IMG/VR virus record: IMGVR_UViG_3300045999_010308
Location: 18,823-82,822 of that record
From: a virus
Strand: one strand, 5' to 3'
Length of the DNA stretch: 64,000 bases
The notes under the pieces are model-generated. The model saw only the letters and a program-made list of their open reading frames with translations. It did no database searches and had not been told where the DNA came from. Shown here one piece after another: positions 1 to 64,000 of this stretch (the stretch's first letter is position 1; each line of letters starts with the position of its first letter). A program made the position numbers and the translations under genes.

Positions 1-187
1 TACCCTCAATCGGAGGCTTTACTTCTAGTAAATAGTGATTTTTTTCTTTTTTGAGAATCTGATTATAAATTACTCTTTGTCCAGCTTTGATTGGGATTGT
101 TCTAAAGTCTTGGGGAAGACTTTCAGAACTAGAGTCAATTAGGTGCGATTTTAATATAGTGTTGCGATTTGCCGTTAGGGATTTCAT
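1..187 (-). CDS. Partial: N-terminus of probable lytic/cell-wall enzyme
   Basis: The reading frame starts at an ATG (185-187) and runs off the window edge, giving about 62 residues. The visible part has the pattern TILK...S..LP...R.IP.KAGQ, which resembles the small SH3-like domain that precedes catalytic domains in cyanobacterial phage and host cell-wall enzymes. The 61225 protein starts in the same style. It lies 31 nt downstream of a single-membrane-segment protein (219-623), an arrangement typical of a lysis cassette. The catalytic part is outside the window, so an endolysin role is inferred from the N-terminal pattern and the neighbour only. Confidence 0.5.
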   Translation of the reverse strand, partial: MKSLTANRNTILKSHLIDSSSESLPQDFRTIPIKAGQRVIYNQILKKEKNHYLLEVKPPIEG

Positions 188-218
188 GGTAATTTAGTTA
201 ATAAAGTTGACAATTCTG

Positions 219-623
219 TTAAGATTTATGTTCAAGTATTCCGATTCGTATATCAAATTCTTCCTGTTTTTTGCGAATTGCTTCTATTTGATTAGAAATA
301 GAAGAGAAAGTTTCTTGTTTCGCTTTAATAAGGCTTATCTCTTTGTCAAGTTGCGCTGTTAATATAGTCAGTTTTTCTATCCCTGTTGATAGTCTTTCGA
401 CCATTTTCTCTAGCTTTTGCTCAAGAGATTCCATCTTCTTTGATGTTTTCTCAAAAGTTTCGTGATCAAGTTCTTTGGCCTGTGATTTGGTATTTCTTGA
501 AAACATACTAAGTAATGCTATTGCGATAGCCACAACAGTGCCAATGTCATTAAGACTTATTTTTAGACCATGATTTTCGACATAGGGGGGATGGCTTTGG
601 CTGGCAACAGAAATATAATACAT
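219..623 (-). CDS. Membrane-anchored coiled-coil protein, possible holin/lysis accessory
   Basis: 134 residues. One hydrophobic segment near residues 25-42 (IGTVVAIAIALLSMF) is followed by a long charged heptad-like region (residues 50-130) predicted to form a coiled coil. It sits between the distal tail genes and a probable lytic enzyme, where phages often keep holin or spanin genes. One membrane segment with a cytoplasmic coiled coil recalls XhlA-type proteins, although there the order is reversed. Function is inferred from topology and position; no family signature is seen. Confidence 0.55.
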   Translation of the reverse strand: MYYISVASQSHPPYVENHGLKISLNDIGTVVAIAIALLSMFSRNTKSQAKELDHETFEKTSKKMESLEQKLEKMVERLSTGIEKLTILTAQLDKEISLIKAKQETFSSISNQIEAIRKKQEEFDIRIGILEHKS

Positions 624-702
624 GGCAGAAGGGGAACATTAATAAAACTATTCTACAGTTTTTACTGTTATTTATGAATTCAAATTAATTCTTTAGAAAA
701 AC

Positions 703-3700
703 TTAGCTTTGCTTTGGAGAACTTAACAAAAAGTCATTTCCAGGCATAAAGTTGCCAAAACTGGGGATATTGCCAAAATTTATAGTATTATTCCAAGTGT
801 TTTTACAAGTATTGTAAGTTTTGTCACAGCCGGCTGTAAGGATTACGCCATCGTGGGTAGCTACGGGGCCAGATGCTTCAGTAAATAACTGAATATTAGT
901 TTTACCTCCAAATATTGAAACAGTTCGGTAGATTGCGTAAGTAGCTGATTTATTTGCCCCGTCTGTAAATGTGCATTTTCCCCAAGCAAGATTTTGGTAT
1001 TCTCCCCACACCTCAAAGTCTCTCCGACCATTAACACCAGCAACCTGAGTTTCGTAAAATGGTACTTGTTTACGGCATCCTGAGTTATCACCGTTATCCT
1101 GTCCAAAAGCCCATTGGCAAAAAGGTGATGTTTTTTGATCTCTACTTTGCCTTAAATTAATACTAGAGCCAGTAAGATTTTCAAGTGTATAGCTTTCGCC
1201 ACCAAGTGATTTAATTTCTCCCACATAACCTATTTGTATTTGCTCGTCTGGAAGATCTAAAAGTGAATTAGGTAGGTTTCTCCAGTCAACAACTGCTGTA
1301 ATAATTCGAGCTTCTCTAAATTTATTAGAAAAAAGTAAATTTTCGTCAATATTATCACTAAAAGCACCTCTATATTCCTGATTATCCGATTGTATTCCCA
1401 ATCGTTTTTCCATTGCAGTCGGATCAAGAGATTGCTTTGCTCGAAATACTACCCCGCCAATTTTTAAGTCTTGGGAAAAATTCGTATAACCGAGATTTTC
1501 TCCGTTTGTAAGTTCAATTAAAACGCAATAACACAGCGTTAGAACAGGATTCGCGAAAAAATCTTCTAGCCCTGAATCTTGTTGTATTCCCTCGGTAAAT
1601 CTCCTGATCTGTAATTCTCCAAGTGAATAAATCTGTAAAGAGGATTGGTTTTGGTAGCTCAAAGAGACAGAGTTGAATCGGGACAAAATTGATAAATTGT
1701 TAACTAAATCAGGATAACGAAATGTCGCTCCTGAACCCTTGGCACACAACCATAGGGCAATCAAATAATCAATATCTTTTTGAGATAAAGTTTTTCTTTG
1801 TTGTAAAGAGCTAATGTCAGAGGGAATATTTCTCCGAGAAAATCTTTTTCTTTCTCCACTAGATAAACTAATAATATTTGTCTCAAATTTAGGAGAAATT
1901 GTACACCTTTTAGTCAAATTTAAATTAAAATCGTGATTTAAGTCCGAAGAAAAAACATCGCTAGGTAGCAATGCAATTTCAGGCTCAATTCTTGATTCTC
2001 GTAAAATTAATTTTGGGATAGAAAAAATAGCGTTATCTCTATTTTTTGTAATAGGTTGATAATCTAATTTATCTTCTTCAAAATGACATAATACCTTAAA
2101 AGTGCCTTCCCAAGTTAATTTGGGGCTACTAGGAGGTGGATTGTTGAAAACTATTTTACCAGGAGCTACTATATATTCCGACGGTGGTATCTCTGTAGTT
2201 CCTTGATAAATTTTTAGGTTGTCAATATCTGGGTAAAGAATAGGCCTGTAATGCACGTTGTCGCCGCAGGAATATGTTTTGATCAAAATAAATTCTGTAT
2301 TTACTCCATTGTGTTCTGGGCTAAATATTCCTTCTGTGGGGGATGTTGAAGCAGTGAGATTAAATTTACTGGTGATAAACATTCCGAAAACGTTATCATC
2401 ATTGCTTGGGTTCACTGTTTTTAAGCTAAGGAAAGTATCTCCTGGCTGGATAAAAGGAGTGGTACTAGCGCTATTGCCAAGAGCAAGGTTATAGTATTCG
2501 TCGTCTGGATTCCCAACCCCAAAAGGATTGGGCTGAATCGTCGGATTTGGATTGGCAGGATTATCGCCTATCCCCCCAACAGTTATCAAACTTCCATCTG
2601 CCGATGTTTGACCAGTAGTGCGGTCATCCGCTCCCCCTGCACTTGTAGTTAAACGTCGATTATTGGTTGAGTTAGTAGTTACGTCAATTACGGTAAATTG
2701 CTGCTGCCCCAAGACTGGCTGATGGCTATGACTAGAGGCAAGTGAAACCAGAAAATCTCCCCCAGTGTAAGGACTGGCAAAATTAAACTGGAACGTGTCT
2801 CCTTCGGTGGACAGTTCTCCGTCTAAGATAACCGAGGTAAAACCTTGGGTAGAAGGATTACTATAGGCAACGACAAGAACCGCCCCATCGTTAGTTAGGT
2901 TTGGAGAAGGAGGCCCGTTTTCAACGATAGTAAAGTTTTGCAATCCCCCCGTAAAAGAAGAGGCGATGATACTGGTGACATCCCAAAGGACGGTAGTGGC
3001 TAGGTTGTTATTCTGACTAAGAATAGTTGCTGAATCTAAGGAAAGTGTATTCCCATTAAAAGTTACTCCGTAAACTGAACTTTTATCCCAGACGGAAACA
3101 GCATAGAGATAAGCCCTCTCAATAGTAGAACCCGTGGGTATATTGGCTTGAATAACTCCACTATTAGTTGTACTACCGAAACCGTCAATAGAAAGGGCAG
3201 CGTTGGGAATGACATTTCGTACCATCAAATCACCCATCAAACTGGTGGCAGCAGTGGCAGCACTCAATAGGCCTTTTACCTGATAATCAGAAAGGTCACG
3301 ATAAAGAAAATCTTTTTTTGATCCTTTCATTTCTTCATGAAAGTCGAGAATGGCATTTAAATCATCAGATTGTAACGTAGTTCGAGCAAGATTGAACACT
3401 CTAATAGGGCTAGACCATTCCACTATTCGTTGTTCTGCCCCTTCTGTGTTTTCTAGTAAAGAATTAGAAAACTGAATTTCTGTTTGATAGTCTTTGTCTG
3501 GAATAATAGGAAATTCAGGAATATTTACTGGGTAAGGATCATCAGGAAAATCAACTGGATCAGTGACACGAATAATGTCAATTACTGTAACATCATAAGC
3601 TAGTTTTTTGGGTTCGCTTACAGTACCAGAATAAGTGTAATTTTTACTGGTTCTCTCTAAAGAGATTGTGTCGGCAATTGAACCAGTGTAACGAGAGTTA

Positions 3701-3915
3701 TACTGATTTTCTGGAATAGAGAAAATACTTACTTGTTGACCGTATTTGCTAATTATTTTCCAAAATTGACCAAATAGATTAATTCCACCAACAGGCTTTA
3801 ATGTCGGTTCTTTGTCCCACGAAACCGGTATACCAGTACGCCAAAATATGGGATTATCTTGACTCCCATTTAAGCTTTTTTCTCTAGCAGTTCCAAAAAC
3901 GTGATAATAAATCAT
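703..3915 (-). CDS. Fused distal tail/baseplate protein (two DUF2460-like modules + DUF2163)
   Basis: 1,070 residues. An N-terminal DUF2460-like stretch (about 140-215: TEIQFSN, GAEQRIVEWSSP, FLYRDLSDYQ) is followed by a roughly 350-residue beta-rich insert. A second DUF2460-like stretch follows (about 610-745, ending in a KGSGATFRYPD-type motif). The C-terminal third matches the DUF2163/phage BR0599 type: LTNGENLGYT, then a Cys-rich region CQWAF...GCRKQ, and the signature GCDKTYNTC...NFG...MPGNDF. In gene transfer agents and related siphophages these are two neighbouring proteins (gp12- and gp13-like) that join the tail tube to the tip; here they are one polypeptide. The stop of the next upstream gene is 1 nt away, so they form one operon. 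Confidence 0.75.
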   Translation of the reverse strand: MIYYHVFGTAREKSLNGSQDNPIFWRTGIPVSWDKEPTLKPVGGINLFGQFWKIISKYGQQVSIFSIPENQYNSRYTGSIADTISLERTSKNYTYSGTVSEPKKLAYDVTVIDIIRVTDPVDFPDDPYPVNIPEFPIIPDKDYQTEIQFSNSLLENTEGAEQRIVEWSSPIRVFNLARTTLQSDDLNAILDFHEEMKGSKKDFLYRDLSDYQVKGLLSAATAATSLMGDLMVRNVIPNAALSIDGFGSTTNSGVIQANIPTGSTIERAYLYAVSVWDKSSVYGVTFNGNTLSLDSATILSQNNNLATTVLWDVTSIIASSFTGGLQNFTIVENGPPSPNLTNDGAVLVVAYSNPSTQGFTSVILDGELSTEGDTFQFNFASPYTGGDFLVSLASSHSHQPVLGQQQFTVIDVTTNSTNNRRLTTSAGGADDRTTGQTSADGSLITVGGIGDNPANPNPTIQPNPFGVGNPDDEYYNLALGNSASTTPFIQPGDTFLSLKTVNPSNDDNVFGMFITSKFNLTASTSPTEGIFSPEHNGVNTEFILIKTYSCGDNVHYRPILYPDIDNLKIYQGTTEIPPSEYIVAPGKIVFNNPPPSSPKLTWEGTFKVLCHFEEDKLDYQPITKNRDNAIFSIPKLILRESRIEPEIALLPSDVFSSDLNHDFNLNLTKRCTISPKFETNIISLSSGERKRFSRRNIPSDISSLQQRKTLSQKDIDYLIALWLCAKGSGATFRYPDLVNNLSILSRFNSVSLSYQNQSSLQIYSLGELQIRRFTEGIQQDSGLEDFFANPVLTLCYCVLIELTNGENLGYTNFSQDLKIGGVVFRAKQSLDPTAMEKRLGIQSDNQEYRGAFSDNIDENLLFSNKFREARIITAVVDWRNLPNSLLDLPDEQIQIGYVGEIKSLGGESYTLENLTGSSINLRQSRDQKTSPFCQWAFGQDNGDNSGCRKQVPFYETQVAGVNGRRDFEVWGEYQNLAWGKCTFTDGANKSATYAIYRTVSIFGGKTNIQLFTEASGPVATHDGVILTAGCDKTYNTCKNTWNNTINFGNIPSFGNFMPGNDFLLSSPKQS

Positions 3916-3916
3916 A

Positions 3917-4777
3917 CTAAACTAATCCCTCAGTCCATACTCGCGTTAAAACTCTTTCATTGCCTATCTCTGCCACACAAATCCAAAAAGGGTTATCGCT
4001 TCCATCAGGGTCAACTCCAGTATTGCGAATAACTTGACCTAATGGAATAGCTTGATTTACTTTTATAAGGTTGTGTGCTATTCCTATGGCTCTGTTAGGA
4101 GAAGCATTATCCCTAAAAACGTAATCTGTAGCGTCAGCACCTGGAGTTGATGTTTGGCAAGTTATGCCGTAATTATCATTTAAGATAAGGGGTTCTCTTA
4201 TTGTTTGGTTTTCAGATGCAACCCTAGCCGCTTGGTTGATGCTATGAGAGCGATATAATCCGCAAATATTTCTAAATCTGCTAGTCTCAGTATATAAACC
4301 TTGTTTTGTCCATCCTGCATAAAAAAATCTATATAAACCGAAATTATAGGCTCCCCCATTATTTGATACTGCAAAATAGCAAATAGATTCGGAATTGGCT
4401 ACCATGTAAATATAAGCAGTTGAAACATTTAAAGTGTTTGAAAAGAAGCTACTATCGCTAACACCTATGGATTGGCTATTACCATTAGCGGAGCCAGATT
4501 TTATCCTCAGATTATTACGTCCAGTCTCATTTTCCCCTATCCCAACTTTAAATCTCCAATTAGCAGAACTGGAAGTTGATGTAATGTTTCCCGTCAAAGA
4601 TTCATTTGTGGACGGCGGCCTAATATAAATGGCATCAGTTCCGTCAACAAAAAAGTTGCCAGCACCAAAAGCTGTTGTGCAAAAATTAGTTAAATCAGTC
4701 GATGTGATGCCCGCTTGTCCTAGTGTCAAGGAGCGTTCGTTAAAGTAGGTATTCCCAATATTGTCTTGGTTTATCAT
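3917..4777 (-). CDS. Unknown tail-associated protein
   Basis: 286 residues, rich in Ser, Thr, Asn and Gly with short beta-strand-like stretches and no clear membrane segment. No family recognised. It lies between the DUF2793-type fibre protein and the DUF2460/DUF2163 fusion with near-zero spacing on both sides. A role as a tail tip, fibre or host-recognition protein is inferred from composition and position only. Confidence 0.6.
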   Translation of the reverse strand: MINQDNIGNTYFNERSLTLGQAGITSTDLTNFCTTAFGAGNFFVDGTDAIYIRPPSTNESLTGNITSTSSSANWRFKVGIGENETGRNNLRIKSGSANGNSQSIGVSDSSFFSNTLNVSTAYIYMVANSESICYFAVSNNGGAYNFGLYRFFYAGWTKQGLYTETSRFRNICGLYRSHSINQAARVASENQTIREPLILNDNYGITCQTSTPGADATDYVFRDNASPNRAIGIAHNLIKVNQAIPLGQVIRNTGVDPDGSDNPFWICVAEIGNERVLTRVWTEGLV

Positions 4778-4938
4778 GGTGTTCTATTGAATTGGTTAAT
4801 ATCTTGAGCGCAATATAAGAAAGTCCCACCGACTAATATTGGTGGTCGCCATGCTTGTATTTGAGAATTTGCAAGTTGGCAATAAGTAAATTCTCCGTAA
4901 AGAGATGTAAGAGAGGGGAAAAATAACCATCTAGACAT
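4774..4938 (-). CDS. Small coupled protein in the tail operon
   Basis: 54 residues. The ATG at 4936-4938 overlaps the stop region of the preceding gene, and the TGA (4774-4776) overlaps the ATG of the next gene in an ATGA arrangement. An AGGA-type ribosome site lies within the end of the upstream gene. Start-stop overlaps on both sides and a readable protein (MSRWLFFPSLTSLYGEF...) support a real, translationally coupled gene. Function unknown. Confidence 0.6.
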   Translation of the reverse strand: MSRWLFFPSLTSLYGEFTYCQLANSQIQAWRPPILVGGTFLYCAQDINQFNRTP

Positions 4939-6115
4939 ATTTTCTTCCTATAGTAAAAAATAAATGTTTAGGGTTATTAACAGCAGAAACAACAAGTTCT
5001 AACCTGTCTCCTATGTCAAGAAGATTCCCTGTTGTTACGGGAACAGTTAATCGAGTAGAAGTAATAGATAAATTATTCAATCCAGAAATATTTATTCCAT
5101 TAATGCTAACCGATATAGTAGCTGTACCAGATTCAGATACGGCACTAAAGCTTAGGATGTTATACCCTTTTAATAAAGCGAAATCAAGAGGATAAGTTTG
5201 AACAATAGGAGATTCTATGTCCCCAGAATATTGTTCTGTATTATCATTAATCTGATTTTGGATTTTGCCTAACGCAATCAACAGTGTATCAGTAGCAGTT
5301 ATTGCGCCACCAGTAGCTGTTGACAATCCAGTTAATACGGTTGTTAAAATATTTCCACTCAAATTAATATTAATACTATTAATCTGATTTTGGATTTTGC
5401 CTAACGCAATCAACAGTGTATCAGTAGCAGTTATTGCGCCACCAGTAGCTGTTGACAATCCAGTTAATACGGTTGTTAAAATATTTCCACTCAAATTAAT
5501 ATTAATACTATTAATCTGATTTTGGATTTTGCCTAACGCAATCAACAGTGTATCAGTAGCAGTTATTGCGCCACCAGTAGTTATATTTAAAGCCGTCAAT
5601 GAAGTTGACAAAACTTTTGAGAAAAAACCGAAGAATCCTTTATTTCCTGATTCTTTCCCGTAGAAAGTATCATTACTAGGATTCCCTACAATTTCATCAG
5701 CTCTAGCCACTGTCCCGAACGATGATCCCCCGTAATCAGCGATAAGCATATCCCCCCCCGCGACTGAGGTTCGCCAATCTATACCATCAAAAAATATTAT
5801 TTCTCCAGAAACAGAAAAAACTGTTAATCCAGTAAAAGGCTGCCAGAATTTCCAAGTTCCTGTAGGTAATCCATTCAAGCCAATTACGGGATAAGCTATC
5901 TGATTAGTTTTTCCCGCCCATGCCCCAGTAGCTCCTGCGGGGACAATATAGTAGCTATCTATACTTTGAGGAATTGGGGGTGTGGTAAGGGTATAGGAAA
6001 GAATAGGCGCGGAGCCTATAGAAATAAGTCTAAATAGCTCGTTAGCTATTTGTTCCTTGTATTCCTGGGAAGATGCCAGTAATAATCCATTAGAGCCGAA
6101 TATTGTCCCAGCCAT
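4931..6115 (-). CDS. DUF2793-type tail fibre/baseplate protein with internal tandem repeats
   Basis: 394 residues from the ATG at 6115; a TTG two codons earlier is possible, but AGAGGA is about 8 nt from the ATG. The N-terminal part (to about residue 115) has the DUF2793 pattern with YYIVPAGATGAWAG and WKFWQPFTGLTVF. The middle holds nearly identical 44-residue repeats (GGAITATDTLLIALGKIQNQ) encoded by a 132-bp DNA period. The C-terminal 100 residues look like a beta-sandwich. It overlaps the end of the upstream helicase gene. A tail-fibre or receptor-binding role is inferred. Confidence 0.65.
   Translation of the reverse strand: MAGTIFGSNGLLLASSQEYKEQIANELFRLISIGSAPILSYTLTTPPIPQSIDSYYIVPAGATGAWAGKTNQIAYPVIGLNGLPTGTWKFWQPFTGLTVFSVSGEIIFFDGIDWRTSVAGGDMLIADYGGSSFGTVARADEIVGNPSNDTFYGKESGNKGFFGFFSKVLSTSLTALNITTGGAITATDTLLIALGKIQNQINSININLSGNILTTVLTGLSTATGGAITATDTLLIALGKIQNQINSININLSGNILTTVLTGLSTATGGAITATDTLLIALGKIQNQINDNTEQYSGDIESPIVQTYPLDFALLKGYNILSFSAVSESGTATISVSINGINISGLNNLSITSTRLTVPVTTGNLLDIGDRLELVVSAVNNPKHLFFTIGRKYV
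5247..5590. repeat. 132-bp tandem repeat inside the fibre gene
   Basis: The segment beginning TTAATCTGATTTTGGATTTT recurs at about 5247, 5379 and 5511, an exact 132-bp period (44 codons) with about 2.6 copies. The copies look identical at nucleotide level, including synonymous positions, which points to recent duplication or ongoing homogenisation. Copy number could vary by recombination and change fibre length. Confidence 0.9.
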
Positions 6116-7898
6116 CTCCAAATTCCTCTTTCATCTTGGCTTTTACCCAGTTATCGTTCTCGATTTGACAAAGACTTTTCAAGTAAGCCTCGTAATTATT
6201 CAAGTCTTTTACAGTATAGTCTTTTTTGAAGATTGCGTGTAACTTCCAAGATTTAGGGGGCATCCAGTCTTTAGTTAATTTAGGATTTTTGAATGTTTTG
6301 ATCATCCATCCCCGGACACTATCAATATGCTCACCTTTCTTATAGGCTTCCTTGAGGGCGTACTTATAGGCTAAGTATAATTCTCTATCTTTATCGTGAA
6401 TAATGATCTCTAGTCTTTCGTTAGCGATTTGTTTCTTTTCTTTTGTCGGAAATTCGTAGCCACAATGAGGACAAATACGAGCGGAAGCGTAGGTTATTTT
6501 ATTGCAATTTTTGCACTCTTTGATCGGAGCTTGTCCTTTTTGAGTATCAGAAGATGTAAAAAGCTTAGGATACTCTACATCCTCGATAAATCCATGCTCG
6601 GTTACGTTCCCCGCTTGATCCAAAATCAGACAATCGATCTTGCCCAACCAGCTACAGAGCCGCTGACCCCGACCAGTCATCTGAATATAAAGAGTTCTGC
6701 TCTTAGTTGGTCTAGCGTGAATTATGCAAGAAATTGCGGGTAAGTTGAACCCTATCCCGCAAGTATTGATATTTATGATCCCCCGCAATCTCAATTCAGC
6801 TACTTTTCTAAATATTTCTCTTCTTTCCTGCTCTGGTGTTTCGGCCGTAATAACAGCCGTGGGAACACCCCTCTCGTTAAATTCTGTACAGAGGCTTTTA
6901 GCGTGTTCCACACCCGTAGCAAAACAAACGAATTGTCTCCCTTGACCGAGCCTGCGATACTCGGAAACTGTTGATTTTACCGCCTCAAGACAACGAATCT
7001 CTAACTGACTAGCATCAAAGTCACCGCCATTAATTTTTACTCCTTTAGTATTAATTTTATTTTTAGTTCCAAAATAAACACAACCGACAAGCGCGCCACG
7101 TTCGATCATTTCTTTTGGAGTGGGTCCAGTTACCTGAACCTCAAAAATATCTCCCAACTCTTCACGCGGAGTTGCTGTTAGTCCAATTACGAGGCGATTA
7201 TCTACTGGTAGGGTTTTCCCTGAAAAAAGGTGCTGTTGTTTCCGAATTACTCCCCATGCTGAGTTTATTTCTTGTAATATCTCTTTTGACTCAGCGTAAA
7301 CTAGGCTAAGGTGTTTGCATTTTTCTTTAGCTTCCTCAAAAGTAATTTTGTAAGATTCTATGTCTTCTCTTTCTACAGCGATACCTAATACTGCTAATTC
7401 ATCACGAATGTCTTTAATTGAGGTTGTTTGCTTACCGTTTTTAAGATTGGGAAAATTGTCTCTAAACCATTGGCAGTAAGCTGATAGATGAACTTCGTCG
7501 GCCAGTATTACTTCGGGATTAAACCAAGTAATATCTCGTCCTCTAGATAAGGTTTGAGTTGTTGCGATTTGTACTAATTGGCTTCTATCTTCTTTGTAGT
7601 TACCAGCAATTACCCCAGCAGATAGTCCAAATTTTCCTAGAGTTTCTAGGGTTTGCTCAATAAGCACCCTAAAAGGTACTACGATTAAAGTCCGACGCTG
7701 TCTTTTTACAGCAGCGTCGTAGATTATTTGACACAAAAATACTGTTTTACCCCATCCGCAAGGGGCAACTGCTAAGGCTCTTTTGTAGATTTTTAGAGCA
7801 TCATACAGTTCTCTTTTAAGAGCTTTTTGGTCATCTCTTAATTGAATTTGTGGCTTGGTCGGCACGAAAAGTGTTTGTGTTTGTAGTGTTAGTGTCAT
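6090..7898 (-). CDS. SF2 DNA helicase (DEAD/DEAH, UvsW/type III restriction helicase-like)
   Basis: 602 residues. Walker A is APCGWGKTVF (about residues 46-55), motif II is ADEVH, motif III is GLTATP and motif VI is QMTGRGQRL. Near residue 465 there is a zinc-finger-like CKNC...CPHCG. The motif set is complete, so an active ATP-dependent helicase or translocase for replication or recombination is likely. It overlaps the fibre gene by 26 nt even though the roles differ, which shows how replication and tail genes are mixed here. Confidence 0.85.
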   Translation of the reverse strand: MTLTLQTQTLFVPTKPQIQLRDDQKALKRELYDALKIYKRALAVAPCGWGKTVFLCQIIYDAAVKRQRRTLIVVPFRVLIEQTLETLGKFGLSAGVIAGNYKEDRSQLVQIATTQTLSRGRDITWFNPEVILADEVHLSAYCQWFRDNFPNLKNGKQTTSIKDIRDELAVLGIAVEREDIESYKITFEEAKEKCKHLSLVYAESKEILQEINSAWGVIRKQQHLFSGKTLPVDNRLVIGLTATPREELGDIFEVQVTGPTPKEMIERGALVGCVYFGTKNKINTKGVKINGGDFDASQLEIRCLEAVKSTVSEYRRLGQGRQFVCFATGVEHAKSLCTEFNERGVPTAVITAETPEQERREIFRKVAELRLRGIININTCGIGFNLPAISCIIHARPTKSRTLYIQMTGRGQRLCSWLGKIDCLILDQAGNVTEHGFIEDVEYPKLFTSSDTQKGQAPIKECKNCNKITYASARICPHCGYEFPTKEKKQIANERLEIIIHDKDRELYLAYKYALKEAYKKGEHIDSVRGWMIKTFKNPKLTKDWMPPKSWKLHAIFKKDYTVKDLNNYEAYLKSLCQIENDNWVKAKMKEEFGDGWDNIRL

Positions 7899-7945
7899 GT
7901 TTTTATTTTAGATTATATTTTGGTTTTAATAAAATCTATAGCCAC

Positions 7946-8368
7946 TTACAATTGACTATTTTTTTTTCTAGACGAGTCTATTTTAGACTGTATTCCATTT
8001 TCGATAAAATCTGAGATAGGTCTCATTATTTCCTTTGTTTCTGTGAGTAAAATATCCAAATGTTTACCATCTCCTTGTATTTTTTTCTTGTTTGATTTTA
8101 TTTCAACCCAACTAAGATAAGGTACAGAATTATGCTCTAAAGCTAAACAAGCTTCTACTGTAACTATTAATTTTTTAGAATATTTATTTTGAAACTCAAT
8201 CCACACTTCGTATTGACATTGGACTAGACATTGAGAAAACATATGCAGTGTTCCTTGTAGATAGGAAAATCCGTCTTCCGTCTTTATTTGCCATTCTGAG
8301 TAATTAGACTGACTAAAAGTTTCTCTACAAAAAACCTCAATTTGTTTCAATGCTTCTATTTTGTTCAT
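7946..8368 (-). CDS. Unknown small protein, paralog family A (1 of 4)
   Basis: 140 residues. No known family. It shares a layout with the next three family members: an N-terminal helix with ..LKQIEVFCRETF.., a beta-rich middle, and a C-terminal helix of the form ETKEIMRPISDFIENG. The four genes lie between 7946 and 10039 and look like tandem duplicates that have diverged strongly. Function unknown. Confidence 0.65.
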   Translation of the reverse strand: MNKIEALKQIEVFCRETFSQSNYSEWQIKTEDGFSYLQGTLHMFSQCLVQCQYEVWIEFQNKYSKKLIVTVEACLALEHNSVPYLSWVEIKSNKKKIQGDGKHLDILLTETKEIMRPISDFIENGIQSKIDSSRKKNSQL

Positions 8369-8373
8369 TAGCG

Positions 8374-8850
8374 TTAATCCTCAGCTTTAATTGTTTTGAT
8401 AAAACCTAAAATAGTTTCCATTATCTTTGTTGCTTCTGGAATCAAAATATTGAACTCTTCTTTGTTTCCGCTTGGATAAAGATTATATCTTGAAGTTTCA
8501 TTGTTTTTGTCAAGACTGTAGTTCCAATGCAGGACAACCAAAGACCCGCCTAACGTACCTTCTATTGTGATTTTTTCAAAGCATTTGTTTATCAATTGAT
8601 ATTCAGTCGAAATTTCTCGACATTCAATCAAAACTTCATACCTTTTGTTTTTTATTAACTTACCATAAGTTTTGTAAAGATAATCTTCTTTAATTACCAA
8701 AGTTCCTATCAAACGAATACATTTGTCGTCTGCGACTGTATCCCACTCTGAGATGTCCACTGTATCGTATTCGGAGATACTCATCTGCTCAAAAGTTTTT
8801 TTAAAGACATCTCTGATTTCTTTAAGTGACGCTTTTTTTAATAGTTCCAT
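8374..8850 (-). CDS. Unknown small protein, paralog family A (2 of 4)
   Basis: 158 residues. The C-terminal EATKIMETILGFIKTI matches the end of its neighbours, and the N-terminal LKEIRDVFKKTFEQ matches the first gene of the set. Only 5 nt separate it from the downstream paralog, so they are co-transcribed. No enzymatic motif is visible. Confidence 0.65.
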   Translation of the reverse strand: MELLKKASLKEIRDVFKKTFEQMSISEYDTVDISEWDTVADDKCIRLIGTLVIKEDYLYKTYGKLIKNKRYEVLIECREISTEYQLINKCFEKITIEGTLGGSLVVLHWNYSLDKNNETSRYNLYPSGNKEEFNILIPEATKIMETILGFIKTIKAED

Positions 8851-8860
8851 TGTTATTGCC

Positions 8861-9193
8861 TCAAATACAAATAACTAAATCGCCGACACAAACATTGACA
8901 AATTTCTTGCAGTCATATCGAGAATTATTACAAGCTTGAATAATAGAGGTATTTTCTTTAACAGAAATAATCATTCCTGACCCTTTATAAAGAATACGAT
9001 GACCAATGAAGTCGCTAGTTATCGGGTCGTATATTGGCTTGTTTGTAATCGAATAAACTAGATGAGAAGTATCTATTCGGATACAATTTAATTTACCACG
9101 GTTTATTACTACTTTAAAATCATCGATAACTTCAATTACCTTAGCTGGATACGTTCCTTTAGGCGGAAGTCCTAACTCTTTGTTTGTCGCCAT
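8861..9193 (-). CDS. Small beta-barrel protein resembling FlgT C-terminal domain
   Basis: 110 residues. The pattern VIEVIDDFKVVINRGKLNCI...IYDPITSDFIGH...GSGMIISV resembles the FlgT_C-type beta barrel (VVINRG...G...DP.TG..LG), which occurs alone in several bacteria. No signal peptide is visible. It interrupts the series of family A paralogs. The match rests on motif shape only. Confidence 0.5.
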   Translation of the reverse strand: MATNKELGLPPKGTYPAKVIEVIDDFKVVINRGKLNCIRIDTSHLVYSITNKPIYDPITSDFIGHRILYKGSGMIISVKENTSIIQACNNSRYDCKKFVNVCVGDLVICI

Positions 9194-9216
9194 TGTTTTA
9201 ACTCTTAGTAATGTTT

Positions 9217-9579
9217 TTACTCTTGGATTTCATCGAGAATAAAGTTAAAAATATTTAACATTATTTTTCGAGTTTCTCTGTATTTGTTATCAAAATAATC
9301 AGATTTTGACTTTCTAATATAATTAAATGCTATTTGATTCTCATAACGATAGTTATTGTCTCTATCATCAGGGTTTATCCATAATTCAAACGTGCCTACA
9401 TAATACGCTTTGCATAAAACACGCTTAAGCGGACTATCCAGAAAAACCTCTATTATTAATTCATCAGGAAAAAGTGGACACTGAATTATATTATTTTCAG
9501 AGTCAAGATTCCATCTTAAATTTGGATAACTTCTGTGACAGAATTCCAATATTTTCTCTGTTACTTGTTTTATGTCCAT
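9217..9579 (-). CDS. Unknown small protein, paralog family A (3 of 4)
   Basis: 120 residues. It begins IKQVTEKILEFCHRSYPNLRW and ends ETRKIMLNIFNFILDEIQE. The last motif is almost the same as in the upstream 9593 protein (IFNFIEDEIQE), which makes these two the closest pair in the set. The gap to the upstream gene is 13 nt. Function unknown. Confidence 0.65.
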   Translation of the reverse strand: MDIKQVTEKILEFCHRSYPNLRWNLDSENNIIQCPLFPDELIIEVFLDSPLKRVLCKAYYVGTFELWINPDDRDNNYRYENQIAFNYIRKSKSDYFDNKYRETRKIMLNIFNFILDEIQE

Positions 9580-9592
9580 TTGTTACTCCTGT

Positions 9593-10039
9593 CTATTCTT
9601 GGATTTCATCTTCAATAAAATTAAAGATTTCTCTCACTATTTTTCTGGCTTTTTTTACTAAAAGCCAGCTATCATCATTCCACTCGTCATGAGTGGCAAT
9701 CGTAAACTCTAACTCGCTATTCTTATCATGGTTTAGACTTACTTGAAAGCTACCTGACCAGGGAAGTAAGGATTTTTCTTCTGATTGAGATATTCGAAGC
9801 AACCCTAGTATATAATCGTAAGTAGCTTCTTTTTCGTAAGAATAACGCTCTTGTTTTTTCTCTGAGCGAATTTCTAGCTCCAGTTTAAACAAAGAGCAAG
9901 AACCAAAAATAAGTGAAACATCCTTACAATTATCAATACCACTATAAGAATAATCCCAAGACCATTTTAAATCTGGATATCTTCCCTCACAAAAATTAAA
10001 CAGTTTTTCCGCTACTAACCGTGTGTCCATTAGTGTCAC
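9593..10039 (-). CDS. Unknown small protein, paralog family A (4 of 4)
   Basis: 148 residues. VAEKLFNFCEGRYPDLKW at the N-terminus and KARKIVREIFNFIEDEIQE at the end align with the 9217 protein. The middle is more divergent and acidic. It is the first of the four paralogs in the direction of transcription. Confidence 0.65.
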   Translation of the reverse strand: MTLMDTRLVAEKLFNFCEGRYPDLKWSWDYSYSGIDNCKDVSLIFGSCSLFKLELEIRSEKKQERYSYEKEATYDYILGLLRISQSEEKSLLPWSGSFQVSLNHDKNSELEFTIATHDEWNDDSWLLVKKARKIVREIFNFIEDEIQE

Positions 10040-10066
10040 TCCTGTTGGGTGAAATTACTAGGAAAT

Positions 10067-10210
10067 ACCTACTGATTCCTCTACTAGAATACCGCGATGC
10101 CCGTTGCGGCTTAAAGCGTCTAAATAAGCCATTAATCGGCTTTCGTGCATAGAAGTTTTAATCTTGCAAGGTTTATTTTTTCTATCTATTGTTCTGATTG
10201 TATATTTCAT
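10067..10210 (-). CDS. Small unknown protein
   Basis: About 47 residues (MKYTIRTIDRKNKPCKIKTS...). Its ATG overlaps the TGA of the upstream small gene in an ATGA junction, which supports translation. Basic, no known family. The exact stop in this AT-rich stretch is uncertain; the frame closes at 10067 by codon counting. Confidence 0.4.
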
Positions 10211-10368
10211 TGTCTCCAATCCTTTAAGTGTTTTCTACAATTTTCTAGATGCGCTTTAAGCCTATTAGCAGACTCTTGTTCTTCCGTTCCTCTGACAAGT
10301 CCTTTGTTCTTGTCAATCTCATCCTGACTTGATAATTTAGCCCATGCTTTCTTTTTTTCTTCTGTCAT
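10207..10368 (-). CDS. Small charged helical protein
   Basis: 53 residues (MTEEKKKAWAKLSSQDEID...). Highly charged and probably helical. The stop overlaps the next start by 4 nt, and the gene follows the 10371 gene with a 2-nt gap. Function unknown. Confidence 0.5.
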   Translation of the reverse strand: MTEEKKKAWAKLSSQDEIDKNKGLVRGTEEQESANRLKAHLENCRKHLKDWRQ

Positions 10369-10370
10369 GA

Positions 10371-10559
10371 TTACACCTTTACTTTTTTAAAACCCCGTTG
10401 TTCTAAAACTTTATTATACTCCTGGATTTTAGAGTATAAAATGGCACGTTTTTTTTGGACATTTTCTCCAGATTCTTTTTTAGAATTTCGATATTGTCCC
10501 GCATAGAAATTAGCGTAATAACTAATTTCAGCAGTGTTCATGTTTACGATAAGCTTCAT
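10371..10559 (-). CDS. Small basic protein
   Basis: 62 residues, Lys-rich C-terminal half (VQKKRAILYSKIQEYNKVLEQ). It is the first gene after a good promoter at 10586-10614 (TTGACA, 17-nt spacer, TAAGAT). No family recognised. Confidence 0.55.
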   Translation of the reverse strand: MKLIVNMNTAEISYYANFYAGQYRNSKKESGENVQKKRAILYSKIQEYNKVLEQRGFKKVKV

Positions 10560-10585
10560 GATTTCCTCTTCAATCTATTACTTAA

Positions 10586-10614
10586 ATCTTACATCATTTT
10601 ACTAGAATTGTCAA
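10586..10614 (-). promoter_or_regulatory. Sigma70-type promoter
   Basis: On the minus strand TTGACA (10614-10609), 17-nt spacer starting ATTCTAGTA, then TAAGAT (10591-10586), upstream of the 10559 start. The extended TTGACA-ATTCTAG form recurs at 18.77 kb, and with TTTCTAG at 25.18, 28.07 and 28.53 kb, so it is a phage-wide promoter type. Confidence 0.7.
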
Positions 10615-10814
10615 GAAATTTCTGTAAAATCTTCTTTGCGAAAACAGTAAAAATGTTCTCCTTTTGTGAGGTGATCGAGTGACTCAAAGTGATAGTAGAT
10701 TCCTATAGCAGTCTTAACAATCCCCAGTGGTTTGCACCGAGGAAAAACTTGACCATAGGAATTGACACGATAAACCTTTTCAGGGTATCGAGAGGGAATG
10801 TATTGTCCAATCAT
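10611..10814 (-). CDS. Small unknown protein
   Basis: 67 residues (MIGQYIPSRYPEKVYRVNSYGQ...). A compact beta-rich sequence with many aromatic residues. It begins immediately downstream of the tRNA-like gene. Function unknown. Confidence 0.55.
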   Translation of the reverse strand: MIGQYIPSRYPEKVYRVNSYGQVFPRCKPLGIVKTAIGIYYHFESLDHLTKGEHFYCFRKEDFTEIS

Positions 10815-10818
10815 TAGG

Positions 10819-11016
10819 TACTAGAGACGGGAATTGAACCCGCAAAACTTAATTAAATCTACTCCTGACGAAACGCCCTTCCCTCACTCAATCTTTGCCA
10901 AGTTCGGTGGATTCGCAAATTTCAGTTTTGAAACAAAAAATAACTTTATTTTTTGCATTAAGTCCCTTTTCGGTTGAAGGCTCCGTTTCAGCCTTTAGCT
11001 ACCAAGCTACTCTAGC
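10819..11016 (-). tRNA. tRNA-like RNA gene with ~120-nt insertion, no normal anticodon
   Basis: Read on the minus strand, the 5' end GCTAGAG pairs with CTCTAGT at the 3' end (7 bp with one G-U), followed by ACC. A T-arm is clear (GCGGG-TTCAATT-CCCGT). A D-arm-like GCTTGGTAGC and a strong hairpin AAGGCT-GAAACGG-AGCCTT follow the 5' strand, but its loop lacks U33, so no anticodon can be assigned. About 120 extra nt lie before the T-arm. A promoter (11023-11051) places the transcription start at the mature 5' end. It could be an interrupted tRNA, a tmRNA-like RNA (no tag peptide ending in Ala-Ala was found) or another structured RNA. Confidence 0.5.
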
Positions 11017-11022
11017 ACTTTA

Positions 11023-11051
11023 ATCCTATCAGGGACTCCTAAAATTGTCAA
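11023..11051 (-). promoter_or_regulatory. Promoter of the tRNA-like gene
   Basis: TTGACA (11051-11046), 17-nt spacer, TAGGAT (11028-11023) on the minus strand. The -10 ends 7 nt before the first base of the acceptor-like stem, so transcription would start at the RNA's 5' end. It lies just before the stop of the primase gene (11057). Confidence 0.65.
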
Positions 11052-11056
11052 TCCTA

Positions 11057-13924
11057 TCAGGTGCTTATATCCTGTAAATAGCAATCAGAAAACGGAATTG
11101 TAAAAATGATCACAGACCCATTTAGAACAGTTTCTACCCTCAAAAGCCATTGATCGTCAAAAGTTACTTCTATAATTTTTCCGACCGCTCTCGGAGGGAT
11201 AGTTCGCTCTCCTATCTGAATAGGTGCAGCCGTCCGCACTAATACCCTTTCTTTTTCAAGATCAGGTAAGTTATCGATGTGTACACCATCAGCCGATAGC
11301 TCATCGACTGGTTCTGGTTCAATTTTTACTGTCTCAGGTTCTGATTTTGGCGTAGGAGTGGGAACCTGAATAACTTCCTCTTTTATCTCTGATTGATATT
11401 CCAGAGAATCTTCTATCTCAAAAGTTTCTACTACTTTTGGCTCTTGATAGTGCAACACCATACCCCTTGACTTAATTTCTAATCGTCCATAGCCAGCTTG
11501 CTCTAACTGAGTAAGTAGGGTACGGGCGATAGATGTATTTACTTTTTCCCCATTAATTTTACGCCCGCCGAATTTTTGGGCAACGTCCCGAGGTTTAATT
11601 TGACCTGCGCTTTTAACGATCTCCCAGATTTCGGATAAAATACCCTGTACTGGATTTTCGTCCTGAGACGTGACTCCCTGAATTGTCAAGAATTGACTGA
11701 TATAGAAGTCGGTCATCTTAGCAGCTTTAATGGCTGTTTGTACAGGAATACTGTAAAGATTGGTATTATCTGGATCAAATATCCAATTGAGAAGATGAAT
11801 ACTTAATGTAAGCCTTAAAAAGGTCTTCATTTGTTTTCCTAAGTAGGAAGCAAATGATGGATTAATCGCTCGATACTTCTTAATAAGTATCTCGTAATGG
11901 TACTTAATACCAAAGGCATAACTTTCTCCAATTTCGCTAAACCAGCAATTATGAGGATCGACAATCCCATCCTCATCGGCTTCTAGGCTAATTCCACTGA
12001 TTTGATTGATAATATTTTCGATACACTCATCGATAGAATTAGGGTCTTCTGGCGGCTTACCAGGGCGAGGATCAAGAGGTTCGTGTAGCAAGAAAAGATA
12101 CCGAGAAACCGCTCCGTCAACATCATTAGATAAATCAAGATATTTCCTAAGTTTGTCGACTTGTATCCCACCTAATTTATTAAGTGTCTGTCCATCTAAA
12201 TAGTATCGATTATCTTTGTTTACACGGTCAAAAGTATTTCGGATTGGTCCATTCCAATTGCTTAAATCTCGTTGCCGGTCATTCCCTTTACCACCTGATC
12301 GGTACTGATTTAATCCCTCGAAAAATCCCGATAGCTCATCATAGACGACTACCCCACCTTGCCAAGAAGGTTGTGAGGACATCGTTTTTAAAATGCCATC
12401 AAGAGTCCCCTCGTCGTAAAACCACCGACGCGCCTGACAGTGTTCTTTTTCGTAAAGACGTGGGTTGATTTCAGCGTTTGTTTTGTTTGCCTTGCGATCT
12501 GATGCTGACATTTCTTGCCACGCAGCTTTTAGATCGTCTAGTGTGGATTGTTCCTTAGTAACTCTTTTCTGCTCGGCTAAATCTTTTCTTTTCAAAACCC
12601 GACAAACTTCGTTTTGAGTGAGAGTTTTTCCAGTAGAAACCCCGCCTAAGTCTGCACAATAGAAGATCGGGTATTCCTTCCAGCATTCCCTTTCTCTTGC
12701 AGTAGTTCGGAGGTTAATCGCAAACCGACTTCCTAAAATAGCTCCTAGTATTGGCCATAAAGAATGCAGTAATCTGATTGGGGGTTGATTCAAAGTTTTG
12801 GCACGGGATATAATCGCTTCGGCTAAAGGTTTGGGAAGTATCTCAAAAAGATCAATCTCTTTTTTCTGGTAATGCTTACCTTTCAGGAACCCTTCTAATC
12901 CTGATTTAATAGCGTCCCCTTCTGCTATTTCTGTTTTACGGATTTCAATTAAATGTCGTATTTCTGCTGGTTTTTTACCAGTGGCTTTTGCCCACAGATC
13001 GACTTTTTCTTGCCATTGAGTTCGGGTAATTTCGTCTTGACCAATACAGCCGTCAATAGCTGTTATTAGGTCTTGAAAAGTCATCGTTTCTGTTACCGTG
13101 ACTTCTTTTTCTTTGCTCTCTTTTATTTCTTTTGGCTTATCAACTATTGAAGTTAATAATGTATCGAGAGTTACCTTCTTTTCTTCAATCCAATTGATAA
13201 TATCTACCCCTTGAGATTCTGGCAAGTGATCCCATAAAGGAGAATCTGGATAGGCATAAAGCCATTTTGCATCGGGGAAATCTTGATAAATTTTCTGGCA
13301 GTGAGACACTCCCCCTTTGTCACGATCAGGACATAAAACCAGATTTGCTCCCTTTAAAGCTTCTGTGTGAAGCGGCTGCCATTTCTTTGATCCGCCTATA
13401 TTACAAGTGGCAACTAATCCCAGAGATTCAAGCTTTTCTACTTTAGCCTCACCCTCAACTACAAATACCCGGGTTCCTTCCTTAATAGCCTTTTCCAGCC
13501 GATCTTGACGGTAAAGAGGTATATCTTTGTACTCAATATCACCTAGTCCCCATTTCCAATTTTTACCATTATCTGTAGAATGCTGCTGCTTGATATCCTT
13601 TTTCCAGATACCATTCTCTTGATAGTCCTTCCGGTACACACGGATTTTCAAGCCACTGGCAAGAGGGGGATAAAGGGAGTATTGAGTTTTTTCTGTTTTG
13701 TAGTCGGAAAATTTGACTTCTTTCTTGAGATAGTAGAGCGGTGTACCCTCACTATCTACGTTGCTCGATTTTTCCCATCCTGGTGCAGGGTCGTAGTTTC
13801 GCTTGCATACCGAGAGTAGATTGCCGTCCTGGGCTGTGTACATATAGCACCAATCAGGCTTGCCACAGTGGGGACAAGGATTGTTTTTATCGATCTTGAC
13901 ACGGTTAGAGTTTTGTGTTACCAT
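11057..13924 (-). CDS. DNA primase-like protein (zinc finger, Toprim-like, DUF3987-like)
   Basis: 955 residues. N-terminal zinc-binding motif CPHCGKPDWC...C (residues 17-40). A Toprim-like region follows at about 150-220 (VFVVEGEAKVEKL, LVLCPDRDKGG). From about residue 350 it resembles DUF3987-type primase-helicase proteins: an ATPase-like CADLGGVSTGKTLT near 430 and LVVYDELSGFF-like motif near 525. The C-terminal 100 residues form a small beta domain. It is the main replication initiation protein visible here and is transcribed toward the helicase region. Confidence 0.75.
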   Translation of the reverse strand: MVTQNSNRVKIDKNNPCPHCGKPDWCYMYTAQDGNLLSVCKRNYDPAPGWEKSSNVDSEGTPLYYLKKEVKFSDYKTEKTQYSLYPPLASGLKIRVYRKDYQENGIWKKDIKQQHSTDNGKNWKWGLGDIEYKDIPLYRQDRLEKAIKEGTRVFVVEGEAKVEKLESLGLVATCNIGGSKKWQPLHTEALKGANLVLCPDRDKGGVSHCQKIYQDFPDAKWLYAYPDSPLWDHLPESQGVDIINWIEEKKVTLDTLLTSIVDKPKEIKESKEKEVTVTETMTFQDLITAIDGCIGQDEITRTQWQEKVDLWAKATGKKPAEIRHLIEIRKTEIAEGDAIKSGLEGFLKGKHYQKKEIDLFEILPKPLAEAIISRAKTLNQPPIRLLHSLWPILGAILGSRFAINLRTTARERECWKEYPIFYCADLGGVSTGKTLTQNEVCRVLKRKDLAEQKRVTKEQSTLDDLKAAWQEMSASDRKANKTNAEINPRLYEKEHCQARRWFYDEGTLDGILKTMSSQPSWQGGVVVYDELSGFFEGLNQYRSGGKGNDRQRDLSNWNGPIRNTFDRVNKDNRYYLDGQTLNKLGGIQVDKLRKYLDLSNDVDGAVSRYLFLLHEPLDPRPGKPPEDPNSIDECIENIINQISGISLEADEDGIVDPHNCWFSEIGESYAFGIKYHYEILIKKYRAINPSFASYLGKQMKTFLRLTLSIHLLNWIFDPDNTNLYSIPVQTAIKAAKMTDFYISQFLTIQGVTSQDENPVQGILSEIWEIVKSAGQIKPRDVAQKFGGRKINGEKVNTSIARTLLTQLEQAGYGRLEIKSRGMVLHYQEPKVVETFEIEDSLEYQSEIKEEVIQVPTPTPKSEPETVKIEPEPVDELSADGVHIDNLPDLEKERVLVRTAAPIQIGERTIPPRAVGKIIEVTFDDQWLLRVETVLNGSVIIFTIPFSDCYLQDIST

Positions 13925-13955
13925 AGTTTCTATATGAAAAGTGTTTGTTTACACG

Positions 13956-13978
13956 ACCCGCCTCTGAGCGGGTTTTTT
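13956..13978 (+). terminator. Rho-independent terminator (plus direction)
   Basis: CCCGC (13957-13961), loop CTCTGA, GCGGG (13968-13972), followed by six T on the plus strand. No plus-strand gene precedes it, except a possible 17-codon leader from 13934. It may block antisense transcription into the 14.1-kb region. Confidence 0.6.
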
Positions 13979-14095
13979 GTTGGGTAGTTGGGTAGATGGG
14001 TAGGAGGGAGCAAATCAAGGTATTTACTATCCTAGCAGAATTTTCTTGATCGGTAAATACTACACTTGCACTACACCTGTAAATCCTTGCTACGC

Positions 14096-14320
14096 TTAGG
14101 TTTTAGATTTATGCAAAGAGTTGTAAAACGCAGCTTCGCCTTCTTTTCTGGCATTGAGTTCGGTGTCAATGGGGATAAAAAGGTAAGATTTTAGTGCAAT
14201 TTCAAATACTTCTTGGGTCTTTAGGTCTAAAACCTCGGCCCTTTGACAAATTTCAGCCCATAGCTCTCGTTTTACCCGGATCGAAACAACTTTTATTGGG
14301 GCATCTTGATTGGCGGACAT
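14096..14320 (-). CDS. Small DNA-binding-like protein (ribbon-helix-helix type)
   Basis: 74 residues. VVSIRVKRELWAEICQRAEVLDLKTQEVFEIALKSYL has the strand-helix-helix rhythm of CopG/Arc regulators. It is divergent from the repressor-like gene at 14449, and their shared upstream region holds operator-like repeats. It may be the opposing regulator in a switch. Inferred from pattern and position. Confidence 0.55.
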   Translation of the reverse strand: MSANQDAPIKVVSIRVKRELWAEICQRAEVLDLKTQEVFEIALKSYLFIPIDTELNARKEGEAAFYNSLHKSKT

Positions 14321-14369
14321 AGTTCAATCTACAGAATTTTCTATATTGTAGCATAAAAGTTGAGATTGG

Positions 14370-14440
14370 TTGCAAGTTTTTTGTAAGTTTTTTGTAAGTT
14401 TTTTACAGGGTAGTGTAAGATAAGGGTATCTTATCAAAAT
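14370..14440. promoter_or_regulatory. Operator region between divergent regulators
   Basis: Three tandem copies of an 11-12-nt unit (GCAAG/GTAAG followed by TTTTTT) lie at 14370-14408. A palindrome AAGATA-AGGG-TATCTT follows near 14420. The same GTAAGTTTTTTGCAAG unit appears inverted at 18791-18816 before the other regulatory operon, so one regulator probably binds both places. Confidence 0.6.
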
Positions 14441-14448
14441 ACACTTTT

Positions 14449-15054
14449 ATGGCTACACCACGATTCAATAGCGACGGATCACCCCGGAAACGAGTAAAAA
14501 GTTCGGCCCTGTCAGAAAAAGGGATAAGTAGAATGTCTGATACTATTAAAGCGAAAAGAATAGGTCTAGGTATGACCCAAGCCGAATTTACCGAGTGGAT
14601 ACTAAAAGAAGGCCGGCGATTGGGATTACCTGGCACAGAATTTTCTGGGGGAGCGGTTCAAAACTGGGAGCTAAAAAATATCGCTAGTTGCCCTGATCTA
14701 GGGAATATGCGATTACTAGCTGCTGTATTTGGACTTGATACAGATTCTTTTGTGAATTATCTTAATGGCGATTGGCTAACAATTCAGGATTTTCTAAAAG
14801 ATCCAATCAATCAAAAAAAGGATTGTGTTAAAAATCCTAATTTAGTTCCCGAACTTTTTCAGGAAGCTGATACTCAAGTTAAAGCAAAGCTTGTAATTAA
14901 AGAAGTTGAGTCTCTTTACTCAAAGCTAGATGAGTTACAGAAGATGATTAAAGAGATTGATCTAGAAGATGTGAAAGCTTTTCTGTGTTCCGCCCCAAAA
15001 GATTTACAGAAAGAAGTTTACCAATATTTACAGGAGAAACTAATCGGAGCATAA
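14449..15054 (+). CDS. HTH transcriptional regulator, phage repressor-like
   Basis: 201 residues. An XRE-like helix-turn-helix lies at about 32-85 (IKAKRIGLGMTQAEFTEWI...SGGAVQNWE), with the recognition-helix-like GGAVQNWE typical of cyanobacterial regulators. The C-terminal half (about 140-185) is predicted coiled coil, suitable for oligomerisation. It is transcribed opposite to the surrounding genes from an operator-rich region and is closed by a strong terminator. It probably controls its own promoter and the 14.3- and 18.7-kb operons. Confidence 0.7.
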   Translation: MATPRFNSDGSPRKRVKSSALSEKGISRMSDTIKAKRIGLGMTQAEFTEWILKEGRRLGLPGTEFSGGAVQNWELKNIASCPDLGNMRLLAAVFGLDTDSFVNYLNGDWLTIQDFLKDPINQKKDCVKNPNLVPELFQEADTQVKAKLVIKEVESLYSKLDELQKMIKEIDLEDVKAFLCSAPKDLQKEVYQYLQEKLIGA

Positions 15055-15061
15055 CAGAAAA

Positions 15062-15087
15062 AAAACAGAGGGTTAACCCTCTGTTTT
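15062..15087. terminator. Bidirectional rho-independent terminator
   Basis: Perfect inverted repeat with arms AAAACAGAGGGTT and AACCCTCTGTTTT followed by further T residues. It separates the plus-strand repressor gene from the convergent minus-strand operon that ends at 15099. Confidence 0.85.
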
Positions 15088-15098
15088 TTATTTGAGAT

Positions 15099-15458
15099 TT
15101 ATTGAAACATATCATTTGTTGCTTGATATGTTCTAACTGGAGTAAATCCTTCTTTATCTTTTCGGTTAATTCCATAATCACTTAAGTACGGACCGTAAAG
15201 GGGAATACTTTCTAAATGTCTATAATAATCCTCTAAGTTCCATCGGCTGCCATCAGAAAATACATAAATTGTATATCCGTAAACTATTTCAATTTTTTCT
15301 AGACTCCCAAGTATTCTTTTTGAATGAATACTTCTAAAAATCTTTTTTTCTGCCCGTTTTTTTTCTTGTTCTATTTTTTCTGGACTCAGTTGTACGGGGT
15401 CAAGCTGAGGCCACTCTGTGTCACGAGAAGGACAATCTGAAAAGACGAAAAAAGACAT
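15099..15458 (-). CDS. Unknown protein
   Basis: 119 residues. Charged N-terminal half with EKIEQEKKRAEKKIFRSI, then an aromatic-rich half. No family recognised. It is the last gene of the 18.7-15.1 kb regulatory operon, separated from the preceding gene by a gap with a TGATAAC-type repeat. Confidence 0.55.
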   Translation of the reverse strand: MSFFVFSDCPSRDTEWPQLDPVQLSPEKIEQEKKRAEKKIFRSIHSKRILGSLEKIEIVYGYTIYVFSDGSRWNLEDYYRHLESIPLYGPYLSDYGINRKDKEGFTPVRTYQATNDMFQ

Positions 15459-15510
15459 AATACTCCTAATTGTTTTGATTTTTAGTTGATAACTGATAGC
15501 TAATTTTAAA

Positions 15511-15741
15511 CTAATCTAACTTAGATAGTAAAGCTTCAATTGTTTTTAGCCCATTCCCCGCCGCTACACATCCGTCTTGAGAAGCTAAAAGCGACAAATC
15601 TACAAGTATTAATTCAAAAAAGACTGTTTTTTCTTCTTTACTAGCAAAGAGAAAAACTAAATCACCGACTACATCTGTTAGTTTTTCGGCCATTAGTGAA
15701 GTCTGTGTAGGATCGCTGTAATAGTCAATTTTTTGGCTCAT
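15511..15741 (-). CDS. Small unknown protein
   Basis: 76 residues, helical by composition (MAEKLTDVVGDLVFLFASKEEKTVFFELI). No family recognised. It lies between the ParB-like gene and the 15099 gene in the same operon. Confidence 0.5.
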   Translation of the reverse strand: MSQKIDYYSDPTQTSLMAEKLTDVVGDLVFLFASKEEKTVFFELILVDLSLLASQDGCVAAGNGLKTIEALLSKLD

Positions 15742-15793
15742 TGTTTTTCTCTGATTTATTTAGTAATTTTCTACTGATAACTGACAACTAATC

Positions 15794-16855
15794 CTAACTT
15801 AATCTCTCTACAAAATCAATGACTTTTTCCCATAACTCTTTGGGAAAGTCCACACTCATTGTATCATCATCTGTTTGCCTCGCATTCCCTTCGGTTGCTA
15901 AAGTCATTAGTAGATATTTAACTTCTTTAGCTTTCGGAGTAAGCTTAATTGGTTTTGGCTCTGTTTCGTCGCTAGGTTTTACACTCTCATCAGAGTCTAA
16001 AAAGGTTGGATTTTTAGACTCTATAAAGTTGGCTGTTACCGATTCGACTAATTCCCCAGTGGCTTTTATCCCTTTTTCTTCTGCTATAGCTACAGTCTCT
16101 AAAAGAACACTTTCTTTCTCCGAGAGTGTTAGTTCATTTTTCCTCACAAGATTGTGTAAAGTCGTTTCCGATACTTTACCTTCGATTGCTTTTAATGTCG
16201 GACTAGACATCGAGGAAATCTCTAAAGTTCGGTTATAGTCCGATTTTTTCCATCCTGTTTTTTCACAAAACTGTTGGCAGGACTGTTCTTCAGTTAAGCC
16301 ACCTAATCTGTCCTCATGTAGATGTCTTTTGATCAGTTTTGCTTTATCGTACACCGATAGTTTTTCGCTGTCAGTGCCGTAGGAAAGCATTTGATACTCT
16401 AAATCACGGACGGTCAGACCTGATGCTAGAGGCTTAATAATTGCCAAAACATTAGGAACAATAATCTCTTGAGAGGCTAAAAGCAACCAAGCCAAGACCC
16501 TCCGATGCCCGTCCATAGGAAACAATCTATCGCCGTCGGCGACTAAATGTAAAGGTTGATAAATTGTTCCCGATGCTAGTATTTTATCGGCTAGTTCCTG
16601 AATTAGCTCCAAATCGTAGGTAACGCGGGTATTCCATCCGTTTTCTCCTGAGATAGCCTCGATTAAATCGAGGCTAAAGGTTAAATGGGTTTCGCTAGGT
16701 AAGACGCGCATTTTGCCGTCGTCATGAAGCCCTATTCTTGGTCCGATAAAGTCACCGTTAGCTAATCTAAAAGAAATTAGCTGGGGATCGACTACGATTA
16801 ACTCTCCTCTTGCAGACCCATAAGTTCTGATTTTGTCTCTTGATTTTGCGCTCAT
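15794..16855 (-). CDS. ParB/Spo0J-like DNA-binding protein
   Basis: 353 residues. The N-terminal ParB-type domain (about 60-145) includes PLHLVADGDRLFPMDGHRRVLAW, matching the GHRR box that binds CTP in ParB proteins. A helix-turn-helix-like region follows at about 165-225 (LTEEQSCQQFCEKTGWKKSDYNRTL). In phages such proteins serve in partition, transcription control or, with methyltransferases, in DNA modification. No ParA partner is seen in the window. The palindromic intergenic elements could be its binding sites, which is a guess. Confidence 0.65.
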   Translation of the reverse strand: MSAKSRDKIRTYGSARGELIVVDPQLISFRLANGDFIGPRIGLHDDGKMRVLPSETHLTFSLDLIEAISGENGWNTRVTYDLELIQELADKILASGTIYQPLHLVADGDRLFPMDGHRRVLAWLLLASQEIIVPNVLAIIKPLASGLTVRDLEYQMLSYGTDSEKLSVYDKAKLIKRHLHEDRLGGLTEEQSCQQFCEKTGWKKSDYNRTLEISSMSSPTLKAIEGKVSETTLHNLVRKNELTLSEKESVLLETVAIAEEKGIKATGELVESVTANFIESKNPTFLDSDESVKPSDETEPKPIKLTPKAKEVKYLLMTLATEGNARQTDDDTMSVDFPKELWEKVIDFVERLS

Positions 16856-16916
16856 ATGGCTTACCCCTGTTTTAGGTTATTTTTAGTTGTTTTTTACTTT
16901 ATTTATGGCTCTAATA

Positions 16917-17345
16917 TTAGAGACTAGATTTATCGTCATCGCTCTTTACAGAATAGCTAGAAGCTATAACAAGAGATTGCAGAAAAAGACAATAGTTTTC
17001 TTTGAGAAGTTTAGGTATTGCTACACCTGTTAAAATCGAAAAGATAAACTGGAATATAGCAATTTTAAAATGCCAAAAACATCCTGCTTCCCTATCTGAA
17101 TCAGCGTCAATAAATGCACCGCTTAAAAGTGCATCTATGTCGTCTGCTTTGATTGCAATGTCATGAAAATCTTTTAGGATTGTCGATACAAAGGGTTTTT
17201 TTGTTTTTATTAAGTGCTTAATGTATTGTTTAGCTTCAGTTGGTAACTCATCATAACTTAAATCAACTAAGAGATTCAGAATGTATTGTTTAGCTTCAGT
17301 TGGTAACTCATCATAACTTAAATCAACTAAGAAATTCAGATTCAT
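16917..17345 (-). CDS. Membrane protein with internal 20-residue duplication
   Basis: 142 residues. The N-terminus contains VDLSYDELPTEAKQYI twice in tandem, encoded by a 60-bp DNA repeat with one mismatch. Two hydrophobic segments follow (about 95-118 and 122-135). No family recognised. The nearly perfect repeat shows a very recent duplication. Confidence 0.55.
   Translation of the reverse strand: MNLNFLVDLSYDELPTEAKQYILNLLVDLSYDELPTEAKQYIKHLIKTKKPFVSTILKDFHDIAIKADDIDALLSGAFIDADSDREAGCFWHFKIAIFQFIFSILTGVAIPKLLKENYCLFLQSLVIASSYSVKSDDDKSSL
17221..17340. repeat. 60-bp tandem duplication
   Basis: Two adjacent 60-bp blocks beginning ATGTATTGTTTAGCTTCAGT differ at one position (GAGATT versus GAAATT). 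The duplication keeps the reading frame and adds 20 residues to the 16917 protein. Confidence 0.95.
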
Positions 17346-17424
17346 TTAATACTCCTTAATTTCTATTTTTAGATTTTTTAGTTTTTCAGGTCTTTATAGG
17401 TTGCTGATAACTGACAACTAACTA

Positions 17425-18417
17425 TTAAAAATCTTCACTGAGGAGTTCACCAGGATCAATAATTTCACTGCAAACTTCTATTACTGGCTTTGTCCTTGCG
17501 TCTATAGCTTTTTTCAGGAGGTCGGCTAATTCTTTTTCAGAGGTTGCTTGTTGGGCGATTTGCTCTGCTTGTGATTGAGGTAATCCTTGATTTACAGCCC
17601 AAGCGATACCAGCTTTTTTACGATCATCTAGTAGTGATTGCGAAGGGTTAAACATTTTTACGTTTCCCGTTGACGCAGGAGTTAGAGTTCTGATAGGTTC
17701 TACATTTCCCGTAAATTGCTGAAAAGCTTTTGTTTCGATTATTTGCAATACTTGAGAAGCACTATTAGGGTGAACACGGATCGATAAAAGACTAAAAGTC
17801 TTTCGTCCCCTTTTTCCGTCTGGTAAGGGATAAGATAGCTCTCTTGACCCGCGTTCTAATAGAAAAGGGATACCAATCAAACTACCAGCCGATGTTTCAA
17901 TAGCTAGTAGTTGCTCTGTTAGTCCGATAATATCCCACTTTGAATGGGTTTCGACTTCAAAGTATCCTAGCTCACCTAATTTAGGCAAGACAACTTGTAA
18001 TCGACCGACTTGCTTGCATTTACACCCTGAATAGCTTCCGTCAGGGTTTTGTTGACGTTTGCACGGGATAGGATTAGTGGCAATCATTTTGCCAGCTTGT
18101 TGGTAGATATGTTGCTTTTCTTCGTCACAACGAGAAACTAATCCCGTAGCTCCCCAATCTTCCATCCAACAAGGAAATACTTGATCTGTATAAGGAAAAG
18201 GTAATAAGCAATCTAATTGCTTTGGTTCTTTCCCGTAAATAGCGGTAAATTTTTCGTTGATTCCTTGAATATCAGAATCAATGCGAAAATATTCTAAATC
18301 ATCTCCGCTTATTAGAGTGCCAGGTCTTTTAGGGTTTTCTTTTTTTTCTCCCCCTTTGCGAATTTTCCCTAATAAAGGGAATCGGGCCTGCCTTGTTGTC
18401 AAAGATTTTATAGGCAT
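17425..18417 (-). CDS. Phage protein resembling the recombination-directionality-factor/hydrolase-like family
   Basis: 330 residues. The pattern matches a phage family often annotated as recombination directionality factor-like: an early DLEYFRI(DS) motif, then SRCDEEKQ, a Cys cluster C...GCKCKQVGRLQVVLP, then ELGYFEVETHSKWD. The role of that family is not settled, and single-strand DNA binding in replication has also been suggested. The C-terminal 60 residues are helical. It follows the 18429 gene by 11 nt. No integrase is in view. Confidence 0.45.
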   Translation of the reverse strand: MPIKSLTTRQARFPLLGKIRKGGEKKENPKRPGTLISGDDLEYFRIDSDIQGINEKFTAIYGKEPKQLDCLLPFPYTDQVFPCWMEDWGATGLVSRCDEEKQHIYQQAGKMIATNPIPCKRQQNPDGSYSGCKCKQVGRLQVVLPKLGELGYFEVETHSKWDIIGLTEQLLAIETSAGSLIGIPFLLERGSRELSYPLPDGKRGRKTFSLLSIRVHPNSASQVLQIIETKAFQQFTGNVEPIRTLTPASTGNVKMFNPSQSLLDDRKKAGIAWAVNQGLPQSQAEQIAQQATSEKELADLLKKAIDARTKPVIEVCSEIIDPGELLSEDF

Positions 18418-18428
18418 TGTTTTTACTC

Positions 18429-18722
18429 CTAAAACGGAAGGTTACTCTGTAATTCAGAATAAATAGATGATGGAAACTCATCTATTTCTTTACCAGCAAA
18501 ATATTTAGTAACACTGGGGCAAACGACGCTGTGAGCCTCTGTTATTTCTTGCAGTTTCGACATAACTACTTGCTGTGCTTGATTTAAAAGAAATTCATAG
18601 CAAGCGTCAGGATATTCGTCGTCTTCTGGTTTTCCGTGAATATTTAGGGAGATACTCACAGACTCAAAATTACCAAGGTTGACTTTCTGAGTGTAATCTA
18701 CCGAGATATGGGTGATAAGCAT
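18429..18722 (-). CDS. Small phage protein, first gene of the regulatory operon
   Basis: 97 residues. VNLGNFESVSISLNI followed by a helix-rich half is a layout seen in small phage proteins that accompany the 330-residue family next to it. Function unknown. It has a strong promoter with an operator-like element 50-90 nt upstream. Confidence 0.55.
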   Translation of the reverse strand: MLITHISVDYTQKVNLGNFESVSISLNIHGKPEDDEYPDACYEFLLNQAQQVVMSKLQEITEAHSVVCPSVTKYFAGKEIDEFPSSIYSELQSNLPF

Positions 18723-18748
18723 CTCTCCTCTAAAATTTGATTAATACA

Positions 18749-18816
18749 ATCTTATAGTAAATTGCTAGAATTGTCAAGCATTTTTTAAAAAAAACTTGCA
18801 AAAAACTTACAAAAAG
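18749..18816 (-). promoter_or_regulatory. Promoter plus operator-like repeats of the 18.7-kb operon
   Basis: TTGACA (18777-18772), 17-nt spacer, TAAGAT (18754-18749) on the minus strand. Directly upstream, 18791-18816 contains CTTGCAAAAAACTTACAAAA, the inverse of the repeats in front of the repressor at 14370. This links both operons to one regulator. Confidence 0.65.
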
Positions 18817-18849
18817 ATAATAGTACAAAAAAACTAAGTTATTATCGTT

Positions 18850-19110
18850 AATAAATTGTAGATAAGGGTATCTACAATGGAACTATTGATATATATAGGT
18901 TTCAGGCTTTGTTGATGTTGTTAACGCTATCCCCCAATATTGTTTTTCTTACACTCTTACTGTTGAGGCTGTCTTCCCCCTTTACCCCATTTTCTTTTTT
19001 TCCCCTATAAAGCATCAACGGTATCAACAAACCTTAAAACCTAGTCAGGTTAAAGGTTTCGATTGTTAATAAGGTTATTAACAATCGAATTACAAAAGAA
19101 CAGTAGATAT
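18850..19110. repeat. Long inverted-repeat intergenic element, copy 1
   Basis: This stretch has no gene. The left arm has TTGTAGATA-AGGG-TATCTACAA and TTGATATATATAGG; the right arm has CGATTGTTAATAA-GG-TTATTAACAATCG (19060-19087, perfect). The two arms are also imperfectly complementary to each other (GGCTTTGTTGATGTTGTT against ATCAACAAACCTTAAAACC). A pyrimidine-rich loop lies between. Related copies occur at 29.66, 49.8, 50.0 and 63.0-63.7 kb. Confidence 0.8.
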
Positions 19111-19144
19111 ACTTAGCATATTTAAATTAAATGCTGCTATCTGC

Positions 19145-21406
19145 CTAGCTGATCGTTGCTAGTGATTCTTTAAAAGGCACTGGATAACTTGAATTTTGAA
19201 AAACCCGTACTGTGTAAGCCGATTGGACTGACCCCCAGTCGGCTATCTGTTGCGATTCTGTGTAAACGACGCTTCGGGTCGATGGTACTGACCATTCTCG
19301 TTTTACTGTGTCCCCGTCGTAAATTCTGACTACATAGCTGTCCAATTCTCCTGCTGCGTAAGCAATGTCGATATAGTCGATCCAACGACCATTTAACCGC
19401 GTCCGTCGATACCAAGTAATAATTAAATCGTTGTTATCTTTTTCGCCTCTTACAGCACAAGGGAAAGGCTTCAATCCTTCTAGGGTGATTGTGTGAGCAA
19501 TCTCGTCTTCTATATCAGTTTCAAGTAGTCCATTAGGAACTACTTTTAATAAATATTCTCGATTAATATCAGAAAGATTTAAGGGGAATCGAACTAAATA
19601 ATTAGTTAGTAACACAAATTTTTCCCCTATTATATGCCTAGAAATAACTGGTTCAGTTCCTTTGACTCCACGAATTGTATATGAAATATCAAAGGTTAAG
19701 GGATTGTTGGACACAATAGCAGCATTTTTAAAAGCTATAATTTCTCCGGTAGAGAACCAACCTAATTGTTTGCCCGATAGAAATGTTTCAAGAGTGACTG
19801 GCTCTAATTCCCCTGAATTCATGCTTACTCGTATCCAGTTTGAATCGTCAATAAAACTAGGAGAAGCGTTGTTAAAATTTGGGGAGAAGCTTAATACAGT
19901 ACCAGTTGTGCTGTTGATGATATTGCCAGCAGCAAAATCATAACTTAAGCCGTTGTCATCGGAATAAAATAAGGCTCCTCTGTTAAAACTAGAGTTACCT
20001 TCAATTGCCACATAAATTCCTATGTCTGTATCTCGGGTATCAACTATTGGGCATTCAATAGGAATAGCGTTAGCGCGTCCGTAGGGACGAGGGCTGTTAT
20101 TGTCTGGTGGAAATTCGTTATCTATAGGAATATCTGGTGAATATCCTACTCCTTGAAATCGAGTAGCTTCAATTTCAATTAAATAATTTACACCTCTTAC
20201 TTTCTTTGTAATTTGCATCAATTCCTGATGATAATTGTTATTATCATCGGTAAAAATTACATCCCCAACTTTCAAATTTTCCCATGCTGGCAATAAAAAC
20301 ATTTTTGAAAAAGTTTTTGATTGCGTTTTCCCTAAAAAAAGAATTTTTGAAGCAATATTCATGAAAAGCGTATCTACATCTATTAACTTAGTTTGAAAAC
20401 TAAGCTCGTTTGTGTGAGTATCTGATGGGTCTTTAGCTACTACGGTAATAGTTTCATGATTTTTTAAAACATTTAGTCCAGATACTGTAACGGCACTAGG
20501 AGTTTCTCTAAAATGAGTCAGTTTTTTCTCATTAATGTCAATAGGATTTTCTCCAAATTTTTTAGATCCAAAAGAGCTTTTAGGGATAAAAATAGGATCA
20601 GATAATTGTTCTTGTCTTTTAAAAATGATTTTATCTTTTGGCTCCCTTGCTACAATAAAAAAAGCTCTCATAAGTTCTTCTAACTGATCAGCAAAAGATG
20701 TCCCATCAAACAATAAATCAAATCCTTGAATTCGGTAATCATCAGGAATGTCAGTCACATCAATTTGATCGTCTTTTCTACTAGCTAATTTACAAATAGT
20801 TTTCAAAATATCTTTTATTTTTGGATTGTCTTCACTTTCTCCAATCACCTCAATATCAATAGCAGGAAATCCAGTGCCGTCATAGTTAGCAATCGGATAA
20901 TTATCGAAAATTAAAAAAGACATTCCAGTAAAAGCAGGTACTGGATTAGATTCTTTTGATTGAATTACTGACGATGGTGTAGTTTGATTGCCAGTATAAA
21001 TAGTTGTATGCTCAATAAACTTTAGGCTTTTTTCGTCATTAGTTTCGGAATTGTAAACGAGGACGCTGTTCATCCAAACCCGCCTAACAGAGCCAATTTT
21101 TCTAGCAATTGGATAAGCAGCTGTCAGAAAATAAGTGTAAACTTCGGTAGTTTGCCCACCACCACCACCTTTTCCGCCTTGTCTTTCGGTCGTGACGACT
21201 TCCTTAAGAGGAATCCCCCACATCATAGTTAGCCCTTCTTTCCTCACTTTTCCAAAAGGATAGGATAGGCTTTTACCGTATTCAGCATCGGGAAAACCAG
21301 TATCCTCAATTTTTCCTTTTTGTTGGGTAGGAGGTTTAGGAGCAAATAGAGATAATAATAGGTTAGCTCCGATTCCTATCGCTACGGGAATGAGAAAATT
21401 AGCCAC
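19145..21406 (-). CDS. Tail-tip hub / host-specificity protein (GTA gp15-like)
   Basis: 753 residues. A hydrophobic N-terminus (FLIPVAIGIGANLLLSLF) precedes the pattern FPDAEYGKSLSYPFGKVRKEG...MWGIPL and, near 180, SFLIFDNYPIANYDGTGFPAIDIEV, typical of tail-tip attachment proteins of gene-transfer-agent and HK97-type phages. The C-terminal 130 residues look like a fibronectin-like beta domain. It would close the tail tube and contact the host surface. It is separated from the other tail genes by control and CRISPR regions. Confidence 0.8.
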   Translation of the reverse strand: MANFLIPVAIGIGANLLLSLFAPKPPTQQKGKIEDTGFPDAEYGKSLSYPFGKVRKEGLTMMWGIPLKEVVTTERQGGKGGGGGQTTEVYTYFLTAAYPIARKIGSVRRVWMNSVLVYNSETNDEKSLKFIEHTTIYTGNQTTPSSVIQSKESNPVPAFTGMSFLIFDNYPIANYDGTGFPAIDIEVIGESEDNPKIKDILKTICKLASRKDDQIDVTDIPDDYRIQGFDLLFDGTSFADQLEELMRAFFIVAREPKDKIIFKRQEQLSDPIFIPKSSFGSKKFGENPIDINEKKLTHFRETPSAVTVSGLNVLKNHETITVVAKDPSDTHTNELSFQTKLIDVDTLFMNIASKILFLGKTQSKTFSKMFLLPAWENLKVGDVIFTDDNNNYHQELMQITKKVRGVNYLIEIEATRFQGVGYSPDIPIDNEFPPDNNSPRPYGRANAIPIECPIVDTRDTDIGIYVAIEGNSSFNRGALFYSDDNGLSYDFAAGNIINSTTGTVLSFSPNFNNASPSFIDDSNWIRVSMNSGELEPVTLETFLSGKQLGWFSTGEIIAFKNAAIVSNNPLTFDISYTIRGVKGTEPVISRHIIGEKFVLLTNYLVRFPLNLSDINREYLLKVVPNGLLETDIEDEIAHTITLEGLKPFPCAVRGEKDNNDLIITWYRRTRLNGRWIDYIDIAYAAGELDSYVVRIYDGDTVKREWSVPSTRSVVYTESQQIADWGSVQSAYTVRVFQNSSYPVPFKESLATIS

Positions 21407-21444
21407 GGGTTAAGTAGGTAGAGTGAGTATTTTCTCTATTCTAA

Positions 21445-21517
21445 TAGGTTGAGTAGGAATCGAACCTACCCAAGACGAATTATGAGTTCGTTGCCTCAAC
21501 CGCTCGGCCATCAACCC
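21445..21517 (-). tRNA. tRNA with CAT anticodon (Met or Ile2)
   Basis: 73 nt. Acceptor GGGTTGA/TCAACCT with A73, D-stem GCC/GGC, anticodon arm ACGAA-CTCATAA-TTCGT, and T-arm GTAGG-TTCGATT-CCTAC. The CAT anticodon could be elongator Met or, after lysidine modification, Ile reading ATA, a codon common in this AT-rich genome. It lies 38 nt upstream of the tail-tip hub gene. Confidence 0.9.
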
Positions 21518-21522
21518 TTGAC

Positions 21523-21933
21523 CTATTTAGGAAAAAATAAAGTAGGAGAGATATTAAAAAAATCGGCTAATTTTTGAACGTGAATATCTGTTATCTCTCG
21601 CTGTCTATCAAAAATATCATCTAGGATTGATTGATCCTCAAAAATAGATAATAAGTCTTGCTTTTGCAAGTTCTTTAGTTCTAACAAAAATTTCAATAGC
21701 TCAACTCCATAAATATCAGGTATTGGCTCTTGATTTTCCTCATACTCATAAATCAAAGTTCCTAAAACACTTAAATACTCCCTTTCTTCTATTGTCAATT
21801 GAATTTTATCTAATATGATTTTATCTAAAAAAGAACTGATAACTCTTTCCGTGTTTTCTAGCTCTTCCTTGTCGTGAATAGGACGAGGAGGGTATTGTTT
21901 TAATAATTCTAAGTATTTATTTGTATCAAACAT
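21523..21933 (-). CDS. Orphan HigA-like antitoxin
   Basis: 136 residues. The second half has the HTH pattern of cyanobacterial HigA antitoxins: ELLKFLLELKNLQKQDLLSIFEDQSILDDIFDRQREITDIHVQKLADFFNISPTLFF. The N-terminal part (LTIEEREYLSVLGTLIYEYEE) also fits. No HigB-type toxin is adjacent; tRNA genes flank both sides. A lone antitoxin could neutralise a host toxin-based defence, or act as a regulator. Its promoter (TTGACA-17-TATAAT) is at 21962-21990. Confidence 0.7.
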   Translation of the reverse strand: MFDTNKYLELLKQYPPRPIHDKEELENTERVISSFLDKIILDKIQLTIEEREYLSVLGTLIYEYEENQEPIPDIYGVELLKFLLELKNLQKQDLLSIFEDQSILDDIFDRQREITDIHVQKLADFFNISPTLFFPK

Positions 21934-21961
21934 AGTGTGACTTTAATCGCTGTAACTTTTT

Positions 21962-21990
21962 ATTATAGGTCAAGTCTTTGATTTTGTCAA
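21962..21990 (-). promoter_or_regulatory. Strong promoter of the antitoxin/tRNA unit
   Basis: Perfect TTGACA (21990-21985), 17-nt spacer and perfect TATAAT (21967-21962) on the minus strand, 28 nt upstream of the HigA-like start. It would also drive the downstream CAT tRNA. Confidence 0.8.
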
Positions 21991-22006
21991 TATGTTTGAT
22001 TTTAAG

Positions 22007-22089
22007 TGGGTTGGGCTGGATTTGCACCAGCGTGGAATTAAATCTACAGATTTACAGTCTGTCACCTTCGGCTACTCGGTCACTAACCC
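22007..22089 (-). tRNA. tRNA-Tyr (GTA)
   Basis: 83 nt. Acceptor GGGTTAG/CCAACCC with one mismatch, anticodon arm ACAGA-CTGTAAA-TCTGT, a long variable region as expected for bacterial tRNA-Tyr, and T-stem GCTGG/CCAGC. The T-loop reads TGCAAAT instead of TTCAAAT, so position 55 is G, which would remove the universal pseudouridine. It may be slightly degenerate. Confidence 0.8.
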
Positions 22090-22119
22090 TTGTTTAAATT
22101 TATCTTACCACAATTAAAG

Positions 22120-22311
22120 TTATTTGTCTATAGTTTTGATAAAAAAATAAATTAGATTTACTTTTTCCGATGTCAGTGTTTTGATTTTCATTAAGATTTC
22201 TATTAATTTATCCTTAAGTTCTTTTTTAGTGGGTTCTGTGTCAGTTGGTTTGTAAATGAAAGTTTTAGCACTCCCATCTTGTTCTATTTTAATCAAAGTG
22301 TATTTTTCCAT
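22120..22311 (-). CDS. Small unknown protein
   Basis: 63 residues from the ATG at 22311 (MEKYTLIKIEQDG...). A longer form from 22368 is possible, but would begin only 13 nt from the CRISPR array. Lys/Glu-rich with a hydrophobic end. No family recognised. Confidence 0.45.
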   Translation of the reverse strand: MEKYTLIKIEQDGSAKTFIYKPTDTEPTKKELKDKLIEILMKIKTLTSEKVNLIYFFIKTIDK

Positions 22312-22381
22312 TGTTTTGTTCTTCAATAAGAAATCCTGATATATCAAAATGATATTCACTGTCACCATTTTGAGAAACTAC

Positions 22382-23442
22382 CCTGCAATCTACTTAACAA
22401 GTCAAGCCGATTGTTACAAAAACCAGTAAATGCGATGGTGAAGGTAGCTTTTTCCTTGCAATCTACTTAACAAGTCAAGCCGATTGTTACCCTTAGTGGC
22501 GAAGGTTTCCCCTGAGATGAAGCGTCACTTGCAATCTACTTAACAAGTCAAGCCGATTGTTACGAAAAGCGAGGGGAAACCGCGGCCACAATCTTAAGAG
22601 ACTTGCAATCTACTTAACAAGTCAAGCCGATTGTTACTGTGGGGAGGGTTCCCCAGATTGTCGGTATAGTACCCTTGCAATCTACTTAACAAGTCAAGCC
22701 GATTGTTACGGAAAAGGAAAGATTCACTTGACAGATTCCAAGAGAAACTTGCAATCTACTTAACAAGTCAAGCCGATTGTTACCCCGATCGACCGCGAGT
22801 CTCTCTCGACAAAGGGGCTTGCAATCTACTTAACAAGTCAAGCCGATTGTTACCTGATTTTGATAACGTTGATTGGCACTGGATAGGTCTTCTTGCAATC
22901 TACTTAACAAGTCAAGCCGATTGTTACTAGATGAAATTTTGGCCGCAATTGCTATAAGTAACCCACTTGCAATCTACTTAACAAGTCAAGCCGATTGTTA
23001 CTTCGCGGTTTATCAGGCTTAAAACACCCCCATTGTGCTTGCAATCTACTTGACAAGTCAAGCCGATTGTTACTAACTGATTAAGATCATCGGAGTAGTA
23101 CACTTCTGTCCTACTTGCAATCTACTTAACAAGTCAAGCCGATTGTTACCAATTGCCTCGATAATTTGATCCTTAGTTGCCCCTTCATCCTTGCAATCTA
23201 CTTAACAAGTCAAGCCGATTGTTACCAGTTACCGGCTAGAGTGCCGGGAGTGTGGACGGTTCCAAACTTGCAATCTACTTAACAAGTCAAGCCGATTGTT
23301 ACAGGTTCATTTTGGCAAAATAAGCCAAAATGACGCGCTTGCAATCTACTTAACAAGTCAAGCCGATTGTTACTGGGAATACAATTTTGATCGCTCAAGT
23401 GCCGGTCTTGCAATCTACTTAACAAGTCAAGCCGATTGTTAC
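22382..23442 (-). CRISPR. CRISPR array 1: 15 repeats, 14 spacers
   Basis: Fifteen 36-nt repeats start at 22382, 22455, 22528, 22602, 22674, 22748, 22818, 22892, 22966, 23038, 23114, 23190, 23267, 23338 and 23407. On the plus strand each begins CTTGCAATCTACTTAACAAG and ends GCCGATTGTTAC. Spacers are 33-41 nt. Repeat 1 begins CC instead of CT and repeat 10 has TTGAC for TTAAC. The last repeat contains the stop codon of the cas12 gene. Minus-strand transcription, in line with cas12, is inferred from the anti-repeat and from degeneration at the gene-distal end. No adaptation genes are nearby. Confidence 0.97.
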
Positions 23443-25124
23443 CCAGTCTCCCAGAGTGTAAGCTGCGTATAGTCTGCGTTGACTGTTTGCGCGGGTTGCG
23501 AGTGGATCGACCTTTTCCTTGTTTTTTTCTTAGGTGTCACTGGCTCGGAGGTCAAAACCAGTAAGGTTTCGAGGGTTTCTTCCCCAAGTAACAATCGGCT
23601 GGACTTGTCAAGTAATTCCTCCTGCGCTGATTCCTTATCGAAATCCTTCAGAGGCTTAACTTCCCCGGTGCAAGCCGGGTAGCTTCTTACGAAGTCTGCT
23701 TTCCCTAAGATGTTGATTGCGGCGGCCACATCTCTGGGTAAAGTACATCCACACTCTAAACATTTATGGGTGCGGGTTGATAAACTTTTTTTAACACGAT
23801 TGCCACAGCGAGGACAATCCTGACTGGTGTAAGCTGGTTGAACTTTGATAAACTCTCGGTTGGGAGTTTTCATTTTCGTTTCAAGAAAACCAGTTAATTG
23901 TCCTAAACTAGCATCAGCAAAGGATTTATTTAATCCCCCTTTGGCTTTCGCGTTATTGCGTTCGTAGCCTTTACCGTCTTCTCTTTTTTTCGGTTTAGGT
24001 CGTCGCATTAAATTCTTTAAGTTGAGGTCTTCTACGGCTACAGCGCCATGATTTCTAGCAATATCGGTACTTAAGGCATGATTAAATCCTTTGCGTTGTC
24101 TTGCTATTTTTTCGTGAGTTTTGGCAACTTTAGCACGAGTTTTAGCGAGATTTTTGCCGTCTTTATTTTCCCCTGCTTTATACTGTCTAGCGGTTTTTCT
24201 TTGCAGTTTTGCTAGTCTTTTTTGCTGTTTTCTATAGTATTTGGGCGGGTCAATTTGTTGGCCGTCGCTGGTACTAATTATATATTCTAGTCCTACGTCA
24301 ATACCGATTGCTTTATCGGAATCAGGTAGATCATCTACTTCAAATTCACCAAATAGACTTAGATAATATCCCGATGGGTATTTGATAATTGATACGGTAG
24401 AGGCTTTTCTGTCACCCCACCGAATATCTAAGGTATTGTTGATAATTTTTAAATCGCCTAATGTTTTGCCACAGCTACCTATAGATATTTTATCCCCTTT
24501 TCTAACAGCGCAATCGCTGATCTCAGAATAAAGAGATTTAATTTTATCTTCTTTTCTTTTAAATCTAGGAAGTTTTCTGTCTAAATTCTTTTTATCGAGT
24601 TTGGTGTAAGCTTTCCAAGAATCAGCAAGCTTTTTTAAAACCCCTTTGACAAAAGCCATAGGGATGTCCTTGCATAGCTCTGGACATTTTTCTTTTGTAA
24701 TACAGCCACATAACCCAAAATAATTATCAGATTTTAACCGCCGTTGAATAGGGATATGGACAGGATAAGAGTGACCTGCTTTTTGTCTTTTTTCTCTAGC
24801 TATCTGTATTTTAACTTTTTGCTTGCCAGTTAAATATTTGGGGGTGTAAAGGGGATTAGGAAGGGATTTACCTTTTTCGTTTTTCAGGGAGTCAATAAAT
24901 TGAGGTTTTTTAGCTAAACGACGTTTAACCCGTTTAACTGGTTTTCCTGTTATTTTCTCAATCTCGTCGTAATACTTATTAAGCTGATATTCCATCAGTA
25001 GCTCTAGCCCAAAATTCCAGACAGCTTTAAGCTCGTCCATCCAGCGATCAATATAGGCTCGCTGAGTAGCATTAAGGTTAAGCTTTATGTCCGCAATAGT
25101 TTTCTTGACTAGCATGGCTCTCAT
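23439..25124 (-). CDS. Compact type V Cas12 (V-U, TnpB-like) nuclease 1
   Basis: 561 residues. TnpB/Cas12 layout: N-terminal helical recognition part with an extra Cys cluster (CGCITKEKCPELC, about 145), RuvC-I GIDVGLEY (D276), RuvC-II AVEDLNLKN (E365), zinc finger CPRCG...CLECGC (about 436-456) and RuvC-III RDVAAAINIL (D465). The catalytic triad is intact, though the usual Asn after the last Asp is Ala. A ~90-residue C-terminal extension ends QLTLWE, shared with nuclease 2. Ribosome site AAGGAAGG. No TnpA or transposon ends are seen, so this is a CRISPR effector; V-U2 is the closest class from memory. Its 3' end encodes an anti-repeat (23588-23614). Confidence 0.88.
   Translation of the reverse strand: MRAMLVKKTIADIKLNLNATQRAYIDRWMDELKAVWNFGLELLMEYQLNKYYDEIEKITGKPVKRVKRRLAKKPQFIDSLKNEKGKSLPNPLYTPKYLTGKQKVKIQIAREKRQKAGHSYPVHIPIQRRLKSDNYFGLCGCITKEKCPELCKDIPMAFVKGVLKKLADSWKAYTKLDKKNLDRKLPRFKRKEDKIKSLYSEISDCAVRKGDKISIGSCGKTLGDLKIINNTLDIRWGDRKASTVSIIKYPSGYYLSLFGEFEVDDLPDSDKAIGIDVGLEYIISTSDGQQIDPPKYYRKQQKRLAKLQRKTARQYKAGENKDGKNLAKTRAKVAKTHEKIARQRKGFNHALSTDIARNHGAVAVEDLNLKNLMRRPKPKKREDGKGYERNNAKAKGGLNKSFADASLGQLTGFLETKMKTPNREFIKVQPAYTSQDCPRCGNRVKKSLSTRTHKCLECGCTLPRDVAAAINILGKADFVRSYPACTGEVKPLKDFDKESAQEELLDKSSRLLLGEETLETLLVLTSEPVTPKKKTRKRSIHSQPAQTVNADYTQLTLWETG
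23588..23614 (-). ncRNA. Anti-repeat in the 3' end of cas12-1 (tracr/omegaRNA-like)
   Basis: The plus strand reads GTAACAATCGGCTGGACTTG then TCAAGTA, identical at 25 of 27 positions to the array-1 repeat as read on the minus strand. The mRNA strand here can therefore pair with the crRNA repeat: 25 Watson-Crick pairs, one G-U and one mismatch. It lies 145 nt before the array on the same transcript. This is the geometry of a tracrRNA, or of an omegaRNA overlapping the 3' end of tnpB. Confidence 0.6.
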
Positions 25125-25245
25125 GGATCGACCTTCCTTTATTCTTATTTAAATCTACCACAACCCTACTAGAAATGTCAAGTAAAAAGTCTAAAGATTT
25201 TTTGGGATACCAGTTCCCACATCAGAACCTGTAGCCCAACCCTTA
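25115..25245. repeat. 131-bp direct repeat, copy A (cas12-1 start/promoter)
   Basis: Identical at every base to 28010-28140. It covers the first codons of the cas12 gene (to ATGAGAGCCA), the ribosome site, the promoter and the last 18 codons of the 28086 gene, here left as a fragment without its body. The spacing between copies is 2,895 bp. Confidence 0.95.
25152..25181 (-). promoter_or_regulatory. Promoter of cas12-1
   Basis: TTGACA (25181-25176), 18-nt spacer starting TTTCTAGTAGG, TAGATT (25157-25152) on the minus strand, followed by AAGGAAGG before the ATG at 25124. The same promoter stands before cas12-2 and, in similar form, before the 28086 gene. Confidence 0.7.
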
Positions 25246-25324
25246 GTTAGGCTAACCATGTTCCCAAGAGAAATCCTAGTAATAAAGTTGGTATTCCAAT
25301 AAGATAAATTTCGTGATTTATTAT

Positions 25325-25612
25325 TTATTCTTTATAATTATTAATAGTTTCCCAGAAATAAATCTCTGCTAGTAATTTATTTCTTTTAAGTATTAGTTTT
25401 TGCCAAAAACGAAAACTTTCAAAAAAGTTATCCCATCCACGAGGGACATCAACAAAAATACTATCTAAAATGATAAGTAGATACCTCTCGACAAAATTGC
25501 GTATTGTTAAGATTAAAGAACGTGGTTTTATTTCCATTTCTTTTAGTTCCGCTTTGGTTAATTTTTTCCTTAAAAATTGACTAATCTTTTTATCTAGTTG
25601 TGTTTGATTCAT
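25325..25612 (-). CDS. Unknown protein between the two CRISPR units
   Basis: 95 residues, basic and helical, with a hydrophobic middle (VERYLLIILDSIFVDV). It begins 25 nt from the distal end of array 2 and ends before the duplicated promoter of cas12-1. No family recognised. Its position inside the CRISPR block makes an accessory role conceivable, but nothing in the sequence shows it. Confidence 0.5.
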   Translation of the reverse strand: MNQTQLDKKISQFLRKKLTKAELKEMEIKPRSLILTIRNFVERYLLIILDSIFVDVPRGWDNFFESFRFWQKLILKRNKLLAEIYFWETINNYKE

Positions 25613-25636
25613 TGTTTTTTTCGGGTTTAATATTTA

Positions 25637-26031
25637 GTTTAATCTTAATAAGGCTTAAGCTTAATTGTTTCACTCAAAATCACCCATAGGATGATATTAA
25701 GATGGTACGTTTCAATCCCTAATAAGGATTAAGGTTAATTGCTTTAACATATTAATTTGCAAACAATAGCTTCAGATGAAGTTTCAATCTCTAATAAGGC
25801 TTAAGGTTAATTGCTTCATCGCCTAGACTTGAAATAATTCTCAATGATTACATCGTTTCAATCCCTAATAAAGCTTAAGCTTAATTGCTTCTGTTAAAGG
25901 GGAAAAATTGTCATCATACCGTGAGTTTCAACCCCTAATAAGGATTAAGCTTAATTGCTTCGCTAATTGCGACCGGGTTAATTGGGACTACATTGGTTTC
26001 AACCCCTAATAAGGCTTAAGCTTAATTGCTT
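25637..26031 (-). CRISPR. CRISPR array 2: 5 repeats plus a degenerate terminal repeat
   Basis: 36-nt repeats start at 25709, 25781, 25855, 25925 and 25996; plus-strand form GTTTCAACCCCTAATAAGG then TTAAGCTTAATTGCTT with several variable positions. A 34-nt degenerate copy lies at 25637-25670. Spacers are 34-38 nt. Read on the minus strand the repeat ends GGGGTTGAAAC, the usual 3' handle of cyanobacterial repeats, and the degenerate end is distal to the gene, so the array is transcribed with cas12-2. The sequence differs fully from array 1, so the two systems should not share guides. Confidence 0.95.
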
Positions 26032-26129
26032 CCCATCTTCTTTTAGCCCTTGATGTAAAAGGGTTTCGGGTAAGGATTGCGCCCCATTCGCTAAAATTTA
26101 GTTTTCAAGGTTCTGCTCATTCCAAAAAA
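26032..26129 (-). ncRNA. Non-coding link between cas12-2 and array 2, possible guide scaffold
   Basis: 98 nt with no gene. On the minus strand it contains AACCTTGAAAACTAAATTTT, reminiscent of sequences next to cyanobacterial arrays, and GGGGCGCAATCC followed by CCCGAAACCC. A similar GGGGCGCAATCC/CCGAAAACCCC block occurs about 100 nt upstream inside the gene (26160-26186). Duplicated G/C blocks in an AT-rich context suggest a folded RNA. Role inferred. Confidence 0.4.
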
Positions 26130-28019
26130 TCAGGCTAGTAAATCCCAGATCGTAAGTTGGTCGGGGTTTTCGGGGATTGCGCCCCGTGATTTTTTAGAAC
26201 TTCGCTTAGATGCCTTATTGGGTAAGGCTTTCGGGTTATTTATGCCGTGGCTATCCTCGCACGGCTGAGGTGGGGCGGAAAGAAAAATAAGGGATTGCGA
26301 GTCATTCTCGGACTGAGTAGGTATGCGATTCCCTTCCTGCTTCATCTGCTTACTGATCGAGTGTTCGGCATTCTCTATCGGCGCGTCCCCGATAGACTCT
26401 TGATTTGCATCAAGATCAGGCGTGAATTCCCTCGCTAAACCGAGGTATTTTCCAATCAAAGAGACAGGAAACTTGATTAAAGAGCCAATCGCTCTTAAAA
26501 ACTCATCTCGTAAGCCACGAATCAGAATATTTGCGGCGGCATTCTGATCGGCGTGGGCTTCGTAACCACAGCTAGTGCATTTAAACTTTGATTGACTAAC
26601 GCGGTTAGCTTTATTAATATTACCACAATTGAAGCAAGTTTGTGAAGTATGTTTAGGATTAACTCGGATCACTTTTCTGCCACGTTCTTTGGCTTTATTC
26701 TCGATGAACGTGCGAAGTTGACCGATAGCATTATCAAGCAATACTTTATTTAATCCAGACTTTCTTTTTTTGCCATTCTGTTTATAGCCATTGCCGTCTT
26801 CCTTTTCTTTAGGTTTTGCGGCGGCTGTCATGTTTTTTAGTTTTAAATCTTCTAAAATAACTGATTGATATTCGCTGGTTATTTTATGGGCTAATTGGGC
26901 ATTTCTCCCTTTTCTTTGACGGGCTATTTTCTCATGAACACGGGCAAGTTTAGCGTAAGTTTTACGCTGATTATTAGAGTTATCTTTTTGTCTAGAAGCT
27001 TGACGTTGCAATCGGTTAAGTCGCTTTTTCTGAATTTTTGCGTAGCGTTTAGCTTCTGATTGTCTCCCTAAGTCATCGGTAAATATTGCTACAGCACCCA
27101 TATCTAACCCGACACACTTATCAGATTCTTTGTAGATCGTGTCGTCAGTTTCGATTTCGATAGTTAGCTGTAAATAATATCCCGTCGCTTTACGAGTAAT
27201 TTTAGCCATTCGGGGAGCTTTCCCTTGCAATCGATCAAGTCCCCGTACTTTCAGTAATCCTATCTTTGAAGAAACAATAACTCCATTAGATTTAATCTTT
27301 ATAGTTTCAGGTTGACCGTTAACAAGAGTCTCTACCTTATCCCGTCTTCCTTTAAACTTAGGAACCCCACGAATACCTTTTTTAGCGGCATCGTAAGCGG
27401 GTTCAATCACACTTTTAAAAAAGCCTTTTTTAAACTCTGTTTCAATTTCACCGATAAATTTTGCTGTATCTTCTCGGAAATAAAAAGCAAGTTTCTGTCT
27501 ATTAAGATAGTTAACAGCATCCTTATCAATATTTTCAGCATTCATAAAACGACGGATAGGAATAGCATCTAAGGGAGTGTACTCTTTTCCGTTACTTGTC
27601 TTTTTAAAATAGGCGATTTTACAGCAAGGATTACCGATTAAAAGTTCTTTCTCTTCATCTTTAAGGGTTTCAAACTCTTTTTCGTCGTAATGCCCAAAAT
27701 AACTTAACTCCCATATTTCAGGGCTAAACTCATCAAATTTATGTTTTGTGCGATAATATCTTTGTTTTGATTCTTCCTTAAGTGCGATCGAAAGATTCCA
27801 GAGTAACTTACACGCCACTAAAGAACGATCAATCTCTGTGATTTGTTCTTTAGTAGGATGTATTTTAAATTCTAAGACTTTCCTAGGAGGCTTTTCTTCC
27901 TTTGTCTTAGGAGTCTTTTTGACAATACTAAACCTTATATGCCCGTCTTTAGAACTAGGCGTTTTTTGAATTTGATACTCATCTACTTTACGCTTAACTT
28001 TACTTTTTTTGGCTCTCAT
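26130..28019 (-). CDS. Compact type V Cas12 (V-U, TnpB-like) nuclease 2
   Basis: 629 residues. RuvC-I VGLDMGAVAIF (D306), RuvC-II VILEDLKLKNM (E390), zinc finger CFNCG...CTSCGYE (about 465-487) and RuvC-III HADQNAAANIL (D491) are all intact, so cleavage activity is expected. The C-terminal extension of about 130 residues is polar and low in complexity and ends QLTIWD, like nuclease 1. Outside the core the two nucleases are very different in sequence and length. The start ATGAGAGCCA, ribosome site and promoter are identical to those of nuclease 1. A 19-nt partial anti-repeat lies at 26204-26223. Confidence 0.87.
   Translation of the reverse strand: MRAKKSKVKRKVDEYQIQKTPSSKDGHIRFSIVKKTPKTKEEKPPRKVLEFKIHPTKEQITEIDRSLVACKLLWNLSIALKEESKQRYYRTKHKFDEFSPEIWELSYFGHYDEKEFETLKDEEKELLIGNPCCKIAYFKKTSNGKEYTPLDAIPIRRFMNAENIDKDAVNYLNRQKLAFYFREDTAKFIGEIETEFKKGFFKSVIEPAYDAAKKGIRGVPKFKGRRDKVETLVNGQPETIKIKSNGVIVSSKIGLLKVRGLDRLQGKAPRMAKITRKATGYYLQLTIEIETDDTIYKESDKCVGLDMGAVAIFTDDLGRQSEAKRYAKIQKKRLNRLQRQASRQKDNSNNQRKTYAKLARVHEKIARQRKGRNAQLAHKITSEYQSVILEDLKLKNMTAAAKPKEKEDGNGYKQNGKKRKSGLNKVLLDNAIGQLRTFIENKAKERGRKVIRVNPKHTSQTCFNCGNINKANRVSQSKFKCTSCGYEAHADQNAAANILIRGLRDEFLRAIGSLIKFPVSLIGKYLGLAREFTPDLDANQESIGDAPIENAEHSISKQMKQEGNRIPTQSENDSQSLIFLSAPPQPCEDSHGINNPKALPNKASKRSSKKSRGAIPENPDQLTIWDLLA
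26204..26223 (-). ncRNA. Partial anti-repeat in the 3' end of cas12-2
   Basis: The plus strand reads GCTTAGATGCCTTATTGGGT; the array-2 repeat read on the minus strand contains GCTTAAGCCTTATTAGGGG. They agree over about 16 positions with two small gaps. It lies 173 nt before the array, close to the 145 nt seen in unit 1. Weaker than unit 1 and could be chance. Confidence 0.35.
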
Positions 28020-28140
28020 GGATCGACCTTCCTTTATTCTTATTTAAATCTACCACAACCCTACTAGAAATGTCAAGTAAAAAGTCTAAAGATTTTTTGG
28101 GATACCAGTTCCCACATCAGAACCTGTAGCCCAACCCTTA
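28010..28140. repeat. 131-bp direct repeat, copy B (cas12-2 start/promoter)
   Basis: Perfect copy of 25115-25245. Here it joins an intact upstream gene (28086-28454), so this is probably the original position. The promoter TTGACA (28076-28071)/TAGATT (28052-28047) lies within it. Confidence 0.95.
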
Positions 28141-28454
28141 TAAAAGTTAAAGGCGGTAGTATCAATATAAAGGGGAAAACCTATAGCTTCCCAACAGTAT
28201 AATAATCTTGGCACATCAACAATCTGAGACTTATAATTTAATCCTGTTTCAGTGATGATAAATTTTTCAAAAATCTCTGGGGCAACTAAAACAGAACAAT
28301 AGCTAGTATCGTTAAATTTACCAGATTTTTTGGCTAATTCAGAAGTAATTGCGATCAAAATCTCTTTTGTAAGTAATCTTTCTTGCGATATATTGCAACT
28401 ATCTAAGTTAGTCCAAGCGGTAAATTTAACATAATTAGATCGGGAATTAAACAT
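28086..28454 (-). CDS. Unknown protein upstream of the CRISPR-Cas12 block
   Basis: 122 residues, soluble, no known family (ends YKGWATGSDVGTGIPKNL). Its last 18 codons lie in the 131-bp repeat and recur as an orphan fragment before cas12-1. Its promoter (TTGACA 28528-28523, TAGATT 28504-28499) is of the same type as those of the cas12 genes, so it may be expressed at the same time. Confidence 0.55.
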   Translation of the reverse strand: MFNSRSNYVKFTAWTNLDSCNISQERLLTKEILIAITSELAKKSGKFNDTSYCSVLVAPEIFEKFIITETGLNYKSQIVDVPRLLYCWEAIGFPLYIDTTAFNFYKGWATGSDVGTGIPKNL

Positions 28455-28521
28455 AACTTATAGCAGAAAAAGGTGCTAAACTATATTTGACTAACTTAAA
28501 TCTACCATAAACCTACTAGAA

Positions 28522-28674
28522 ATGTCAAATGAAAATAAGGATATAGATTATTATCCTCTCAATGCCCGTATCTCGATCCCCGAAGAGAAAAAGCTAAAAA
28601 ACTACTGTAAAGCCCAAAAGCGGTCAATAACCGAGGTAGTCCGGGAATTGATTAGAAGTTTACCCGATGACTGA
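28522..28674 (+). CDS. Small ribbon-helix-helix protein
   Basis: 50 residues. NARISIPEEKKLKNYCKAQKRSITEVVRELIRSLP has the CopG/Arc strand-helix-helix pattern. It is divergent from the 28086 gene, and its start codon overlaps the -35 box of that gene's promoter, so it could repress that promoter. It ends before a strong terminator. Confidence 0.6.
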   Translation: MSNENKDIDYYPLNARISIPEEKKLKNYCKAQKRSITEVVRELIRSLPDD

Positions 28675-28706
28675 TACTCAAGAGTGTTGTCGGAATAGCC
28701 AACACA

Positions 28707-28736
28707 AAAAGTGCCAGTTCATAGACTGGCACTTTT
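28707..28736. terminator. Bidirectional terminator between convergent genes
   Basis: Arms AAAAGTGCCAGT and ACTGGCACTTTT, loop TCATAG. It serves the plus-strand 28522 gene and the minus-strand Rha-type gene ending at 28741. Confidence 0.85.
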
Positions 28737-28740
28737 AACT

Positions 28741-29487
28741 TTATTCCCCAATTAATAGTTGACGGTTTCTAGCCTTAGAAAAAAGCTGCTTAACTTCCTT
28801 GAGGTTTTCGGTGGGGACATAGGATGCTTGATTAACTCGCAACCCCTGACACACTAAATGAGAGTGTCCATTCTTCTCTAACCAACGCTCTAACTCTCTT
28901 CCAGACTTGAATCCTAGTTCTTTCCCTAACTCAGCAGTAGAACGACCCTCAAAACTCACGTTTCGTCCGTTTTTACAAATAATTGTCTCAGTAATTTTTT
29001 CAACCTTCTCGATCACAATATCTGGACGGCCATCTAACAAGGCTAAAACCTCAGCACCATGTATTAATCGAATTGCGTCACGCCGATCCATGTAGTAGGT
29101 TTTGGCTTTTGTCAGTTCTAACTCAAGTTCTAATTCTCGAATACGTCCACTTTGAGCGGGGATTACTTCTTTGATAAGTTGCTTTGCTTGACTAAATGCC
29201 TTGACTAAGTTGCGCTTACAAGCAATGACCTGCGAAGTATTTCGAGACAGTGTCATCAAAAAAGTTGCTTGCTCTTCATTCAGGTAGCAGTAACGCTCAG
29301 GACGACCGCCGCTAGAGCCTTCTAGGGGTTTCGACATTTGAAATGCGACAACTCCAAACTCTTGAATCTCGTCAATGTATTTTTCTATGGTTTGACGCAA
29401 GGCGCGGTGTTCAATCCCCAACTCATCAGCAATCAAACGAGAATCAACGACAAGACAATCATTCTGTGATACTATTTCAATAGCCAT
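28741..29487 (-). CDS. Rha-family phage regulatory protein / antirepressor-like
   Basis: 248 residues from the ATG at 29487 (AAGAGG ribosome site); an upstream ATG at 29562 would translate the 5' hairpin and is less likely. The N-terminal domain matches Rha: LVVDSRLIADELGIEHRALRQTIEKY...ERYCYLNEEQATFLMTLSRNT..V...KRNLVKAFSQAK. The C-terminal part (about 190-235) looks like a second DNA-binding domain (TAELGKELGFKSGRELERWL). It shares a 5' hairpin leader with the 50364 and 62369 genes. Confidence 0.7.
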   Translation of the reverse strand: MAIEIVSQNDCLVVDSRLIADELGIEHRALRQTIEKYIDEIQEFGVVAFQMSKPLEGSSGGRPERYCYLNEEQATFLMTLSRNTSQVIACKRNLVKAFSQAKQLIKEVIPAQSGRIRELELELELTKAKTYYMDRRDAIRLIHGAEVLALLDGRPDIVIEKVEKITETIICKNGRNVSFEGRSTAELGKELGFKSGRELERWLEKNGHSHLVCQGLRVNQASYVPTENLKEVKQLFSKARNRQLLIGE

Positions 29488-29516
29488 ATTGGCCTCTTGT
29501 TCAGGTAATGTGGTTA

Positions 29517-29556
29517 GTCCCCCGGTACTAACGGGGGCATCGCTACAATTGTACCA
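29517..29556 (-). promoter_or_regulatory. Promoter and 5'-terminal mRNA hairpin before the Rha gene
   Basis: On the minus strand GTACAAT (-10) is followed after about 9 nt by CCCCCG-TTAGTAC-CGGGGG and then GACTAA. The hairpin would be the first thing transcribed. The same order occurs before the 50364 and 62369 genes. Confidence 0.65.
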
Positions 29557-29606
29557 TTTCAAATAGTTGCTTGACGATTCTAGTCAGTAGGAAGAAATAA
29601 TCAGGG

Positions 29607-29638
29607 AAAGAGGATTAAAATAATCCTCTTTCTTTTTT
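29607..29638 (+). terminator. Rho-independent terminator (plus direction)
   Basis: AAAGAGGATTA, short loop, TAATCCTCTTT, then CTTTTTT on the plus strand. It faces into the inverted-repeat element at 29.66 kb. No plus-strand gene ends here. Confidence 0.65.
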
Positions 29639-29659
29639 AGTGTCCTATGCTGGCAGTCA

Positions 29660-29935
29660 TTGTTAGTTTGTAGTTAGATTGTAGATATTGTTATTAACAA
29701 TAGAACCCTTGATATATATAGCTTCTAGACTTTGTTAATACTGTTAACGCTATCTCCCGATATTATTTTTTTACGCTCTTATTGCTGAGACTGTCTTTCC
29801 TTTTTACCCCATTTTCTTTTTTTTCTCTATACGACATCAACGACATCAACAAAGCCTAAAACCTAGACAGGGTAAAGGTTTCGATTGTCAATAACTTTAT
29901 TAACAATCGAATTACAATCTAACTTCTCACGGCAT
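29660..29935. repeat. Long inverted-repeat intergenic element, copy 2
   Basis: Gene-free. The left part has TATTGTTA-T-TAACAATA and TTGATATATATAGCTTC; the right part has CATCAACGACATCAACAAAG, AAAACCTAGACAGGGTAAAG and CGATTGTCAATAA-CT-TTATTAACAATCG. The order and spacing match copy 1, including the loop text TTTACCCCATTTTCTTTTTT. Confidence 0.8.
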
Positions 29936-29941
29936 TACCTC

Positions 29942-30253
29942 TCAGTTACGCGGAAAAAACTCTGGACATCTTTTTTTAGCGTTGACAAGGATTGCTTCTG
30001 TTTGACCTCTCACAATTTCATCGCGCAAAATATACAGTATTTCTGATCCTGATCCTGTCCCCGTCCCTACTCTTGCTGTTGCGTACGGAAAAACAGCAGA
30101 ACTAATCGCTCCCATAGTTTCTCCCAGTGTCAGTCCAGATTTGAGATACTGACAAGTTCTTTTCTCAAGTATCTCTTGAGTTTGAGCATCGAGAGACAGT
30201 GCCACGGTAGGCATCATTCCTAAAAACAATAAGCTTAAAACAATCTTTCTCAT
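29942..30253 (-). CDS. Small secreted protein
   Basis: 103 residues. A clear signal peptide (MRKIVLSLLFLGMMPTVALS) leads to a periplasmic domain with two Cys (TCQYL, KRCPEFF) that could form a disulphide. It follows the NlpC/P60 gene at the end of the main tail operon. It could act in lysis or superinfection exclusion at the envelope; this is inference. Confidence 0.6.
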   Translation of the reverse strand: MRKIVLSLLFLGMMPTVALSLDAQTQEILEKRTCQYLKSGLTLGETMGAISSAVFPYATARVGTGTGSGSEILYILRDEIVRGQTEAILVNAKKRCPEFFPRN

Positions 30254-30271
30254 CGGGGTTATGGTAATTTT

Positions 30272-30706
30272 CTATGATTTTACCACTCCCAAAACAGGTA
30301 CTCGATAAATTAGTACAGGCGGGTATTCATGGATATAGGTCTTAGTCACGCCATTTATTGAATCAGCATGGATGTACTCACCATCTCCCAGATAAATCCC
30401 CACGTGACCATTTACTCCTGACTTACGAAACATCAAAATATCTCCTTTAAACAAATCACCTTCAACTCTATCTAGTAAGCGATCAAGGAATTTAACTAAG
30501 AAGTTATTCCGGGGAATCCGTTCGTAGTTTTCAATAATGAAATCATGAGGCAAGAATCCGACTTCAATCCCTACGCCAGCGATAAATCCTACACAATCGG
30601 TTCCAATTCCTTTAAGCGATTGACCATGAAACCAAGGAGTACCGAGCCATTCAAGAGATTCAGCAACGATTTGATTACCCAAAGAATCGTTTTTTAGTTC
30701 GTTCAT
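30272..30706 (-). CDS. NlpC/P60 peptidase, tail-tip type (GTA gp14-like)
   Basis: 144 residues from the ATG at 30706. Catalytic Cys in GIGTDCVGFI (about 39), His in NGHVGIYLG (about 98) and a further polar residue in YIHADS. It is a single-domain peptidase of the type that follows tape measure genes and cuts peptidoglycan during DNA entry. It overlaps the end of the tape measure gene by 32 nt. Confidence 0.85.
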   Translation of the reverse strand: MNELKNDSLGNQIVAESLEWLGTPWFHGQSLKGIGTDCVGFIAGVGIEVGFLPHDFIIENYERIPRNNFLVKFLDRLLDRVEGDLFKGDILMFRKSGVNGHVGIYLGDGEYIHADSINGVTKTYIHEYPPVLIYRVPVLGVVKS

Positions 30707-33700
30707 TTTGTGCATTTTCCCGTTCTTTCAATTGATTTAAACTATAACCCATATCATTCCGTGATTCTACAGTCACATTATTGGTGTTATTAATTACCAA
30801 AGACTGATTAGAGCTATTAGTATTTGAAGTTGTGGAGTAATTAGGCTTACCCCCGACAAATCCTCCATTAGCATAGTTCTTAATAGGAGCGTTGTTTCTG
30901 TACTCTAGATATGCTTCTGTTTCTTTAGGGTTGAGAACTAATTCGTCTTCATTGGCTACGATTAATCGAGGTTTTCGGCCTCCTGACATTGATCGTTCAC
31001 GCTGGAAAGCTGAAATGATATTTTTCTCTATCGGAACATTGGCATCCCCAACTTTCCCGCCATCACTAAATAAGCTGAATCCTGTACCTAGAGAAAAGGC
31101 AGAAGCTGGGACAGAAGCAAAGCTAGAGGCTCCTATACTACCAAGTGATCCAATGGAACCGAGTCCTCCACTAAAAATCCCTGTTATTCCACTAAATAAG
31201 CTATTAAATAAGCCACCTCCGCCACCGCCCCCAAAAATAGAGGAAAAGATGTTACCTACTGGTTTGAAGATACTGTTTAGGGCGTTAGTAAAGAAATTGC
31301 CTACTGGCCCGATGATTGCATTAAATACTGATTCAAATGCCTGAGTAATCGGCTTTATAAATCCATCGATAGCAGAAGTTAGGACATCGATAGCAGGCTT
31401 AGTAATACCCTCGACAAATTTTGTCATGATATTTAAGCCAAGACTACTAAAAGCTGATCCTATTCCTTTTCCTTCTCTAATATCAGAGAAAAAGCTTTCA
31501 GCTGCGCCACGATTTGGGGAAGCGTCTAACTCCGCTCGTTCTAATCTTAATTCTGCAAGTTTTTCCCATTCCGAGCGAATATTAGCCACATATTCAGCGT
31601 ATTGTGGTAAGTTTTTGTAAGGTTCTAAATAATCCTCTAATTCTTCTTTTTCTTTTTGTAGGCTAATACGTTCGGCAAGGATAGCAGAATCATCAAATAA
31701 AGTCGGTCGGGATTGATTCTCTAACTTCATTCTTTGGACAGTTAAATCATTTAACCGATCACGAATACTCCTGACTGTATCTCTGGTTTTTCTAAATGAT
31801 GCTTCTAAGGTAGCTACTCCCTGATTCTTGCCTAATCGTTCAATTGCTTGATCAAGAATTGTTACCTGTTCTTTAGCTGATTCAGCGTTTTTAGCTAAAA
31901 CCTCGATACTATCTGTCATCTCTTTGACAAATTCAGGAGGAAGAGCTATACCTTTTTCTTGAAATTCTCCTAAGATTTCTTTTATTGCGTCGCTGTATTT
32001 TTTTTGAGCGTCGGCATTTAAAAGTAAAGTCCGTCGCTGGTCTTGTAGTGATTCAATCTGAGAGCGGTATTGTCGAGAGACTTCTGTGGCACTCTTATTA
32101 ATTTCTTCTTGTACTGTCAGATACCCTTTAGAGTTGATAGTCAAATCAGCGACATTCTCGGAAGCATCTCTTAAAGTACGTTCTAATCCACGGGCATCTT
32201 CCTCTTGCTGCCGTCTAAATTTCATTGATCTGTCAAGAGCATTGTTTAGATTTTGTTGCTCTTCTAGTCGTCTTGAAAACTCCTCAGCGTTTTGGTTAGC
32301 TATTTCAGCTTTGCGAATTTGATCAGCGGCCGCATCAAGATTACCCGTAGGGAGATTAGGAACGGGAAGTAAATTAGGACTCTGGAAGTTAATCGGATTG
32401 TCTTTAAGAACCGGTGGTAAATCGGCATCCCAGAAATTATCTTGATTTTGATTAGGTAGAGTCGGTAATTGGGCTATAGGTGGAGGACTACTATATTCTG
32501 GACCACCTTGATTTCTTCTGAATTGCCGAAGAAATTCCCGGTAATACTGCATTACTATCTTGACATCTTCAACAGTACCCTTGGCTAATTGACCATTTCT
32601 AACATTTCCTGGTCCTGCTTTGTAGGCTGATATAGCTAACTCAATATTGCCGTTAAATCGCTCAAGCATTCTAGCAAGATAAGTTGCGCCGCCAATTAGA
32701 TTTTCAGTAGGATTAAGGGGATTTACTCCTAACTCTTCGGCAGTGCCAGGCATTAATTGACTAAGTCCCATTGCACCCGCTGAACTCTTATGGATTTGAG
32801 TAGGATGATCGGGATCCATGTGATGGAAACTTGATTCTTTTTTAATTAAAGCGGCAAAAAGAAGCGGATCAATGCCAACTTGTCTAGCCGCACCTTCAAT
32901 CAAAGAAGCAAAGGGAACTTTAGGAAATCCTGAACTTACAGTATTTTTTTGTTGATTTGCAATCGCATCAAACACTCGTAAAGTGTCGCGATTTGATAAA
33001 GCTGATCGCCCTCGAAAATTTGCAGTTTCTGAGAGTCCTAAGTGGAGATGAGGTGCTCCTCCAGCCATGCCTACGCCGCCTAAAACTACTCCTTCTTTTA
33101 CTTGTTGCCCTACCTGAAAATTTTGTGCAAGATCAGTTAAATGAGTATAGTAAGCGTGTGTCAAAGTTTTCCCATCTACGACAATTGGAATATCAAATTG
33201 GATTTTGATCGAATGTTGATTTTGATATCCAGGTAAACTTGGATTAGAATCTTCTTTATTAATTGTTCCGCCTGGTCCAGCACTAACAATCCTTCCTGAT
33301 CGAATATTTAAAACTGGCGTTCCTACGGGCGCAAAAACATCAACTCCGCGATGTTGATCGCCCTGATCGCCTGTGATTTGCCCGTTTGGAACAGGATAAA
33401 CAAAGATATTGCGCGGGATATTTTTAAATTCCGAGCCGTTAAAAGTTTGTCGAAAATTATTGCGGCCTTTTAACGACTGTGGTGGCGGTAAAAACCCTCC
33501 CCCATTCCACACAGGAGCAGGGGCGAAATTACCAGGTGCTGGTAGTATCAAACCTTCCTTAGCTTTTCTAATTGCCTCAGCAGTTTCCTCTATACTTTTT
33601 ACTAAGTCTTCTCCAGAAGTCTTAATATTTGGGGGAATAGCCACTAACTCAGAATTGATTAATTTAATTGGTTCTGGAAGTGTATTAAGATTTGTGACAA

Positions 33701-36700
33701 TATCCTTGATTGATTGGGGAATAAAGCCTAATTCTTTATTAGTTTGTCGGATTAAATCAGCTAAAGTGCGATTAAGGTTTTCCTGAGTCCGTTTAATATC
33801 CTCAATCGTTCTTAGTCTATTTCTTTCAGCGTCTTGCTGTTGCTCTTGTAGATTACGGATATTTCTTAGGGTAGAGATATAGGAAGTTTCTATCTCCTCG
33901 GTTCGGGATTGGAAGGTGCGTCCGCGACTGGCAAGGTCAGCTTGTCCCTGTACAAATTCCAGGAAAATGTCCCCTAATTCTTTACCAGCGTCGCTTGTAC
34001 CGGGTATTAATAACCGATTTTTAACTTGCTGTACCCTGATTCTATCAGTTGTATCTAGTAGCTGATTTTGGGCATTTAAGAGGTTCTTATCGAGTTCCCT
34101 AACTAAATCACTGTAACTTTCAGATAGGGAACGATTCTCTTTAAATGCTGACAGTTGAGCGTCTTCAATCTGTCTCCTGTAATCGTCAATCTGACGATTA
34201 AAGTCGATTATCTGACGGTCAAGGTTGCGGTAATAGTCTTGTAGTGATGTTTGTTGCTGTAATAGGTTAGCGCGGGCTTGTTCTAGGGCTAATCGGGTAT
34301 TATCAACCTCTTGCTGAATCACATTAGGGTCGTCTGACGCACTTTCTAATCGACGATAAGCCTCTCCTAATAATCTCTCTTGGTTGCGAACTTCTGATAA
34401 GGCATCCCGATAGGAAGCGGCTGGCCCCCCAAAGGGTAATTGCCTTAAAGTAGCAATTCTCTCGTTGACATTGGCACCGACTATTGATGCTTGTCTGGCA
34501 TTTCTTGCGCGCTCTCGTCTAGCGTTAGCAATTTCTAGTTCTGTATCAACAATTGATTTATCAATAGTTAAAGTTTGTCGTCTAATAGATGCTTGCTGTT
34601 TAGCTGTTTCTAATACCTGTTTTAATTCAAAAGGCGATTGATCTCCCAACTGTTGTAACCGATCACCTATAGCTTCTGGTGACACACTTCCCTGCTGTAA
34701 TGCCGTTCTAAAATCTATTCCATTTAATTCAGGCATTAACTCAGTTATTCGCTGATTAATCTGATCTGTTAGGGTGTTTTGTAATTCTTTTTCTTTAGTT
34801 GCCAGTAATCCATTAAGCGAATTAAACTGATCCTTGACAATAGATAGGCTCTGTTCTCTAACGGTCAAGTCTATTTCAAACGGCTTCAGGTTCCCAGATA
34901 AAACTTGTCGTTTAATATCTGTTTCAGACAAAATAGTTCGACCACTAGAGACAAATTCAATATTAGATAAAGCTCTTGCTACTTTATTTATTTGTTCTGT
35001 TAATTGTTGATAGTTGACTAAATTCTCTTTGACTGCTTCGTTATATTTTTCTTGCGATTCTTTTAATTTTCTAAGTTGAACTTCAGTAATTTCTAGCTGG
35101 ATACTAGCATTATCTTTTTGGGAATTAGAAGACTCTGGATCATCTAAAACTTTTTTAATTGCTGTAATTCTTTCTTCTGTAGATGCTATCTCATTAACAA
35201 TAAGCCCAATTTGAGGAAAGTATTTTTCCGTTAAAGCTTGTATTTCTTGGTTTACTTTCGCAATTTCTTGACGAACAGATGTAGCTTTTTTAATGTCAGC
35301 ATCTCCACTAGCTATGATTTCATCTATCTTGAGGTCTTTCGCTTTTTGCCGCAATGTGTCAAGTTTACCTGTAAATTCGGTAATCTTTGTATCACTGAAT
35401 GTATCGGTTGATAATCTTAAAATTTGTGTCGTATCAATGAGTCCCCCCGCAGTAAATTCTAAGCTTTTATCTCTTTCTCTGTTGTTTTTAAATCGCTGAA
35501 TTGCGGTTGCACTATCAGTTATAACAGTAGAAGCTTTAGGTGTAGGCAAAGGTTTCTCTAGTAATCTTCTCAATTCTTGTAACGATTCTTGAGTTGATTT
35601 AAGAGATCGTTTAGACTCTTCGGAGCCTGCGTTGATGTACTGATAAAGCTCTTTAAAAGCTTCCATTACACCATAAATTAAAGCAGTCCATCCTAGTCCT
35701 TTAAGTAGTCCTACTCCAATCTGAGATATTGCCCCACGAGTAGATGCCGCTGTAACTCCCAGTGCTTTTAATCCTAAGTCTATAAGTCCGATATTTTTTA
35801 AAACCATAATAAAACCGCCAGCACTAACAACACCAATAGATGTCAATACAGTAGCTAACGACTGACCATTTTTCGTTAATATTTCTAGTCCTTTTGTTAT
35901 TAATGGTAATCCTAATTTAGAAGCGTTTAATAAAGATTCGCCTAATGAAATGCGAAGCAATTCTATCTGATTTTGAACTCTGGCAACTTGAGCAAAAGCA
36001 GTATCATCAATAACACTAAGTCCACCAGCACTTTCTAAGTTAATCTGTGTAGCTAGTTTAGGTAGCAAATCTTCTGCTAAAATAGATCCTGATTCAACTA
36101 ATTTAATAAATTCTTGAGAAGTCAATCCCATAGAACGAGCAGCAATCTGTAACGCGCCTGGCATTGCTTCACCTAACTGAGAGTTAAGTTCTTCCATTGA
36201 AACACGACCTTTACTAGCTATCTGAGTAATGGCTAGTAAAGCTCTGTCTTGCTGTTGAGAACTAGCACCTCTAGTAGCCAATCCTAATGTTATTCCTTCA
36301 AAAATTTTATCTTTTTGAAATTCTAATGGCGTATTTATTACAGAAGCACTAAACTGCTGATAATTTTTGGCAGAAGATAAAAATGATATTCCTAATCGGT
36401 CAGCTTGTATCTTTAATTTAGCAAGAGAAGATTCAGCATTTCCAGTTGAGAAATTTAAGACTGTTTCAAGCCGCTCCATGTTTAATGCTGCTTGAAAAGA
36501 ATCAGTGGTAAATTGTCGAAAAAACACACCGGCTTGCTGAAGAATTTGAAAACCAGCAAAAGCTGATAACAGTGTTCTTGCTCCAAGCAAGACTCGTTTA
36601 ATAGGTTCAGGCAAGTTATTTAACTGATTTTTAATTGCTTCAAATGCCTTACCTATTTTTTGTAATTGAGTAGGATTGTCTATATTCTGAATTATCTTGC

Positions 36701-39700
36701 TTGCCGATTTTACCTGTTTATTTGGTTCGGGTTCGGGATCAGATGAAGCAACAGGTCGGTTGATAGGGGGTTTAGGAGGTTGCCCATCTGCACCACCTGT
36801 AGATGCTTCTGTCCAAGGATCAGGAATTGAACCAAGATTAATAGCAGGCGGTAAAGCTTTCTGTTTAAATTCCTTAATAGTTTTAGCATAAATTTCTTCC
36901 GCTTTTTTAGCTGAACGTTTTGTCATTTCTTTTAAAAATAACTCTTCAGACTTTTTAGCAGATTCTGCTAACATTTTTTCAATTTTATTAGTAGATTGCC
37001 CAGATTCTTTTAATACTTGAACCTTTTTTTCTACAATAGAAGACGGTGTATAAAGAGGAAGTTCTTCTTCTGTCTTTTCTGTTTTTATTTTGTTGTTACC
37101 TAGTGTTTCAGTGGATGCTATAACAGGAACTAGCTGTTGTGTACTAGCTTTTTTCTGCGCTTCATGATTTGTCCATAATTTTGCCCATGCTTCTTTTTCT
37201 GCTTTATGTTTACGAGTACGTTCCGCATCTTTCTCAGACAGTTCTCGTATTTTTGCAGTATATTTAGATGCTTCAGTTAATGCTTTATTAGTAGCTTTTC
37301 TATTTGCTTCATTTTCGGCTTCTAACGCTAGTCTTTGGTTAATAGCTTTTTGATTGACTTGAGAAATAGATTGACTTTGATATGAAACGCCTTGTATTTT
37401 TTCTTGCCCTAATTGGATGTCCCCAATAAAAGTATTTGATGATTGTTTTTGATACGCTTCTATTTGATGAGGAAAAAACGGATCGATGTTTACAGGATTT
37501 TTAGTTGCCAAATAACGATTTTCTATCATATTTTTAGCAATGATAGCCATCGTCGCTTGTAAGTCTTTTTCTTTTGACTTAATTCCTTTAATTTCACCTT
37601 CAACTATATTTTTTCCTACTTTTTCAAATTCTTTAGAAGGCGACTGTATTTTATTGATTTGTTTGGTTATTTCTAGTGGAATAGAGGCAATGTCTATTGA
37701 AACAGTCTCAAGTTCTGCTAATTTACTATTTAATCCTTGTACTAATCCAGAGACAATACTAGAACCAGTATCAGTCATTTCTGGTATTACTTGAGATTTA
37801 ACGTCAATAGCGTCAAGAATTTCTTTATTTACACCTAATTTTTTTAAATCATAAATAGGATTAACATTTTCGGCAGATTCTTTAAGTTGAGTAAGGTTCC
37901 CTTTTAATGACGCTAATGGATGCCCAAATCTTTCGTTTTTTGGCACTTTAGCTAATAAATTATTAACTCGATCAATAGCATCTTGAGACGCTTTTCTTAA
38001 AGTGTTAGCATTTTGAATAACATAGGAAACTTCGCGTTGAACGTCTTCAATTCTAAGGTTTTTAGCAATTGTCTGTTTATCAATCTTGCTTAACTGTGGA
38101 GGGGTCGGTATTTTGGCTTCTGGATTGTTGGTCTGCTCGTATTTAATTAATGCTTGCTCGTATTCTGTTTGTTTTTTAAGAAATGATTCTCGTTTTTTTT
38201 CTGGTAATAAATTTAGATAATTTGAATTAACACCACTACCGAACATTTTTAATTGAGGTGTTACTCCTGTTAATTGAGTTTGTATATCTTTTGTTAATGA
38301 AGAAATAATTGATCCTAAGAGTGTAGGATCAATTATTTCTTCTGGCTGAAATTGTGCAACACGCTCAAGTAATTTTTTAACAATTTCTTTAGGCACATTT
38401 TCTGTGATTTTAGTAATTTTTAATGCAATTTTTGCTAATTGTTCTTTTGGTACAAGAGTATCTATATTTGTTATGTCTATTTTAGAAAAATCCCGTAAAA
38501 TAGGATCGTTTTGTAGTCTTTTGCTTTGTTTTATCCTTGCCTGTAAGTTTTTTAAATTTTGATTTATTTTATTTTGAGATTGTATTGCGGGTGAATCATC
38601 ATATTCAGCGTTTTGGGCTTCTTTTTGAAGTTGCTCTAAATCTTGTTGAATTAACTCGCTTCCAACAATTATAGATTTAGCGTATTGAATAGCTTGTGAA
38701 ATACTATGCTGAAATAAATTATCGAACGTACCTAAAGTAGTTGTCAATCTTTGTTCAATCTGTTTACTTATTTGAGTAACTTGTTCATTCTGTTTTAAAT
38801 TAAATTTTAAGTTTGGCTCAACAATTTTTCTAGAAGAAATTTGCGCTACTAAACGATTACCTTCTCCTTCAGGAACAAACCCAAATCGTTGATAAATTGA
38901 TCCCCGTCTTTTTCCTTTTTGATCTGCATTTTCTGGCGATGCAGTTAATATAGCTTCATTAGTATTGCTTACAAACTTATTAAAAAACTCAGACACAGAG
39001 TTTTTTAGCTGAATTACTTCTTTTTTTGTTAATTGCGCTGCATCCCCTAGACTAGAAAACTGAGAATCTAGAGAAAAAGCAATTTCATAAATATCTTGCC
39101 CAACACCAGGCATTGATTGTTTTGGTGTGGCTGTAAATCCGATCACTCGACCACCTACATTGTCGGTTCCAATATATTTACCTTCATCGTTAACAAAAAA
39201 TGATTTATGATTTTCTCTTGCAATTAATCTAAATCCTTGTTCAATAATTTTTTGCTCTGATACTGCTTGCTTTAAAGCTCCGATAAATTCTGCGCTACTT
39301 CCCTCTAAAGCTTTTTGAGTTTTCAAAAGAGAGTGAGATTGTTTAATAATTTGTAAAAAATCTTTTCCACTAAAAGCAATTGTTATTTTTAATAAATCTG
39401 CTAAATCTTTAGTAAGCTCACCTAAGTCATTTTCGGAAGATATAAGGTTTAATAACTCTGTTAGTGAAGTTATTGCTTTTTGAGATGCTTCTGGAAATTT
39501 TGAAAATTCGCCACTTCCTAAAACACTGAGCATATTTTGAAAACTTGCTATCGAATTATCTATAGATTTTTGAGTATAAGGATTATTATTAGAAACTCCT
39601 ATCTTGGTTTGTATTTTTTGGAAAGTTTCTGATGCAGTTAATATTCGTTCTCCAATCGGTTTATCTCTGCCTGTTATTTTATCTATTTTTATTTGTAAAG

Positions 39701-40382
39701 TATCAACAAGTTTATTTAATACTGGTTGAACAAACTGTACAGAACTAGCAGTTATATTTCCAGTTTTTTGCCCAGCGGATTCAAAGTTAAACCCAGTTTT
39801 TTTAGTAAAACTTTGTTCAAATCCTTGACTAAAACTTTTAGTCAAATTAAATCCAATTCCTTGTATTAAAGAATTGCTTATAGTTCCAATAGCTGTAGGC
39901 TTTAATCTAGAAACAGATTTAACAACTTCTTTAATTTCTTTTGTAACCGCTTTAATTTCTGTTAATAATTCAAGATTTGCATTTTTGATAGATACTTCTA
40001 CTTTTTGTTTAATCTCATTAGAATATTTTTGGCTAGAACCTTTAGATTGAACTGATGCCTGAACTATAACTGTTTTGTTTGCTATTTCTTGTAGTTCACT
40101 GTCATCAACTTTAATCCTGATAACTTTTTTACTAACTCGATCAATGTGTTTTTCTTTTTCTGATAAATGTTTATTTAAACCATGCAATGGGCGATGATCT
40201 ACTACTGGAACAATTGTTAACTTAGGAATACTTTGCTTAAGAGACCATTCTATGTCTCTAGTGATTTTTTGGGCATGATCTTCTAAAGAAGAAAGCTGGT
40301 CTTTAGCCGATTTGATACCGCTATCATATTGGGCTGTATTTAGCCCTAGACCGATTTCTAAAGTACCAAGTGATAAAGACAT
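30675..40382 (-). CDS. Tape measure protein with M23 peptidase and lytic transglycosylase domains
   Basis: 3,235 residues from the ATG at 40382 (ribosome site AGGGGAG); an upstream start at 40430 is less likely. Long coiled-coil stretches fill most of it. A tape-measure N-terminal-type domain lies near residues 1300-1465 (LERLETVLNFSTGNAESSL...EELNSQLGEAMPGALQIAARSM), hydrophobic segments follow near 1500, an M23 endopeptidase near 2315-2450 (HRGVDV, HLHLG), a transglycosylase near 2485-2610 (LIKKESSF, AGAMGLSQLMPGTA), and a Gly-rich hydrophobic C-terminus. At about 1.5 angstrom per residue the tail would be near 0.5 micrometre. The two lytic domains fit cell-wall passage. Confidence 0.93.
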   Translation of the reverse strand: MSLSLGTLEIGLGLNTAQYDSGIKSAKDQLSSLEDHAQKITRDIEWSLKQSIPKLTIVPVVDHRPLHGLNKHLSEKEKHIDRVSKKVIRIKVDDSELQEIANKTVIVQASVQSKGSSQKYSNEIKQKVEVSIKNANLELLTEIKAVTKEIKEVVKSVSRLKPTAIGTISNSLIQGIGFNLTKSFSQGFEQSFTKKTGFNFESAGQKTGNITASSVQFVQPVLNKLVDTLQIKIDKITGRDKPIGERILTASETFQKIQTKIGVSNNNPYTQKSIDNSIASFQNMLSVLGSGEFSKFPEASQKAITSLTELLNLISSENDLGELTKDLADLLKITIAFSGKDFLQIIKQSHSLLKTQKALEGSSAEFIGALKQAVSEQKIIEQGFRLIARENHKSFFVNDEGKYIGTDNVGGRVIGFTATPKQSMPGVGQDIYEIAFSLDSQFSSLGDAAQLTKKEVIQLKNSVSEFFNKFVSNTNEAILTASPENADQKGKRRGSIYQRFGFVPEGEGNRLVAQISSRKIVEPNLKFNLKQNEQVTQISKQIEQRLTTTLGTFDNLFQHSISQAIQYAKSIIVGSELIQQDLEQLQKEAQNAEYDDSPAIQSQNKINQNLKNLQARIKQSKRLQNDPILRDFSKIDITNIDTLVPKEQLAKIALKITKITENVPKEIVKKLLERVAQFQPEEIIDPTLLGSIISSLTKDIQTQLTGVTPQLKMFGSGVNSNYLNLLPEKKRESFLKKQTEYEQALIKYEQTNNPEAKIPTPPQLSKIDKQTIAKNLRIEDVQREVSYVIQNANTLRKASQDAIDRVNNLLAKVPKNERFGHPLASLKGNLTQLKESAENVNPIYDLKKLGVNKEILDAIDVKSQVIPEMTDTGSSIVSGLVQGLNSKLAELETVSIDIASIPLEITKQINKIQSPSKEFEKVGKNIVEGEIKGIKSKEKDLQATMAIIAKNMIENRYLATKNPVNIDPFFPHQIEAYQKQSSNTFIGDIQLGQEKIQGVSYQSQSISQVNQKAINQRLALEAENEANRKATNKALTEASKYTAKIRELSEKDAERTRKHKAEKEAWAKLWTNHEAQKKASTQQLVPVIASTETLGNNKIKTEKTEEELPLYTPSSIVEKKVQVLKESGQSTNKIEKMLAESAKKSEELFLKEMTKRSAKKAEEIYAKTIKEFKQKALPPAINLGSIPDPWTEASTGGADGQPPKPPINRPVASSDPEPEPNKQVKSASKIIQNIDNPTQLQKIGKAFEAIKNQLNNLPEPIKRVLLGARTLLSAFAGFQILQQAGVFFRQFTTDSFQAALNMERLETVLNFSTGNAESSLAKLKIQADRLGISFLSSAKNYQQFSASVINTPLEFQKDKIFEGITLGLATRGASSQQQDRALLAITQIASKGRVSMEELNSQLGEAMPGALQIAARSMGLTSQEFIKLVESGSILAEDLLPKLATQINLESAGGLSVIDDTAFAQVARVQNQIELLRISLGESLLNASKLGLPLITKGLEILTKNGQSLATVLTSIGVVSAGGFIMVLKNIGLIDLGLKALGVTAASTRGAISQIGVGLLKGLGWTALIYGVMEAFKELYQYINAGSEESKRSLKSTQESLQELRRLLEKPLPTPKASTVITDSATAIQRFKNNRERDKSLEFTAGGLIDTTQILRLSTDTFSDTKITEFTGKLDTLRQKAKDLKIDEIIASGDADIKKATSVRQEIAKVNQEIQALTEKYFPQIGLIVNEIASTEERITAIKKVLDDPESSNSQKDNASIQLEITEVQLRKLKESQEKYNEAVKENLVNYQQLTEQINKVARALSNIEFVSSGRTILSETDIKRQVLSGNLKPFEIDLTVREQSLSIVKDQFNSLNGLLATKEKELQNTLTDQINQRITELMPELNGIDFRTALQQGSVSPEAIGDRLQQLGDQSPFELKQVLETAKQQASIRRQTLTIDKSIVDTELEIANARRERARNARQASIVGANVNERIATLRQLPFGGPAASYRDALSEVRNQERLLGEAYRRLESASDDPNVIQQEVDNTRLALEQARANLLQQQTSLQDYYRNLDRQIIDFNRQIDDYRRQIEDAQLSAFKENRSLSESYSDLVRELDKNLLNAQNQLLDTTDRIRVQQVKNRLLIPGTSDAGKELGDIFLEFVQGQADLASRGRTFQSRTEEIETSYISTLRNIRNLQEQQQDAERNRLRTIEDIKRTQENLNRTLADLIRQTNKELGFIPQSIKDIVTNLNTLPEPIKLINSELVAIPPNIKTSGEDLVKSIEETAEAIRKAKEGLILPAPGNFAPAPVWNGGGFLPPPQSLKGRNNFRQTFNGSEFKNIPRNIFVYPVPNGQITGDQGDQHRGVDVFAPVGTPVLNIRSGRIVSAGPGGTINKEDSNPSLPGYQNQHSIKIQFDIPIVVDGKTLTHAYYTHLTDLAQNFQVGQQVKEGVVLGGVGMAGGAPHLHLGLSETANFRGRSALSNRDTLRVFDAIANQQKNTVSSGFPKVPFASLIEGAARQVGIDPLLFAALIKKESSFHHMDPDHPTQIHKSSAGAMGLSQLMPGTAEELGVNPLNPTENLIGGATYLARMLERFNGNIELAISAYKAGPGNVRNGQLAKGTVEDVKIVMQYYREFLRQFRRNQGGPEYSSPPPIAQLPTLPNQNQDNFWDADLPPVLKDNPINFQSPNLLPVPNLPTGNLDAAADQIRKAEIANQNAEEFSRRLEEQQNLNNALDRSMKFRRQQEEDARGLERTLRDASENVADLTINSKGYLTVQEEINKSATEVSRQYRSQIESLQDQRRTLLLNADAQKKYSDAIKEILGEFQEKGIALPPEFVKEMTDSIEVLAKNAESAKEQVTILDQAIERLGKNQGVATLEASFRKTRDTVRSIRDRLNDLTVQRMKLENQSRPTLFDDSAILAERISLQKEKEELEDYLEPYKNLPQYAEYVANIRSEWEKLAELRLERAELDASPNRGAAESFFSDIREGKGIGSAFSSLGLNIMTKFVEGITKPAIDVLTSAIDGFIKPITQAFESVFNAIIGPVGNFFTNALNSIFKPVGNIFSSIFGGGGGGGLFNSLFSGITGIFSGGLGSIGSLGSIGASSFASVPASAFSLGTGFSLFSDGGKVGDANVPIEKNIISAFQRERSMSGGRKPRLIVANEDELVLNPKETEAYLEYRNNAPIKNYANGGFVGGKPNYSTTSNTNSSNQSLVINNTNNVTVESRNDMGYSLNQLKERENAQNERTKKRFFG

Positions 40383-40840
40383 TAGCTTTTCTCCCCTATT
40401 AATTGAATTATTTCGTCGTATAGTCCGCAATCAACTATTATCTGAGTGGCGAAGACTGGCACTTGGCCAGCTTGCATAGCTTCTAACAGAATTTGAGCGG
40501 TTTCTTGATCAAGAAAATATTTTTTATTTTCTTTAAACTGGTAAGGCAGAAAATCATTGGGTTTTGGAGGTTGAGACTGTGATTTTTCTTTTGATTGTGC
40601 TATTAGGTAGGCGTGAACCATGGCGGCAATTTGACTAACCGTAGCCGATAGTGAATTAATTTCTTCACATTTGACTTTTTGAATCCCTGAATATTTTTTT
40701 AGGATTAACCAGTCTGGCCACTCTTCCCACTCCTCGATAGGCAATCCCCATGCACACCATTTGTAATAGATTTCTTCCCAATTAATGGGGTTAGCGATTG
40801 CCTCTAACCGCGCATTAATTGCGTCATCTATTCGTTTTTT
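40382..40840 (-). CDS. Tail assembly chaperone, frameshift extension (GT-type)
   Basis: This reading frame has no good start of its own; the nearest is TTG at 40744. It opens directly from the slippery site at 40834-40840 in the -1 frame and continues KKRIDDAINARLEAIANPINWEE...PIEEWEEWPDW to the stop at 40382. It should be made only as a fusion with the 40828-41616 product. It overlaps the tape measure start, the classic position for GT proteins. Confidence 0.75.
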   Translation of the reverse strand, partial: KKRIDDAINARLEAIANPINWEEIYYKWCAWGLPIEEWEEWPDWLILKKYSGIQKVKCEEINSLSATVSQIAAMVHAYLIAQSKEKSQSQPPKPNDFLPYQFKENKKYFLDQETAQILLEAMQAGQVPVFATQIIVDCGLYDEIIQLIGEKS

Positions 40841-41616
40841 TCGTCATCCTCCGTTGATTCTGATTCTGATTTTTCAGGCTCTGGTTTCTCAGTTTCTGGG
40901 TTTTGCCACTGAGTTATGTCTTGCCAGAGATAGTCTTGATAGAGTTTTACTACCATAAATTGAGACATATCATTAATGTCTTGTATGGTAAAATCAACAG
41001 AAGATTTATTATCTTTAAGTTTAACTACCCGTCGAGGACTACCTAGAAAGTTAGCTAACAAGGCTTTATTGTAAGTTTCATAGGTTGTTTCCCGATCCTT
41101 AAATAAAGCGTTTAATTCATCGAGATAAGGCTCTACAAGTTCTATAGATTCTCTTGCTAGTTCTCTTGTTTTTTTACGGTTGCTTAAAATCGATTGCTGT
41201 ACAATAGCGGCGGTTTCTACTTTTTGTTCTACGCTGTCAGATTTTACCCCGTCAAGGGCATCAACCATGACCTGTTCAATCCGTTCTCGGATCGAACCGT
41301 CGTTAACTACTACTCCTTCAATTTCAGCAGTGGATAGTCCCGTTTTTTGTCCGATAGCTTTAATTTTCTCAAGATAAGCTTTGTCAGCTTTTTCCCGTGC
41401 CTCTAAGTATTCCTTGACTGTTTCATTTTCCTTTGGATTAATTCCGTATCGTTTTAAAAACTTGATTCCAATCTCTCCATTTTCTTCAGTGGCAATTGTA
41501 TCTATCTTTTCTAATAAAGCATCATTGTCTTGGATATAATAAAGCCACTCTTTTTTTAAAGGAAAAAAGAATGTTTCATTAAATTTCAATTTGCCCAATA
41601 CGCTTAACTTCGCCAT
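40828..41616 (-). CDS. Tail assembly chaperone (G-type)
   Basis: 262 residues, acidic C-terminus (ESTEDDEKNE). Just before its stop the codons are GAC GAA AAA AAC GAA TAG, with the canonical slippery heptamer A-AAA-AAC in frame. A -1 slip gives the longer fusion with the 40382 frame. Position immediately upstream of the tape measure gene is diagnostic. The central part resembles phage proteins with a long helical region and a DFTIQDINDMSQF motif. Confidence 0.75.
   Translation of the reverse strand: MAKLSVLGKLKFNETFFFPLKKEWLYYIQDNDALLEKIDTIATEENGEIGIKFLKRYGINPKENETVKEYLEAREKADKAYLEKIKAIGQKTGLSTAEIEGVVVNDGSIRERIEQVMVDALDGVKSDSVEQKVETAAIVQQSILSNRKKTRELARESIELVEPYLDELNALFKDRETTYETYNKALLANFLGSPRRVVKLKDNKSSVDFTIQDINDMSQFMVVKLYQDYLWQDITQWQNPETEKPEPEKSESESTEDDEKNE
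40834..40840 (-). promoter_or_regulatory. Programmed -1 frameshift site A-AAA-AAC
   Basis: The heptamer is in the correct phase (GA|A AAA AAC|) six nt upstream of the zero-frame stop, and the -1 frame stays open for 150 codons. This is the same heptamer type used in other phage G/GT genes. Confidence 0.8.
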
Positions 41617-41872
41617 TTATTTTTACCTTTTGATTTCTTTTTGCACTTTGTTCAGTATTGAGCCACAGAGGATCAATGATCACAGATACCTGTATTCTTT
41701 CTTGGTTTTTTGTTCCGTCTGGTGGTTCGATTAATATCTTTTCTTGTTGACTTATTTCTCGATCAAACGTACCGAAAGAAAACCAGAGGTAATTATTGAT
41801 TATTCTAGAATTGACTAACATTACCTCTTGGTCTTCATCAACAAGGAGTTTAACTATTTTAATTGAGGTCAT
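41579..41872 (-). CDS. Small tail-operon protein
   Basis: 97 residues, beta-rich (IKIVKLLVDEDQEVMLVN...). It overlaps the next gene by 38 nt and the tail tube gene by 14 nt, so it is tightly coupled. No family recognised. Perhaps a minor tail or decoration protein. Confidence 0.6.
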   Translation of the reverse strand: MTSIKIVKLLVDEDQEVMLVNSRIINNYLWFSFGTFDREISQQEKILIEPPDGTKNQERIQVSVIIDPLWLNTEQSAKRNQKVKINGEVKRIGQIEI

Positions 41873-42590
41873 CGGCTACATTAGGAGAGAATGGCGACGT
41901 TGCCATCGGTTTAATGTCAAACACATTGCCACTAATAGTTAGAGTTACGTTTCCTTGTAGGAAATTGCCTTTTTCACCACTAACATTTTGGCTAACATTT
42001 GTCTGGAACCCTAAACCTCCGCGCTGTCCCATATAGACAATTTCGAGGTAAATTCGCTCACCTTTTTGCTCTGCGGCCTTTACGATTTCATATCCAGGAT
42101 CACCAAATACAAGCGGACCCGATACCGACCCAGTACTCATGATCTCAGAGATAAATTTCTCCACCGCCATTTCACCAAAGACGGAATCAGTAACCTCAGT
42201 AGAGGAGGTGTCAACGTTAAAGGTCTTGGCGCTCAAAAAAGGAACCCAAGATTTAATCGTGCATTTTTGAGCGGGAGTACCAACAGCAGCAGCAATTTTG
42301 GAAGGTTCGATCTGGATTGCTGTCTGAGTTAGCGTCGTCGTTTTTGTTCGGACGATCACATAATCACCGGCAGTCCCCACATAAATTAAAGTGCCAGCAT
42401 ATAAAAGGCGACCAAAACCCCCAGTCGCTACGGTAAGAGTGGTATCACCTAAGACGATTGCGGAAGCTAAATCGGCTACTCGTGTGGGAGGTTCTTGTCC
42501 AAATCCGTAAGCACCAGAAATAAAAAATTGCGTATCACGGCTAGGGGTGAGGTTGTCACTCCGATTCAACTCTAAAATCTGATTGGACAT
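41859..42590 (-). CDS. Major tail (tube) protein
   Basis: 243 residues from the ATG at 42590. Beta-rich, with LASAIVLGDTTLTVAT and FGEMAVEKFISEIMSTGSVSGPLVFGDPGYEIV, and positioned between a completion-like protein and the assembly chaperones. Position and composition are those of the tube subunit; no explicit family motif. Confidence 0.65.
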   Translation of the reverse strand: MSNQILELNRSDNLTPSRDTQFFISGAYGFGQEPPTRVADLASAIVLGDTTLTVATGGFGRLLYAGTLIYVGTAGDYVIVRTKTTTLTQTAIQIEPSKIAAAVGTPAQKCTIKSWVPFLSAKTFNVDTSSTEVTDSVFGEMAVEKFISEIMSTGSVSGPLVFGDPGYEIVKAAEQKGERIYLEIVYMGQRGGLGFQTNVSQNVSGEKGNFLQGNVTLTISGNVFDIKPMATSPFSPNVADDLN

Positions 42591-42652
42591 TCTAATCACT
42601 GACTAAACTTTTCTAGTTATATTGTACTATAAAAGATTAGTAAATGTGTACT

Positions 42653-43102
42653 CTAGAAGTCTAAAAGCCTAGCAGTAGTGATTTTAAAGGTCACTTTTGG
42701 TCTGATAATCCCCTCGGAGGTTTTGGTATAGGGGGTTAGGCGAGGCTGATCTAGAAAATTCCAGTAGCGAGAAGATTTAAGTCTCTCGATCACCGGTGTT
42801 AAGGATTTCTCTAGATTGTACTGTTTTAGGGTAATGCAATAGTTATTTATACCTACGGTATATCCTAGTAAATTTTCGTGATAAGGATTAGGCTCTCTTT
42901 GAATAATTGCTTCGATGCCGCTATTAGGTTTTACTTTATAGTTAGGGGGTAATTCAGGAGGCTCTACCCAAATAGCATCAATTTCTTTTAAATTTTGCCC
43001 TGTAGGGCTTGTTATTTCGTATTTACCTAAGTCAGTACCGATAAGTATCTTTAAATTGTTTCTAATACCTAATAAAATATTTCTTAATTCTGATTCACTC
43101 AT
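42653..43102 (-). CDS. Tail completion/terminator-like protein
   Basis: 149 residues. It overlaps the stop of the HK97 gp10-like gene by 8 nt. The order gp10-like, this gene, tail tube matches the neck/terminator slot of siphophages. No clear motif. Confidence 0.5.
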   Translation of the reverse strand: MSESELRNILLGIRNNLKILIGTDLGKYEITSPTGQNLKEIDAIWVEPPELPPNYKVKPNSGIEAIIQREPNPYHENLLGYTVGINNYCITLKQYNLEKSLTPVIERLKSSRYWNFLDQPRLTPYTKTSEGIIRPKVTFKITTARLLDF

Positions 43103-43493
43103 TTAATTTTTCCTTTAAGATTTCACTATAAGCCTCAATTGGATTATAGTCTTCTATAGCCGTGTCGATAAATGGGCGGGCGGGAACATCTGTCACCGTC
43201 CCATCGTTACGCTCTATTTGATACCCTTCATGGACAAGAGCGGCATGATCAGCCGTGTAACCGATTACTTTATAGGTATCCGATACATCTTCAATAAATT
43301 GGCTATTTTTTAGCTCACCTGTATCTACAATGTCCCGGGGTGAGCCAACTACACCGCCATTTTTTCGTACAGTCTCCCGTGGCCAGTTCCATTTAGTATC
43401 TTTTATCTGAAAGTTAATCTCTTGGGCAAATTCGCCCACCATTTCATTAAAAGACTCAATGGCTAATTGTCTTCCTAGATTCCAGTTAATCAT
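43095..43493 (-). CDS. HK97 gp10-like neck protein
   Basis: 132 residues. The pattern IVDTGELKNS...AALVHEGYQI...VPARPFIDTAIED is typical of HK97 gp10/head-tail joining proteins (RPF box). It is the first gene of the morphogenesis operon, with a terminator and a TATAAT box directly upstream. Confidence 0.7.
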   Translation of the reverse strand: MINWNLGRQLAIESFNEMVGEFAQEINFQIKDTKWNWPRETVRKNGGVVGSPRDIVDTGELKNSQFIEDVSDTYKVIGYTADHAALVHEGYQIERNDGTVTDVPARPFIDTAIEDYNPIEAYSEILKEKLNE

Positions 43494-43530
43494 TAAAAAA
43501 TAGCTGTAAGGATAACTTACAGCTATTATA
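43494..43530 (-). terminator. Terminator overlapping the -10 of the tail operon promoter
   Basis: Minus strand: ATAGCTGTAAG, loop TTATC, CTTACAGCTAT, then TTTTTT just before the ATG at 43493. A TATAAT box (43530-43525) overlaps the first arm. A transcript started at this promoter would lack most of the hairpin, while read-through RNA from the accessory genes upstream would be stopped. Confidence 0.65.
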
Positions 43531-43586
43531 GCAACTTTAGACTAACCGATTACGGATAGTCAACTCTTATGTCTCGTGGTGAGATA

Positions 43587-43955
43587 TTAATTTATCATTA
43601 AAGACTCAAACAATTCTTTAAATTTAACGTTTCTCCATCCTTTTTGAATTTTAAAAAAAACTTGTAACTCACCGTTAATACATTCTGTGGTTTGTTTACC
43701 AATAGTTTCTATGCCTTGAGTTAAAGAATCCGAAAAAGTGTTACATTCTTGCGTGTAAGTTTTTTGAATAAACCACTGCCCGCAATTGCAGTTTTTCTCG
43801 TCTATTATGTATCTTACCTGAAAAGATACATATTCTACGCCATGATAATTAATATCTGCCGAGAAACTTGAGCAACTTTTCCAAAACTTACATTCTCTTT
43901 CACTTGGACTAAGAACGTTCAAAACTTGTTCTTGAAACTCTTGAAATGATAGCAT
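43587..43955 (-). CDS. Unknown protein after the variable FGE-type gene
   Basis: 122 residues from the ATG at 43955; the open frame extends further upstream, but that part is the antisense-like shadow of the 44003 gene. It contains a Cys pair (EKNCNCGQW) and no known family. A TGATAAC-type repeat separates it from the FGE gene. Confidence 0.55.
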   Translation of the reverse strand: MLSFQEFQEQVLNVLSPSERECKFWKSCSSFSADINYHGVEYVSFQVRYIIDEKNCNCGQWFIQKTYTQECNTFSDSLTQGIETIGKQTTECINGELQVFFKIQKGWRNVKFKELFESLMIN

Positions 43956-44002
43956 AATTACTCCCGTTGATTCGTTGCTGACAACTGATAACTGATAACT
44001 GA

Positions 44003-44638
44003 CTAATTGTCGCAGACAACTCGAAAACCGAGGCTGAAGTTGAAGCGGAAGCCGGGGAAGAGCCAGAAACGAACCGCACTGCGACAGTACCTCGGATTGA
44101 TGAACCAAGAACCGCCGCGCAGACAACTATCTTCGCACCACTCCCAAACATTACCACTCATGTCATACAGTCCCCAACCATTGGGCTTTTTCTGTCCTAC
44201 GGGATGAGTTGTGTCATTAGAATTTTCGCTATACCAAGCATAATCTCTTAACTGATTAGCATCATCACCAAAATAATATGTAGTAGTTGTACCTGCTCGA
44301 CAAGCATATTCCCATTCCGCTTCTGTGGGTAGGCGATAGGTTTTACCGGTTATTCGACTCAATTTCTGACAAAAAGCTCTAGCATCGTCCCAACTAACCT
44401 GTTCTACCGGATTTTGGGGATTATTTTTAAAGTGAGAGGGATTGGTTCCCATTACTGCTTGATATTGTTCCTGAGTCACCGGATATTTGCCAATCGCAAA
44501 ACTGTTGACTTTAACTTGGTGTGAAGGCTTTTGATGATTTTGAACATCGGGATCACTATCAGGAGAGCCTATGAGAAACTCACCTGCTGGTAAGTTCACC
44601 ATTTCTAATGCGACTTGATTGGGTAGTTTTTCGGTCAT
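44003..44638 (-). CDS. FGE-sulfatase-type C-type-lectin-fold protein, probable DGR variable protein
   Basis: 211 residues. Full formylglycine-generating-enzyme/sulfatase-modifying-factor pattern: MVNLPAGEFLIGS, GKYPVTQEQYQAVMG, PVEQVSWDDARAFCQ, YRLPTEAEWEYACRAG, GLYDMSGNVWEWC. The last 40 residues (CLRGGSWFINPRYCRSAVRF...) match the variable region of cyanobacterial DGR targets, where Asn positions of the usual RGGSWNNNPRNCRSANR framework are replaced by F, I, Y, V, W, L and G. No reverse transcriptase or template repeat was found in the window. It is probably a diversified surface-binding protein. It has its own operator-bearing promoter. Confidence 0.75.
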   Translation of the reverse strand: MTEKLPNQVALEMVNLPAGEFLIGSPDSDPDVQNHQKPSHQVKVNSFAIGKYPVTQEQYQAVMGTNPSHFKNNPQNPVEQVSWDDARAFCQKLSRITGKTYRLPTEAEWEYACRAGTTTTYYFGDDANQLRDYAWYSENSNDTTHPVGQKKPNGWGLYDMSGNVWEWCEDSCLRGGSWFINPRYCRSAVRFWLFPGFRFNFSLGFRVVCDN

Positions 44639-44662
44639 CGTGAACTCCTTTGGTTTTTTGGT

Positions 44663-44699
44663 ATATACCTATAATGACAGGTATATGTTTGTATGTCAA
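44663..44699 (-). promoter_or_regulatory. Operator-promoter class B, copy 1
   Basis: Minus strand TTGACA (44699-44694), 17-nt spacer, CATTAT. The inverted repeat ATATACCT...AGGTATAT (44663-44686) covers the -10. The same arrangement precedes the 45143 gene. Confidence 0.65.
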
Positions 44700-44893
44700 G
44701 TGTTTTTTTGTTTTTTTTTCAGCCGATAACGACGACATCTTTCGGCGTTAGTCATTGAATCAGGGTGGGAGGGTTTTCCTGCCGGATTACCAGTAAAATG
44801 ATGATTGCAATCCTTACATCGGTATCTCTGTTTTCCTGACACAGAGAACCCTTTTTTAGAGATTCTCTGTGATTGGCATTTAGGACATTGCAT
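44696..44893 (-). CDS. Small zinc-ribbon protein (InsA N-terminal-like)
   Basis: 65 residues. CPKCQSQRISKKGFSVSGKQRYRCKDCNHHF is the CxxC...CxxC zinc ribbon seen at the start of IS1-type InsA and related proteins. The basic C-terminus (ERCRRYRLKKKQ) suits nucleic-acid binding. No transposase follows, so it is probably a phage DNA-binding protein. Confidence 0.6.
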   Translation of the reverse strand: MQCPKCQSQRISKKGFSVSGKQRYRCKDCNHHFTGNPAGKPSHPDSMTNAERCRRYRLKKKQKNT

Positions 44894-45056
44894 TAATTAA
44901 GGCTTCCATTTTTTCAATTTCAGACAAAATCAAGTCTCTTTCTTTTTTGTATTTACCAGGATTTCGGTGTTTTCTAATTTGTAATTCAACTACAGAAAGT
45001 CTTTGTTTTTTGTATTCAATTTGTATTTCTATTGTACGTTTTTTTCTGTTAAGCAT
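44880..45056 (-). CDS. Small coiled-coil protein
   Basis: 58 residues (MLNRKKRTIEIQIEYKKQRLS...), predicted helical. A good ribosome site AAGGAGAT precedes the ATG, and the stop overlaps the start of the zinc-ribbon gene. Function unknown. Confidence 0.6.
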   Translation of the reverse strand: MLNRKKRTIEIQIEYKKQRLSVVELQIRKHRNPGKYKKERDLILSEIEKMEALINAMS

Positions 45057-45085
45057 CTGCTTATCTCCTTTGTGTTTGTTTCTCT

Positions 45086-45124
45086 ATATCCCCATTGTAG
45101 GGGATATGTTTGTATGTTGTCAAG
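45086..45124 (-). promoter_or_regulatory. Operator-promoter class B variant
   Basis: Inverted repeat ATATCCCC-ATTGTA-GGGGATAT (45086-45107) downstream of a TTGACAACATAC -35 region on the minus strand. Same layout as the class B copies, but with CCCC/GGGG arms, which suggests a related repressor. Confidence 0.6.
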
Positions 45125-45142
45125 GGGTTTGGAAAATATTTT

Positions 45143-45808
45143 TCAAATAACCCCGTAGTCTGACAATGCAAATACTGACTCCATGTCTCCTTTTTTTGCT
45201 TTTGCTTTTGCTTCTGCTATTGCTTGACGATCTTCCTCGTTCTGTTTTCTTGTTTTGTCATCCATTTTGCGATAGGCTTTTTCGGCTTCTTTGAAACTTT
45301 TAAAGACCGAAATGCTACCCCATACTTCGGTCTGATAGCGATCTTGAAAGAGTCTAGACTGCAAATCTTTTTTAATTTTAAAGATAATTCTCTCGAAAAT
45401 GGTGTCGGTAACAGCACCCTCAAAACCGACTACATAAAAGGATTTTCCGTTAACAGATAAATGTGCTATACAAGCGGCGCGTCCAGTATTGACACAACCT
45501 AACGATTCCGAACCAACCACATAACTTAGGTGGCGAGATAACTTGTGTTGTAAAGACTGTTCTTTACTGGTCGTCGCTTGTTTTTTGACAGTCTTAACTT
45601 GATTGACATTGACTGTGACTTTATATGTCTGTAGTTTTTCCATATATTTTTCTGACCAAGCCTTAGCCGCTTCATAGCTACGGCGGTAAGATACTTTATC
45701 ATCAGGAAAATAACAGAACCACTTATCTTGATCAATTCCCACACCTTTTTTGATTTCTACATTTCCTGCTACATAGTGACCGGGTGCTTGTCGTTTAAAC
45801 TTTAACAT
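45143..45808 (-). CDS. Unknown protein
   Basis: 221 residues. A beta-rich N-terminal part (GHYVAGNVEIKK...WFCYFPDDK) is followed by a basic linker and a highly charged C-terminal helix (about 180-210). No family recognised. It has a class B operator-promoter. Confidence 0.55.
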   Translation of the reverse strand: MLKFKRQAPGHYVAGNVEIKKGVGIDQDKWFCYFPDDKVSYRRSYEAAKAWSEKYMEKLQTYKVTVNVNQVKTVKKQATTSKEQSLQHKLSRHLSYVVGSESLGCVNTGRAACIAHLSVNGKSFYVVGFEGAVTDTIFERIIFKIKKDLQSRLFQDRYQTEVWGSISVFKSFKEAEKAYRKMDDKTRKQNEEDRQAIAEAKAKAKKGDMESVFALSDYGVI

Positions 45809-45832
45809 TTTGAACTCCTTTGGTGTTTTGGT

Positions 45833-45869
45833 ATATACCTATAATGACAGGTATATGTTTATATGTCAA
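45833..45869 (-). promoter_or_regulatory. Operator-promoter class B, copy 2
   Basis: Inverted repeat ATATACCT...AGGTATAT (45833-45856), TTGACA at 45869-45864 on the minus strand. Nearly identical to the 44.66-kb copy. Confidence 0.65.
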
Positions 45870-46020
45870 GGGGTTTGTCAAACTTTTTTATTATCTTTTT
45901 GTAGTTTGTAGATTTACCTATGGTTACACTGATCGCAGGACTGCCAAAAATCTCGGAAAATCAAGCTAATAAAGCAATCACACACTTTTTGACGGATGAC
46001 AACTGATAACTAATAACTGA

Positions 46021-46164
46021 TTACAGCGTCGGATATTTGCCTAGCACTGTTTGTGCTTCCTGATTTAGAGATTGAGTTATTTGCTCAATCTCTTTGCAGA
46101 AAATTCGAGCTTTTTTAATTTCAGAAATTTGTGTTGTTTCGATTGGTTGTTTAGCGTTATCCAT
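46021..46164 (-). CDS. Small unknown protein
   Basis: 47 residues (MDNAKQPIETTQISEIKKARIF...), helical. Its promoter carries a class A operator (46208-46238), like several larger genes around it, which supports a real gene. Function unknown. Confidence 0.5.
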   Translation of the reverse strand: MDNAKQPIETTQISEIKKARIFCKEIEQITQSLNQEAQTVLGKYPTL

Positions 46165-46207
46165 AATCTTGTTTTTCTGTGTTTTGGTTACTTTCTATTA
46201 TGGATCG

Positions 46208-46238
46208 TTCTCCCAGTAATGTCAACTATCTGGGAGAA
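46208..46238 (-). promoter_or_regulatory. Operator-promoter class A, copy 1
   Basis: Arms TTCTCCCAG and CTGGGAGAA flank TTGACA on the minus strand, followed after 17 nt by CATAAT. Further copies stand before the 47394, 48299, 49709 and 59839 starts. Confidence 0.7.
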
Positions 46239-46281
46239 TCTTTTCTGAACAAGTGTACTACTGATAACTGATAACTAGAAA

Positions 46282-47394
46282 CTAACTAATCTCTATGTCG
46301 TTAGCGTCAGCGAAGTCGTTGACATCCATGAACCAGTCTTCCCATTCATCAGGGTCGGATAGATTGACTTTATCGACTGTCCAGGCTGCACCAGACTGCA
46401 AATATAGCCCTGCTTTCCACTTGTCAGGATATGGATGCTTTGCTTTTTCGGTATCGTTGGGAGTAAGAATAAACTGGAGAATGTCTTTTCCCCATTTACC
46501 TTTTTTGATATTGTAAAAACAGGATAAGGCATCAATTAAGTCGTCGCACTCTTGCTGGTAGTCAGCAAAGTTTTCTGGCAGTTTAAACTTAGATTTTTTA
46601 GCCGTCGGTTTTTTATCTGATTTAGGTTTTGGTTCGGCTTCCAATTGACTGTTTTTTAGTTGCTTATTTTCCTGTTCAAGTTGATAAATACGAGCATGCA
46701 GCTGAGTAACAGATTCGTTTAGAACTGTTATTTGATTTGTTTCTCTTTGCAGTGGATAAACTGTAGATTCTAGGTCGTGAACTTGTTGCTTTAAGTTTTC
46801 AATCCATGCTTCATTGTACTCTTTGCCCTGTTTTAATTCATGAATACTAGCCGTCAAGTGGTTAATAATCTCAGATCCTTCTTTATTTTCACGCTGTCTG
46901 AGATTGTGCATCTCTTGAATAGATTGAGTCAATTCAAGATTTTCCCATTCTAAGTTTTGAACTAAATTAGTTAATTGCCGATTTTTTCCCCATAGTTCCT
47001 CATTTGAAATAGAGGTCTTAGTAATTGCATCTTCACCTAACAACATATCAACAAGCGCAACTTGTCGTTTTTCAAAGAAAGATAACTCGTTATCAGTCTT
47101 TAGTTGGTTGTCAATTTCTTGATCCTCTTGTGGGATGTATTTGCAATTATCAAGAGAATCCCACAAATTATCAAATTTAACACAGTCATCTTGATCATAG
47201 TTTTCTAGTGCGTCCCAAAGCTTTTGGATGTCATAATTTGCAACAAATAACCCTTGCGTTTTGACCGTAACATAATCACCGTTATCAGTGACTGACAATT
47301 TTTCTCCAAAACACTCTTGGTTAATTTGATTGAGGGTGCTTTGGAGCAACCTGATAATTGTGGTTTTTTCGTAAAGTTCGATATTTGAAGTCAT
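46282..47394 (-). CDS. Unknown coiled-coil protein
   Basis: 370 residues. Long heptad region at about 145-250 (NLVQNLEWENLELTQSIQEM...). A basic linker (KPKSDKKPTAKKSKFKL) leads to a globular end with several Trp. No family recognised. Controlled by a class A operator-promoter. Confidence 0.6.
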   Translation of the reverse strand: MTSNIELYEKTTIIRLLQSTLNQINQECFGEKLSVTDNGDYVTVKTQGLFVANYDIQKLWDALENYDQDDCVKFDNLWDSLDNCKYIPQEDQEIDNQLKTDNELSFFEKRQVALVDMLLGEDAITKTSISNEELWGKNRQLTNLVQNLEWENLELTQSIQEMHNLRQRENKEGSEIINHLTASIHELKQGKEYNEAWIENLKQQVHDLESTVYPLQRETNQITVLNESVTQLHARIYQLEQENKQLKNSQLEAEPKPKSDKKPTAKKSKFKLPENFADYQQECDDLIDALSCFYNIKKGKWGKDILQFILTPNDTEKAKHPYPDKWKAGLYLQSGAAWTVDKVNLSDPDEWEDWFMDVNDFADANDIEIS

Positions 47395-47438
47395 TTTTTT
47401 GTCCTCTTGTGTTTTGTTTACTTTTCTATATTAGATCG

Positions 47439-47468
47439 TTCTCCCAATAAAGTCAAGTATATGGGAAA
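47439..47468 (-). promoter_or_regulatory. Operator-promoter class A, copy 2
   Basis: TTCTCCCAATAAAGTCAAGT at 47439-47458 followed by ATATGGGAAA; minus strand TTGACT, 17-nt spacer, TAATAT. The second arm is slightly degenerate. Confidence 0.65.
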
Positions 47469-47469
47469 A

Positions 47470-47850
47470 CTATTTTTGAGCATTTGTACTACGTCTTTGT
47501 TTGTAACGTTGGTGTTGATCCTGTTTTCGTTTAGGATCGAGTTCTCGGTGTTCCAAGCAGTACCCAGATTTGTTTCGGGCATTAAGTGCCGTAAATTTAC
47601 CCAAAACTAAGCAGGCATCACAATATTTAGTTTCAGGGATAATTGCTTCTGTAGAAAAGTTGATTCCTTTTTTTGCAATTATCTGAGGAGGCTTATCACA
47701 GATTAAAGCTACTCTTGTCAAACCTATGCCCGATAAAGAGTAATCTTGTAGCTTAACAAGACTTAAGTTAGTGTCAATGTTGTCGATTTTCTGAATAGAA
47801 GATTTTAAAACTTCAAAATCTTCCAATTCAAGAGATAAGATTAAGATCAT
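47470..47850 (-). CDS. Unknown protein with a CxxC pair
   Basis: 126 residues from the ATG at 47850. The second half has KYCDACLVLGKFTALNARNKSGYCLEH, which could bind zinc, and a very basic end (KRKQDQHQRYKQRR). A nucleic-acid-binding role is possible. It follows the 47913 gene. Confidence 0.5.
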   Translation of the reverse strand: MILILSLELEDFEVLKSSIQKIDNIDTNLSLVKLQDYSLSGIGLTRVALICDKPPQIIAKKGINFSTEAIIPETKYCDACLVLGKFTALNARNKSGYCLEHRELDPKRKQDQHQRYKQRRSTNAQK

Positions 47851-47912
47851 AGTGGTTTTTGTTAGTGTTAATATGAAATGGGGAATTATCCCCATTTTGA
47901 CTTAGTTGCTTA

Positions 47913-48299
47913 TTACCAAATGCTATAAAAGTGATAACCGCCTTTTATAGCCTCTACGCCGATGAAATGGGCGTTATTGTGTTTGTAAGCGGCGTATATC
48001 TCTTTTTCCGTCGGCAACTCTAGGGACAAATCAACTAAAGCCGTCACGCTGTAGAGTGTGTCGTGACATCCGCGAGCTAAACCTCCCGCAGGAACCTTAA
48101 CTAGCTCCGAGACATAGATAGTGGTGTAATTTAGAACGTCAGTCATATTATGGCCGTGTTTTGTCTGAATAGCTTTTGCTATAAAACTAGCAATTGCGTG
48201 ACTTTCCCAGTACCATCCGTGGGGACCGATGTAACCATCTTCGTAAATACGAAGTCTGTTGGCTTTAAACTTTTTAAATCCAGTTTGTTCTGTGTTCAT
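47913..48299 (-). CDS. Unknown small protein
   Basis: 128 residues, compact alpha/beta (DGYIGPHGWYWESHAIASFIAKAI...). No family recognised. Class A operator-promoter upstream. Confidence 0.55.
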   Translation of the reverse strand: MNTEQTGFKKFKANRLRIYEDGYIGPHGWYWESHAIASFIAKAIQTKHGHNMTDVLNYTTIYVSELVKVPAGGLARGCHDTLYSVTALVDLSLELPTEKEIYAAYKHNNAHFIGVEAIKGGYHFYSIW

Positions 48300-48344
48300 G
48301 ATTGTTACTTCTCCGTGTTTTGTTTACATTTCTATCATAGATCG

Positions 48345-48375
48345 TTCTCCCAGTAATGTCAATAAATTGGGAGAA
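48345..48375 (-). promoter_or_regulatory. Operator-promoter class A, copy 3
   Basis: TTCTCCCAG-TAATGTCAATAAA-TTGGGAGAA; TTGACA on the minus strand lies between the arms, and the -10 falls in the following TCTATGATAG region. Confidence 0.65.
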
Positions 48376-48395
48376 TCTTTTCTGAGCATTTGTAC

Positions 48396-48434
48396 CAATA
48401 AAAAACGCTTAACTAAGCTAAGTGTTTTTTATTG
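48396..48434. terminator. Terminator after the 48456 gene
   Basis: CAATAAAAAACGCTTA pairs with TAAGTGTTTTTTATTG (one G-U). It lies just past the stop at 48456 and stops minus-strand transcription before the next class A promoter. Confidence 0.7.
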
Positions 48435-48455
48435 CTGACTAAGCGATAAGTGTAC

Positions 48456-49709
48456 TCATGAAGCTTTAGCCTTGTCATCAAAAGCATCTATGATGTTTTG
48501 CCCTATTTTTGCTTTTTCAATTGCGCTATACTTATTCCATTCTAAGTAAGAACCTGGAATGTCAATGTTAGCGGCGACTAACTTTTTGACAGCTAACCTA
48601 GCCGCTTCTTTTTCGCTTAGATTTTCATACTTAACTGGGTTTCTAGTTTTAAATCCTACACTAGACATTATTTCTAATCCTGTTGGGATGTGATAAATGC
48701 AGTAAGCGTCATTTCCTCCCGCAGAAATCAGATAATCGCCCAAAGCTTCTCCTTTTACTTTTCTAGTTTCACCTTCTCTGTTTAGAATAGATATGGTCTG
48801 TTTGGTAAATTTTGTGTTATCGATTACTTCTTGAAACTTATTTACGCATGGCATCTCACCGAAAAGATTTAATTCTAATTGTTTGGTTCTGAGTTCAATT
48901 GCTTGAGTTTCGGTTATATTGATTTGAGTATCCTTAGATTTATTAATTGTCTTTTCTGGTTTCCGATAAAATTCGTCTTTAAATGCTTGTTTTTTCTCGA
49001 TCCATAGACAGTATTTTTCTGTTAATCCCCTTTTATCCATTTCTTGCTGGTATTGATCAACCCAATAAACTACCTGTAGAAGGAGATGGCGATCTCCCCA
49101 TTGAATATCTTTTTGTGTTCTAAGGTCTCTTTGCATTGATTGGGCAGCCAAAGAATACTTCCATCCGTCAATAATTTCTTTGTCTGTCAGTTTAGAAGAT
49201 GGTACGTTGCAGCAGTGTTTTTTAAGGGTAGAAACACTAACAGGGATTTTAACAATTATATCTTTTACCTTTATTTCTTTTTCTTTGACTTCTGATGGTT
49301 CCTCTTGAATTAATTCTAATTTACTAACTCTTTCTCTTAAAAGTCTGTATTTATTTGATCTTTTCTCTGATCTTTTTATAGAAGCCTCGCTAGGCCTTTT
49401 CCAAAGCCCTTTCCCAGTACACTTATCTCGATATTCTTCACGTTCTAAGTCTTCTAATTCTTCAACTATCTTTAATAGCTGTTTTTTAGATTCTTCTGTT
49501 AATTTACTAAAAATAAATTGTCCTCCCGTCAGTGCGTTCAACGATCTTTGTTGTTCCCATGTTAGGGTAATTTGTTTTTTGGGCTTTAACTGCTCAATAG
49601 CTGATTCTACTTTTAGAATTTCTATGACAATTTTAGCTTTGGCACGATTGCCTTTTGTAATCTTAAGTTGAGATTTCAATCGAGCTAATCTAGTTTGCAA
49701 AGTGTTCAT
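48456..49709 (-). CDS. Unknown protein with N-terminal coiled-coil module shared with the 52632 gene
   Basis: 417 residues. The first 45 residues (LQTRLARLKSQLKITKGNRAKAKIVIEILKVESAIEQL) align with the start of the 52632 protein (LQSKLARLNAQLAISRGRQN...ILAVEAAIEQL). The rest differs. The C-terminal part (about 310-415) has GDYLISAGGNDAYCIYHIPTG. A shared N-terminal module on different bodies suggests a common partner. Class A operator-promoter. Confidence 0.6.
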   Translation of the reverse strand: MNTLQTRLARLKSQLKITKGNRAKAKIVIEILKVESAIEQLKPKKQITLTWEQQRSLNALTGGQFIFSKLTEESKKQLLKIVEELEDLEREEYRDKCTGKGLWKRPSEASIKRSEKRSNKYRLLRERVSKLELIQEEPSEVKEKEIKVKDIIVKIPVSVSTLKKHCCNVPSSKLTDKEIIDGWKYSLAAQSMQRDLRTQKDIQWGDRHLLLQVVYWVDQYQQEMDKRGLTEKYCLWIEKKQAFKDEFYRKPEKTINKSKDTQINITETQAIELRTKQLELNLFGEMPCVNKFQEVIDNTKFTKQTISILNREGETRKVKGEALGDYLISAGGNDAYCIYHIPTGLEIMSSVGFKTRNPVKYENLSEKEAARLAVKKLVAANIDIPGSYLEWNKYSAIEKAKIGQNIIDAFDDKAKAS

Positions 49710-49750
49710 GTCGTTGTTCTGTGTTTTGTTTACTCTTTTATATTAGATCA

Positions 49751-49777
49751 TTCTCCCAATAAAGTCAAGTATATGGG
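49751..49777 (-). promoter_or_regulatory. Operator-promoter class A, copy 4
   Basis: TTCTCCCAATAAAGTCAAGT followed by ATATGGG, the closest relative of copy 2. The second arm is truncated. Confidence 0.6.
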
Positions 49778-49804
49778 TCAATCTTTTCTGAGCGTTTGTA
49801 CTAA

Positions 49805-50265
49805 GTATATCTACTTGTTATCATTGTAGATACATTGTAGATAGGGTGATCGACAACCGAAACCGTTACCCTGTAAAGGTTCTAGACTTTGTTGATAATG
49901 TCGATGTCTTATGGGAGGAGAAAAAGATAAAAGAATAAACCAGACTGGACAATAAAAAACTGTAGAGTAAAAAAAAGCAAACAAGGTCAACAGCAAGGCT
50001 GTTGGATTGTGATTCGATTGTTAATAAGGTTATTTACAATCGAAATCCTTATAGGGTATAGGTTTCAAGGTTTGTTTATCTTGTCGACACTCTATACAGA
50101 GAGAGAAAAAATAGGGAGAGATAAACGAACTGGACAATAAGAAAAGGATAAAAAATCTTGACACAGGGAAATAGAGTAACAATATAAACAAAGTCTAGAA
50201 CCTATATATATCAATGCTTTTTATTGTTGATCACCTTATCTACAATCTATTTACAAACCAACAAA
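49805..50265. repeat. Long inverted-repeat intergenic elements, copies 3 and 4
   Basis: No gene is supported in this 560-bp gap. It contains TTGTAGATA repeats, GTAAAGGTTCTAGACTTTG, a CGATTGTTAATAAGGTTATT palindrome near 50024, GGTATAGGTTTCAAGGTTTG and CTAGAACCTATATATATCAA. The loop is purine-rich, so these copies point the other way from copies 1 and 2. Two elements seem to be merged head to tail. Confidence 0.7.
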
Positions 50266-50267
50266 CT

Positions 50268-50299
50268 ATAAACCCCCTATGAGTCCATAGGGGGTTTAT
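50268..50299. terminator. Bidirectional terminator after the 50364 gene
   Basis: ATAAACCCCCTAT, loop GAGTCC, ATAGGGGGTTTAT: a perfect inverted repeat with flanking A/T runs. Confidence 0.75.
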
Positions 50300-50314
50300 C
50301 TTGAATGTCGGGGT

Positions 50315-50346
50315 AAAGACCCTCGCTTTTAGCGACGGGAGTGTCA
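50315..50346. mobile_element. Possible IS200/IS605 end remnant
   Basis: ACCCTCGCTTTTAGCGACGG followed by GAGTGTCAA has the form of the subterminal hairpin of cyanobacterial IS200/IS605 elements. No transposase gene is adjacent. Either a remnant left after excision or a look-alike. Confidence 0.35.
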
Positions 50347-50363
50347 AATGGGTTTAGGTATTT

Positions 50364-51068
50364 TTACCGTTTTTTGTCGTTTCTCATAAGCATTCGACCG
50401 CCTCGCCATCCCCGTGCTTTTTCTCGTTCGGTTTCGAGGAGGTTAAATTTAGCTATATCGCGCTCTTTTTCGGCGTGTAATTCTTCGATCACTAGCCGCT
50501 TATAGTCAAGCATCGAGTTTTTACTGCTAAAGTCAGCGATCATAGTCTTTTGAGTTTTGATCAACTCCTCTAGTATTTGCTTCTCTTCGCTTAGTTTGAC
50601 GATTTGGCTCTCAAGTTGCCTTACCTCTGTAATTGCCTCGCTCTTGACGCGAAAACCAGCTAATGTGTGAAGGAATAATCGGACTCCTAGCTTAAGCACT
50701 TGAGAGGCTAACTCAGGATTATCCTTTGGCAACCACTTACAGATTAGGTCTTCTGGGATTAGATAAACCCCTTGCAACCCGCCCTCTGTTTGAATTTGAG
50801 CCTGTTTTAGCAATCCTAATCCTAACCCCATTGTGTTACCCCCTTGTAACCCGCTCCCTGTTTGAATTTGAGGGTGATTTGGAGATTCAGAAGTTACCCC
50901 CTTGCTATTTTCTTTAGATAGCCGGTTTAATCGCATGGTGATAGCGTTGGAGCTTTTCCCAGACATACGAGCATATCCTTTGATTGAGGCAAAGCTTTCA
51001 CCGGTCTGAGTGTCGATAATTAGCTCGATGCCGTCGTGATCAAAACGTTGTAAAATTAGATCAGCCAT
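50364..51068 (-). CDS. Antirepressor-like regulator, paralog of 62369
   Basis: 234 residues. The N-terminus LQRFDHDGIELIIDTQTGESFASI and the middle LIPEDLICKWLPKDNPELA...LGVRLFLHTLAGF match the 62369 protein closely. A coiled-coil tail follows. This copy has an internal duplication (QIQTGSGLQGGN and QIQTEGGLQGVY). The family is widespread in cyanobacteria and resembles phage antirepressors in layout. It shares the 5' hairpin leader with 28741 and 62369. Confidence 0.65.
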   Translation of the reverse strand: MADLILQRFDHDGIELIIDTQTGESFASIKGYARMSGKSSNAITMRLNRLSKENSKGVTSESPNHPQIQTGSGLQGGNTMGLGLGLLKQAQIQTEGGLQGVYLIPEDLICKWLPKDNPELASQVLKLGVRLFLHTLAGFRVKSEAITEVRQLESQIVKLSEEKQILEELIKTQKTMIADFSSKNSMLDYKRLVIEELHAEKERDIAKFNLLETEREKARGWRGGRMLMRNDKKR

Positions 51069-51100
51069 GTTAGCCTCTACAGTAGGTTGACTTAGTTAGT

Positions 51101-51137
51101 CCCTCGCGTCAACGAGGGCATATTAATATTGTACTAC
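51101..51137 (-). promoter_or_regulatory. Promoter and 5'-terminal mRNA hairpin before the 50364 gene
   Basis: Minus strand: GTACAAT, about 11 nt, then CCCTCG-TTGACG-CGAGGG (51118-51101), then GACTAA. The arms differ from the 29.5-kb hairpin by a compensated base pair, so pairing is conserved. Confidence 0.65.
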
Positions 51138-51239
51138 ATTAAATAATCAATTATTCCCCAATATAGAAAATTCTATATTGGGGAATCTGGACACAGTAGC
51201 AACAAACTAATAAAACGTATATATATCAATACTTTCTAC

Positions 51240-51279
51240 TGTTAATACACTGTTAACAGATTGTTAGCAGTGTATTAAC
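51240..51279. repeat. Inverted repeat, small relative of the intergenic elements
   Basis: GTTAATACACTG ... CAGTGTATTAAC with 12-bp perfect arms, preceded by ACGTATATATATCAATACTT, which is the inverse of the TTGATATATATAG box of the large elements. Probably a partial copy. Confidence 0.7.
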
Positions 51280-51281
51280 TA

Positions 51282-51309
51282 AAAACCCGTCAATTAATTG
51301 ACGGGTTTT
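51282..51309. terminator. Perfect palindromic terminator
   Basis: AAAACCCGTCAATT followed directly by AATTGACGGGTTTT (14-nt arms). It follows the stop of the 51312 gene. Confidence 0.8.
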
Positions 51310-51311
51310 GA

Positions 51312-51593
51312 TTAATTAAATTTTTTGTACTCTTGTAGTATTATTTGGGTTGCCTCCTCAATTTGGGTTCCTTTTGATAGCAGTTCAAGGACTTTAGCTA
51401 AAACTTGTCTGACTCGTTCTTTACCTATTCCTAATTCTGCTGTAGTTGATGCCACTTTAAAGCGATAGTTCCGATGACGGGAAGTAACAGGCACTGGGTC
51501 AAGATTATTGTTTTTTGCCCACACCAGATAGATGTAGGCTTGTCTAGAAGTTATCACTTTTGTTTTTCTAGTCTTAATTTTTGAAAACATCAA
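51312..51593 (-). CDS. Small DNA-binding-like protein
   Basis: 93 residues. It has a basic N-terminus, and STTAELGIGKERVRQVLAKVLELL looks like the recognition part of a sigma-type or winged helix. It overlaps the HAD gene by 20 nt. Probably a regulator; family not identified. Confidence 0.55.
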   Translation of the reverse strand: MMFSKIKTRKTKVITSRQAYIYLVWAKNNNLDPVPVTSRHRNYRFKVASTTAELGIGKERVRQVLAKVLELLSKGTQIEEATQIILQEYKKFN

Positions 51594-52125
51594 TCATCTG
51601 GTATTCTTTGATTAAATCAAGGGAATATACACTCCAAATATGAGCGTCTAAAAAGTTAATTCCCGCATTTTTTGCCGCTAGTTTATCTTCTTCTCGATCT
51701 CCTACCATTAAAATATCGATAGGTTCTTTGGCGAAGGCTCTTAAAGCAGCAAAAATCATCCCAGGATTAGGCTTTCTGAATTGCTCAATAAGATCGGGGT
51801 ACAGTTCATCAATTTGCACGCAGGAACATTTTCTCACGCGAAAACATTCCCGTCCTTTAAAATCAGGGCAAAAATAAATGCAAGAAAGCCGGGGAAATAT
51901 TTCTAAAGTTTTTAGCTGTTCTTCAATTGCACTTTTTAAGGATTTATGTCCAGCAGCTACTCCGCCCTGATTAGTGATTCCTATCATCGTCCATCCCTCT
52001 TGATGGTAAATTTCCATAGCTTTTATCGCCCCTTCGATTGGTTCCTGATCGTTTGGATCTTCGATGAATTTTCCGTTGGTAGATTGGCGGATCGTGCCAT
52101 CAAGATCGAGCAATAAAGCTTTCAT
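51574..52125 (-). CDS. HAD-superfamily phosphatase (HAD-IIIA, GmhB/PNK-3'-phosphatase-like)
   Basis: 183 residues. Motif I DLDGTI (about 7-12), motif II TNQ (about 51), Lys in FRKPNPGM (about 118) and motif IV MVGDREEDKLAA (about 140) are all present. A Cys-rich loop CPDFKGRECFRVRKCSC can bind zinc as in GmhB phosphatases. It may dephosphorylate a heptose bisphosphate or a nucleic-acid 3' end. A CRISPR-repeat-like hairpin precedes the gene. Confidence 0.75.
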   Translation of the reverse strand: MKALLLDLDGTIRQSTNGKFIEDPNDQEPIEGAIKAMEIYHQEGWTMIGITNQGGVAAGHKSLKSAIEEQLKTLEIFPRLSCIYFCPDFKGRECFRVRKCSCVQIDELYPDLIEQFRKPNPGMIFAALRAFAKEPIDILMVGDREEDKLAAKNAGINFLDAHIWSVYSLDLIKEYQMIDVFKN

Positions 52126-52134
52126 TTTTTCAAA

Positions 52135-52180
52135 TTTTCCCCTACTTAAGCTTCAGGGCATCCCTAATAGGGATTAAGCG
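52135..52180 (-). repeat. CRISPR-repeat-like hairpin element, copy 1
   Basis: Minus strand TTAATCCCTATTAGGGATGC, then CCTGAAGCTTAAGTAGGGG. The core ATCCC-TATTA-GGGAT is the hallmark of cyanobacterial repeats. A nearly identical 42-nt block is at 52470-52512, before the next gene. Confidence 0.65.
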
Positions 52181-52218
52181 AATAATCAAGACAACTGATA
52201 ACTGACAACCAATTCAAC

Positions 52219-52455
52219 CTATCTAGTGTTGCATCCCAAAATTCCATAAGGATCGCCGTCTTCCTCCACATCTATACTATTCCATCGCTGAATAATTTCT
52301 TCAGCAAAAGCCTTAGTTAGCAGGGAACCTGGACGATAATATGATCTTCTGTAATGGGCTACTTCTGCGGCAGTTAAAATTTCAGAAGTAGTAGCCCGGG
52401 AGTTGATGTAGTTAGCAAATTCTTGAGCAGTCATTACCTTTTTGGAATTAGCCAT
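52219..52455 (-). CDS. Small unknown protein
   Basis: 78 residues (MANSKKVMTAQEFANYINSRATTSEILTA...). Helical, possibly DNA-binding. It is flanked by the two CRISPR-repeat-like elements. No family recognised. Confidence 0.5.
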   Translation of the reverse strand: MANSKKVMTAQEFANYINSRATTSEILTAAEVAHYRRSYYRPGSLLTKAFAEEIIQRWNSIDVEEDGDPYGILGCNTR

Positions 52456-52469
52456 TGCCTTCTTGATGA

Positions 52470-52569
52470 TTTTCCCCCTACTTAAGCTTCGGGGTATCCC
52501 TAATAGGGATTAGATAAAGCGCACGCAACTACGACTATAGTTCATAGTTTCAATTCCTAATAGGAGTTC
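52470..52569 (-). repeat. Degenerate mini-array: two CRISPR-repeat-like pieces with a 34-nt spacer
   Basis: Minus strand: GAACTCCTATTAGGAATTGA then AAC (52569-52547), 34 nt of unique sequence (52546-52513), then TAATCCCTATTAGGGAT (52512-52496). The first piece ends ATTGAAAC like true cyanobacterial repeats. The two pieces are not identical and one lacks its 3' handle. Confidence 0.5.
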
Positions 52570-52631
52570 TTTGTGCAGCTACCTTAAGTAAATCACTTAA
52601 TTCTTGATAGGTGTTGGCGAAGCGTGCCGCT

Positions 52632-53099
52632 TTAGGCACTGGCACGCTGAGAAAAGCGGTAGCATACTTCTTGATAGGAGATGCTCTGGATTTCCCCTTT
52701 GACATTTTCAAATACCCAATAATCGCCATCGCTATCTTGATAAATAGCATTAGCATTTAAATCAATAGGAATCTCAAAAGTTGCAGATGTTTCGCCTTTT
52801 TTACCTTCAAATTTTCGACTTACAGGCTCGATAAACTTCTTAGTGAATCCACCGTGCTTAATATCTTTTTCGGGTGAGATTTTCGCTACCCATGCTCTCC
52901 AAGCGCGGCGAGGAGTTTCTAAAATAAGAGTGCGAGTTTTAGGCAATCTTTTAAAAGCCACGATATTATTTTTTTGAAGCTGTTCAATTGCGGCTTCTAC
53001 CGCTAAGATTTTTTCAATTAGTTTACGCTGGTTTTGCCGTCCTCTACTGATTGCTAGTTGAGCGTTTAGTCGAGCCAGTTTAGATTGTAGGTTATTCAT
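52632..53099 (-). CDS. Unknown protein with shared N-terminal coiled-coil module
   Basis: 155 residues. The first 42 residues match the N-terminus of the 48456 protein. The remaining beta-rich part (YQDSDGDYWVFENVKGEIQSISYQEV) is unique. No known family. Confidence 0.55.
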   Translation of the reverse strand: MNNLQSKLARLNAQLAISRGRQNQRKLIEKILAVEAAIEQLQKNNIVAFKRLPKTRTLILETPRRAWRAWVAKISPEKDIKHGGFTKKFIEPVSRKFEGKKGETSATFEIPIDLNANAIYQDSDGDYWVFENVKGEIQSISYQEVCYRFSQRASA

Positions 53100-53243
53100 G
53101 ATCTGCGATGCGTGTTTTGCTTACATTTCTAATATAGATCGATCCTCTTGATAAGTGTTGGCGAAGTGTGACACTTGATAAACTGCCACTAGAATAACTA
53201 AGAATCTATTTAAAGTAATAAGCACTAGACCAAGTGCGTGCGT

Positions 53244-53347
53244 CAGCCGACTACTATTTCAAATCGGTTACTGGACTTACACCAGCAAGCTTAAAACGAC
53301 TCATTAACTAGTCTCACCAGCCGACTACTATTTCAAGTCGGTTACTG
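53244..53347 (-). ncRNA. Duplicated hairpin in a gene-free region, possible structured RNA
   Basis: The 390-bp gap 53100-53490 holds no gene. Two 30-nt copies (53244-53273 and 53318-53347) read on the minus strand CAGTAACCGA(C/T)TTGAAATAG then TAGTCGGCTG. Each folds into CCGACT/AGTCGG; the single difference changes C-G to U-G, so pairing is kept. Flanks such as GCTGGTGTAAGTCCAG also fold. No known riboswitch was matched. Confidence 0.45.
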
Positions 53348-53490
53348 ATCTGCCCAGTAGCTTATGGAGGCTCTAATTAATGGATGCACTCGGTTTCGCA
53401 CCTTATATTTTAAATATATCATGATAATTTTCAGATAGTTGGCAAAGTGTGACAGTTTATCAAGTGTCACTGTAGATACTTTTGTACTGA

Positions 53491-54540
53491 TTATTCTGTA
53501 AACCACTGTAAATAAATCTGATGCGCTATCTGTGCAGTCATTACAGGAGGCACGCTCATTCCTATTAAATACTTTGGATCGATATTTTTAAAGTTGTAAT
53601 CGAGTGGATAGCTACCAATTAGGCAAGTTGCTTTATTTGATATATAATTATTTAAGTTACTGTGTATTAGCTTCTTGTTGCTTGCTATTACTGTTAAAGG
53701 CGTTTGATTTTCTAAGCAAACAAAAGTAAATCCAATGCTGCCGATTTTGCCATTTAAACTTTTTTTATGTGTTTGTAACACACCTGTTGATGTTATAGGG
53801 TTTTTTAAAAGTTTTTTTATATAATTATGTTTAATTGCTTCTCCAATTTCATTTGTTCCAAATTCACCAAACAAAATTGGCTCTTCATTAAAATTTAACT
53901 CTAGATTTTTAAAGTTTAAATCATTCCTTTGACAAATAAAGAACACTCGCTCACGTTTTTAAGGCACTCCCATGCTTGCGGCGTTCAAAAGAAATAACTG
54001 TACTTTATATCCTGCTTTTTCAAATTCATCTTTTATTCGCTTTACATACGCTTTGGCATTACCTTGAATAATTCCTTTAACATTTTCAGCGATAACGACC
54101 TTTGGCTGTAGTTTTTTTGCTAATCGTATGTAATCAAAGAAAAGGTCATCAAGCCGCTGTTTAGCCTGACCTTCCCTAAATACTTTTTCTTTCCCCCAGT
54201 CTTTTTCTCTATTTCCTGCTATGCTAAATGAAGAGCAGGGAGGTGAGCCGTCTAAAATATCTAGGTTATAAAGTTCATTAGGAAAGATTGTACGATCAGC
54301 AAAATCTCTTATATCTTCAATAAATAAATATTTAGGATTGTGGTTAACTTTATATACATCAGCTACCTGCGAGTCTATTTCAACACCTCCTAAATGGTCA
54401 AAACCTGCTAACTTGTAACCCATAGTCGAACCACCGCCACAGATAAAAGTACCAAATACTTTTAACCCATGTTTTTCAATTCCAGGTGCTGGGTATCCAT
54501 CTGACAAATTCCACTTATATGCAAATTTATGTTTAGTCAT
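53491..54540 (-). pseudogene. DNA cytosine-5 methyltransferase interrupted by one in-frame TAA
   Basis: The N-terminal part has the SAM-binding GTFICGGGSTMGYKLAGF, the catalytic GSPPCSSFSIAG and the AENVKG motif. Then MGVP is followed by TAA (53959-53961) and KRERVFFICQR in the same frame, continuing to VPPVMTAQIAHQIYLQWF at 53491. In the family this spot is normally Gln (VPQxRxRVFF), so one CAA-to-TAA change explains the break and no frameshift is present. Either a recent pseudogene, a read-through gene or a sequence error. It overlaps the ParB-like gene upstream, a usual partner. Confidence 0.8.
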
Positions 54541-55237
54541 TACCTAAAAGCTTCCATACCGCTTGTTCGGGTGTCAATGCTATTTTACTTAATTGTTCTT
54601 TTACTTGCCAGTATTCATTTTCTGTATAACTTAATTTAATTATCATTTGCCCATCCATACCCTCGATGTCAATTTCTTTGTTTTTTCCCGAAAAATTATC
54701 TGTTATATTTGATTCAAAATTATCAGAATTATCTAAATTATCTGAAGTATTTAAAGCTTCTAGGATTGAATTTAAATCGCCGATTACTCCTAAATTCTCC
54801 CCTTCTTCATCAAGGTATTCAGCCTGGCTAATTAGTAAGTCAGTATCAAAAAGCTTTAATTCCGTAGCAAGGTCAAGCCCTGCCCCGTGAATCGTAGAAT
54901 GGTTGTGAATAATCGAGTATTTTATAGCTTGAGCCTCATTTTTAGCGTAAACTCCTACTAAAACAGGAACCATCCACTCCCCATCGTTGTCAATATCTAT
55001 ACCTCTAGGTCGATCTATTTTGCGCTTTTTAATTGCTAATAGTGCGGCACACCGATCATGACCCTCAGTAATCCCCCCTTTTCCGCCGTTTAAGCTTGGA
55101 TCGTAGCCAATTGGATCTTTAAATCCCAACTCCAATATTGAAGCTATTGTGTTTTCAGTGGCGTGTTTTTTGGAATTACCCTTTAGTTGTTTTAGGTCGC
55201 AAAGCCGTCGATACTCAATTTCTAATTTATCTGTCAT
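54533..55237 (-). CDS. ParB-like nuclease-domain protein
   Basis: 234 residues from the ATG at 55237; the longer open frame to 55279 would overlap the divergent terminase start. LKGNSKKHATENTIASILELGFKDPIGYDPSLNGG and GGITEGHDRCAALLAI match the ParB/sulfiredoxin-like fold with its G.GR-type box. In phages this type commonly stands next to a cytosine methyltransferase, as here (8-nt overlap). Probably part of the same DNA modification or protection function. Confidence 0.7.
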   Translation of the reverse strand: MTDKLEIEYRRLCDLKQLKGNSKKHATENTIASILELGFKDPIGYDPSLNGGKGGITEGHDRCAALLAIKKRKIDRPRGIDIDNDGEWMVPVLVGVYAKNEAQAIKYSIIHNHSTIHGAGLDLATELKLFDTDLLISQAEYLDEEGENLGVIGDLNSILEALNTSDNLDNSDNFESNITDNFSGKNKEIDIEGMDGQMIIKLSYTENEYWQVKEQLSKIALTPEQAVWKLLGND

Positions 55238-55278
55238 GATTGATGTAAGATTAAGTAACTCTACTACTATAATAACCA

Positions 55279-56043
55279 ATGGTTGTCACTAATCGAGGCA
55301 GAAAGCGTACATACTCTATTCATGAAGAGGTAATCGAGTTTACCAAATATCCTATCTGGGAACAGCAAGAACTAGAAACCCCTGATTGGTTTGAAAGATT
55401 TCAGATTTTTTACCTTCCTATTCCTTCAGGCTATCGCACTTTAAATCGAGCCTACGGTAACTGCGGGGAAGCTTCTGGGGAACAGATAGAGAAGACTAAA
55501 TTTAAACGAGCTAAAACTGTCCCCGATGACTGGCAGTTAGCGCATAAAAACTATCGATGGGAAGAGCGGGCGAAAGCCTATTGGCTTTTAAAGATTCAAG
55601 AGCAGCAAGCTTACACTGATAGCATTTTACGAGAAATCCGAGAGAAGACTCTAAAGATTACTCTAAAAAACCTCGAAAAGATTGAACAGATGACTAATTA
55701 TCCGATTTCTCGCCGTCGGATAGATTCTGTAGATGAATCGGGCCGGCCGATTGCCATAACAATTGAACCTAACGGAAATTGGAATCATAGAGACGCAGTG
55801 ACTATGGCTAAAACGTTGACTGATACCTTTGAAAAAGTTTTAGGTTTTGACACCATCGAGTACGCAATTAATATTGTTCAAAAGCACGGATTAGCTGTTA
55901 TTGACCCTGACGGAAAACTTATAGGACATTCTGGCATAGAGAAACTCGACGACGGACTGACCTCGATTATTCGTGATAGTGCAGAATTTGATGATGATGT
56001 AATGATTCCCACTAGGATAAGCGATGACGATGAAAGCGAGTAA
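55279..56043 (+). CDS. Terminase small subunit-like protein
   Basis: 254 residues. Helical N-terminal part with Trp/Tyr-rich WEERAKAYW, then a long helix (REIREKTLKITLKNLEKIEQM) and an acidic end (DDDESE). It overlaps the large subunit start by 20 nt. Assignment rests on position and layout. Confidence 0.65.
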   Translation: MVVTNRGRKRTYSIHEEVIEFTKYPIWEQQELETPDWFERFQIFYLPIPSGYRTLNRAYGNCGEASGEQIEKTKFKRAKTVPDDWQLAHKNYRWEERAKAYWLLKIQEQQAYTDSILREIREKTLKITLKNLEKIEQMTNYPISRRRIDSVDESGRPIAITIEPNGNWNHRDAVTMAKTLTDTFEKVLGFDTIEYAINIVQKHGLAVIDPDGKLIGHSGIEKLDDGLTSIIRDSAEFDDDVMIPTRISDDDESE

Positions 56044-57679
56044 ATTATCATTAAAAAATCTCTCAAAGATAAAAACAGCGACCGAAAAATATCGACTTGT
56101 TAACACCAAAGAAGAAATTGTTTTTCCTCAATTACAAGAGGGAAAACAAGCTTTATTTGGAAAAATTGACGCTGATGTAATTATATTCGGTGGAGCCGCA
56201 GGAGCAGGAAAGACCAGAGCCTTATTAACTGATTTTGTTCGTCAAGAATATATTGACAATCCTGATTACCGGGCTGTCATGTTTCGCCGGACTTATCCTG
56301 AATTTACTCAAGCTGGGGGATTAGTAGATGAAAGTCGTAAAATCTATTATCCTATCAAGGGTACTTTTATAGAAAAGCCTAGTCTTGAATGGCGGTTTCC
56401 TAGTGGTGCTAGGGTATCTTTTAGGCATTTACAGCATGAAAAAACCGTGCATATTTATCAAGGCTCTCAGATTACTAGGATCGGTTTTGACGAACTAACC
56501 CATTTTACGCGGGAACAGTTTTTCTATCTTCTCTCTAGAAACCGGTCTGTATCAGGAATTAAACCCTCTGTTAGAGCAACCTGTAACCCCGACGCTGATT
56601 CATGGGTAGCTAGTTTTATCTCTTGGTGGATCAACCCAAAAGACGGTTATGCTATTGAAGAAAGGTCGGGAATAGTTCGATACTTTATTAGGCAGGGAGA
56701 TACGGTTTATTGGGCTGATAATAAACAAGAATTAATTGATAAATTTAGTCTTAAAGATAAGCTTTTTGAAATGATTCCTAATGATATTCAAAAAAAGTTT
56801 TTATTAAATGAAGAAATAAGCATTAAACCAGAAGACTTAATCAAGAGTTTTACTTTTATTCCTGCCACGATTTTTGATAATAGAGAACTGATAAAAGTTA
56901 ACCCTACCTACTTAGCTAACCTTTATTCACTTCATCAAGTTGAACGAGAAAGACTTCTTAGAGGTAATTGGAAGATTAAATACGAAGCTGGTACAGTATT
57001 TGATCGGACTTGGTTTGAGATTCTCGATAAAGTACCCGATGATTGGAAGTTAATAGGTAAAGTGAGGTTCTGGGATTTAGCGGCAACTGCTAAAGAAAAT
57101 GCTGAAAACTATCACTGTTACACGAGTGGGACTCTTGTTTATAAATACCAAAGAATTAAGAATACACTACCAGATTTAACTGAAATCAAGGAATTTGCCT
57201 ATGTAATTGCTGACAATATCTGTGAGCAGAAAAAGGTAGGGGAAGTTGAGTTAATGCTTAAAAATACTGCTGAATTGGACGGGAAAACTGTAGCTGTAAG
57301 ATGGGAGCAGGAAGGGGGGTCAAGCGGTAAATTTGTTGAGAATACCATTACTAATGTAATTAAAGAAAATCATCCGAATCATGATATTAGAGCGATAGCA
57401 CCTCAAGGGGATAAACTAACGCGGGCTTTACCCGTAGCCACGGCAGCTAGTCGGGGACAAATCTTTATCTTAAGAGATGGGACATGGAACACTCGGTTTT
57501 TAAATGCCTGCCAGGGTTTTGATGGTAGCAAAAAAACACCCCCGACTAATGACATTGTAGATAGTCTATCAGGGGCATTTTATTCCCTTGAAAATGAGTT
57601 TCAGGGACATGAAAAGGTTATTGGCACGATTGTTACTTCTGCTCCTGTTAATCGGTTTAGAAGCGGTTTTAGGGGTTAG
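56024..57679 (+). CDS. Terminase large subunit
   Basis: 551 residues. ATPase domain with Walker A GGAAGAGKTRALL (about 54-66), Walker B IGFDELTHF (about 152) and coupling motif ATCNPD. The nuclease domain has KVRFWDLAATA (about 350), VRWEQEGGSSGK (about 426) and NDIVDSLSGAF (about 510), supplying the acidic triad. Complete, so packaging is functional. It is one of the few plus-strand genes, opposite to the tail operon. No portal or capsid gene follows. Confidence 0.92.
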   Translation: MTMKASKLSLKNLSKIKTATEKYRLVNTKEEIVFPQLQEGKQALFGKIDADVIIFGGAAGAGKTRALLTDFVRQEYIDNPDYRAVMFRRTYPEFTQAGGLVDESRKIYYPIKGTFIEKPSLEWRFPSGARVSFRHLQHEKTVHIYQGSQITRIGFDELTHFTREQFFYLLSRNRSVSGIKPSVRATCNPDADSWVASFISWWINPKDGYAIEERSGIVRYFIRQGDTVYWADNKQELIDKFSLKDKLFEMIPNDIQKKFLLNEEISIKPEDLIKSFTFIPATIFDNRELIKVNPTYLANLYSLHQVERERLLRGNWKIKYEAGTVFDRTWFEILDKVPDDWKLIGKVRFWDLAATAKENAENYHCYTSGTLVYKYQRIKNTLPDLTEIKEFAYVIADNICEQKKVGEVELMLKNTAELDGKTVAVRWEQEGGSSGKFVENTITNVIKENHPNHDIRAIAPQGDKLTRALPVATAASRGQIFILRDGTWNTRFLNACQGFDGSKKTPPTNDIVDSLSGAFYSLENEFQGHEKVIGTIVTSAPVNRFRSGFRG

Positions 57680-57863
57680 TGGTAGTCCATCCACATTTCC
57701 AAACGATACCAGAAGTATTAATGTTAATACGCTCTATTTCGATTGGATTGTCATTTTTGCCGCTAAAATATTTACACCAATGCCAGATAGCCTCTGGCTC
57801 TGATTTTGATGCGATAAGAAGGTTAAATGATGTAACTGAATCTTTAATTAAGTACAAATTCAT
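57669..57863 (-). CDS. Small protein coupled to the VapI-like gene
   Basis: 64 residues (MNLYLIKDSVTSFNLLIASK...AIWHWCKYF...). The start overlaps the stop of the HigA/VapI-like gene by 4 nt, so they are one unit, while its end overlaps the convergent terminase end by 11 nt. It could be the partner of an antitoxin-like gene, but no toxin fold is recognised. Confidence 0.5.
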   Translation of the reverse strand: MNLYLIKDSVTSFNLLIASKSEPEAIWHWCKYFSGKNDNPIEIERININTSGIVWKCGWTTTNP

Positions 57864-58147
57864 AAATCCTCGTCAATTTGATTTATTAGAGACTCTCGAT
57901 AAAGTCTTTCGCGCTCTATCCAGAAACGAGCAGAAGGTACGCCTAAAGCTAATTCTATTTTATAAGCAGTACGAACAGTAATTTCTGCTTTACCCTTTAT
58001 AAGTTGATTAATAGTCTTTTTCGGCAACTTCATGCGACTAGCAAATTCAGTTCTAGTTATTTTTCTTTTTTTTAGGATTTCAGCAAGGGTTTCTCCCGGC
58101 GGAGAAACAAAATCTGGTGCGTATGTGTTCTCGGTAGTATTAGTCAT
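57860..58147 (-). CDS. XRE-family HigA2/VapI-like antitoxin
   Basis: 95 residues. PGETLAEILKKRKITRTEFASRMKLPKKTINQLIKGKAEITVRTAYKIELALGVPSARFW is the standard HigA/VapI helix-turn-helix with the GVPSARFW end. The usual RelE-type toxin is absent upstream (58162 is LuxR-like). It may be an orphan antitoxin, a second one beside 21523. Confidence 0.75.
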   Translation of the reverse strand: MTNTTENTYAPDFVSPPGETLAEILKKRKITRTEFASRMKLPKKTINQLIKGKAEITVRTAYKIELALGVPSARFWIERERLYRESLINQIDEDL

Positions 58148-58161
58148 AGATTTTCGTTAAA

Positions 58162-58512
58162 CTACATATTTTTCCATATTCCAGGCGGAATTAAACATTT
58201 TTGAACACCCCATAAAGCGCATTGTTCTTCTTCGTCATCGTCAATCATATCTTTGGCTATATCCCATCCCGTATGCTGATAGAAAAAGAACATAAACTTA
58301 GGTTGAGTCGAAATATTAAATTTTTTTAAAATTACCGTCGTATAATCATTTACTATTTCAGTTTTTAGTAAAAGTTTTTTAGCAATTTCTTTGTTATCAA
58401 ACCCACAAAGAAAATAAAAACAGACCTTTTTCTCTAGAAGAGATAATTGATACCAGCAAAGCCAAAAATGACGATGGCTTGGAGTCATACATTCTTCAAT
58501 TTCTTCTTCCAT
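58162..58512 (-). CDS. LuxR-type HTH protein
   Basis: 116 residues from the ATG at 58512. LSLLEKKVCFYFLCGFDNKEIAKKLLLKTEIVNDYTTVILKKFNIST follows the LuxR/GerE recognition pattern (L...E..V......G..N.EIA..L.......V......I..K). No receiver domain. Possibly a phage transcription regulator. Confidence 0.55.
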   Translation of the reverse strand: MEEEIEECMTPSHRHFWLCWYQLSLLEKKVCFYFLCGFDNKEIAKKLLLKTEIVNDYTTVILKKFNISTQPKFMFFFYQHTGWDIAKDMIDDDEEEQCALWGVQKCLIPPGIWKNM

Positions 58513-58516
58513 TGTT

Positions 58517-59065
58517 TTACTCCTCATTGATTACAAAAAAATCGTGAACAAAATAATTGACAACCTTGACCGCTTCCTTGGCTCTTGGAATAAAGTCAAT
58601 ATCTAAGTTAATAAACATAAAAGGGTCTTCTGTTTTTTTTGTGTTTTCTAGCTTATGGTAGCAGGATGTATTTAGTAATAAAATATCTCCCGATTTTACT
58701 ATTAGTCTTTGAGTGTCTTTTCTGCAAACTAACAGATTATCTATCCGCTTATTAATACTGCTAAAGTAATCTGTTTTTAGAAGTTTTTCTAAAGTATTAT
58801 TATCTATTGTAGAAGCGTAAAGTTCATAATTGTCGCTTTGAACAACTAAAATAATTGAATATTTTTTATCTTCATCAATGTCGTCAGTGTGCCATTCTAC
58901 CCCCAACGTCCACCATAGAGAATAAGGATCAAACAAGTCTAAAGGATTGTTAATCCAATTGTGTTTTGCTCTTGCAGAAAAGGTAGTAGAATCATAAATC
59001 AATTCTACTATTTTGTTTAACTTGTCTAAATTGTGATATTTGCCTAATTTATACAGAGGGTTCAT
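58517..59065 (-). CDS. Possible 2-oxoglutarate/Fe(II) oxygenase-like protein
   Basis: 182 residues. GVEWHTDDIDEDKKYSIILVV carries a HxD-type motif and GDILLLNTSCYHKLEN a distal His, spaced as in the double-stranded beta-helix of 2OG-Fe(II) oxygenases. The expected Arg of the 2OG site is not clear. A nucleobase- or protein-hydroxylating role is possible. It follows the broken 59118 gene. Confidence 0.45.
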   Translation of the reverse strand: MNPLYKLGKYHNLDKLNKIVELIYDSTTFSARAKHNWINNPLDLFDPYSLWWTLGVEWHTDDIDEDKKYSIILVVQSDNYELYASTIDNNTLEKLLKTDYFSSINKRIDNLLVCRKDTQRLIVKSGDILLLNTSCYHKLENTKKTEDPFMFINLDIDFIPRAKEAVKVVNYFVHDFFVINEE

Positions 59066-59117
59066 TTTTTTGTTTGGTTGATGATTGTTGACTGATAACT
59101 AATAACTGATCGATAAA

Positions 59118-59573
59118 CTAAGTAAATAATCTTGATGCAATACTAAGTAAATATATCCATTCTTTTTCAAGCATTAATTCCGTTTTGGAACCGGCTATAT
59201 CGAACAAACAAAAGTTAACTTCGTCTATGGGATTACCATCGTAGAATAACTCAATATCAGTATATGGGAATACTGTCATAAAGCTAAACTTAAAGTCGGC
59301 ATTTTGGCGATTTTCGCAGGTTAGTGTAGCAGAATGATCTGAATTTAGTTTTAGTTTCCAGTCAATAACTGAGGGAAAGTTTTCTTTAAAATGTTCTTCC
59401 TTTACCCATTTAGCAATTTCGTCGATTACCCATTCTTGATCTTTTTGGATAAAGTAGTGAATGCCTTCCGAGTATTTAAAAGGATAAATTAACTTTGTTT
59501 CGTACTACTTTAACTTAAAGTCTTGTGGCTCTGAGTTAATCTTAGGGAATTGTCCTATATTTATCATTGTCAT
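59118..59573 (-). pseudogene. DUF6876-like protein interrupted by one in-frame TAG
   Basis: From the ATG at 59573: MTMINIGQFPKINSEPQDF, then KLK, TAG (59505-59507), then YETKLIYPFKYSEGIHYFIQ and onward to 59118 in the same frame (151 codons). The sequence after the stop (WVIDEIAKWV...VIDWKLKL...ATLTCENRQN...FPYTDIELFYDGN) resembles DUF6876. Restart at a later ATG would remove most of the domain. Like the methyltransferase, it is broken by a single stop without a frameshift. Confidence 0.6.
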
Positions 59574-59623
59574 TGTTTTACTCCTAAATAATTTGTTTAC
59601 TGATAACTGATACCTAGCTAAAA

Positions 59624-59839
59624 TTAATCAAAAATTGAGCAGATTATTTCTTTCATTTCTTCCGTGTAATTACATACAGGACGGCAATTTAATTGTTTAT
59701 GGCAAAGATCGTAAAATTCAGCTTTACTGCCTGCTTTTTCCCATATCCAATTAATCATCTCACCGTCAATTCCTTGATTATATGCCCACATTTGGGCTTT
59801 GCCTGTCCAGTCAGAATTGTTTTGATTGTCAGAGGTCAT
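59624..59839 (-). CDS. Small unknown protein with class A operator
   Basis: 71 residues, Trp- and Cys-containing (WTGKAQMWAYNQGIDGEMINWIWEKAG). No family recognised. The class A operator (59886-59916) places it in the same regulon as the 46-49.7 kb genes. Confidence 0.55.
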   Translation of the reverse strand: MTSDNQNNSDWTGKAQMWAYNQGIDGEMINWIWEKAGSKAEFYDLCHKQLNCRPVCNYTEEMKEIICSIFD

Positions 59840-59885
59840 AGCTTGTTACTTTGTGCTTTTGCTTGCTTGATTTTATCTTGCATCA

Positions 59886-59916
59886 TTCTCCCAGTAAAAT
59901 TAACTATCTGGGAGAA
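59886..59916 (-). promoter_or_regulatory. Operator-promoter class A, copy 5
   Basis: TTCTCCCAG ... CTGGGAGAA with perfect 9-bp arms; the -35 between the arms is TTAATT on the minus strand, weaker than in the other copies. Confidence 0.65.
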
Positions 59917-59951
59917 TAATTTCTGAACGTTTGTACTGCTTGATAACTAAT

Positions 59952-60335
59952 TTAAGGCTTTTGCAAGAACAAGCACCCTAGAACGTTCGAGGGATTAGAC
60001 TCATCCCGGACGATTGCACCAGGGGCAAGGCAGTCTGTGCGTCCTATCTTAGCGGCTGCCGCTGCCACTAATCCTGACACAATATAGTACACCTCCTCCT
60101 GATACTCAGGGAGTCCCTCGATCTCCCCGTAGATAACGGTTTCTACTGGGATACCGTCAATGGGTTCTGCGGGTTCGTTGGACATTTTGACCCGCGGGAG
60201 AATCCCGGATGCTGGGATTTCCTTGAGAACCACAATCGCCTCTTTGTTTCCCAGAAACTGTTTTTTTTCATCTTGGGTGATGCCAGCCTTGTTTAATATG
60301 GTGATGTTGTGGGGGGTAGCGTTGATAATAGTCAT
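59952..60335 (-). CDS. Conserved phage protein of the NATPH family
   Basis: 127 residues. The pattern INATPHNITILN...IPASGILPRVK...GIPVETVIYGEIEGLPEYQEEVYYIVSGLVAAAA...RTDCLAPGAIVRDESN...GCLF is a well-spread small phage/bacterial family of unknown function, seen in cyanophages among others. Relatively GC-rich compared with its neighbours. Confidence 0.6.
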   Translation of the reverse strand: MTIINATPHNITILNKAGITQDEKKQFLGNKEAIVVLKEIPASGILPRVKMSNEPAEPIDGIPVETVIYGEIEGLPEYQEEVYYIVSGLVAAAAAKIGRTDCLAPGAIVRDESNPSNVLGCLFLQKP

Positions 60336-60384
60336 GGTTTTTACTCTTAATAGGTTGCTGTTTACTGATAACTGATAACTGGTA

Positions 60385-60822
60385 TCAAAACTCTTGCCAT
60401 GTCATCGGGTCGGTCATTGGCTCACAGTACCGACTTAAATCCGACGGCTCGGTATCATCATAAATAAAATCGTCTGTAGGTTCGTTACTAGGAATCTCAT
60501 AGTAGCGTCCGCCACAATTTACAAGTCCCATCGTAGGGGAAATAACAAAAGATTTTTTGACGGGTTCAAATTCGATTGCGGGTAATTCGCAGCTAGGAAG
60601 TTTCCCGTCGGGGCTGAAACCACGACTTAACTTACCATTAAAAGTATCGAAAAACCATTCTTTACCAGTTTGCTGGCACGTTACTCGGAGAGTGGTAATT
60701 TGACCCTTTCCCCATACTTCAAGGGAAACCCAGTGCTTTTGTCCTTTGGCGATCATAGTGAAATTGCCAGACATGACGGGAACGCGGTTAAATTTGACAG
60801 AAACAGGATTAGATGTTAACAT
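60385..60822 (-). CDS. Unknown protein
   Basis: 145 residues from the ATG at 60822 (ribosome site AGGT); a GTG at 60861 is possible. Beta-rich first half (FNRVPVMSGNFTMIAKGQKHWVSLEV), acidic end. GC-richer than its surroundings, like the 59952 gene. No family recognised. Confidence 0.55.
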   Translation of the reverse strand: MLTSNPVSVKFNRVPVMSGNFTMIAKGQKHWVSLEVWGKGQITTLRVTCQQTGKEWFFDTFNGKLSRGFSPDGKLPSCELPAIEFEPVKKSFVISPTMGLVNCGGRYYEIPSNEPTDDFIYDDTEPSDLSRYCEPMTDPMTWQEF

Positions 60823-60985
60823 GACTTTTGACCTGATAAGGGTTGACGGAAAGGCGATCACACTAATTTGCAGTTGGGAGTGGTCGTCTTTCTCTATATC
60901 TGTATATTACCGCGAAGTTAGTAATATTGTCAAGCATTATTCCAAAAAAAGTTATAATAAATATATTGAGTGTAAAACTAATACA

Positions 60986-61189
60986 ATGGTACTAAAAAAC
61001 AGGGTCAAGGAATTTACAGAATCTAGAGGCATCACAATCTATAAATTTGTTCAGCAAACAGGCATTGCGATGTCCACGGGGTACAAGCTATCTCAGAATC
61101 CTAATCACTTACCATCTATCACAGTTTTGCAGGCAATCTGTGATAGGTACGAGATACAGCCTAACGAAATTGTCTATTGGATTGATTGA
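60986..61189 (+). CDS. Cro-like HTH regulator
   Basis: 67 residues from the ATG at 60986; the frame is open further upstream, but the TATAAT at 60953-60958 indicates a start here. VKEFTESRGITIYKFVQQTGIAMSTGYKLSQNPNHLPSITVLQAICDRYEIQPNEIV is a minimal Cro/CI helix-turn-helix. Divergent from the 60385 gene. Confidence 0.7.
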   Translation: MVLKNRVKEFTESRGITIYKFVQQTGIAMSTGYKLSQNPNHLPSITVLQAICDRYEIQPNEIVYWID

Positions 61190-61224
61190 AAAGCTAGAAT
61201 TAAGGAAAATGTAGGCTAGGATAA

Positions 61225-61893
61225 ATGAAGCAAATTACGGCAATATTTAACACTTATCTGAAAAAAACTCCAGACTCAGCGTCTGATTTGAAAAAAGATG
61301 AGTTGATTTTTGTAGAAAAAAATCGAAATTATCCTGTAGATAAAGTTTTATCTGAATATGGATTACACATTCAAGTAAAACTTAGCTACGGCGCAGGTGA
61401 TTGGTGGGTATTCAAACCACATTGGGATTTATCTGATTTACCTAATACTTCACTGGTAACAGCCATTTTTAAGTTTCCTGTAAGTCGATCTCCTAAGTTG
61501 ATTGAAGGAATTCTGCAATTTTGTCGAGGAGATAATAAGGAAATTGAAGTAGTGGCTACCAGTGGCGCAATTGGGTATCAATACCGAGGTGCCGAAAAAA
61601 TTGTAGGTAAGGGGCAAATACCGGAAGGAAACCATTGGGAAATCAATACTAAAGGATATTGGTTAGATACAAAAGGTGTTGAAGGGATGTTTTTTCATAT
61701 TACGCCTGATCCTTACAAAGGATTAGGGTTTTTTCGATCAGAACTTGGATTACATCGAGATGCTAATGTACCTGGAAGCGCAGGCTGTATTGTAGTTAGA
61801 AATAGTCAAATTTTTAACAACCAAATAGTTAGCTATTTGACTGGGTTAAGTCGGGAACAAAAAACAGTGAACTTATTAGTACAATACACTTGA
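61225..61893 (+). CDS. L,D-transpeptidase-like / cell-wall enzyme
   Basis: 222 residues. N-terminal SH3-like domain (TYLKKTPDSASDLKKDELIFVEKNRNYPV) as in the protein at the left edge of the window. The C-terminal domain has GKGQIPEGNHW...GMFFHITPD...RSELGLHRDANVPGSAGCIVV, with His and Cys in a HxD...S.GC arrangement like YkuD-type L,D-transpeptidases and related phage hydrolases. It probably modifies or binds peptidoglycan. Confidence 0.6.
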   Translation: MKQITAIFNTYLKKTPDSASDLKKDELIFVEKNRNYPVDKVLSEYGLHIQVKLSYGAGDWWVFKPHWDLSDLPNTSLVTAIFKFPVSRSPKLIEGILQFCRGDNKEIEVVATSGAIGYQYRGAEKIVGKGQIPEGNHWEINTKGYWLDTKGVEGMFFHITPDPYKGLGFFRSELGLHRDANVPGSAGCIVVRNSQIFNNQIVSYLTGLSREQKTVNLLVQYT

Positions 61894-61923
61894 CATTCTA
61901 TTTTTTGATGCGCTAATATAAAA

Positions 61924-61996
61924 GCGGGGTGAGTGAAATGGTTTCCACATAGGCCTCATAAGCCTAAAACACTAGGTTCGACTCCTAGACCCCACA
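61924..61996 (+). tRNA. tRNA with CAT anticodon (Met or Ile2)
   Basis: 73 nt. Acceptor GCGGGGT/ACCCCAC (one C-A mismatch at pair 2-71), A73, D-stem GTG/CAC, anticodon arm TAGGC-CTCATAA-GCCTA, T-arm CTAGG-TTCGACT-CCTAG. A second CAT tRNA besides 21445; the acceptors differ, so one may be Ile2 and the other Met. Confidence 0.9.
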
Positions 61997-62000
61997 CTAA

Positions 62001-62294
62001 TCAAGCAAAATTCCAATTAAGAGAATTATCAAATCCTTGAATATCGGCAAGGGCTTTTTCTCCTGATTGGGTAAGTCGATAGTATCTTTTTTTAGCACCG
62101 GCTCTATCGTTAGATCGCTCGGTTCCCCATCGAGATTTAATGAGTCCTTTTTCCTCTAATTTCTGAAATACAGGGTAAAACGAGCCAATATCAAGGCTTC
62201 TACCTTTAGTATTGGCTATAGATTCAATTATCTGCAATCCTGACAATTCTTTATTGTAGAGAGTCCGCAAAACAAGGATTTCTTTAGGGATCAT
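62001..62294 (-). CDS. PadR-family winged-helix regulator
   Basis: 97 residues. EILVLRTLYNKELSGLQIIESI...LDIGSFYPVFQKLEEKGLIKSRWG...KKRYYRLTQSGEKAL is a complete PadR N-terminal domain with no C-terminal part. Convergent with the tRNA and divergent from the antirepressor-like 62369 gene, whose promoter it may control. Confidence 0.8.
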   Translation of the reverse strand: MIPKEILVLRTLYNKELSGLQIIESIANTKGRSLDIGSFYPVFQKLEEKGLIKSRWGTERSNDRAGAKKRYYRLTQSGEKALADIQGFDNSLNWNFA

Positions 62295-62304
62295 TTAAAT
62301 ATGG

Positions 62305-62337
62305 TATAATATTGATACGCCCCCGCGTTAACGGGGG
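62305..62337 (+). promoter_or_regulatory. Promoter and 5'-terminal mRNA hairpin before the 62369 gene
   Basis: GTATAAT (62304-62310), about 9 nt, then CCCCCG-CGTTAA-CGGGGG (62320-62337), then GACTAA. Third instance of this leader. Confidence 0.7.
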
Positions 62338-62368
62338 ACTAATCACAATTACTATTACAGAGTAAATC

Positions 62369-62893
62369 ATGACTAATCCTAGTTTACAGCGTTTTGATCA
62401 CGATGGTATTGAATTAATTATCAATACCGAGACTGGTGAAAGCTTTGCCTCAATTAGTGGATATGCCCGGATGTCAGGGAAAATACCTTCAACTATTTCT
62501 CGCCGTTTGACTATGAGGGGTTTGCGTGAAAAGGGTCTTGATCAAGCTCAAATCGAGACAGCAGGCGGATTACAAGGTGTTGCATTGATCCCAGAAGATT
62601 TAATCTGTCAGTGGTTAATTAAAGACAATCACGAACTAGCCCTAAAAGTAATGCAGTTGGGCGTTCGCTTATTCCTTCACACCTTAGCCGGTTTTCAGGT
62701 CAAAAGTGAGGCAATTGAGACTAACAAGCAACTTGAGAGCCAAGTCGCTGAATTGACTGCCAAAATCGACAAATTGGATTATCGAGAAGTTGACTATATC
62801 GATGAAATCCTCGGCTTAAAAGACCGAATTAAAAAGCTTGAGAGCGAGAACTCTACTCTAGAGGAACAAATCGAGTTAATGGGGGGATATTAG
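62369..62893 (+). CDS. Antirepressor-like regulator, paralog of 50364
   Basis: 174 residues. LQRFDHDGIELIINTETGESFASISGYARMSGK and LIPEDLICQWL..DNHELALKVMQLGVRLFLHTLAGFQVKSEAI match the 50364 protein; a coiled coil follows (about 125-170). It lacks the internal duplication seen there. Followed by a strong terminator. Confidence 0.65.
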   Translation: MTNPSLQRFDHDGIELIINTETGESFASISGYARMSGKIPSTISRRLTMRGLREKGLDQAQIETAGGLQGVALIPEDLICQWLIKDNHELALKVMQLGVRLFLHTLAGFQVKSEAIETNKQLESQVAELTAKIDKLDYREVDYIDEILGLKDRIKKLESENSTLEEQIELMGGY

Positions 62894-62958
62894 GTGAAAA
62901 GCAGTAAATAAGGTTACTTACTGCTAAAATAAAAAACAATTGATAACTGATAAAGCTA

Positions 62959-62986
62959 ACCCCTGTAATCTCTACAGGGGTTTTTT
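62959..62986 (+). terminator. Rho-independent terminator of the 62369 gene
   Basis: ACCCCTGTA, loop ATCTC, TACAGGGGT, then TTTTT on the plus strand. Confidence 0.85.
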
Positions 62987-63009
62987 GTTGTCTAATGTTC
63001 GGAGATTGG

Positions 63010-63700
63010 CTAGTTGTTAGATTGTTAATAGATTGTAAACAAAGCTATTAACAATGGAATCCTTGATATATATAGATTTCAGACTTTGTTTATATTGTTA
63101 GCCTTGTTCCCGTGTCAGAATTTTTTATGTTTTTATTGCTGACCTCGATTAATTAGATTGTTAGTTTGTAAATAGATTGTAAATAAGAGTATTTACAAAG
63201 ATAGAAAAGATGAAAGTATTGATATATATAGCTTTCATTATTTTTGTACTTCTTTGTTGATATTGTTGATGATTACCCCGTGTGTATTTTTTGCCTTATT
63301 GTTGAGTCTGTTTCTTTTTATTGTTGACCTTGTTTGTTTTCTTTATCTTTTTTCTCTCTATAGAGCATCAACAATATCTACAAAGCCTAAAACCTAGTCG
63401 GGGTAAGGGTTTTGATTGTAGATAACCTTATTAACAATTGAATTACAAAAAGAACAAATTAGAGATAAAGCACTTCTCGCTTTTAAAATTCTCTGATTAG
63501 CCGAAAATACGGCATTTTGTCAATAGAGTCAGTTTTGCGTTTAATCACTTTTATTGCTGACTTTGCTGTATATCTTCTTTTCTCTCTTTTCCTCTATAAG
63601 GCATCGACAATATCTACAAAGTCTAAAGCCTATACTCAGCAAGGGTTTCGATTGTCGATAACCTTATTAACAATCTATCTACAACCTAACAACCGCTCTG
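63010..63700. repeat. Cluster of inverted-repeat intergenic elements (copies 5-7)
   Basis: No credible gene is seen between 62894 and 63947. TTGATATATATAG boxes occur near 63063 and 63220; TTGTAAATA-AGAG-TATTTACAA near 63177; CATCAACAATATCTACAAAG with AAAACCTAGTCGGGGTAAGG near 63365; a second right arm from 63600 (CGATTGTCGATAA-CC-TTATTAACAAT). The copies are partly fused and differ in detail, so they are older than copies 1 and 2 or have recombined. Confidence 0.7.
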
Positions 63701-63732
63701 TAGTATTTGTAGTATATGTAATACGGATAGAT

Positions 63733-63763
63733 AAAAAAAATACCGCTCCCTCGTAGGGCGGTA
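63733..63763 (-). terminator. Terminator (minus direction)
   Basis: Minus strand TACCGC ... GCGGTA followed by eight T. A second hairpin GCGCTC...GAGCGC at 63831-63859, also followed by T-rich sequence on the minus strand, makes a tandem pair that would stop leftward transcription. Confidence 0.65.
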
Positions 63764-63947
63764 ATCCAAGTCAATCTTTAAAAAAATTCTCTCATAGTCT
63801 TAATAGAATTGTCAAGACAAAAAAATAAACGCGCTCCCGGGTGCGGTATAAAAGAGCGCGGCGGTGTAAATATGTTTTCCTTTTAATTATATCTCAAAAA
63901 AGAAAATTCAAGATATAATAATACAAGAAACAGTACGCACCTCATCG

Positions 63948-64000
63948 ATGGCTCAAAAAGTCCTTACTGGTAACTATTTTCTTAAAGGGCAATCGTATCC
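63948..64000 (+). CDS. Partial gene at the right edge
   Basis: 17 codons from the ATG at 63948 (MAQKVLTGNYFLKGQSYP). TATAAT at 63914-63919 provides a -10. The start resembles the small N-terminal domain of the 61225 and left-edge proteins (T..YLK), so it may be another cell-wall enzyme. Too short to assign. Confidence 0.45.
   Translation, partial: MAQKVLTGNYFLKGQSY

What the first reader, a model, noticed from the sequence alone, without database searches (positions are those of the whole stretch)
52135..52569. CRISPR-repeat-like fragments with host-type ends before two small genes
GAACTCCTATTAGGAATTGA-AAC, a 34-nt unique segment and TAATCCCTATTAGGGAT look like a decayed mini-array with cyanobacterial class 1-type repeats, unlike arrays 1 and 2 except in the GAAAC end. 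A second repeat-like block is at 52162-52178. Phage mini-arrays can use host Cas proteins to exclude competing phages. Alternatively they are regulatory hairpins.
Basis: partly seen in the sequence, partly recalled or inferred. Interest (0 to 1): 0.6.

Follow-up and report, generated by a model that had tools for sequence, protein, structure and literature searches.

The report
Swappable CRISPR-derived leader of cyanophage genes
The repeats before these two small genes are not a working CRISPR array: they are two copies of a short movable control sequence, probably descended from a host CRISPR repeat, that sits before the start codon of at least nine unrelated genes in viruses of the bloom cyanobacterium Microcystis and in one Microcystis plasmid, and marks where those genes are swapped in and out.

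Summary
On the minus strand, a 38-nt block with two hairpins, TAATCCCTATTAGGGAT-ACCCCGAAGCTTAAGTAGGGG, occurs twice (52475-52512 and 52139-52176; 36/38 identical), shortly before the ATGs of a 78-aa gene and a HAD/PNKP-type phosphatase gene.

The same leader occurs in 40 IMG/VR contigs and a Microcystis aeruginosa NIES-298 plasmid, 5-22 nt before the start codons of nine unrelated gene families. The 34-nt "spacer" is nearly constant. Its 23-nt core occurs in 27 contigs, always inside this unit, and it has no credible protospacer.

Alignments show that genes are swapped exactly at the leader's 3' end, and that one gene has been lost by recombination between two leaders.

The CRISPR link is real as ancestry. 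The stems match the Microcystis type I-D repeat. On the plasmid and in a related 17.6-kb contig the leader is the altered last repeat of a small array.

Best reading: a mobile 5'-leader cassette (ribosome-binding site plus recombination joint) built on a decayed type I-D repeat, working like the T4 PeSL cassettes. Whether the hairpins still engage host Cas6 is open. RNA-level regulation is inferred, not shown.

The parts
52475..52512 (-). Leader core, copy 1: H1 stem 52496-52510, H2 CCCC 52491-52494 with GGGG 52475-52478 (SD-like AGGGGG)
   Evidence: 72.8 bits
52139..52176 (-). Leader core, copy 2: H1 stem 52160-52174, H2/SD 52139-52158
   Evidence: 72.8 bits; 36/38 identical to copy 1
52547..52569 (-). 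H0: CRISPR-repeat-like hairpin with intact ATTGAAAC end (type A upstream module)
   Evidence: compared with Microcystis DR1
52513..52546 (-). 34-nt middle segment (the supposed spacer); part of the cassette, near-constant across contigs
52570..52600 (-). Conserved upstream edge of the type A cassette (TTACTTAAGGTAGCTGCACAAAGAA); promoter not identified
52177..52236 (-). Type D upstream module before copy 2 (GGTTGTCAGTTATCAGTT...TTGATTATT), shared with the NIES-298 plasmid before an unrelated gene
52219..52455 (-). 78-aa accessory gene behind leader copy 1; no Pfam hit, no significant PHROGs hit
51574..52125 (-). HAD-superfamily/PNKP-like phosphatase gene behind leader copy 2
52632..53099 (-). 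155-aa gene upstream of the cassette, the constant left neighbour in most relatives

Best explanation
The block is a mobile 5'-leader cassette of accessory phage genes, not a working CRISPR array. SHOWN: a 38-43-nt leader with two potential hairpins ends 5-22 nt before the start codon of at least nine unrelated genes in related and unrelated Microcystis-type phages and a Microcystis plasmid. It comes with exchangeable upstream modules. Gene replacements and one gene loss have their breakpoint at the leader. INFERRED: the leader is transcribed as a 5' UTR. Its AGGGG run, inside hairpin 2, is the ribosome-binding site, so any incoming gene is expressed on arrival. The 38-nt identity lets homologous recombination swap genes there. 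Hairpin 1 and the upstream hairpin H0 descend from the Microcystis type I-D CRISPR repeat: the last repeat of a small phage- or plasmid-borne array lost its TGAAAC end and was fused to the CCCC...GGGG hairpin. Whether the hairpins still bind host Cas6 or another protein is not known.
For: Exact core in 14 contigs, relaxed patterns up to 40 IMG/VR contigs plus the window and one plasmid. Nine unrelated downstream families; PGAP independently starts two of these genes right behind the leader on NZ_CP046059. Clean swaps: L022 and L024 are 95.7% identical up to the end of the leader, carry unrelated genes behind it, then are 97% identical again; L007 gives a third gene in the same slot. Gene loss: L008 and L002 match L005 through the first leader (98.7-99.2%) and then continue from the second leader, so the 78-aa gene is gone. 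Cassette-only similarity: L003/L011 share 125 bp, plasmid and window share 90 bp. G-to-A changes in GGGG give GAGG or GGAG, still SD-like, and a degenerate copy has AGGAG instead. H2 keeps CCCC/GGGG while its loop varies from 11 to 13 nt. Consensus-like promoter upstream in L076 and L009. Repeat ancestry.
Against: Thermodynamic z-scores of the window leaders are not significant, and H1/H2 show no two-sided covariation; H0 shows one two-sided change, within reach of shuffles. No consensus promoter was found in the window's own cassette, and L006 copy 1 also falls below the scan threshold. The spacing from GGGG to ATG is long for some copies. Recombination at the leader could simply follow from shared sequence, without selection for it.
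Confidence: 0.72

Rival explanations
1. It still works with the host type I-D machinery. Cas6 binds H0 and H1 and cuts before ATTGAAAC and after the H1 stem. This releases a crRNA-like or sponge RNA (RNA anti-CRISPR, CreA-like regulator) and trims the mRNA. Not exclusive with the best explanation.
For: The ATTGAAA handle of H0 is invariant in nine distinct versions and all cells of its stem pair, with U-A, U-G and C-G variants. Stems match the host I-D repeat, and the loop alleles CTATTAG/CTACTAG occur in both hosts and phages. In L076 a consensus promoter lies just upstream of H0. Precedent: Racrs, including one on a shared transcript with an acr gene (PMC10651486).
Against: Only about 21 nt of the 37-nt repeat are kept in the window; copy 2 has no H0 at all; H1 has lost the handle; no target for the 34-nt segment was found; no family or defence-library hit for the downstream genes that would suggest an anti-CRISPR.
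Confidence: 0.2
2. Working mini-array: the phage uses host Cas proteins and the 34-nt spacer to target competitors.
For: Repeat-like ends; Microcystis phages and the NIES-298 plasmid do carry host-type mini-arrays; phage N-1 carries a transcribed array (PMC4916379; quotes it).
Against: No spacer variation, core never outside the cassette, no protospacer; unit precedes unrelated genes; repeats unequal and spaced 57 nt instead of 69-77.
Confidence: 0.03
3. The palindromes act at DNA level as repressor or activator operators near the promoter, and the GGGG run is only an RBS.
For: H1 is a near-perfect palindrome on both strands; upstream modules A, B and D keep a TTAT-rich stretch just before it; promoters are unclear in those types.
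Against: In L009 and L076 a consensus-like promoter lies well upstream of H1, so H1 would be inside the transcript; H2 is conserved next to the RBS.
Confidence: 0.15

Closest known systems
PeSL mobile regulatory cassettes of T4-type phages (Arbiol et al. 2010, PMC2839356, not held; content from own knowledge, title seen)
   Same: Small regulatory unit with stem-loop, repeated before unrelated accessory genes; gene shuffling by recombination at the unit.
   Different: Here two leader hairpins with the RBS directly before the ATG, no terminator-like stem found, stems of CRISPR-repeat ancestry, shared with a plasmid; other phage group.
Solitary repeat units / RNA anti-CRISPRs (PMC10651486)
   Same: Host-subtype CRISPR-repeat mimic carried by phages outside arrays, in some cases behind a promoter.
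   Different: Partial repeat only, second stem without the handle, fused to an mRNA leader; no anti-CRISPR activity tested.
CreTA degenerate repeat pairs (PMC9458426, PMC8501985)
   Same: Two degenerate repeats around a fixed segment.
   Different: No target found in the window for the segment; on phages; before many unrelated protein genes.
Microcystis type I-D CRISPR repeat DR1 (PMC4428289)
   Same: Stem CCCTATTAGGG and, in H0, the ATTGAAAC end; 31 nt of repeat-like sequence in NIES-298 plasmid copy 2 (29/31).
   Different: 3' end replaced by RCCCCGAAGC...GGGG; used as a gene leader.

Membership tests
CRISPR array (functional) | near-identical repeats at regular spacing | tested here: not met
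   H0 and H1 differ and are 57 nt apart, against 69-77 in arrays 1 and 2
CRISPR array (functional) | variable spacers, matching foreign DNA | tested here: not met
   34-nt core constant in 27 contigs, always inside the cassette; no credible match in phages or window
CRISPR array (functional) | processed crRNAs | not testable with these tools
   needs small RNA-seq
Solitary repeat unit / Racr | near-full-length match to a host repeat | tested here: not met
   window H0 matches 18 of the last 21 nt of DR1 only (sequence)
Solitary repeat unit / Racr | inhibits the cognate CRISPR-Cas system | not testable with these tools
   needs interference assay
CreTA | segment between degenerate repeats partly complementary to a nearby promoter | tested here: not met
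   best matches in the window no better than shuffled segments; rest of the genome and the host not tested
PeSL-like mobile regulatory cassette | same unit before unrelated genes | tested here: met
   nine families
PeSL-like mobile regulatory cassette | recombination breakpoints at the unit | tested here: met
PeSL-like mobile regulatory cassette | contains an early promoter | tested here: inconclusive
   consensus-like only in L076 and L009; none in window
Known structured RNA (Rfam) | match above gathering score | tested here: not met
   only tRNAs in the window

The most novel reading that the evidence does not exclude
Microcystis phages and plasmids have turned a host CRISPR repeat into an mRNA leader that host Cas6 recognises. 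Cas6 binding or cutting would tie expression of swappable accessory genes to the presence of the host's type I-D defence, while the same RNA soaks up Cas6.
Probability: 0.15. Interest if true: 0.88.

Novelty: new variant of a known kind. Interest (0 to 1): 0.6.

Why it matters
It gives a concrete, testable way in which phages of a major bloom-forming cyanobacterium trade accessory genes with each other and with plasmids: a portable leader that both expresses and joins the incoming gene. It also shows a CRISPR repeat drifting into a non-immune role, and it is a ready handle (leader plus following gene) for finding new, possibly anti-defence, phage genes.

Tried and rejected
Working spacer: no protospacer in phages, the window or IMG/VR contigs outside the cassette. 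Rho-independent terminator: none found. Known RNA family: none. Coding explanation of H0: the block can be read as the end of an ORF (...RTPIRN*), but in the window that ORF overlaps the 155-aa gene in another frame, and the ORF is cut short or shifted in several relatives (L003, L021, L028) while the DNA is kept. Covariation of H1/H2: none. Overall folding energy of the window leaders: not significant. Host and prophage copies: no exact match to two patterns in 84,980 prokaryote genomes. The model finds no leader in Ma-LMM01, MaMV, N-1 or CL131, only H1-like repeats in the first three and nothing in CL131. The host chromosome could not be searched for a target of the 34-nt segment.

Full report
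OBSERVATION. Each copy ends shortly before an ATG: that of a 78-aa gene and that of a HAD/PNKP-like phosphatase. A covariance model gives the two copies 72.8 bits each and nothing else in the window above 22 bits; the next best hits are the repeats of array 2.

DISTRIBUTION. The exact 33-nt core is in 14 IMG/VR contigs. Relaxed patterns raise this to 40 contigs, besides the window and the 17.3-kb plasmid NZ_CP046059 of Microcystis aeruginosa NIES-298 (the script lists 40 records and its last pattern misses L025 and L027, which one search shows to carry the leader). Some contigs are near-duplicates. No exact match to two patterns was found in 84,980 prokaryote genomes. The host is inferred to be Microcystis from the plasmid and from the repeat type.

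GENES BEHIND THE LEADER. Clustering gives eight unrelated families, and L076/L079 add a ninth (66 aa). Apart from the phosphatase, those tested have no Pfam or significant PHROGs match (the 66-aa family was not scanned). The distance from the G run to the ATG is 5 to 22 nt. On the plasmid, PGAP annotated two of these genes with starts just behind the leader.

RECOMBINATION JOINT. L022 and L024 are 95.7% identical for 861 bp, up to the end of the leader. They then carry unrelated genes, and are 97% identical for the next 1044 bp. L007 has a third gene in the same slot. L005 has leader, 78-aa gene, leader, phosphatase gene. L008 and L002 match it through the first leader (99.2 and 98.7%) and continue from the second leader, so the 78-aa gene was lost by recombination between leaders. 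Contigs L003 and L011 share only 125 bp, the cassette; the plasmid and the window share only 90 bp around a leader, before different genes. The part upstream of the leader also exists in at least five types, and the same plasmid-type gene has different upstream modules in L006 and L036. Contig G004 (107 kb) shows no match to the terminase of the window's phage group yet carries the cassette.

CRISPR ANCESTRY. The Microcystis type I-D repeat is GTTCCAATTAATCTTAAACCCTATTAGGGATTGAAAC (PMC4428289). The window's H0 matches 18 of its last 21 nt, and H1 matches 15 of 16 nt of the stem region. In the NIES-298 plasmid and L006 the leader before the MNQF gene reads GTTCCAATTAATTTTAAGCCCTATTAGGGAT followed directly by RCCCCGAAGC..., so 31 nt of the repeat (29 identical) run into hairpin 2. 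Four degenerate repeats stand just upstream. The two spacers nearest the leader are shared between plasmid and contig; those further upstream differ. L078 has an almost intact repeat end as H0. I infer that a small host-type array lost the end of its last repeat and became the leader of the following gene.

NOT A WORKING ARRAY. The core of the 34-nt segment lies inside the cassette in all 27 contigs that hold it. It has no credible match in 50,697 phage records, and none in the window better than shuffled controls. It changes by point mutation, not by replacement, within a type.

HOW IT PROBABLY WORKS. The predicted structure is two hairpins, with AGGGG, a plausible Shine-Dalgarno sequence, inside the second. 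Supporting facts: CCCC and GGGG are kept while the loop varies from 11 to 13 nt; G-to-A changes in the G run yield GAGG or GGAG; a degenerate copy has AGGAG instead. Against: folding z-scores of the window leaders are not significant, there is no two-sided covariation in H1/H2, and in some relatives other foldings compete. H0 pairs in all nine distinct versions with one two-sided change, and its ATTGAAA end is invariant. Consensus-like sigma-70 promoters stand upstream in L076 and L009 but not in the window. Transcription as a 5' UTR, translation control, and any role of Cas6 are therefore inferred.

VERDICT. A mobile leader and gene-swap joint that works like the T4 PeSL cassettes, with stems of CRISPR-repeat origin. 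Membership in CRISPR arrays, solitary repeat units and CreTA was tested and not met on the features that could be tested. A remaining Cas6-related function is the most interesting open possibility.

Noticed in passing
window 22377-28019: Two CRISPR arrays (15 and 6 repeats), each with a nearby Cas12u2/Cas12f-like TnpB-type protein (23439-25124, 26130-28019), like the V-U2 system reported in Aphanizomenon phage CL131 (PMC6293099).
   Followed up: partly
window 53244-53347: A 30-nt hairpin repeat CAGCCGACTACTATTTCAARTCGGTTACTG, two copies 74 nt apart; one to three copies in about a dozen related loci.
   Followed up: partly
L037:1450-1613 (Microcystis phage MaMV-CH01): Two perfect host type I-D repeats; the 39-nt spacer between them is a 90% inverted copy of the region just upstream, which contains TATAAT. 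Possible self-regulating mini-array.
   Followed up: partly
Ma-LMM01 (NC_008562) 13629 and 35778-35936: One solitary and three arrayed host type I-D repeats.
   Followed up: no
L038:1512 (MaMV-DH01): A single repeat-like end just before a homologue of window gene 25325-25612, which lies beside array 2.
   Followed up: no
terminase gene in G003 (84 kb) and G018: Large terminase split by about 1.2 kb that stays in frame (open frame 959-964 aa): probably an intein.
   Followed up: no
window 53491-54540: The cytosine-C5 methylase is one 348-aa gene in relatives but two frames (193 + 151 aa) here and in L014: the frame is broken.
   Followed up: no
NZ_CP046059 and 17.6-17.8-kb contigs L006, L009: Small circular element with integrase, VapE/primase-type helicase and few phage-like genes; may be a phage satellite. 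Upstream spacers of its small array differ between relatives.
   Followed up: partly
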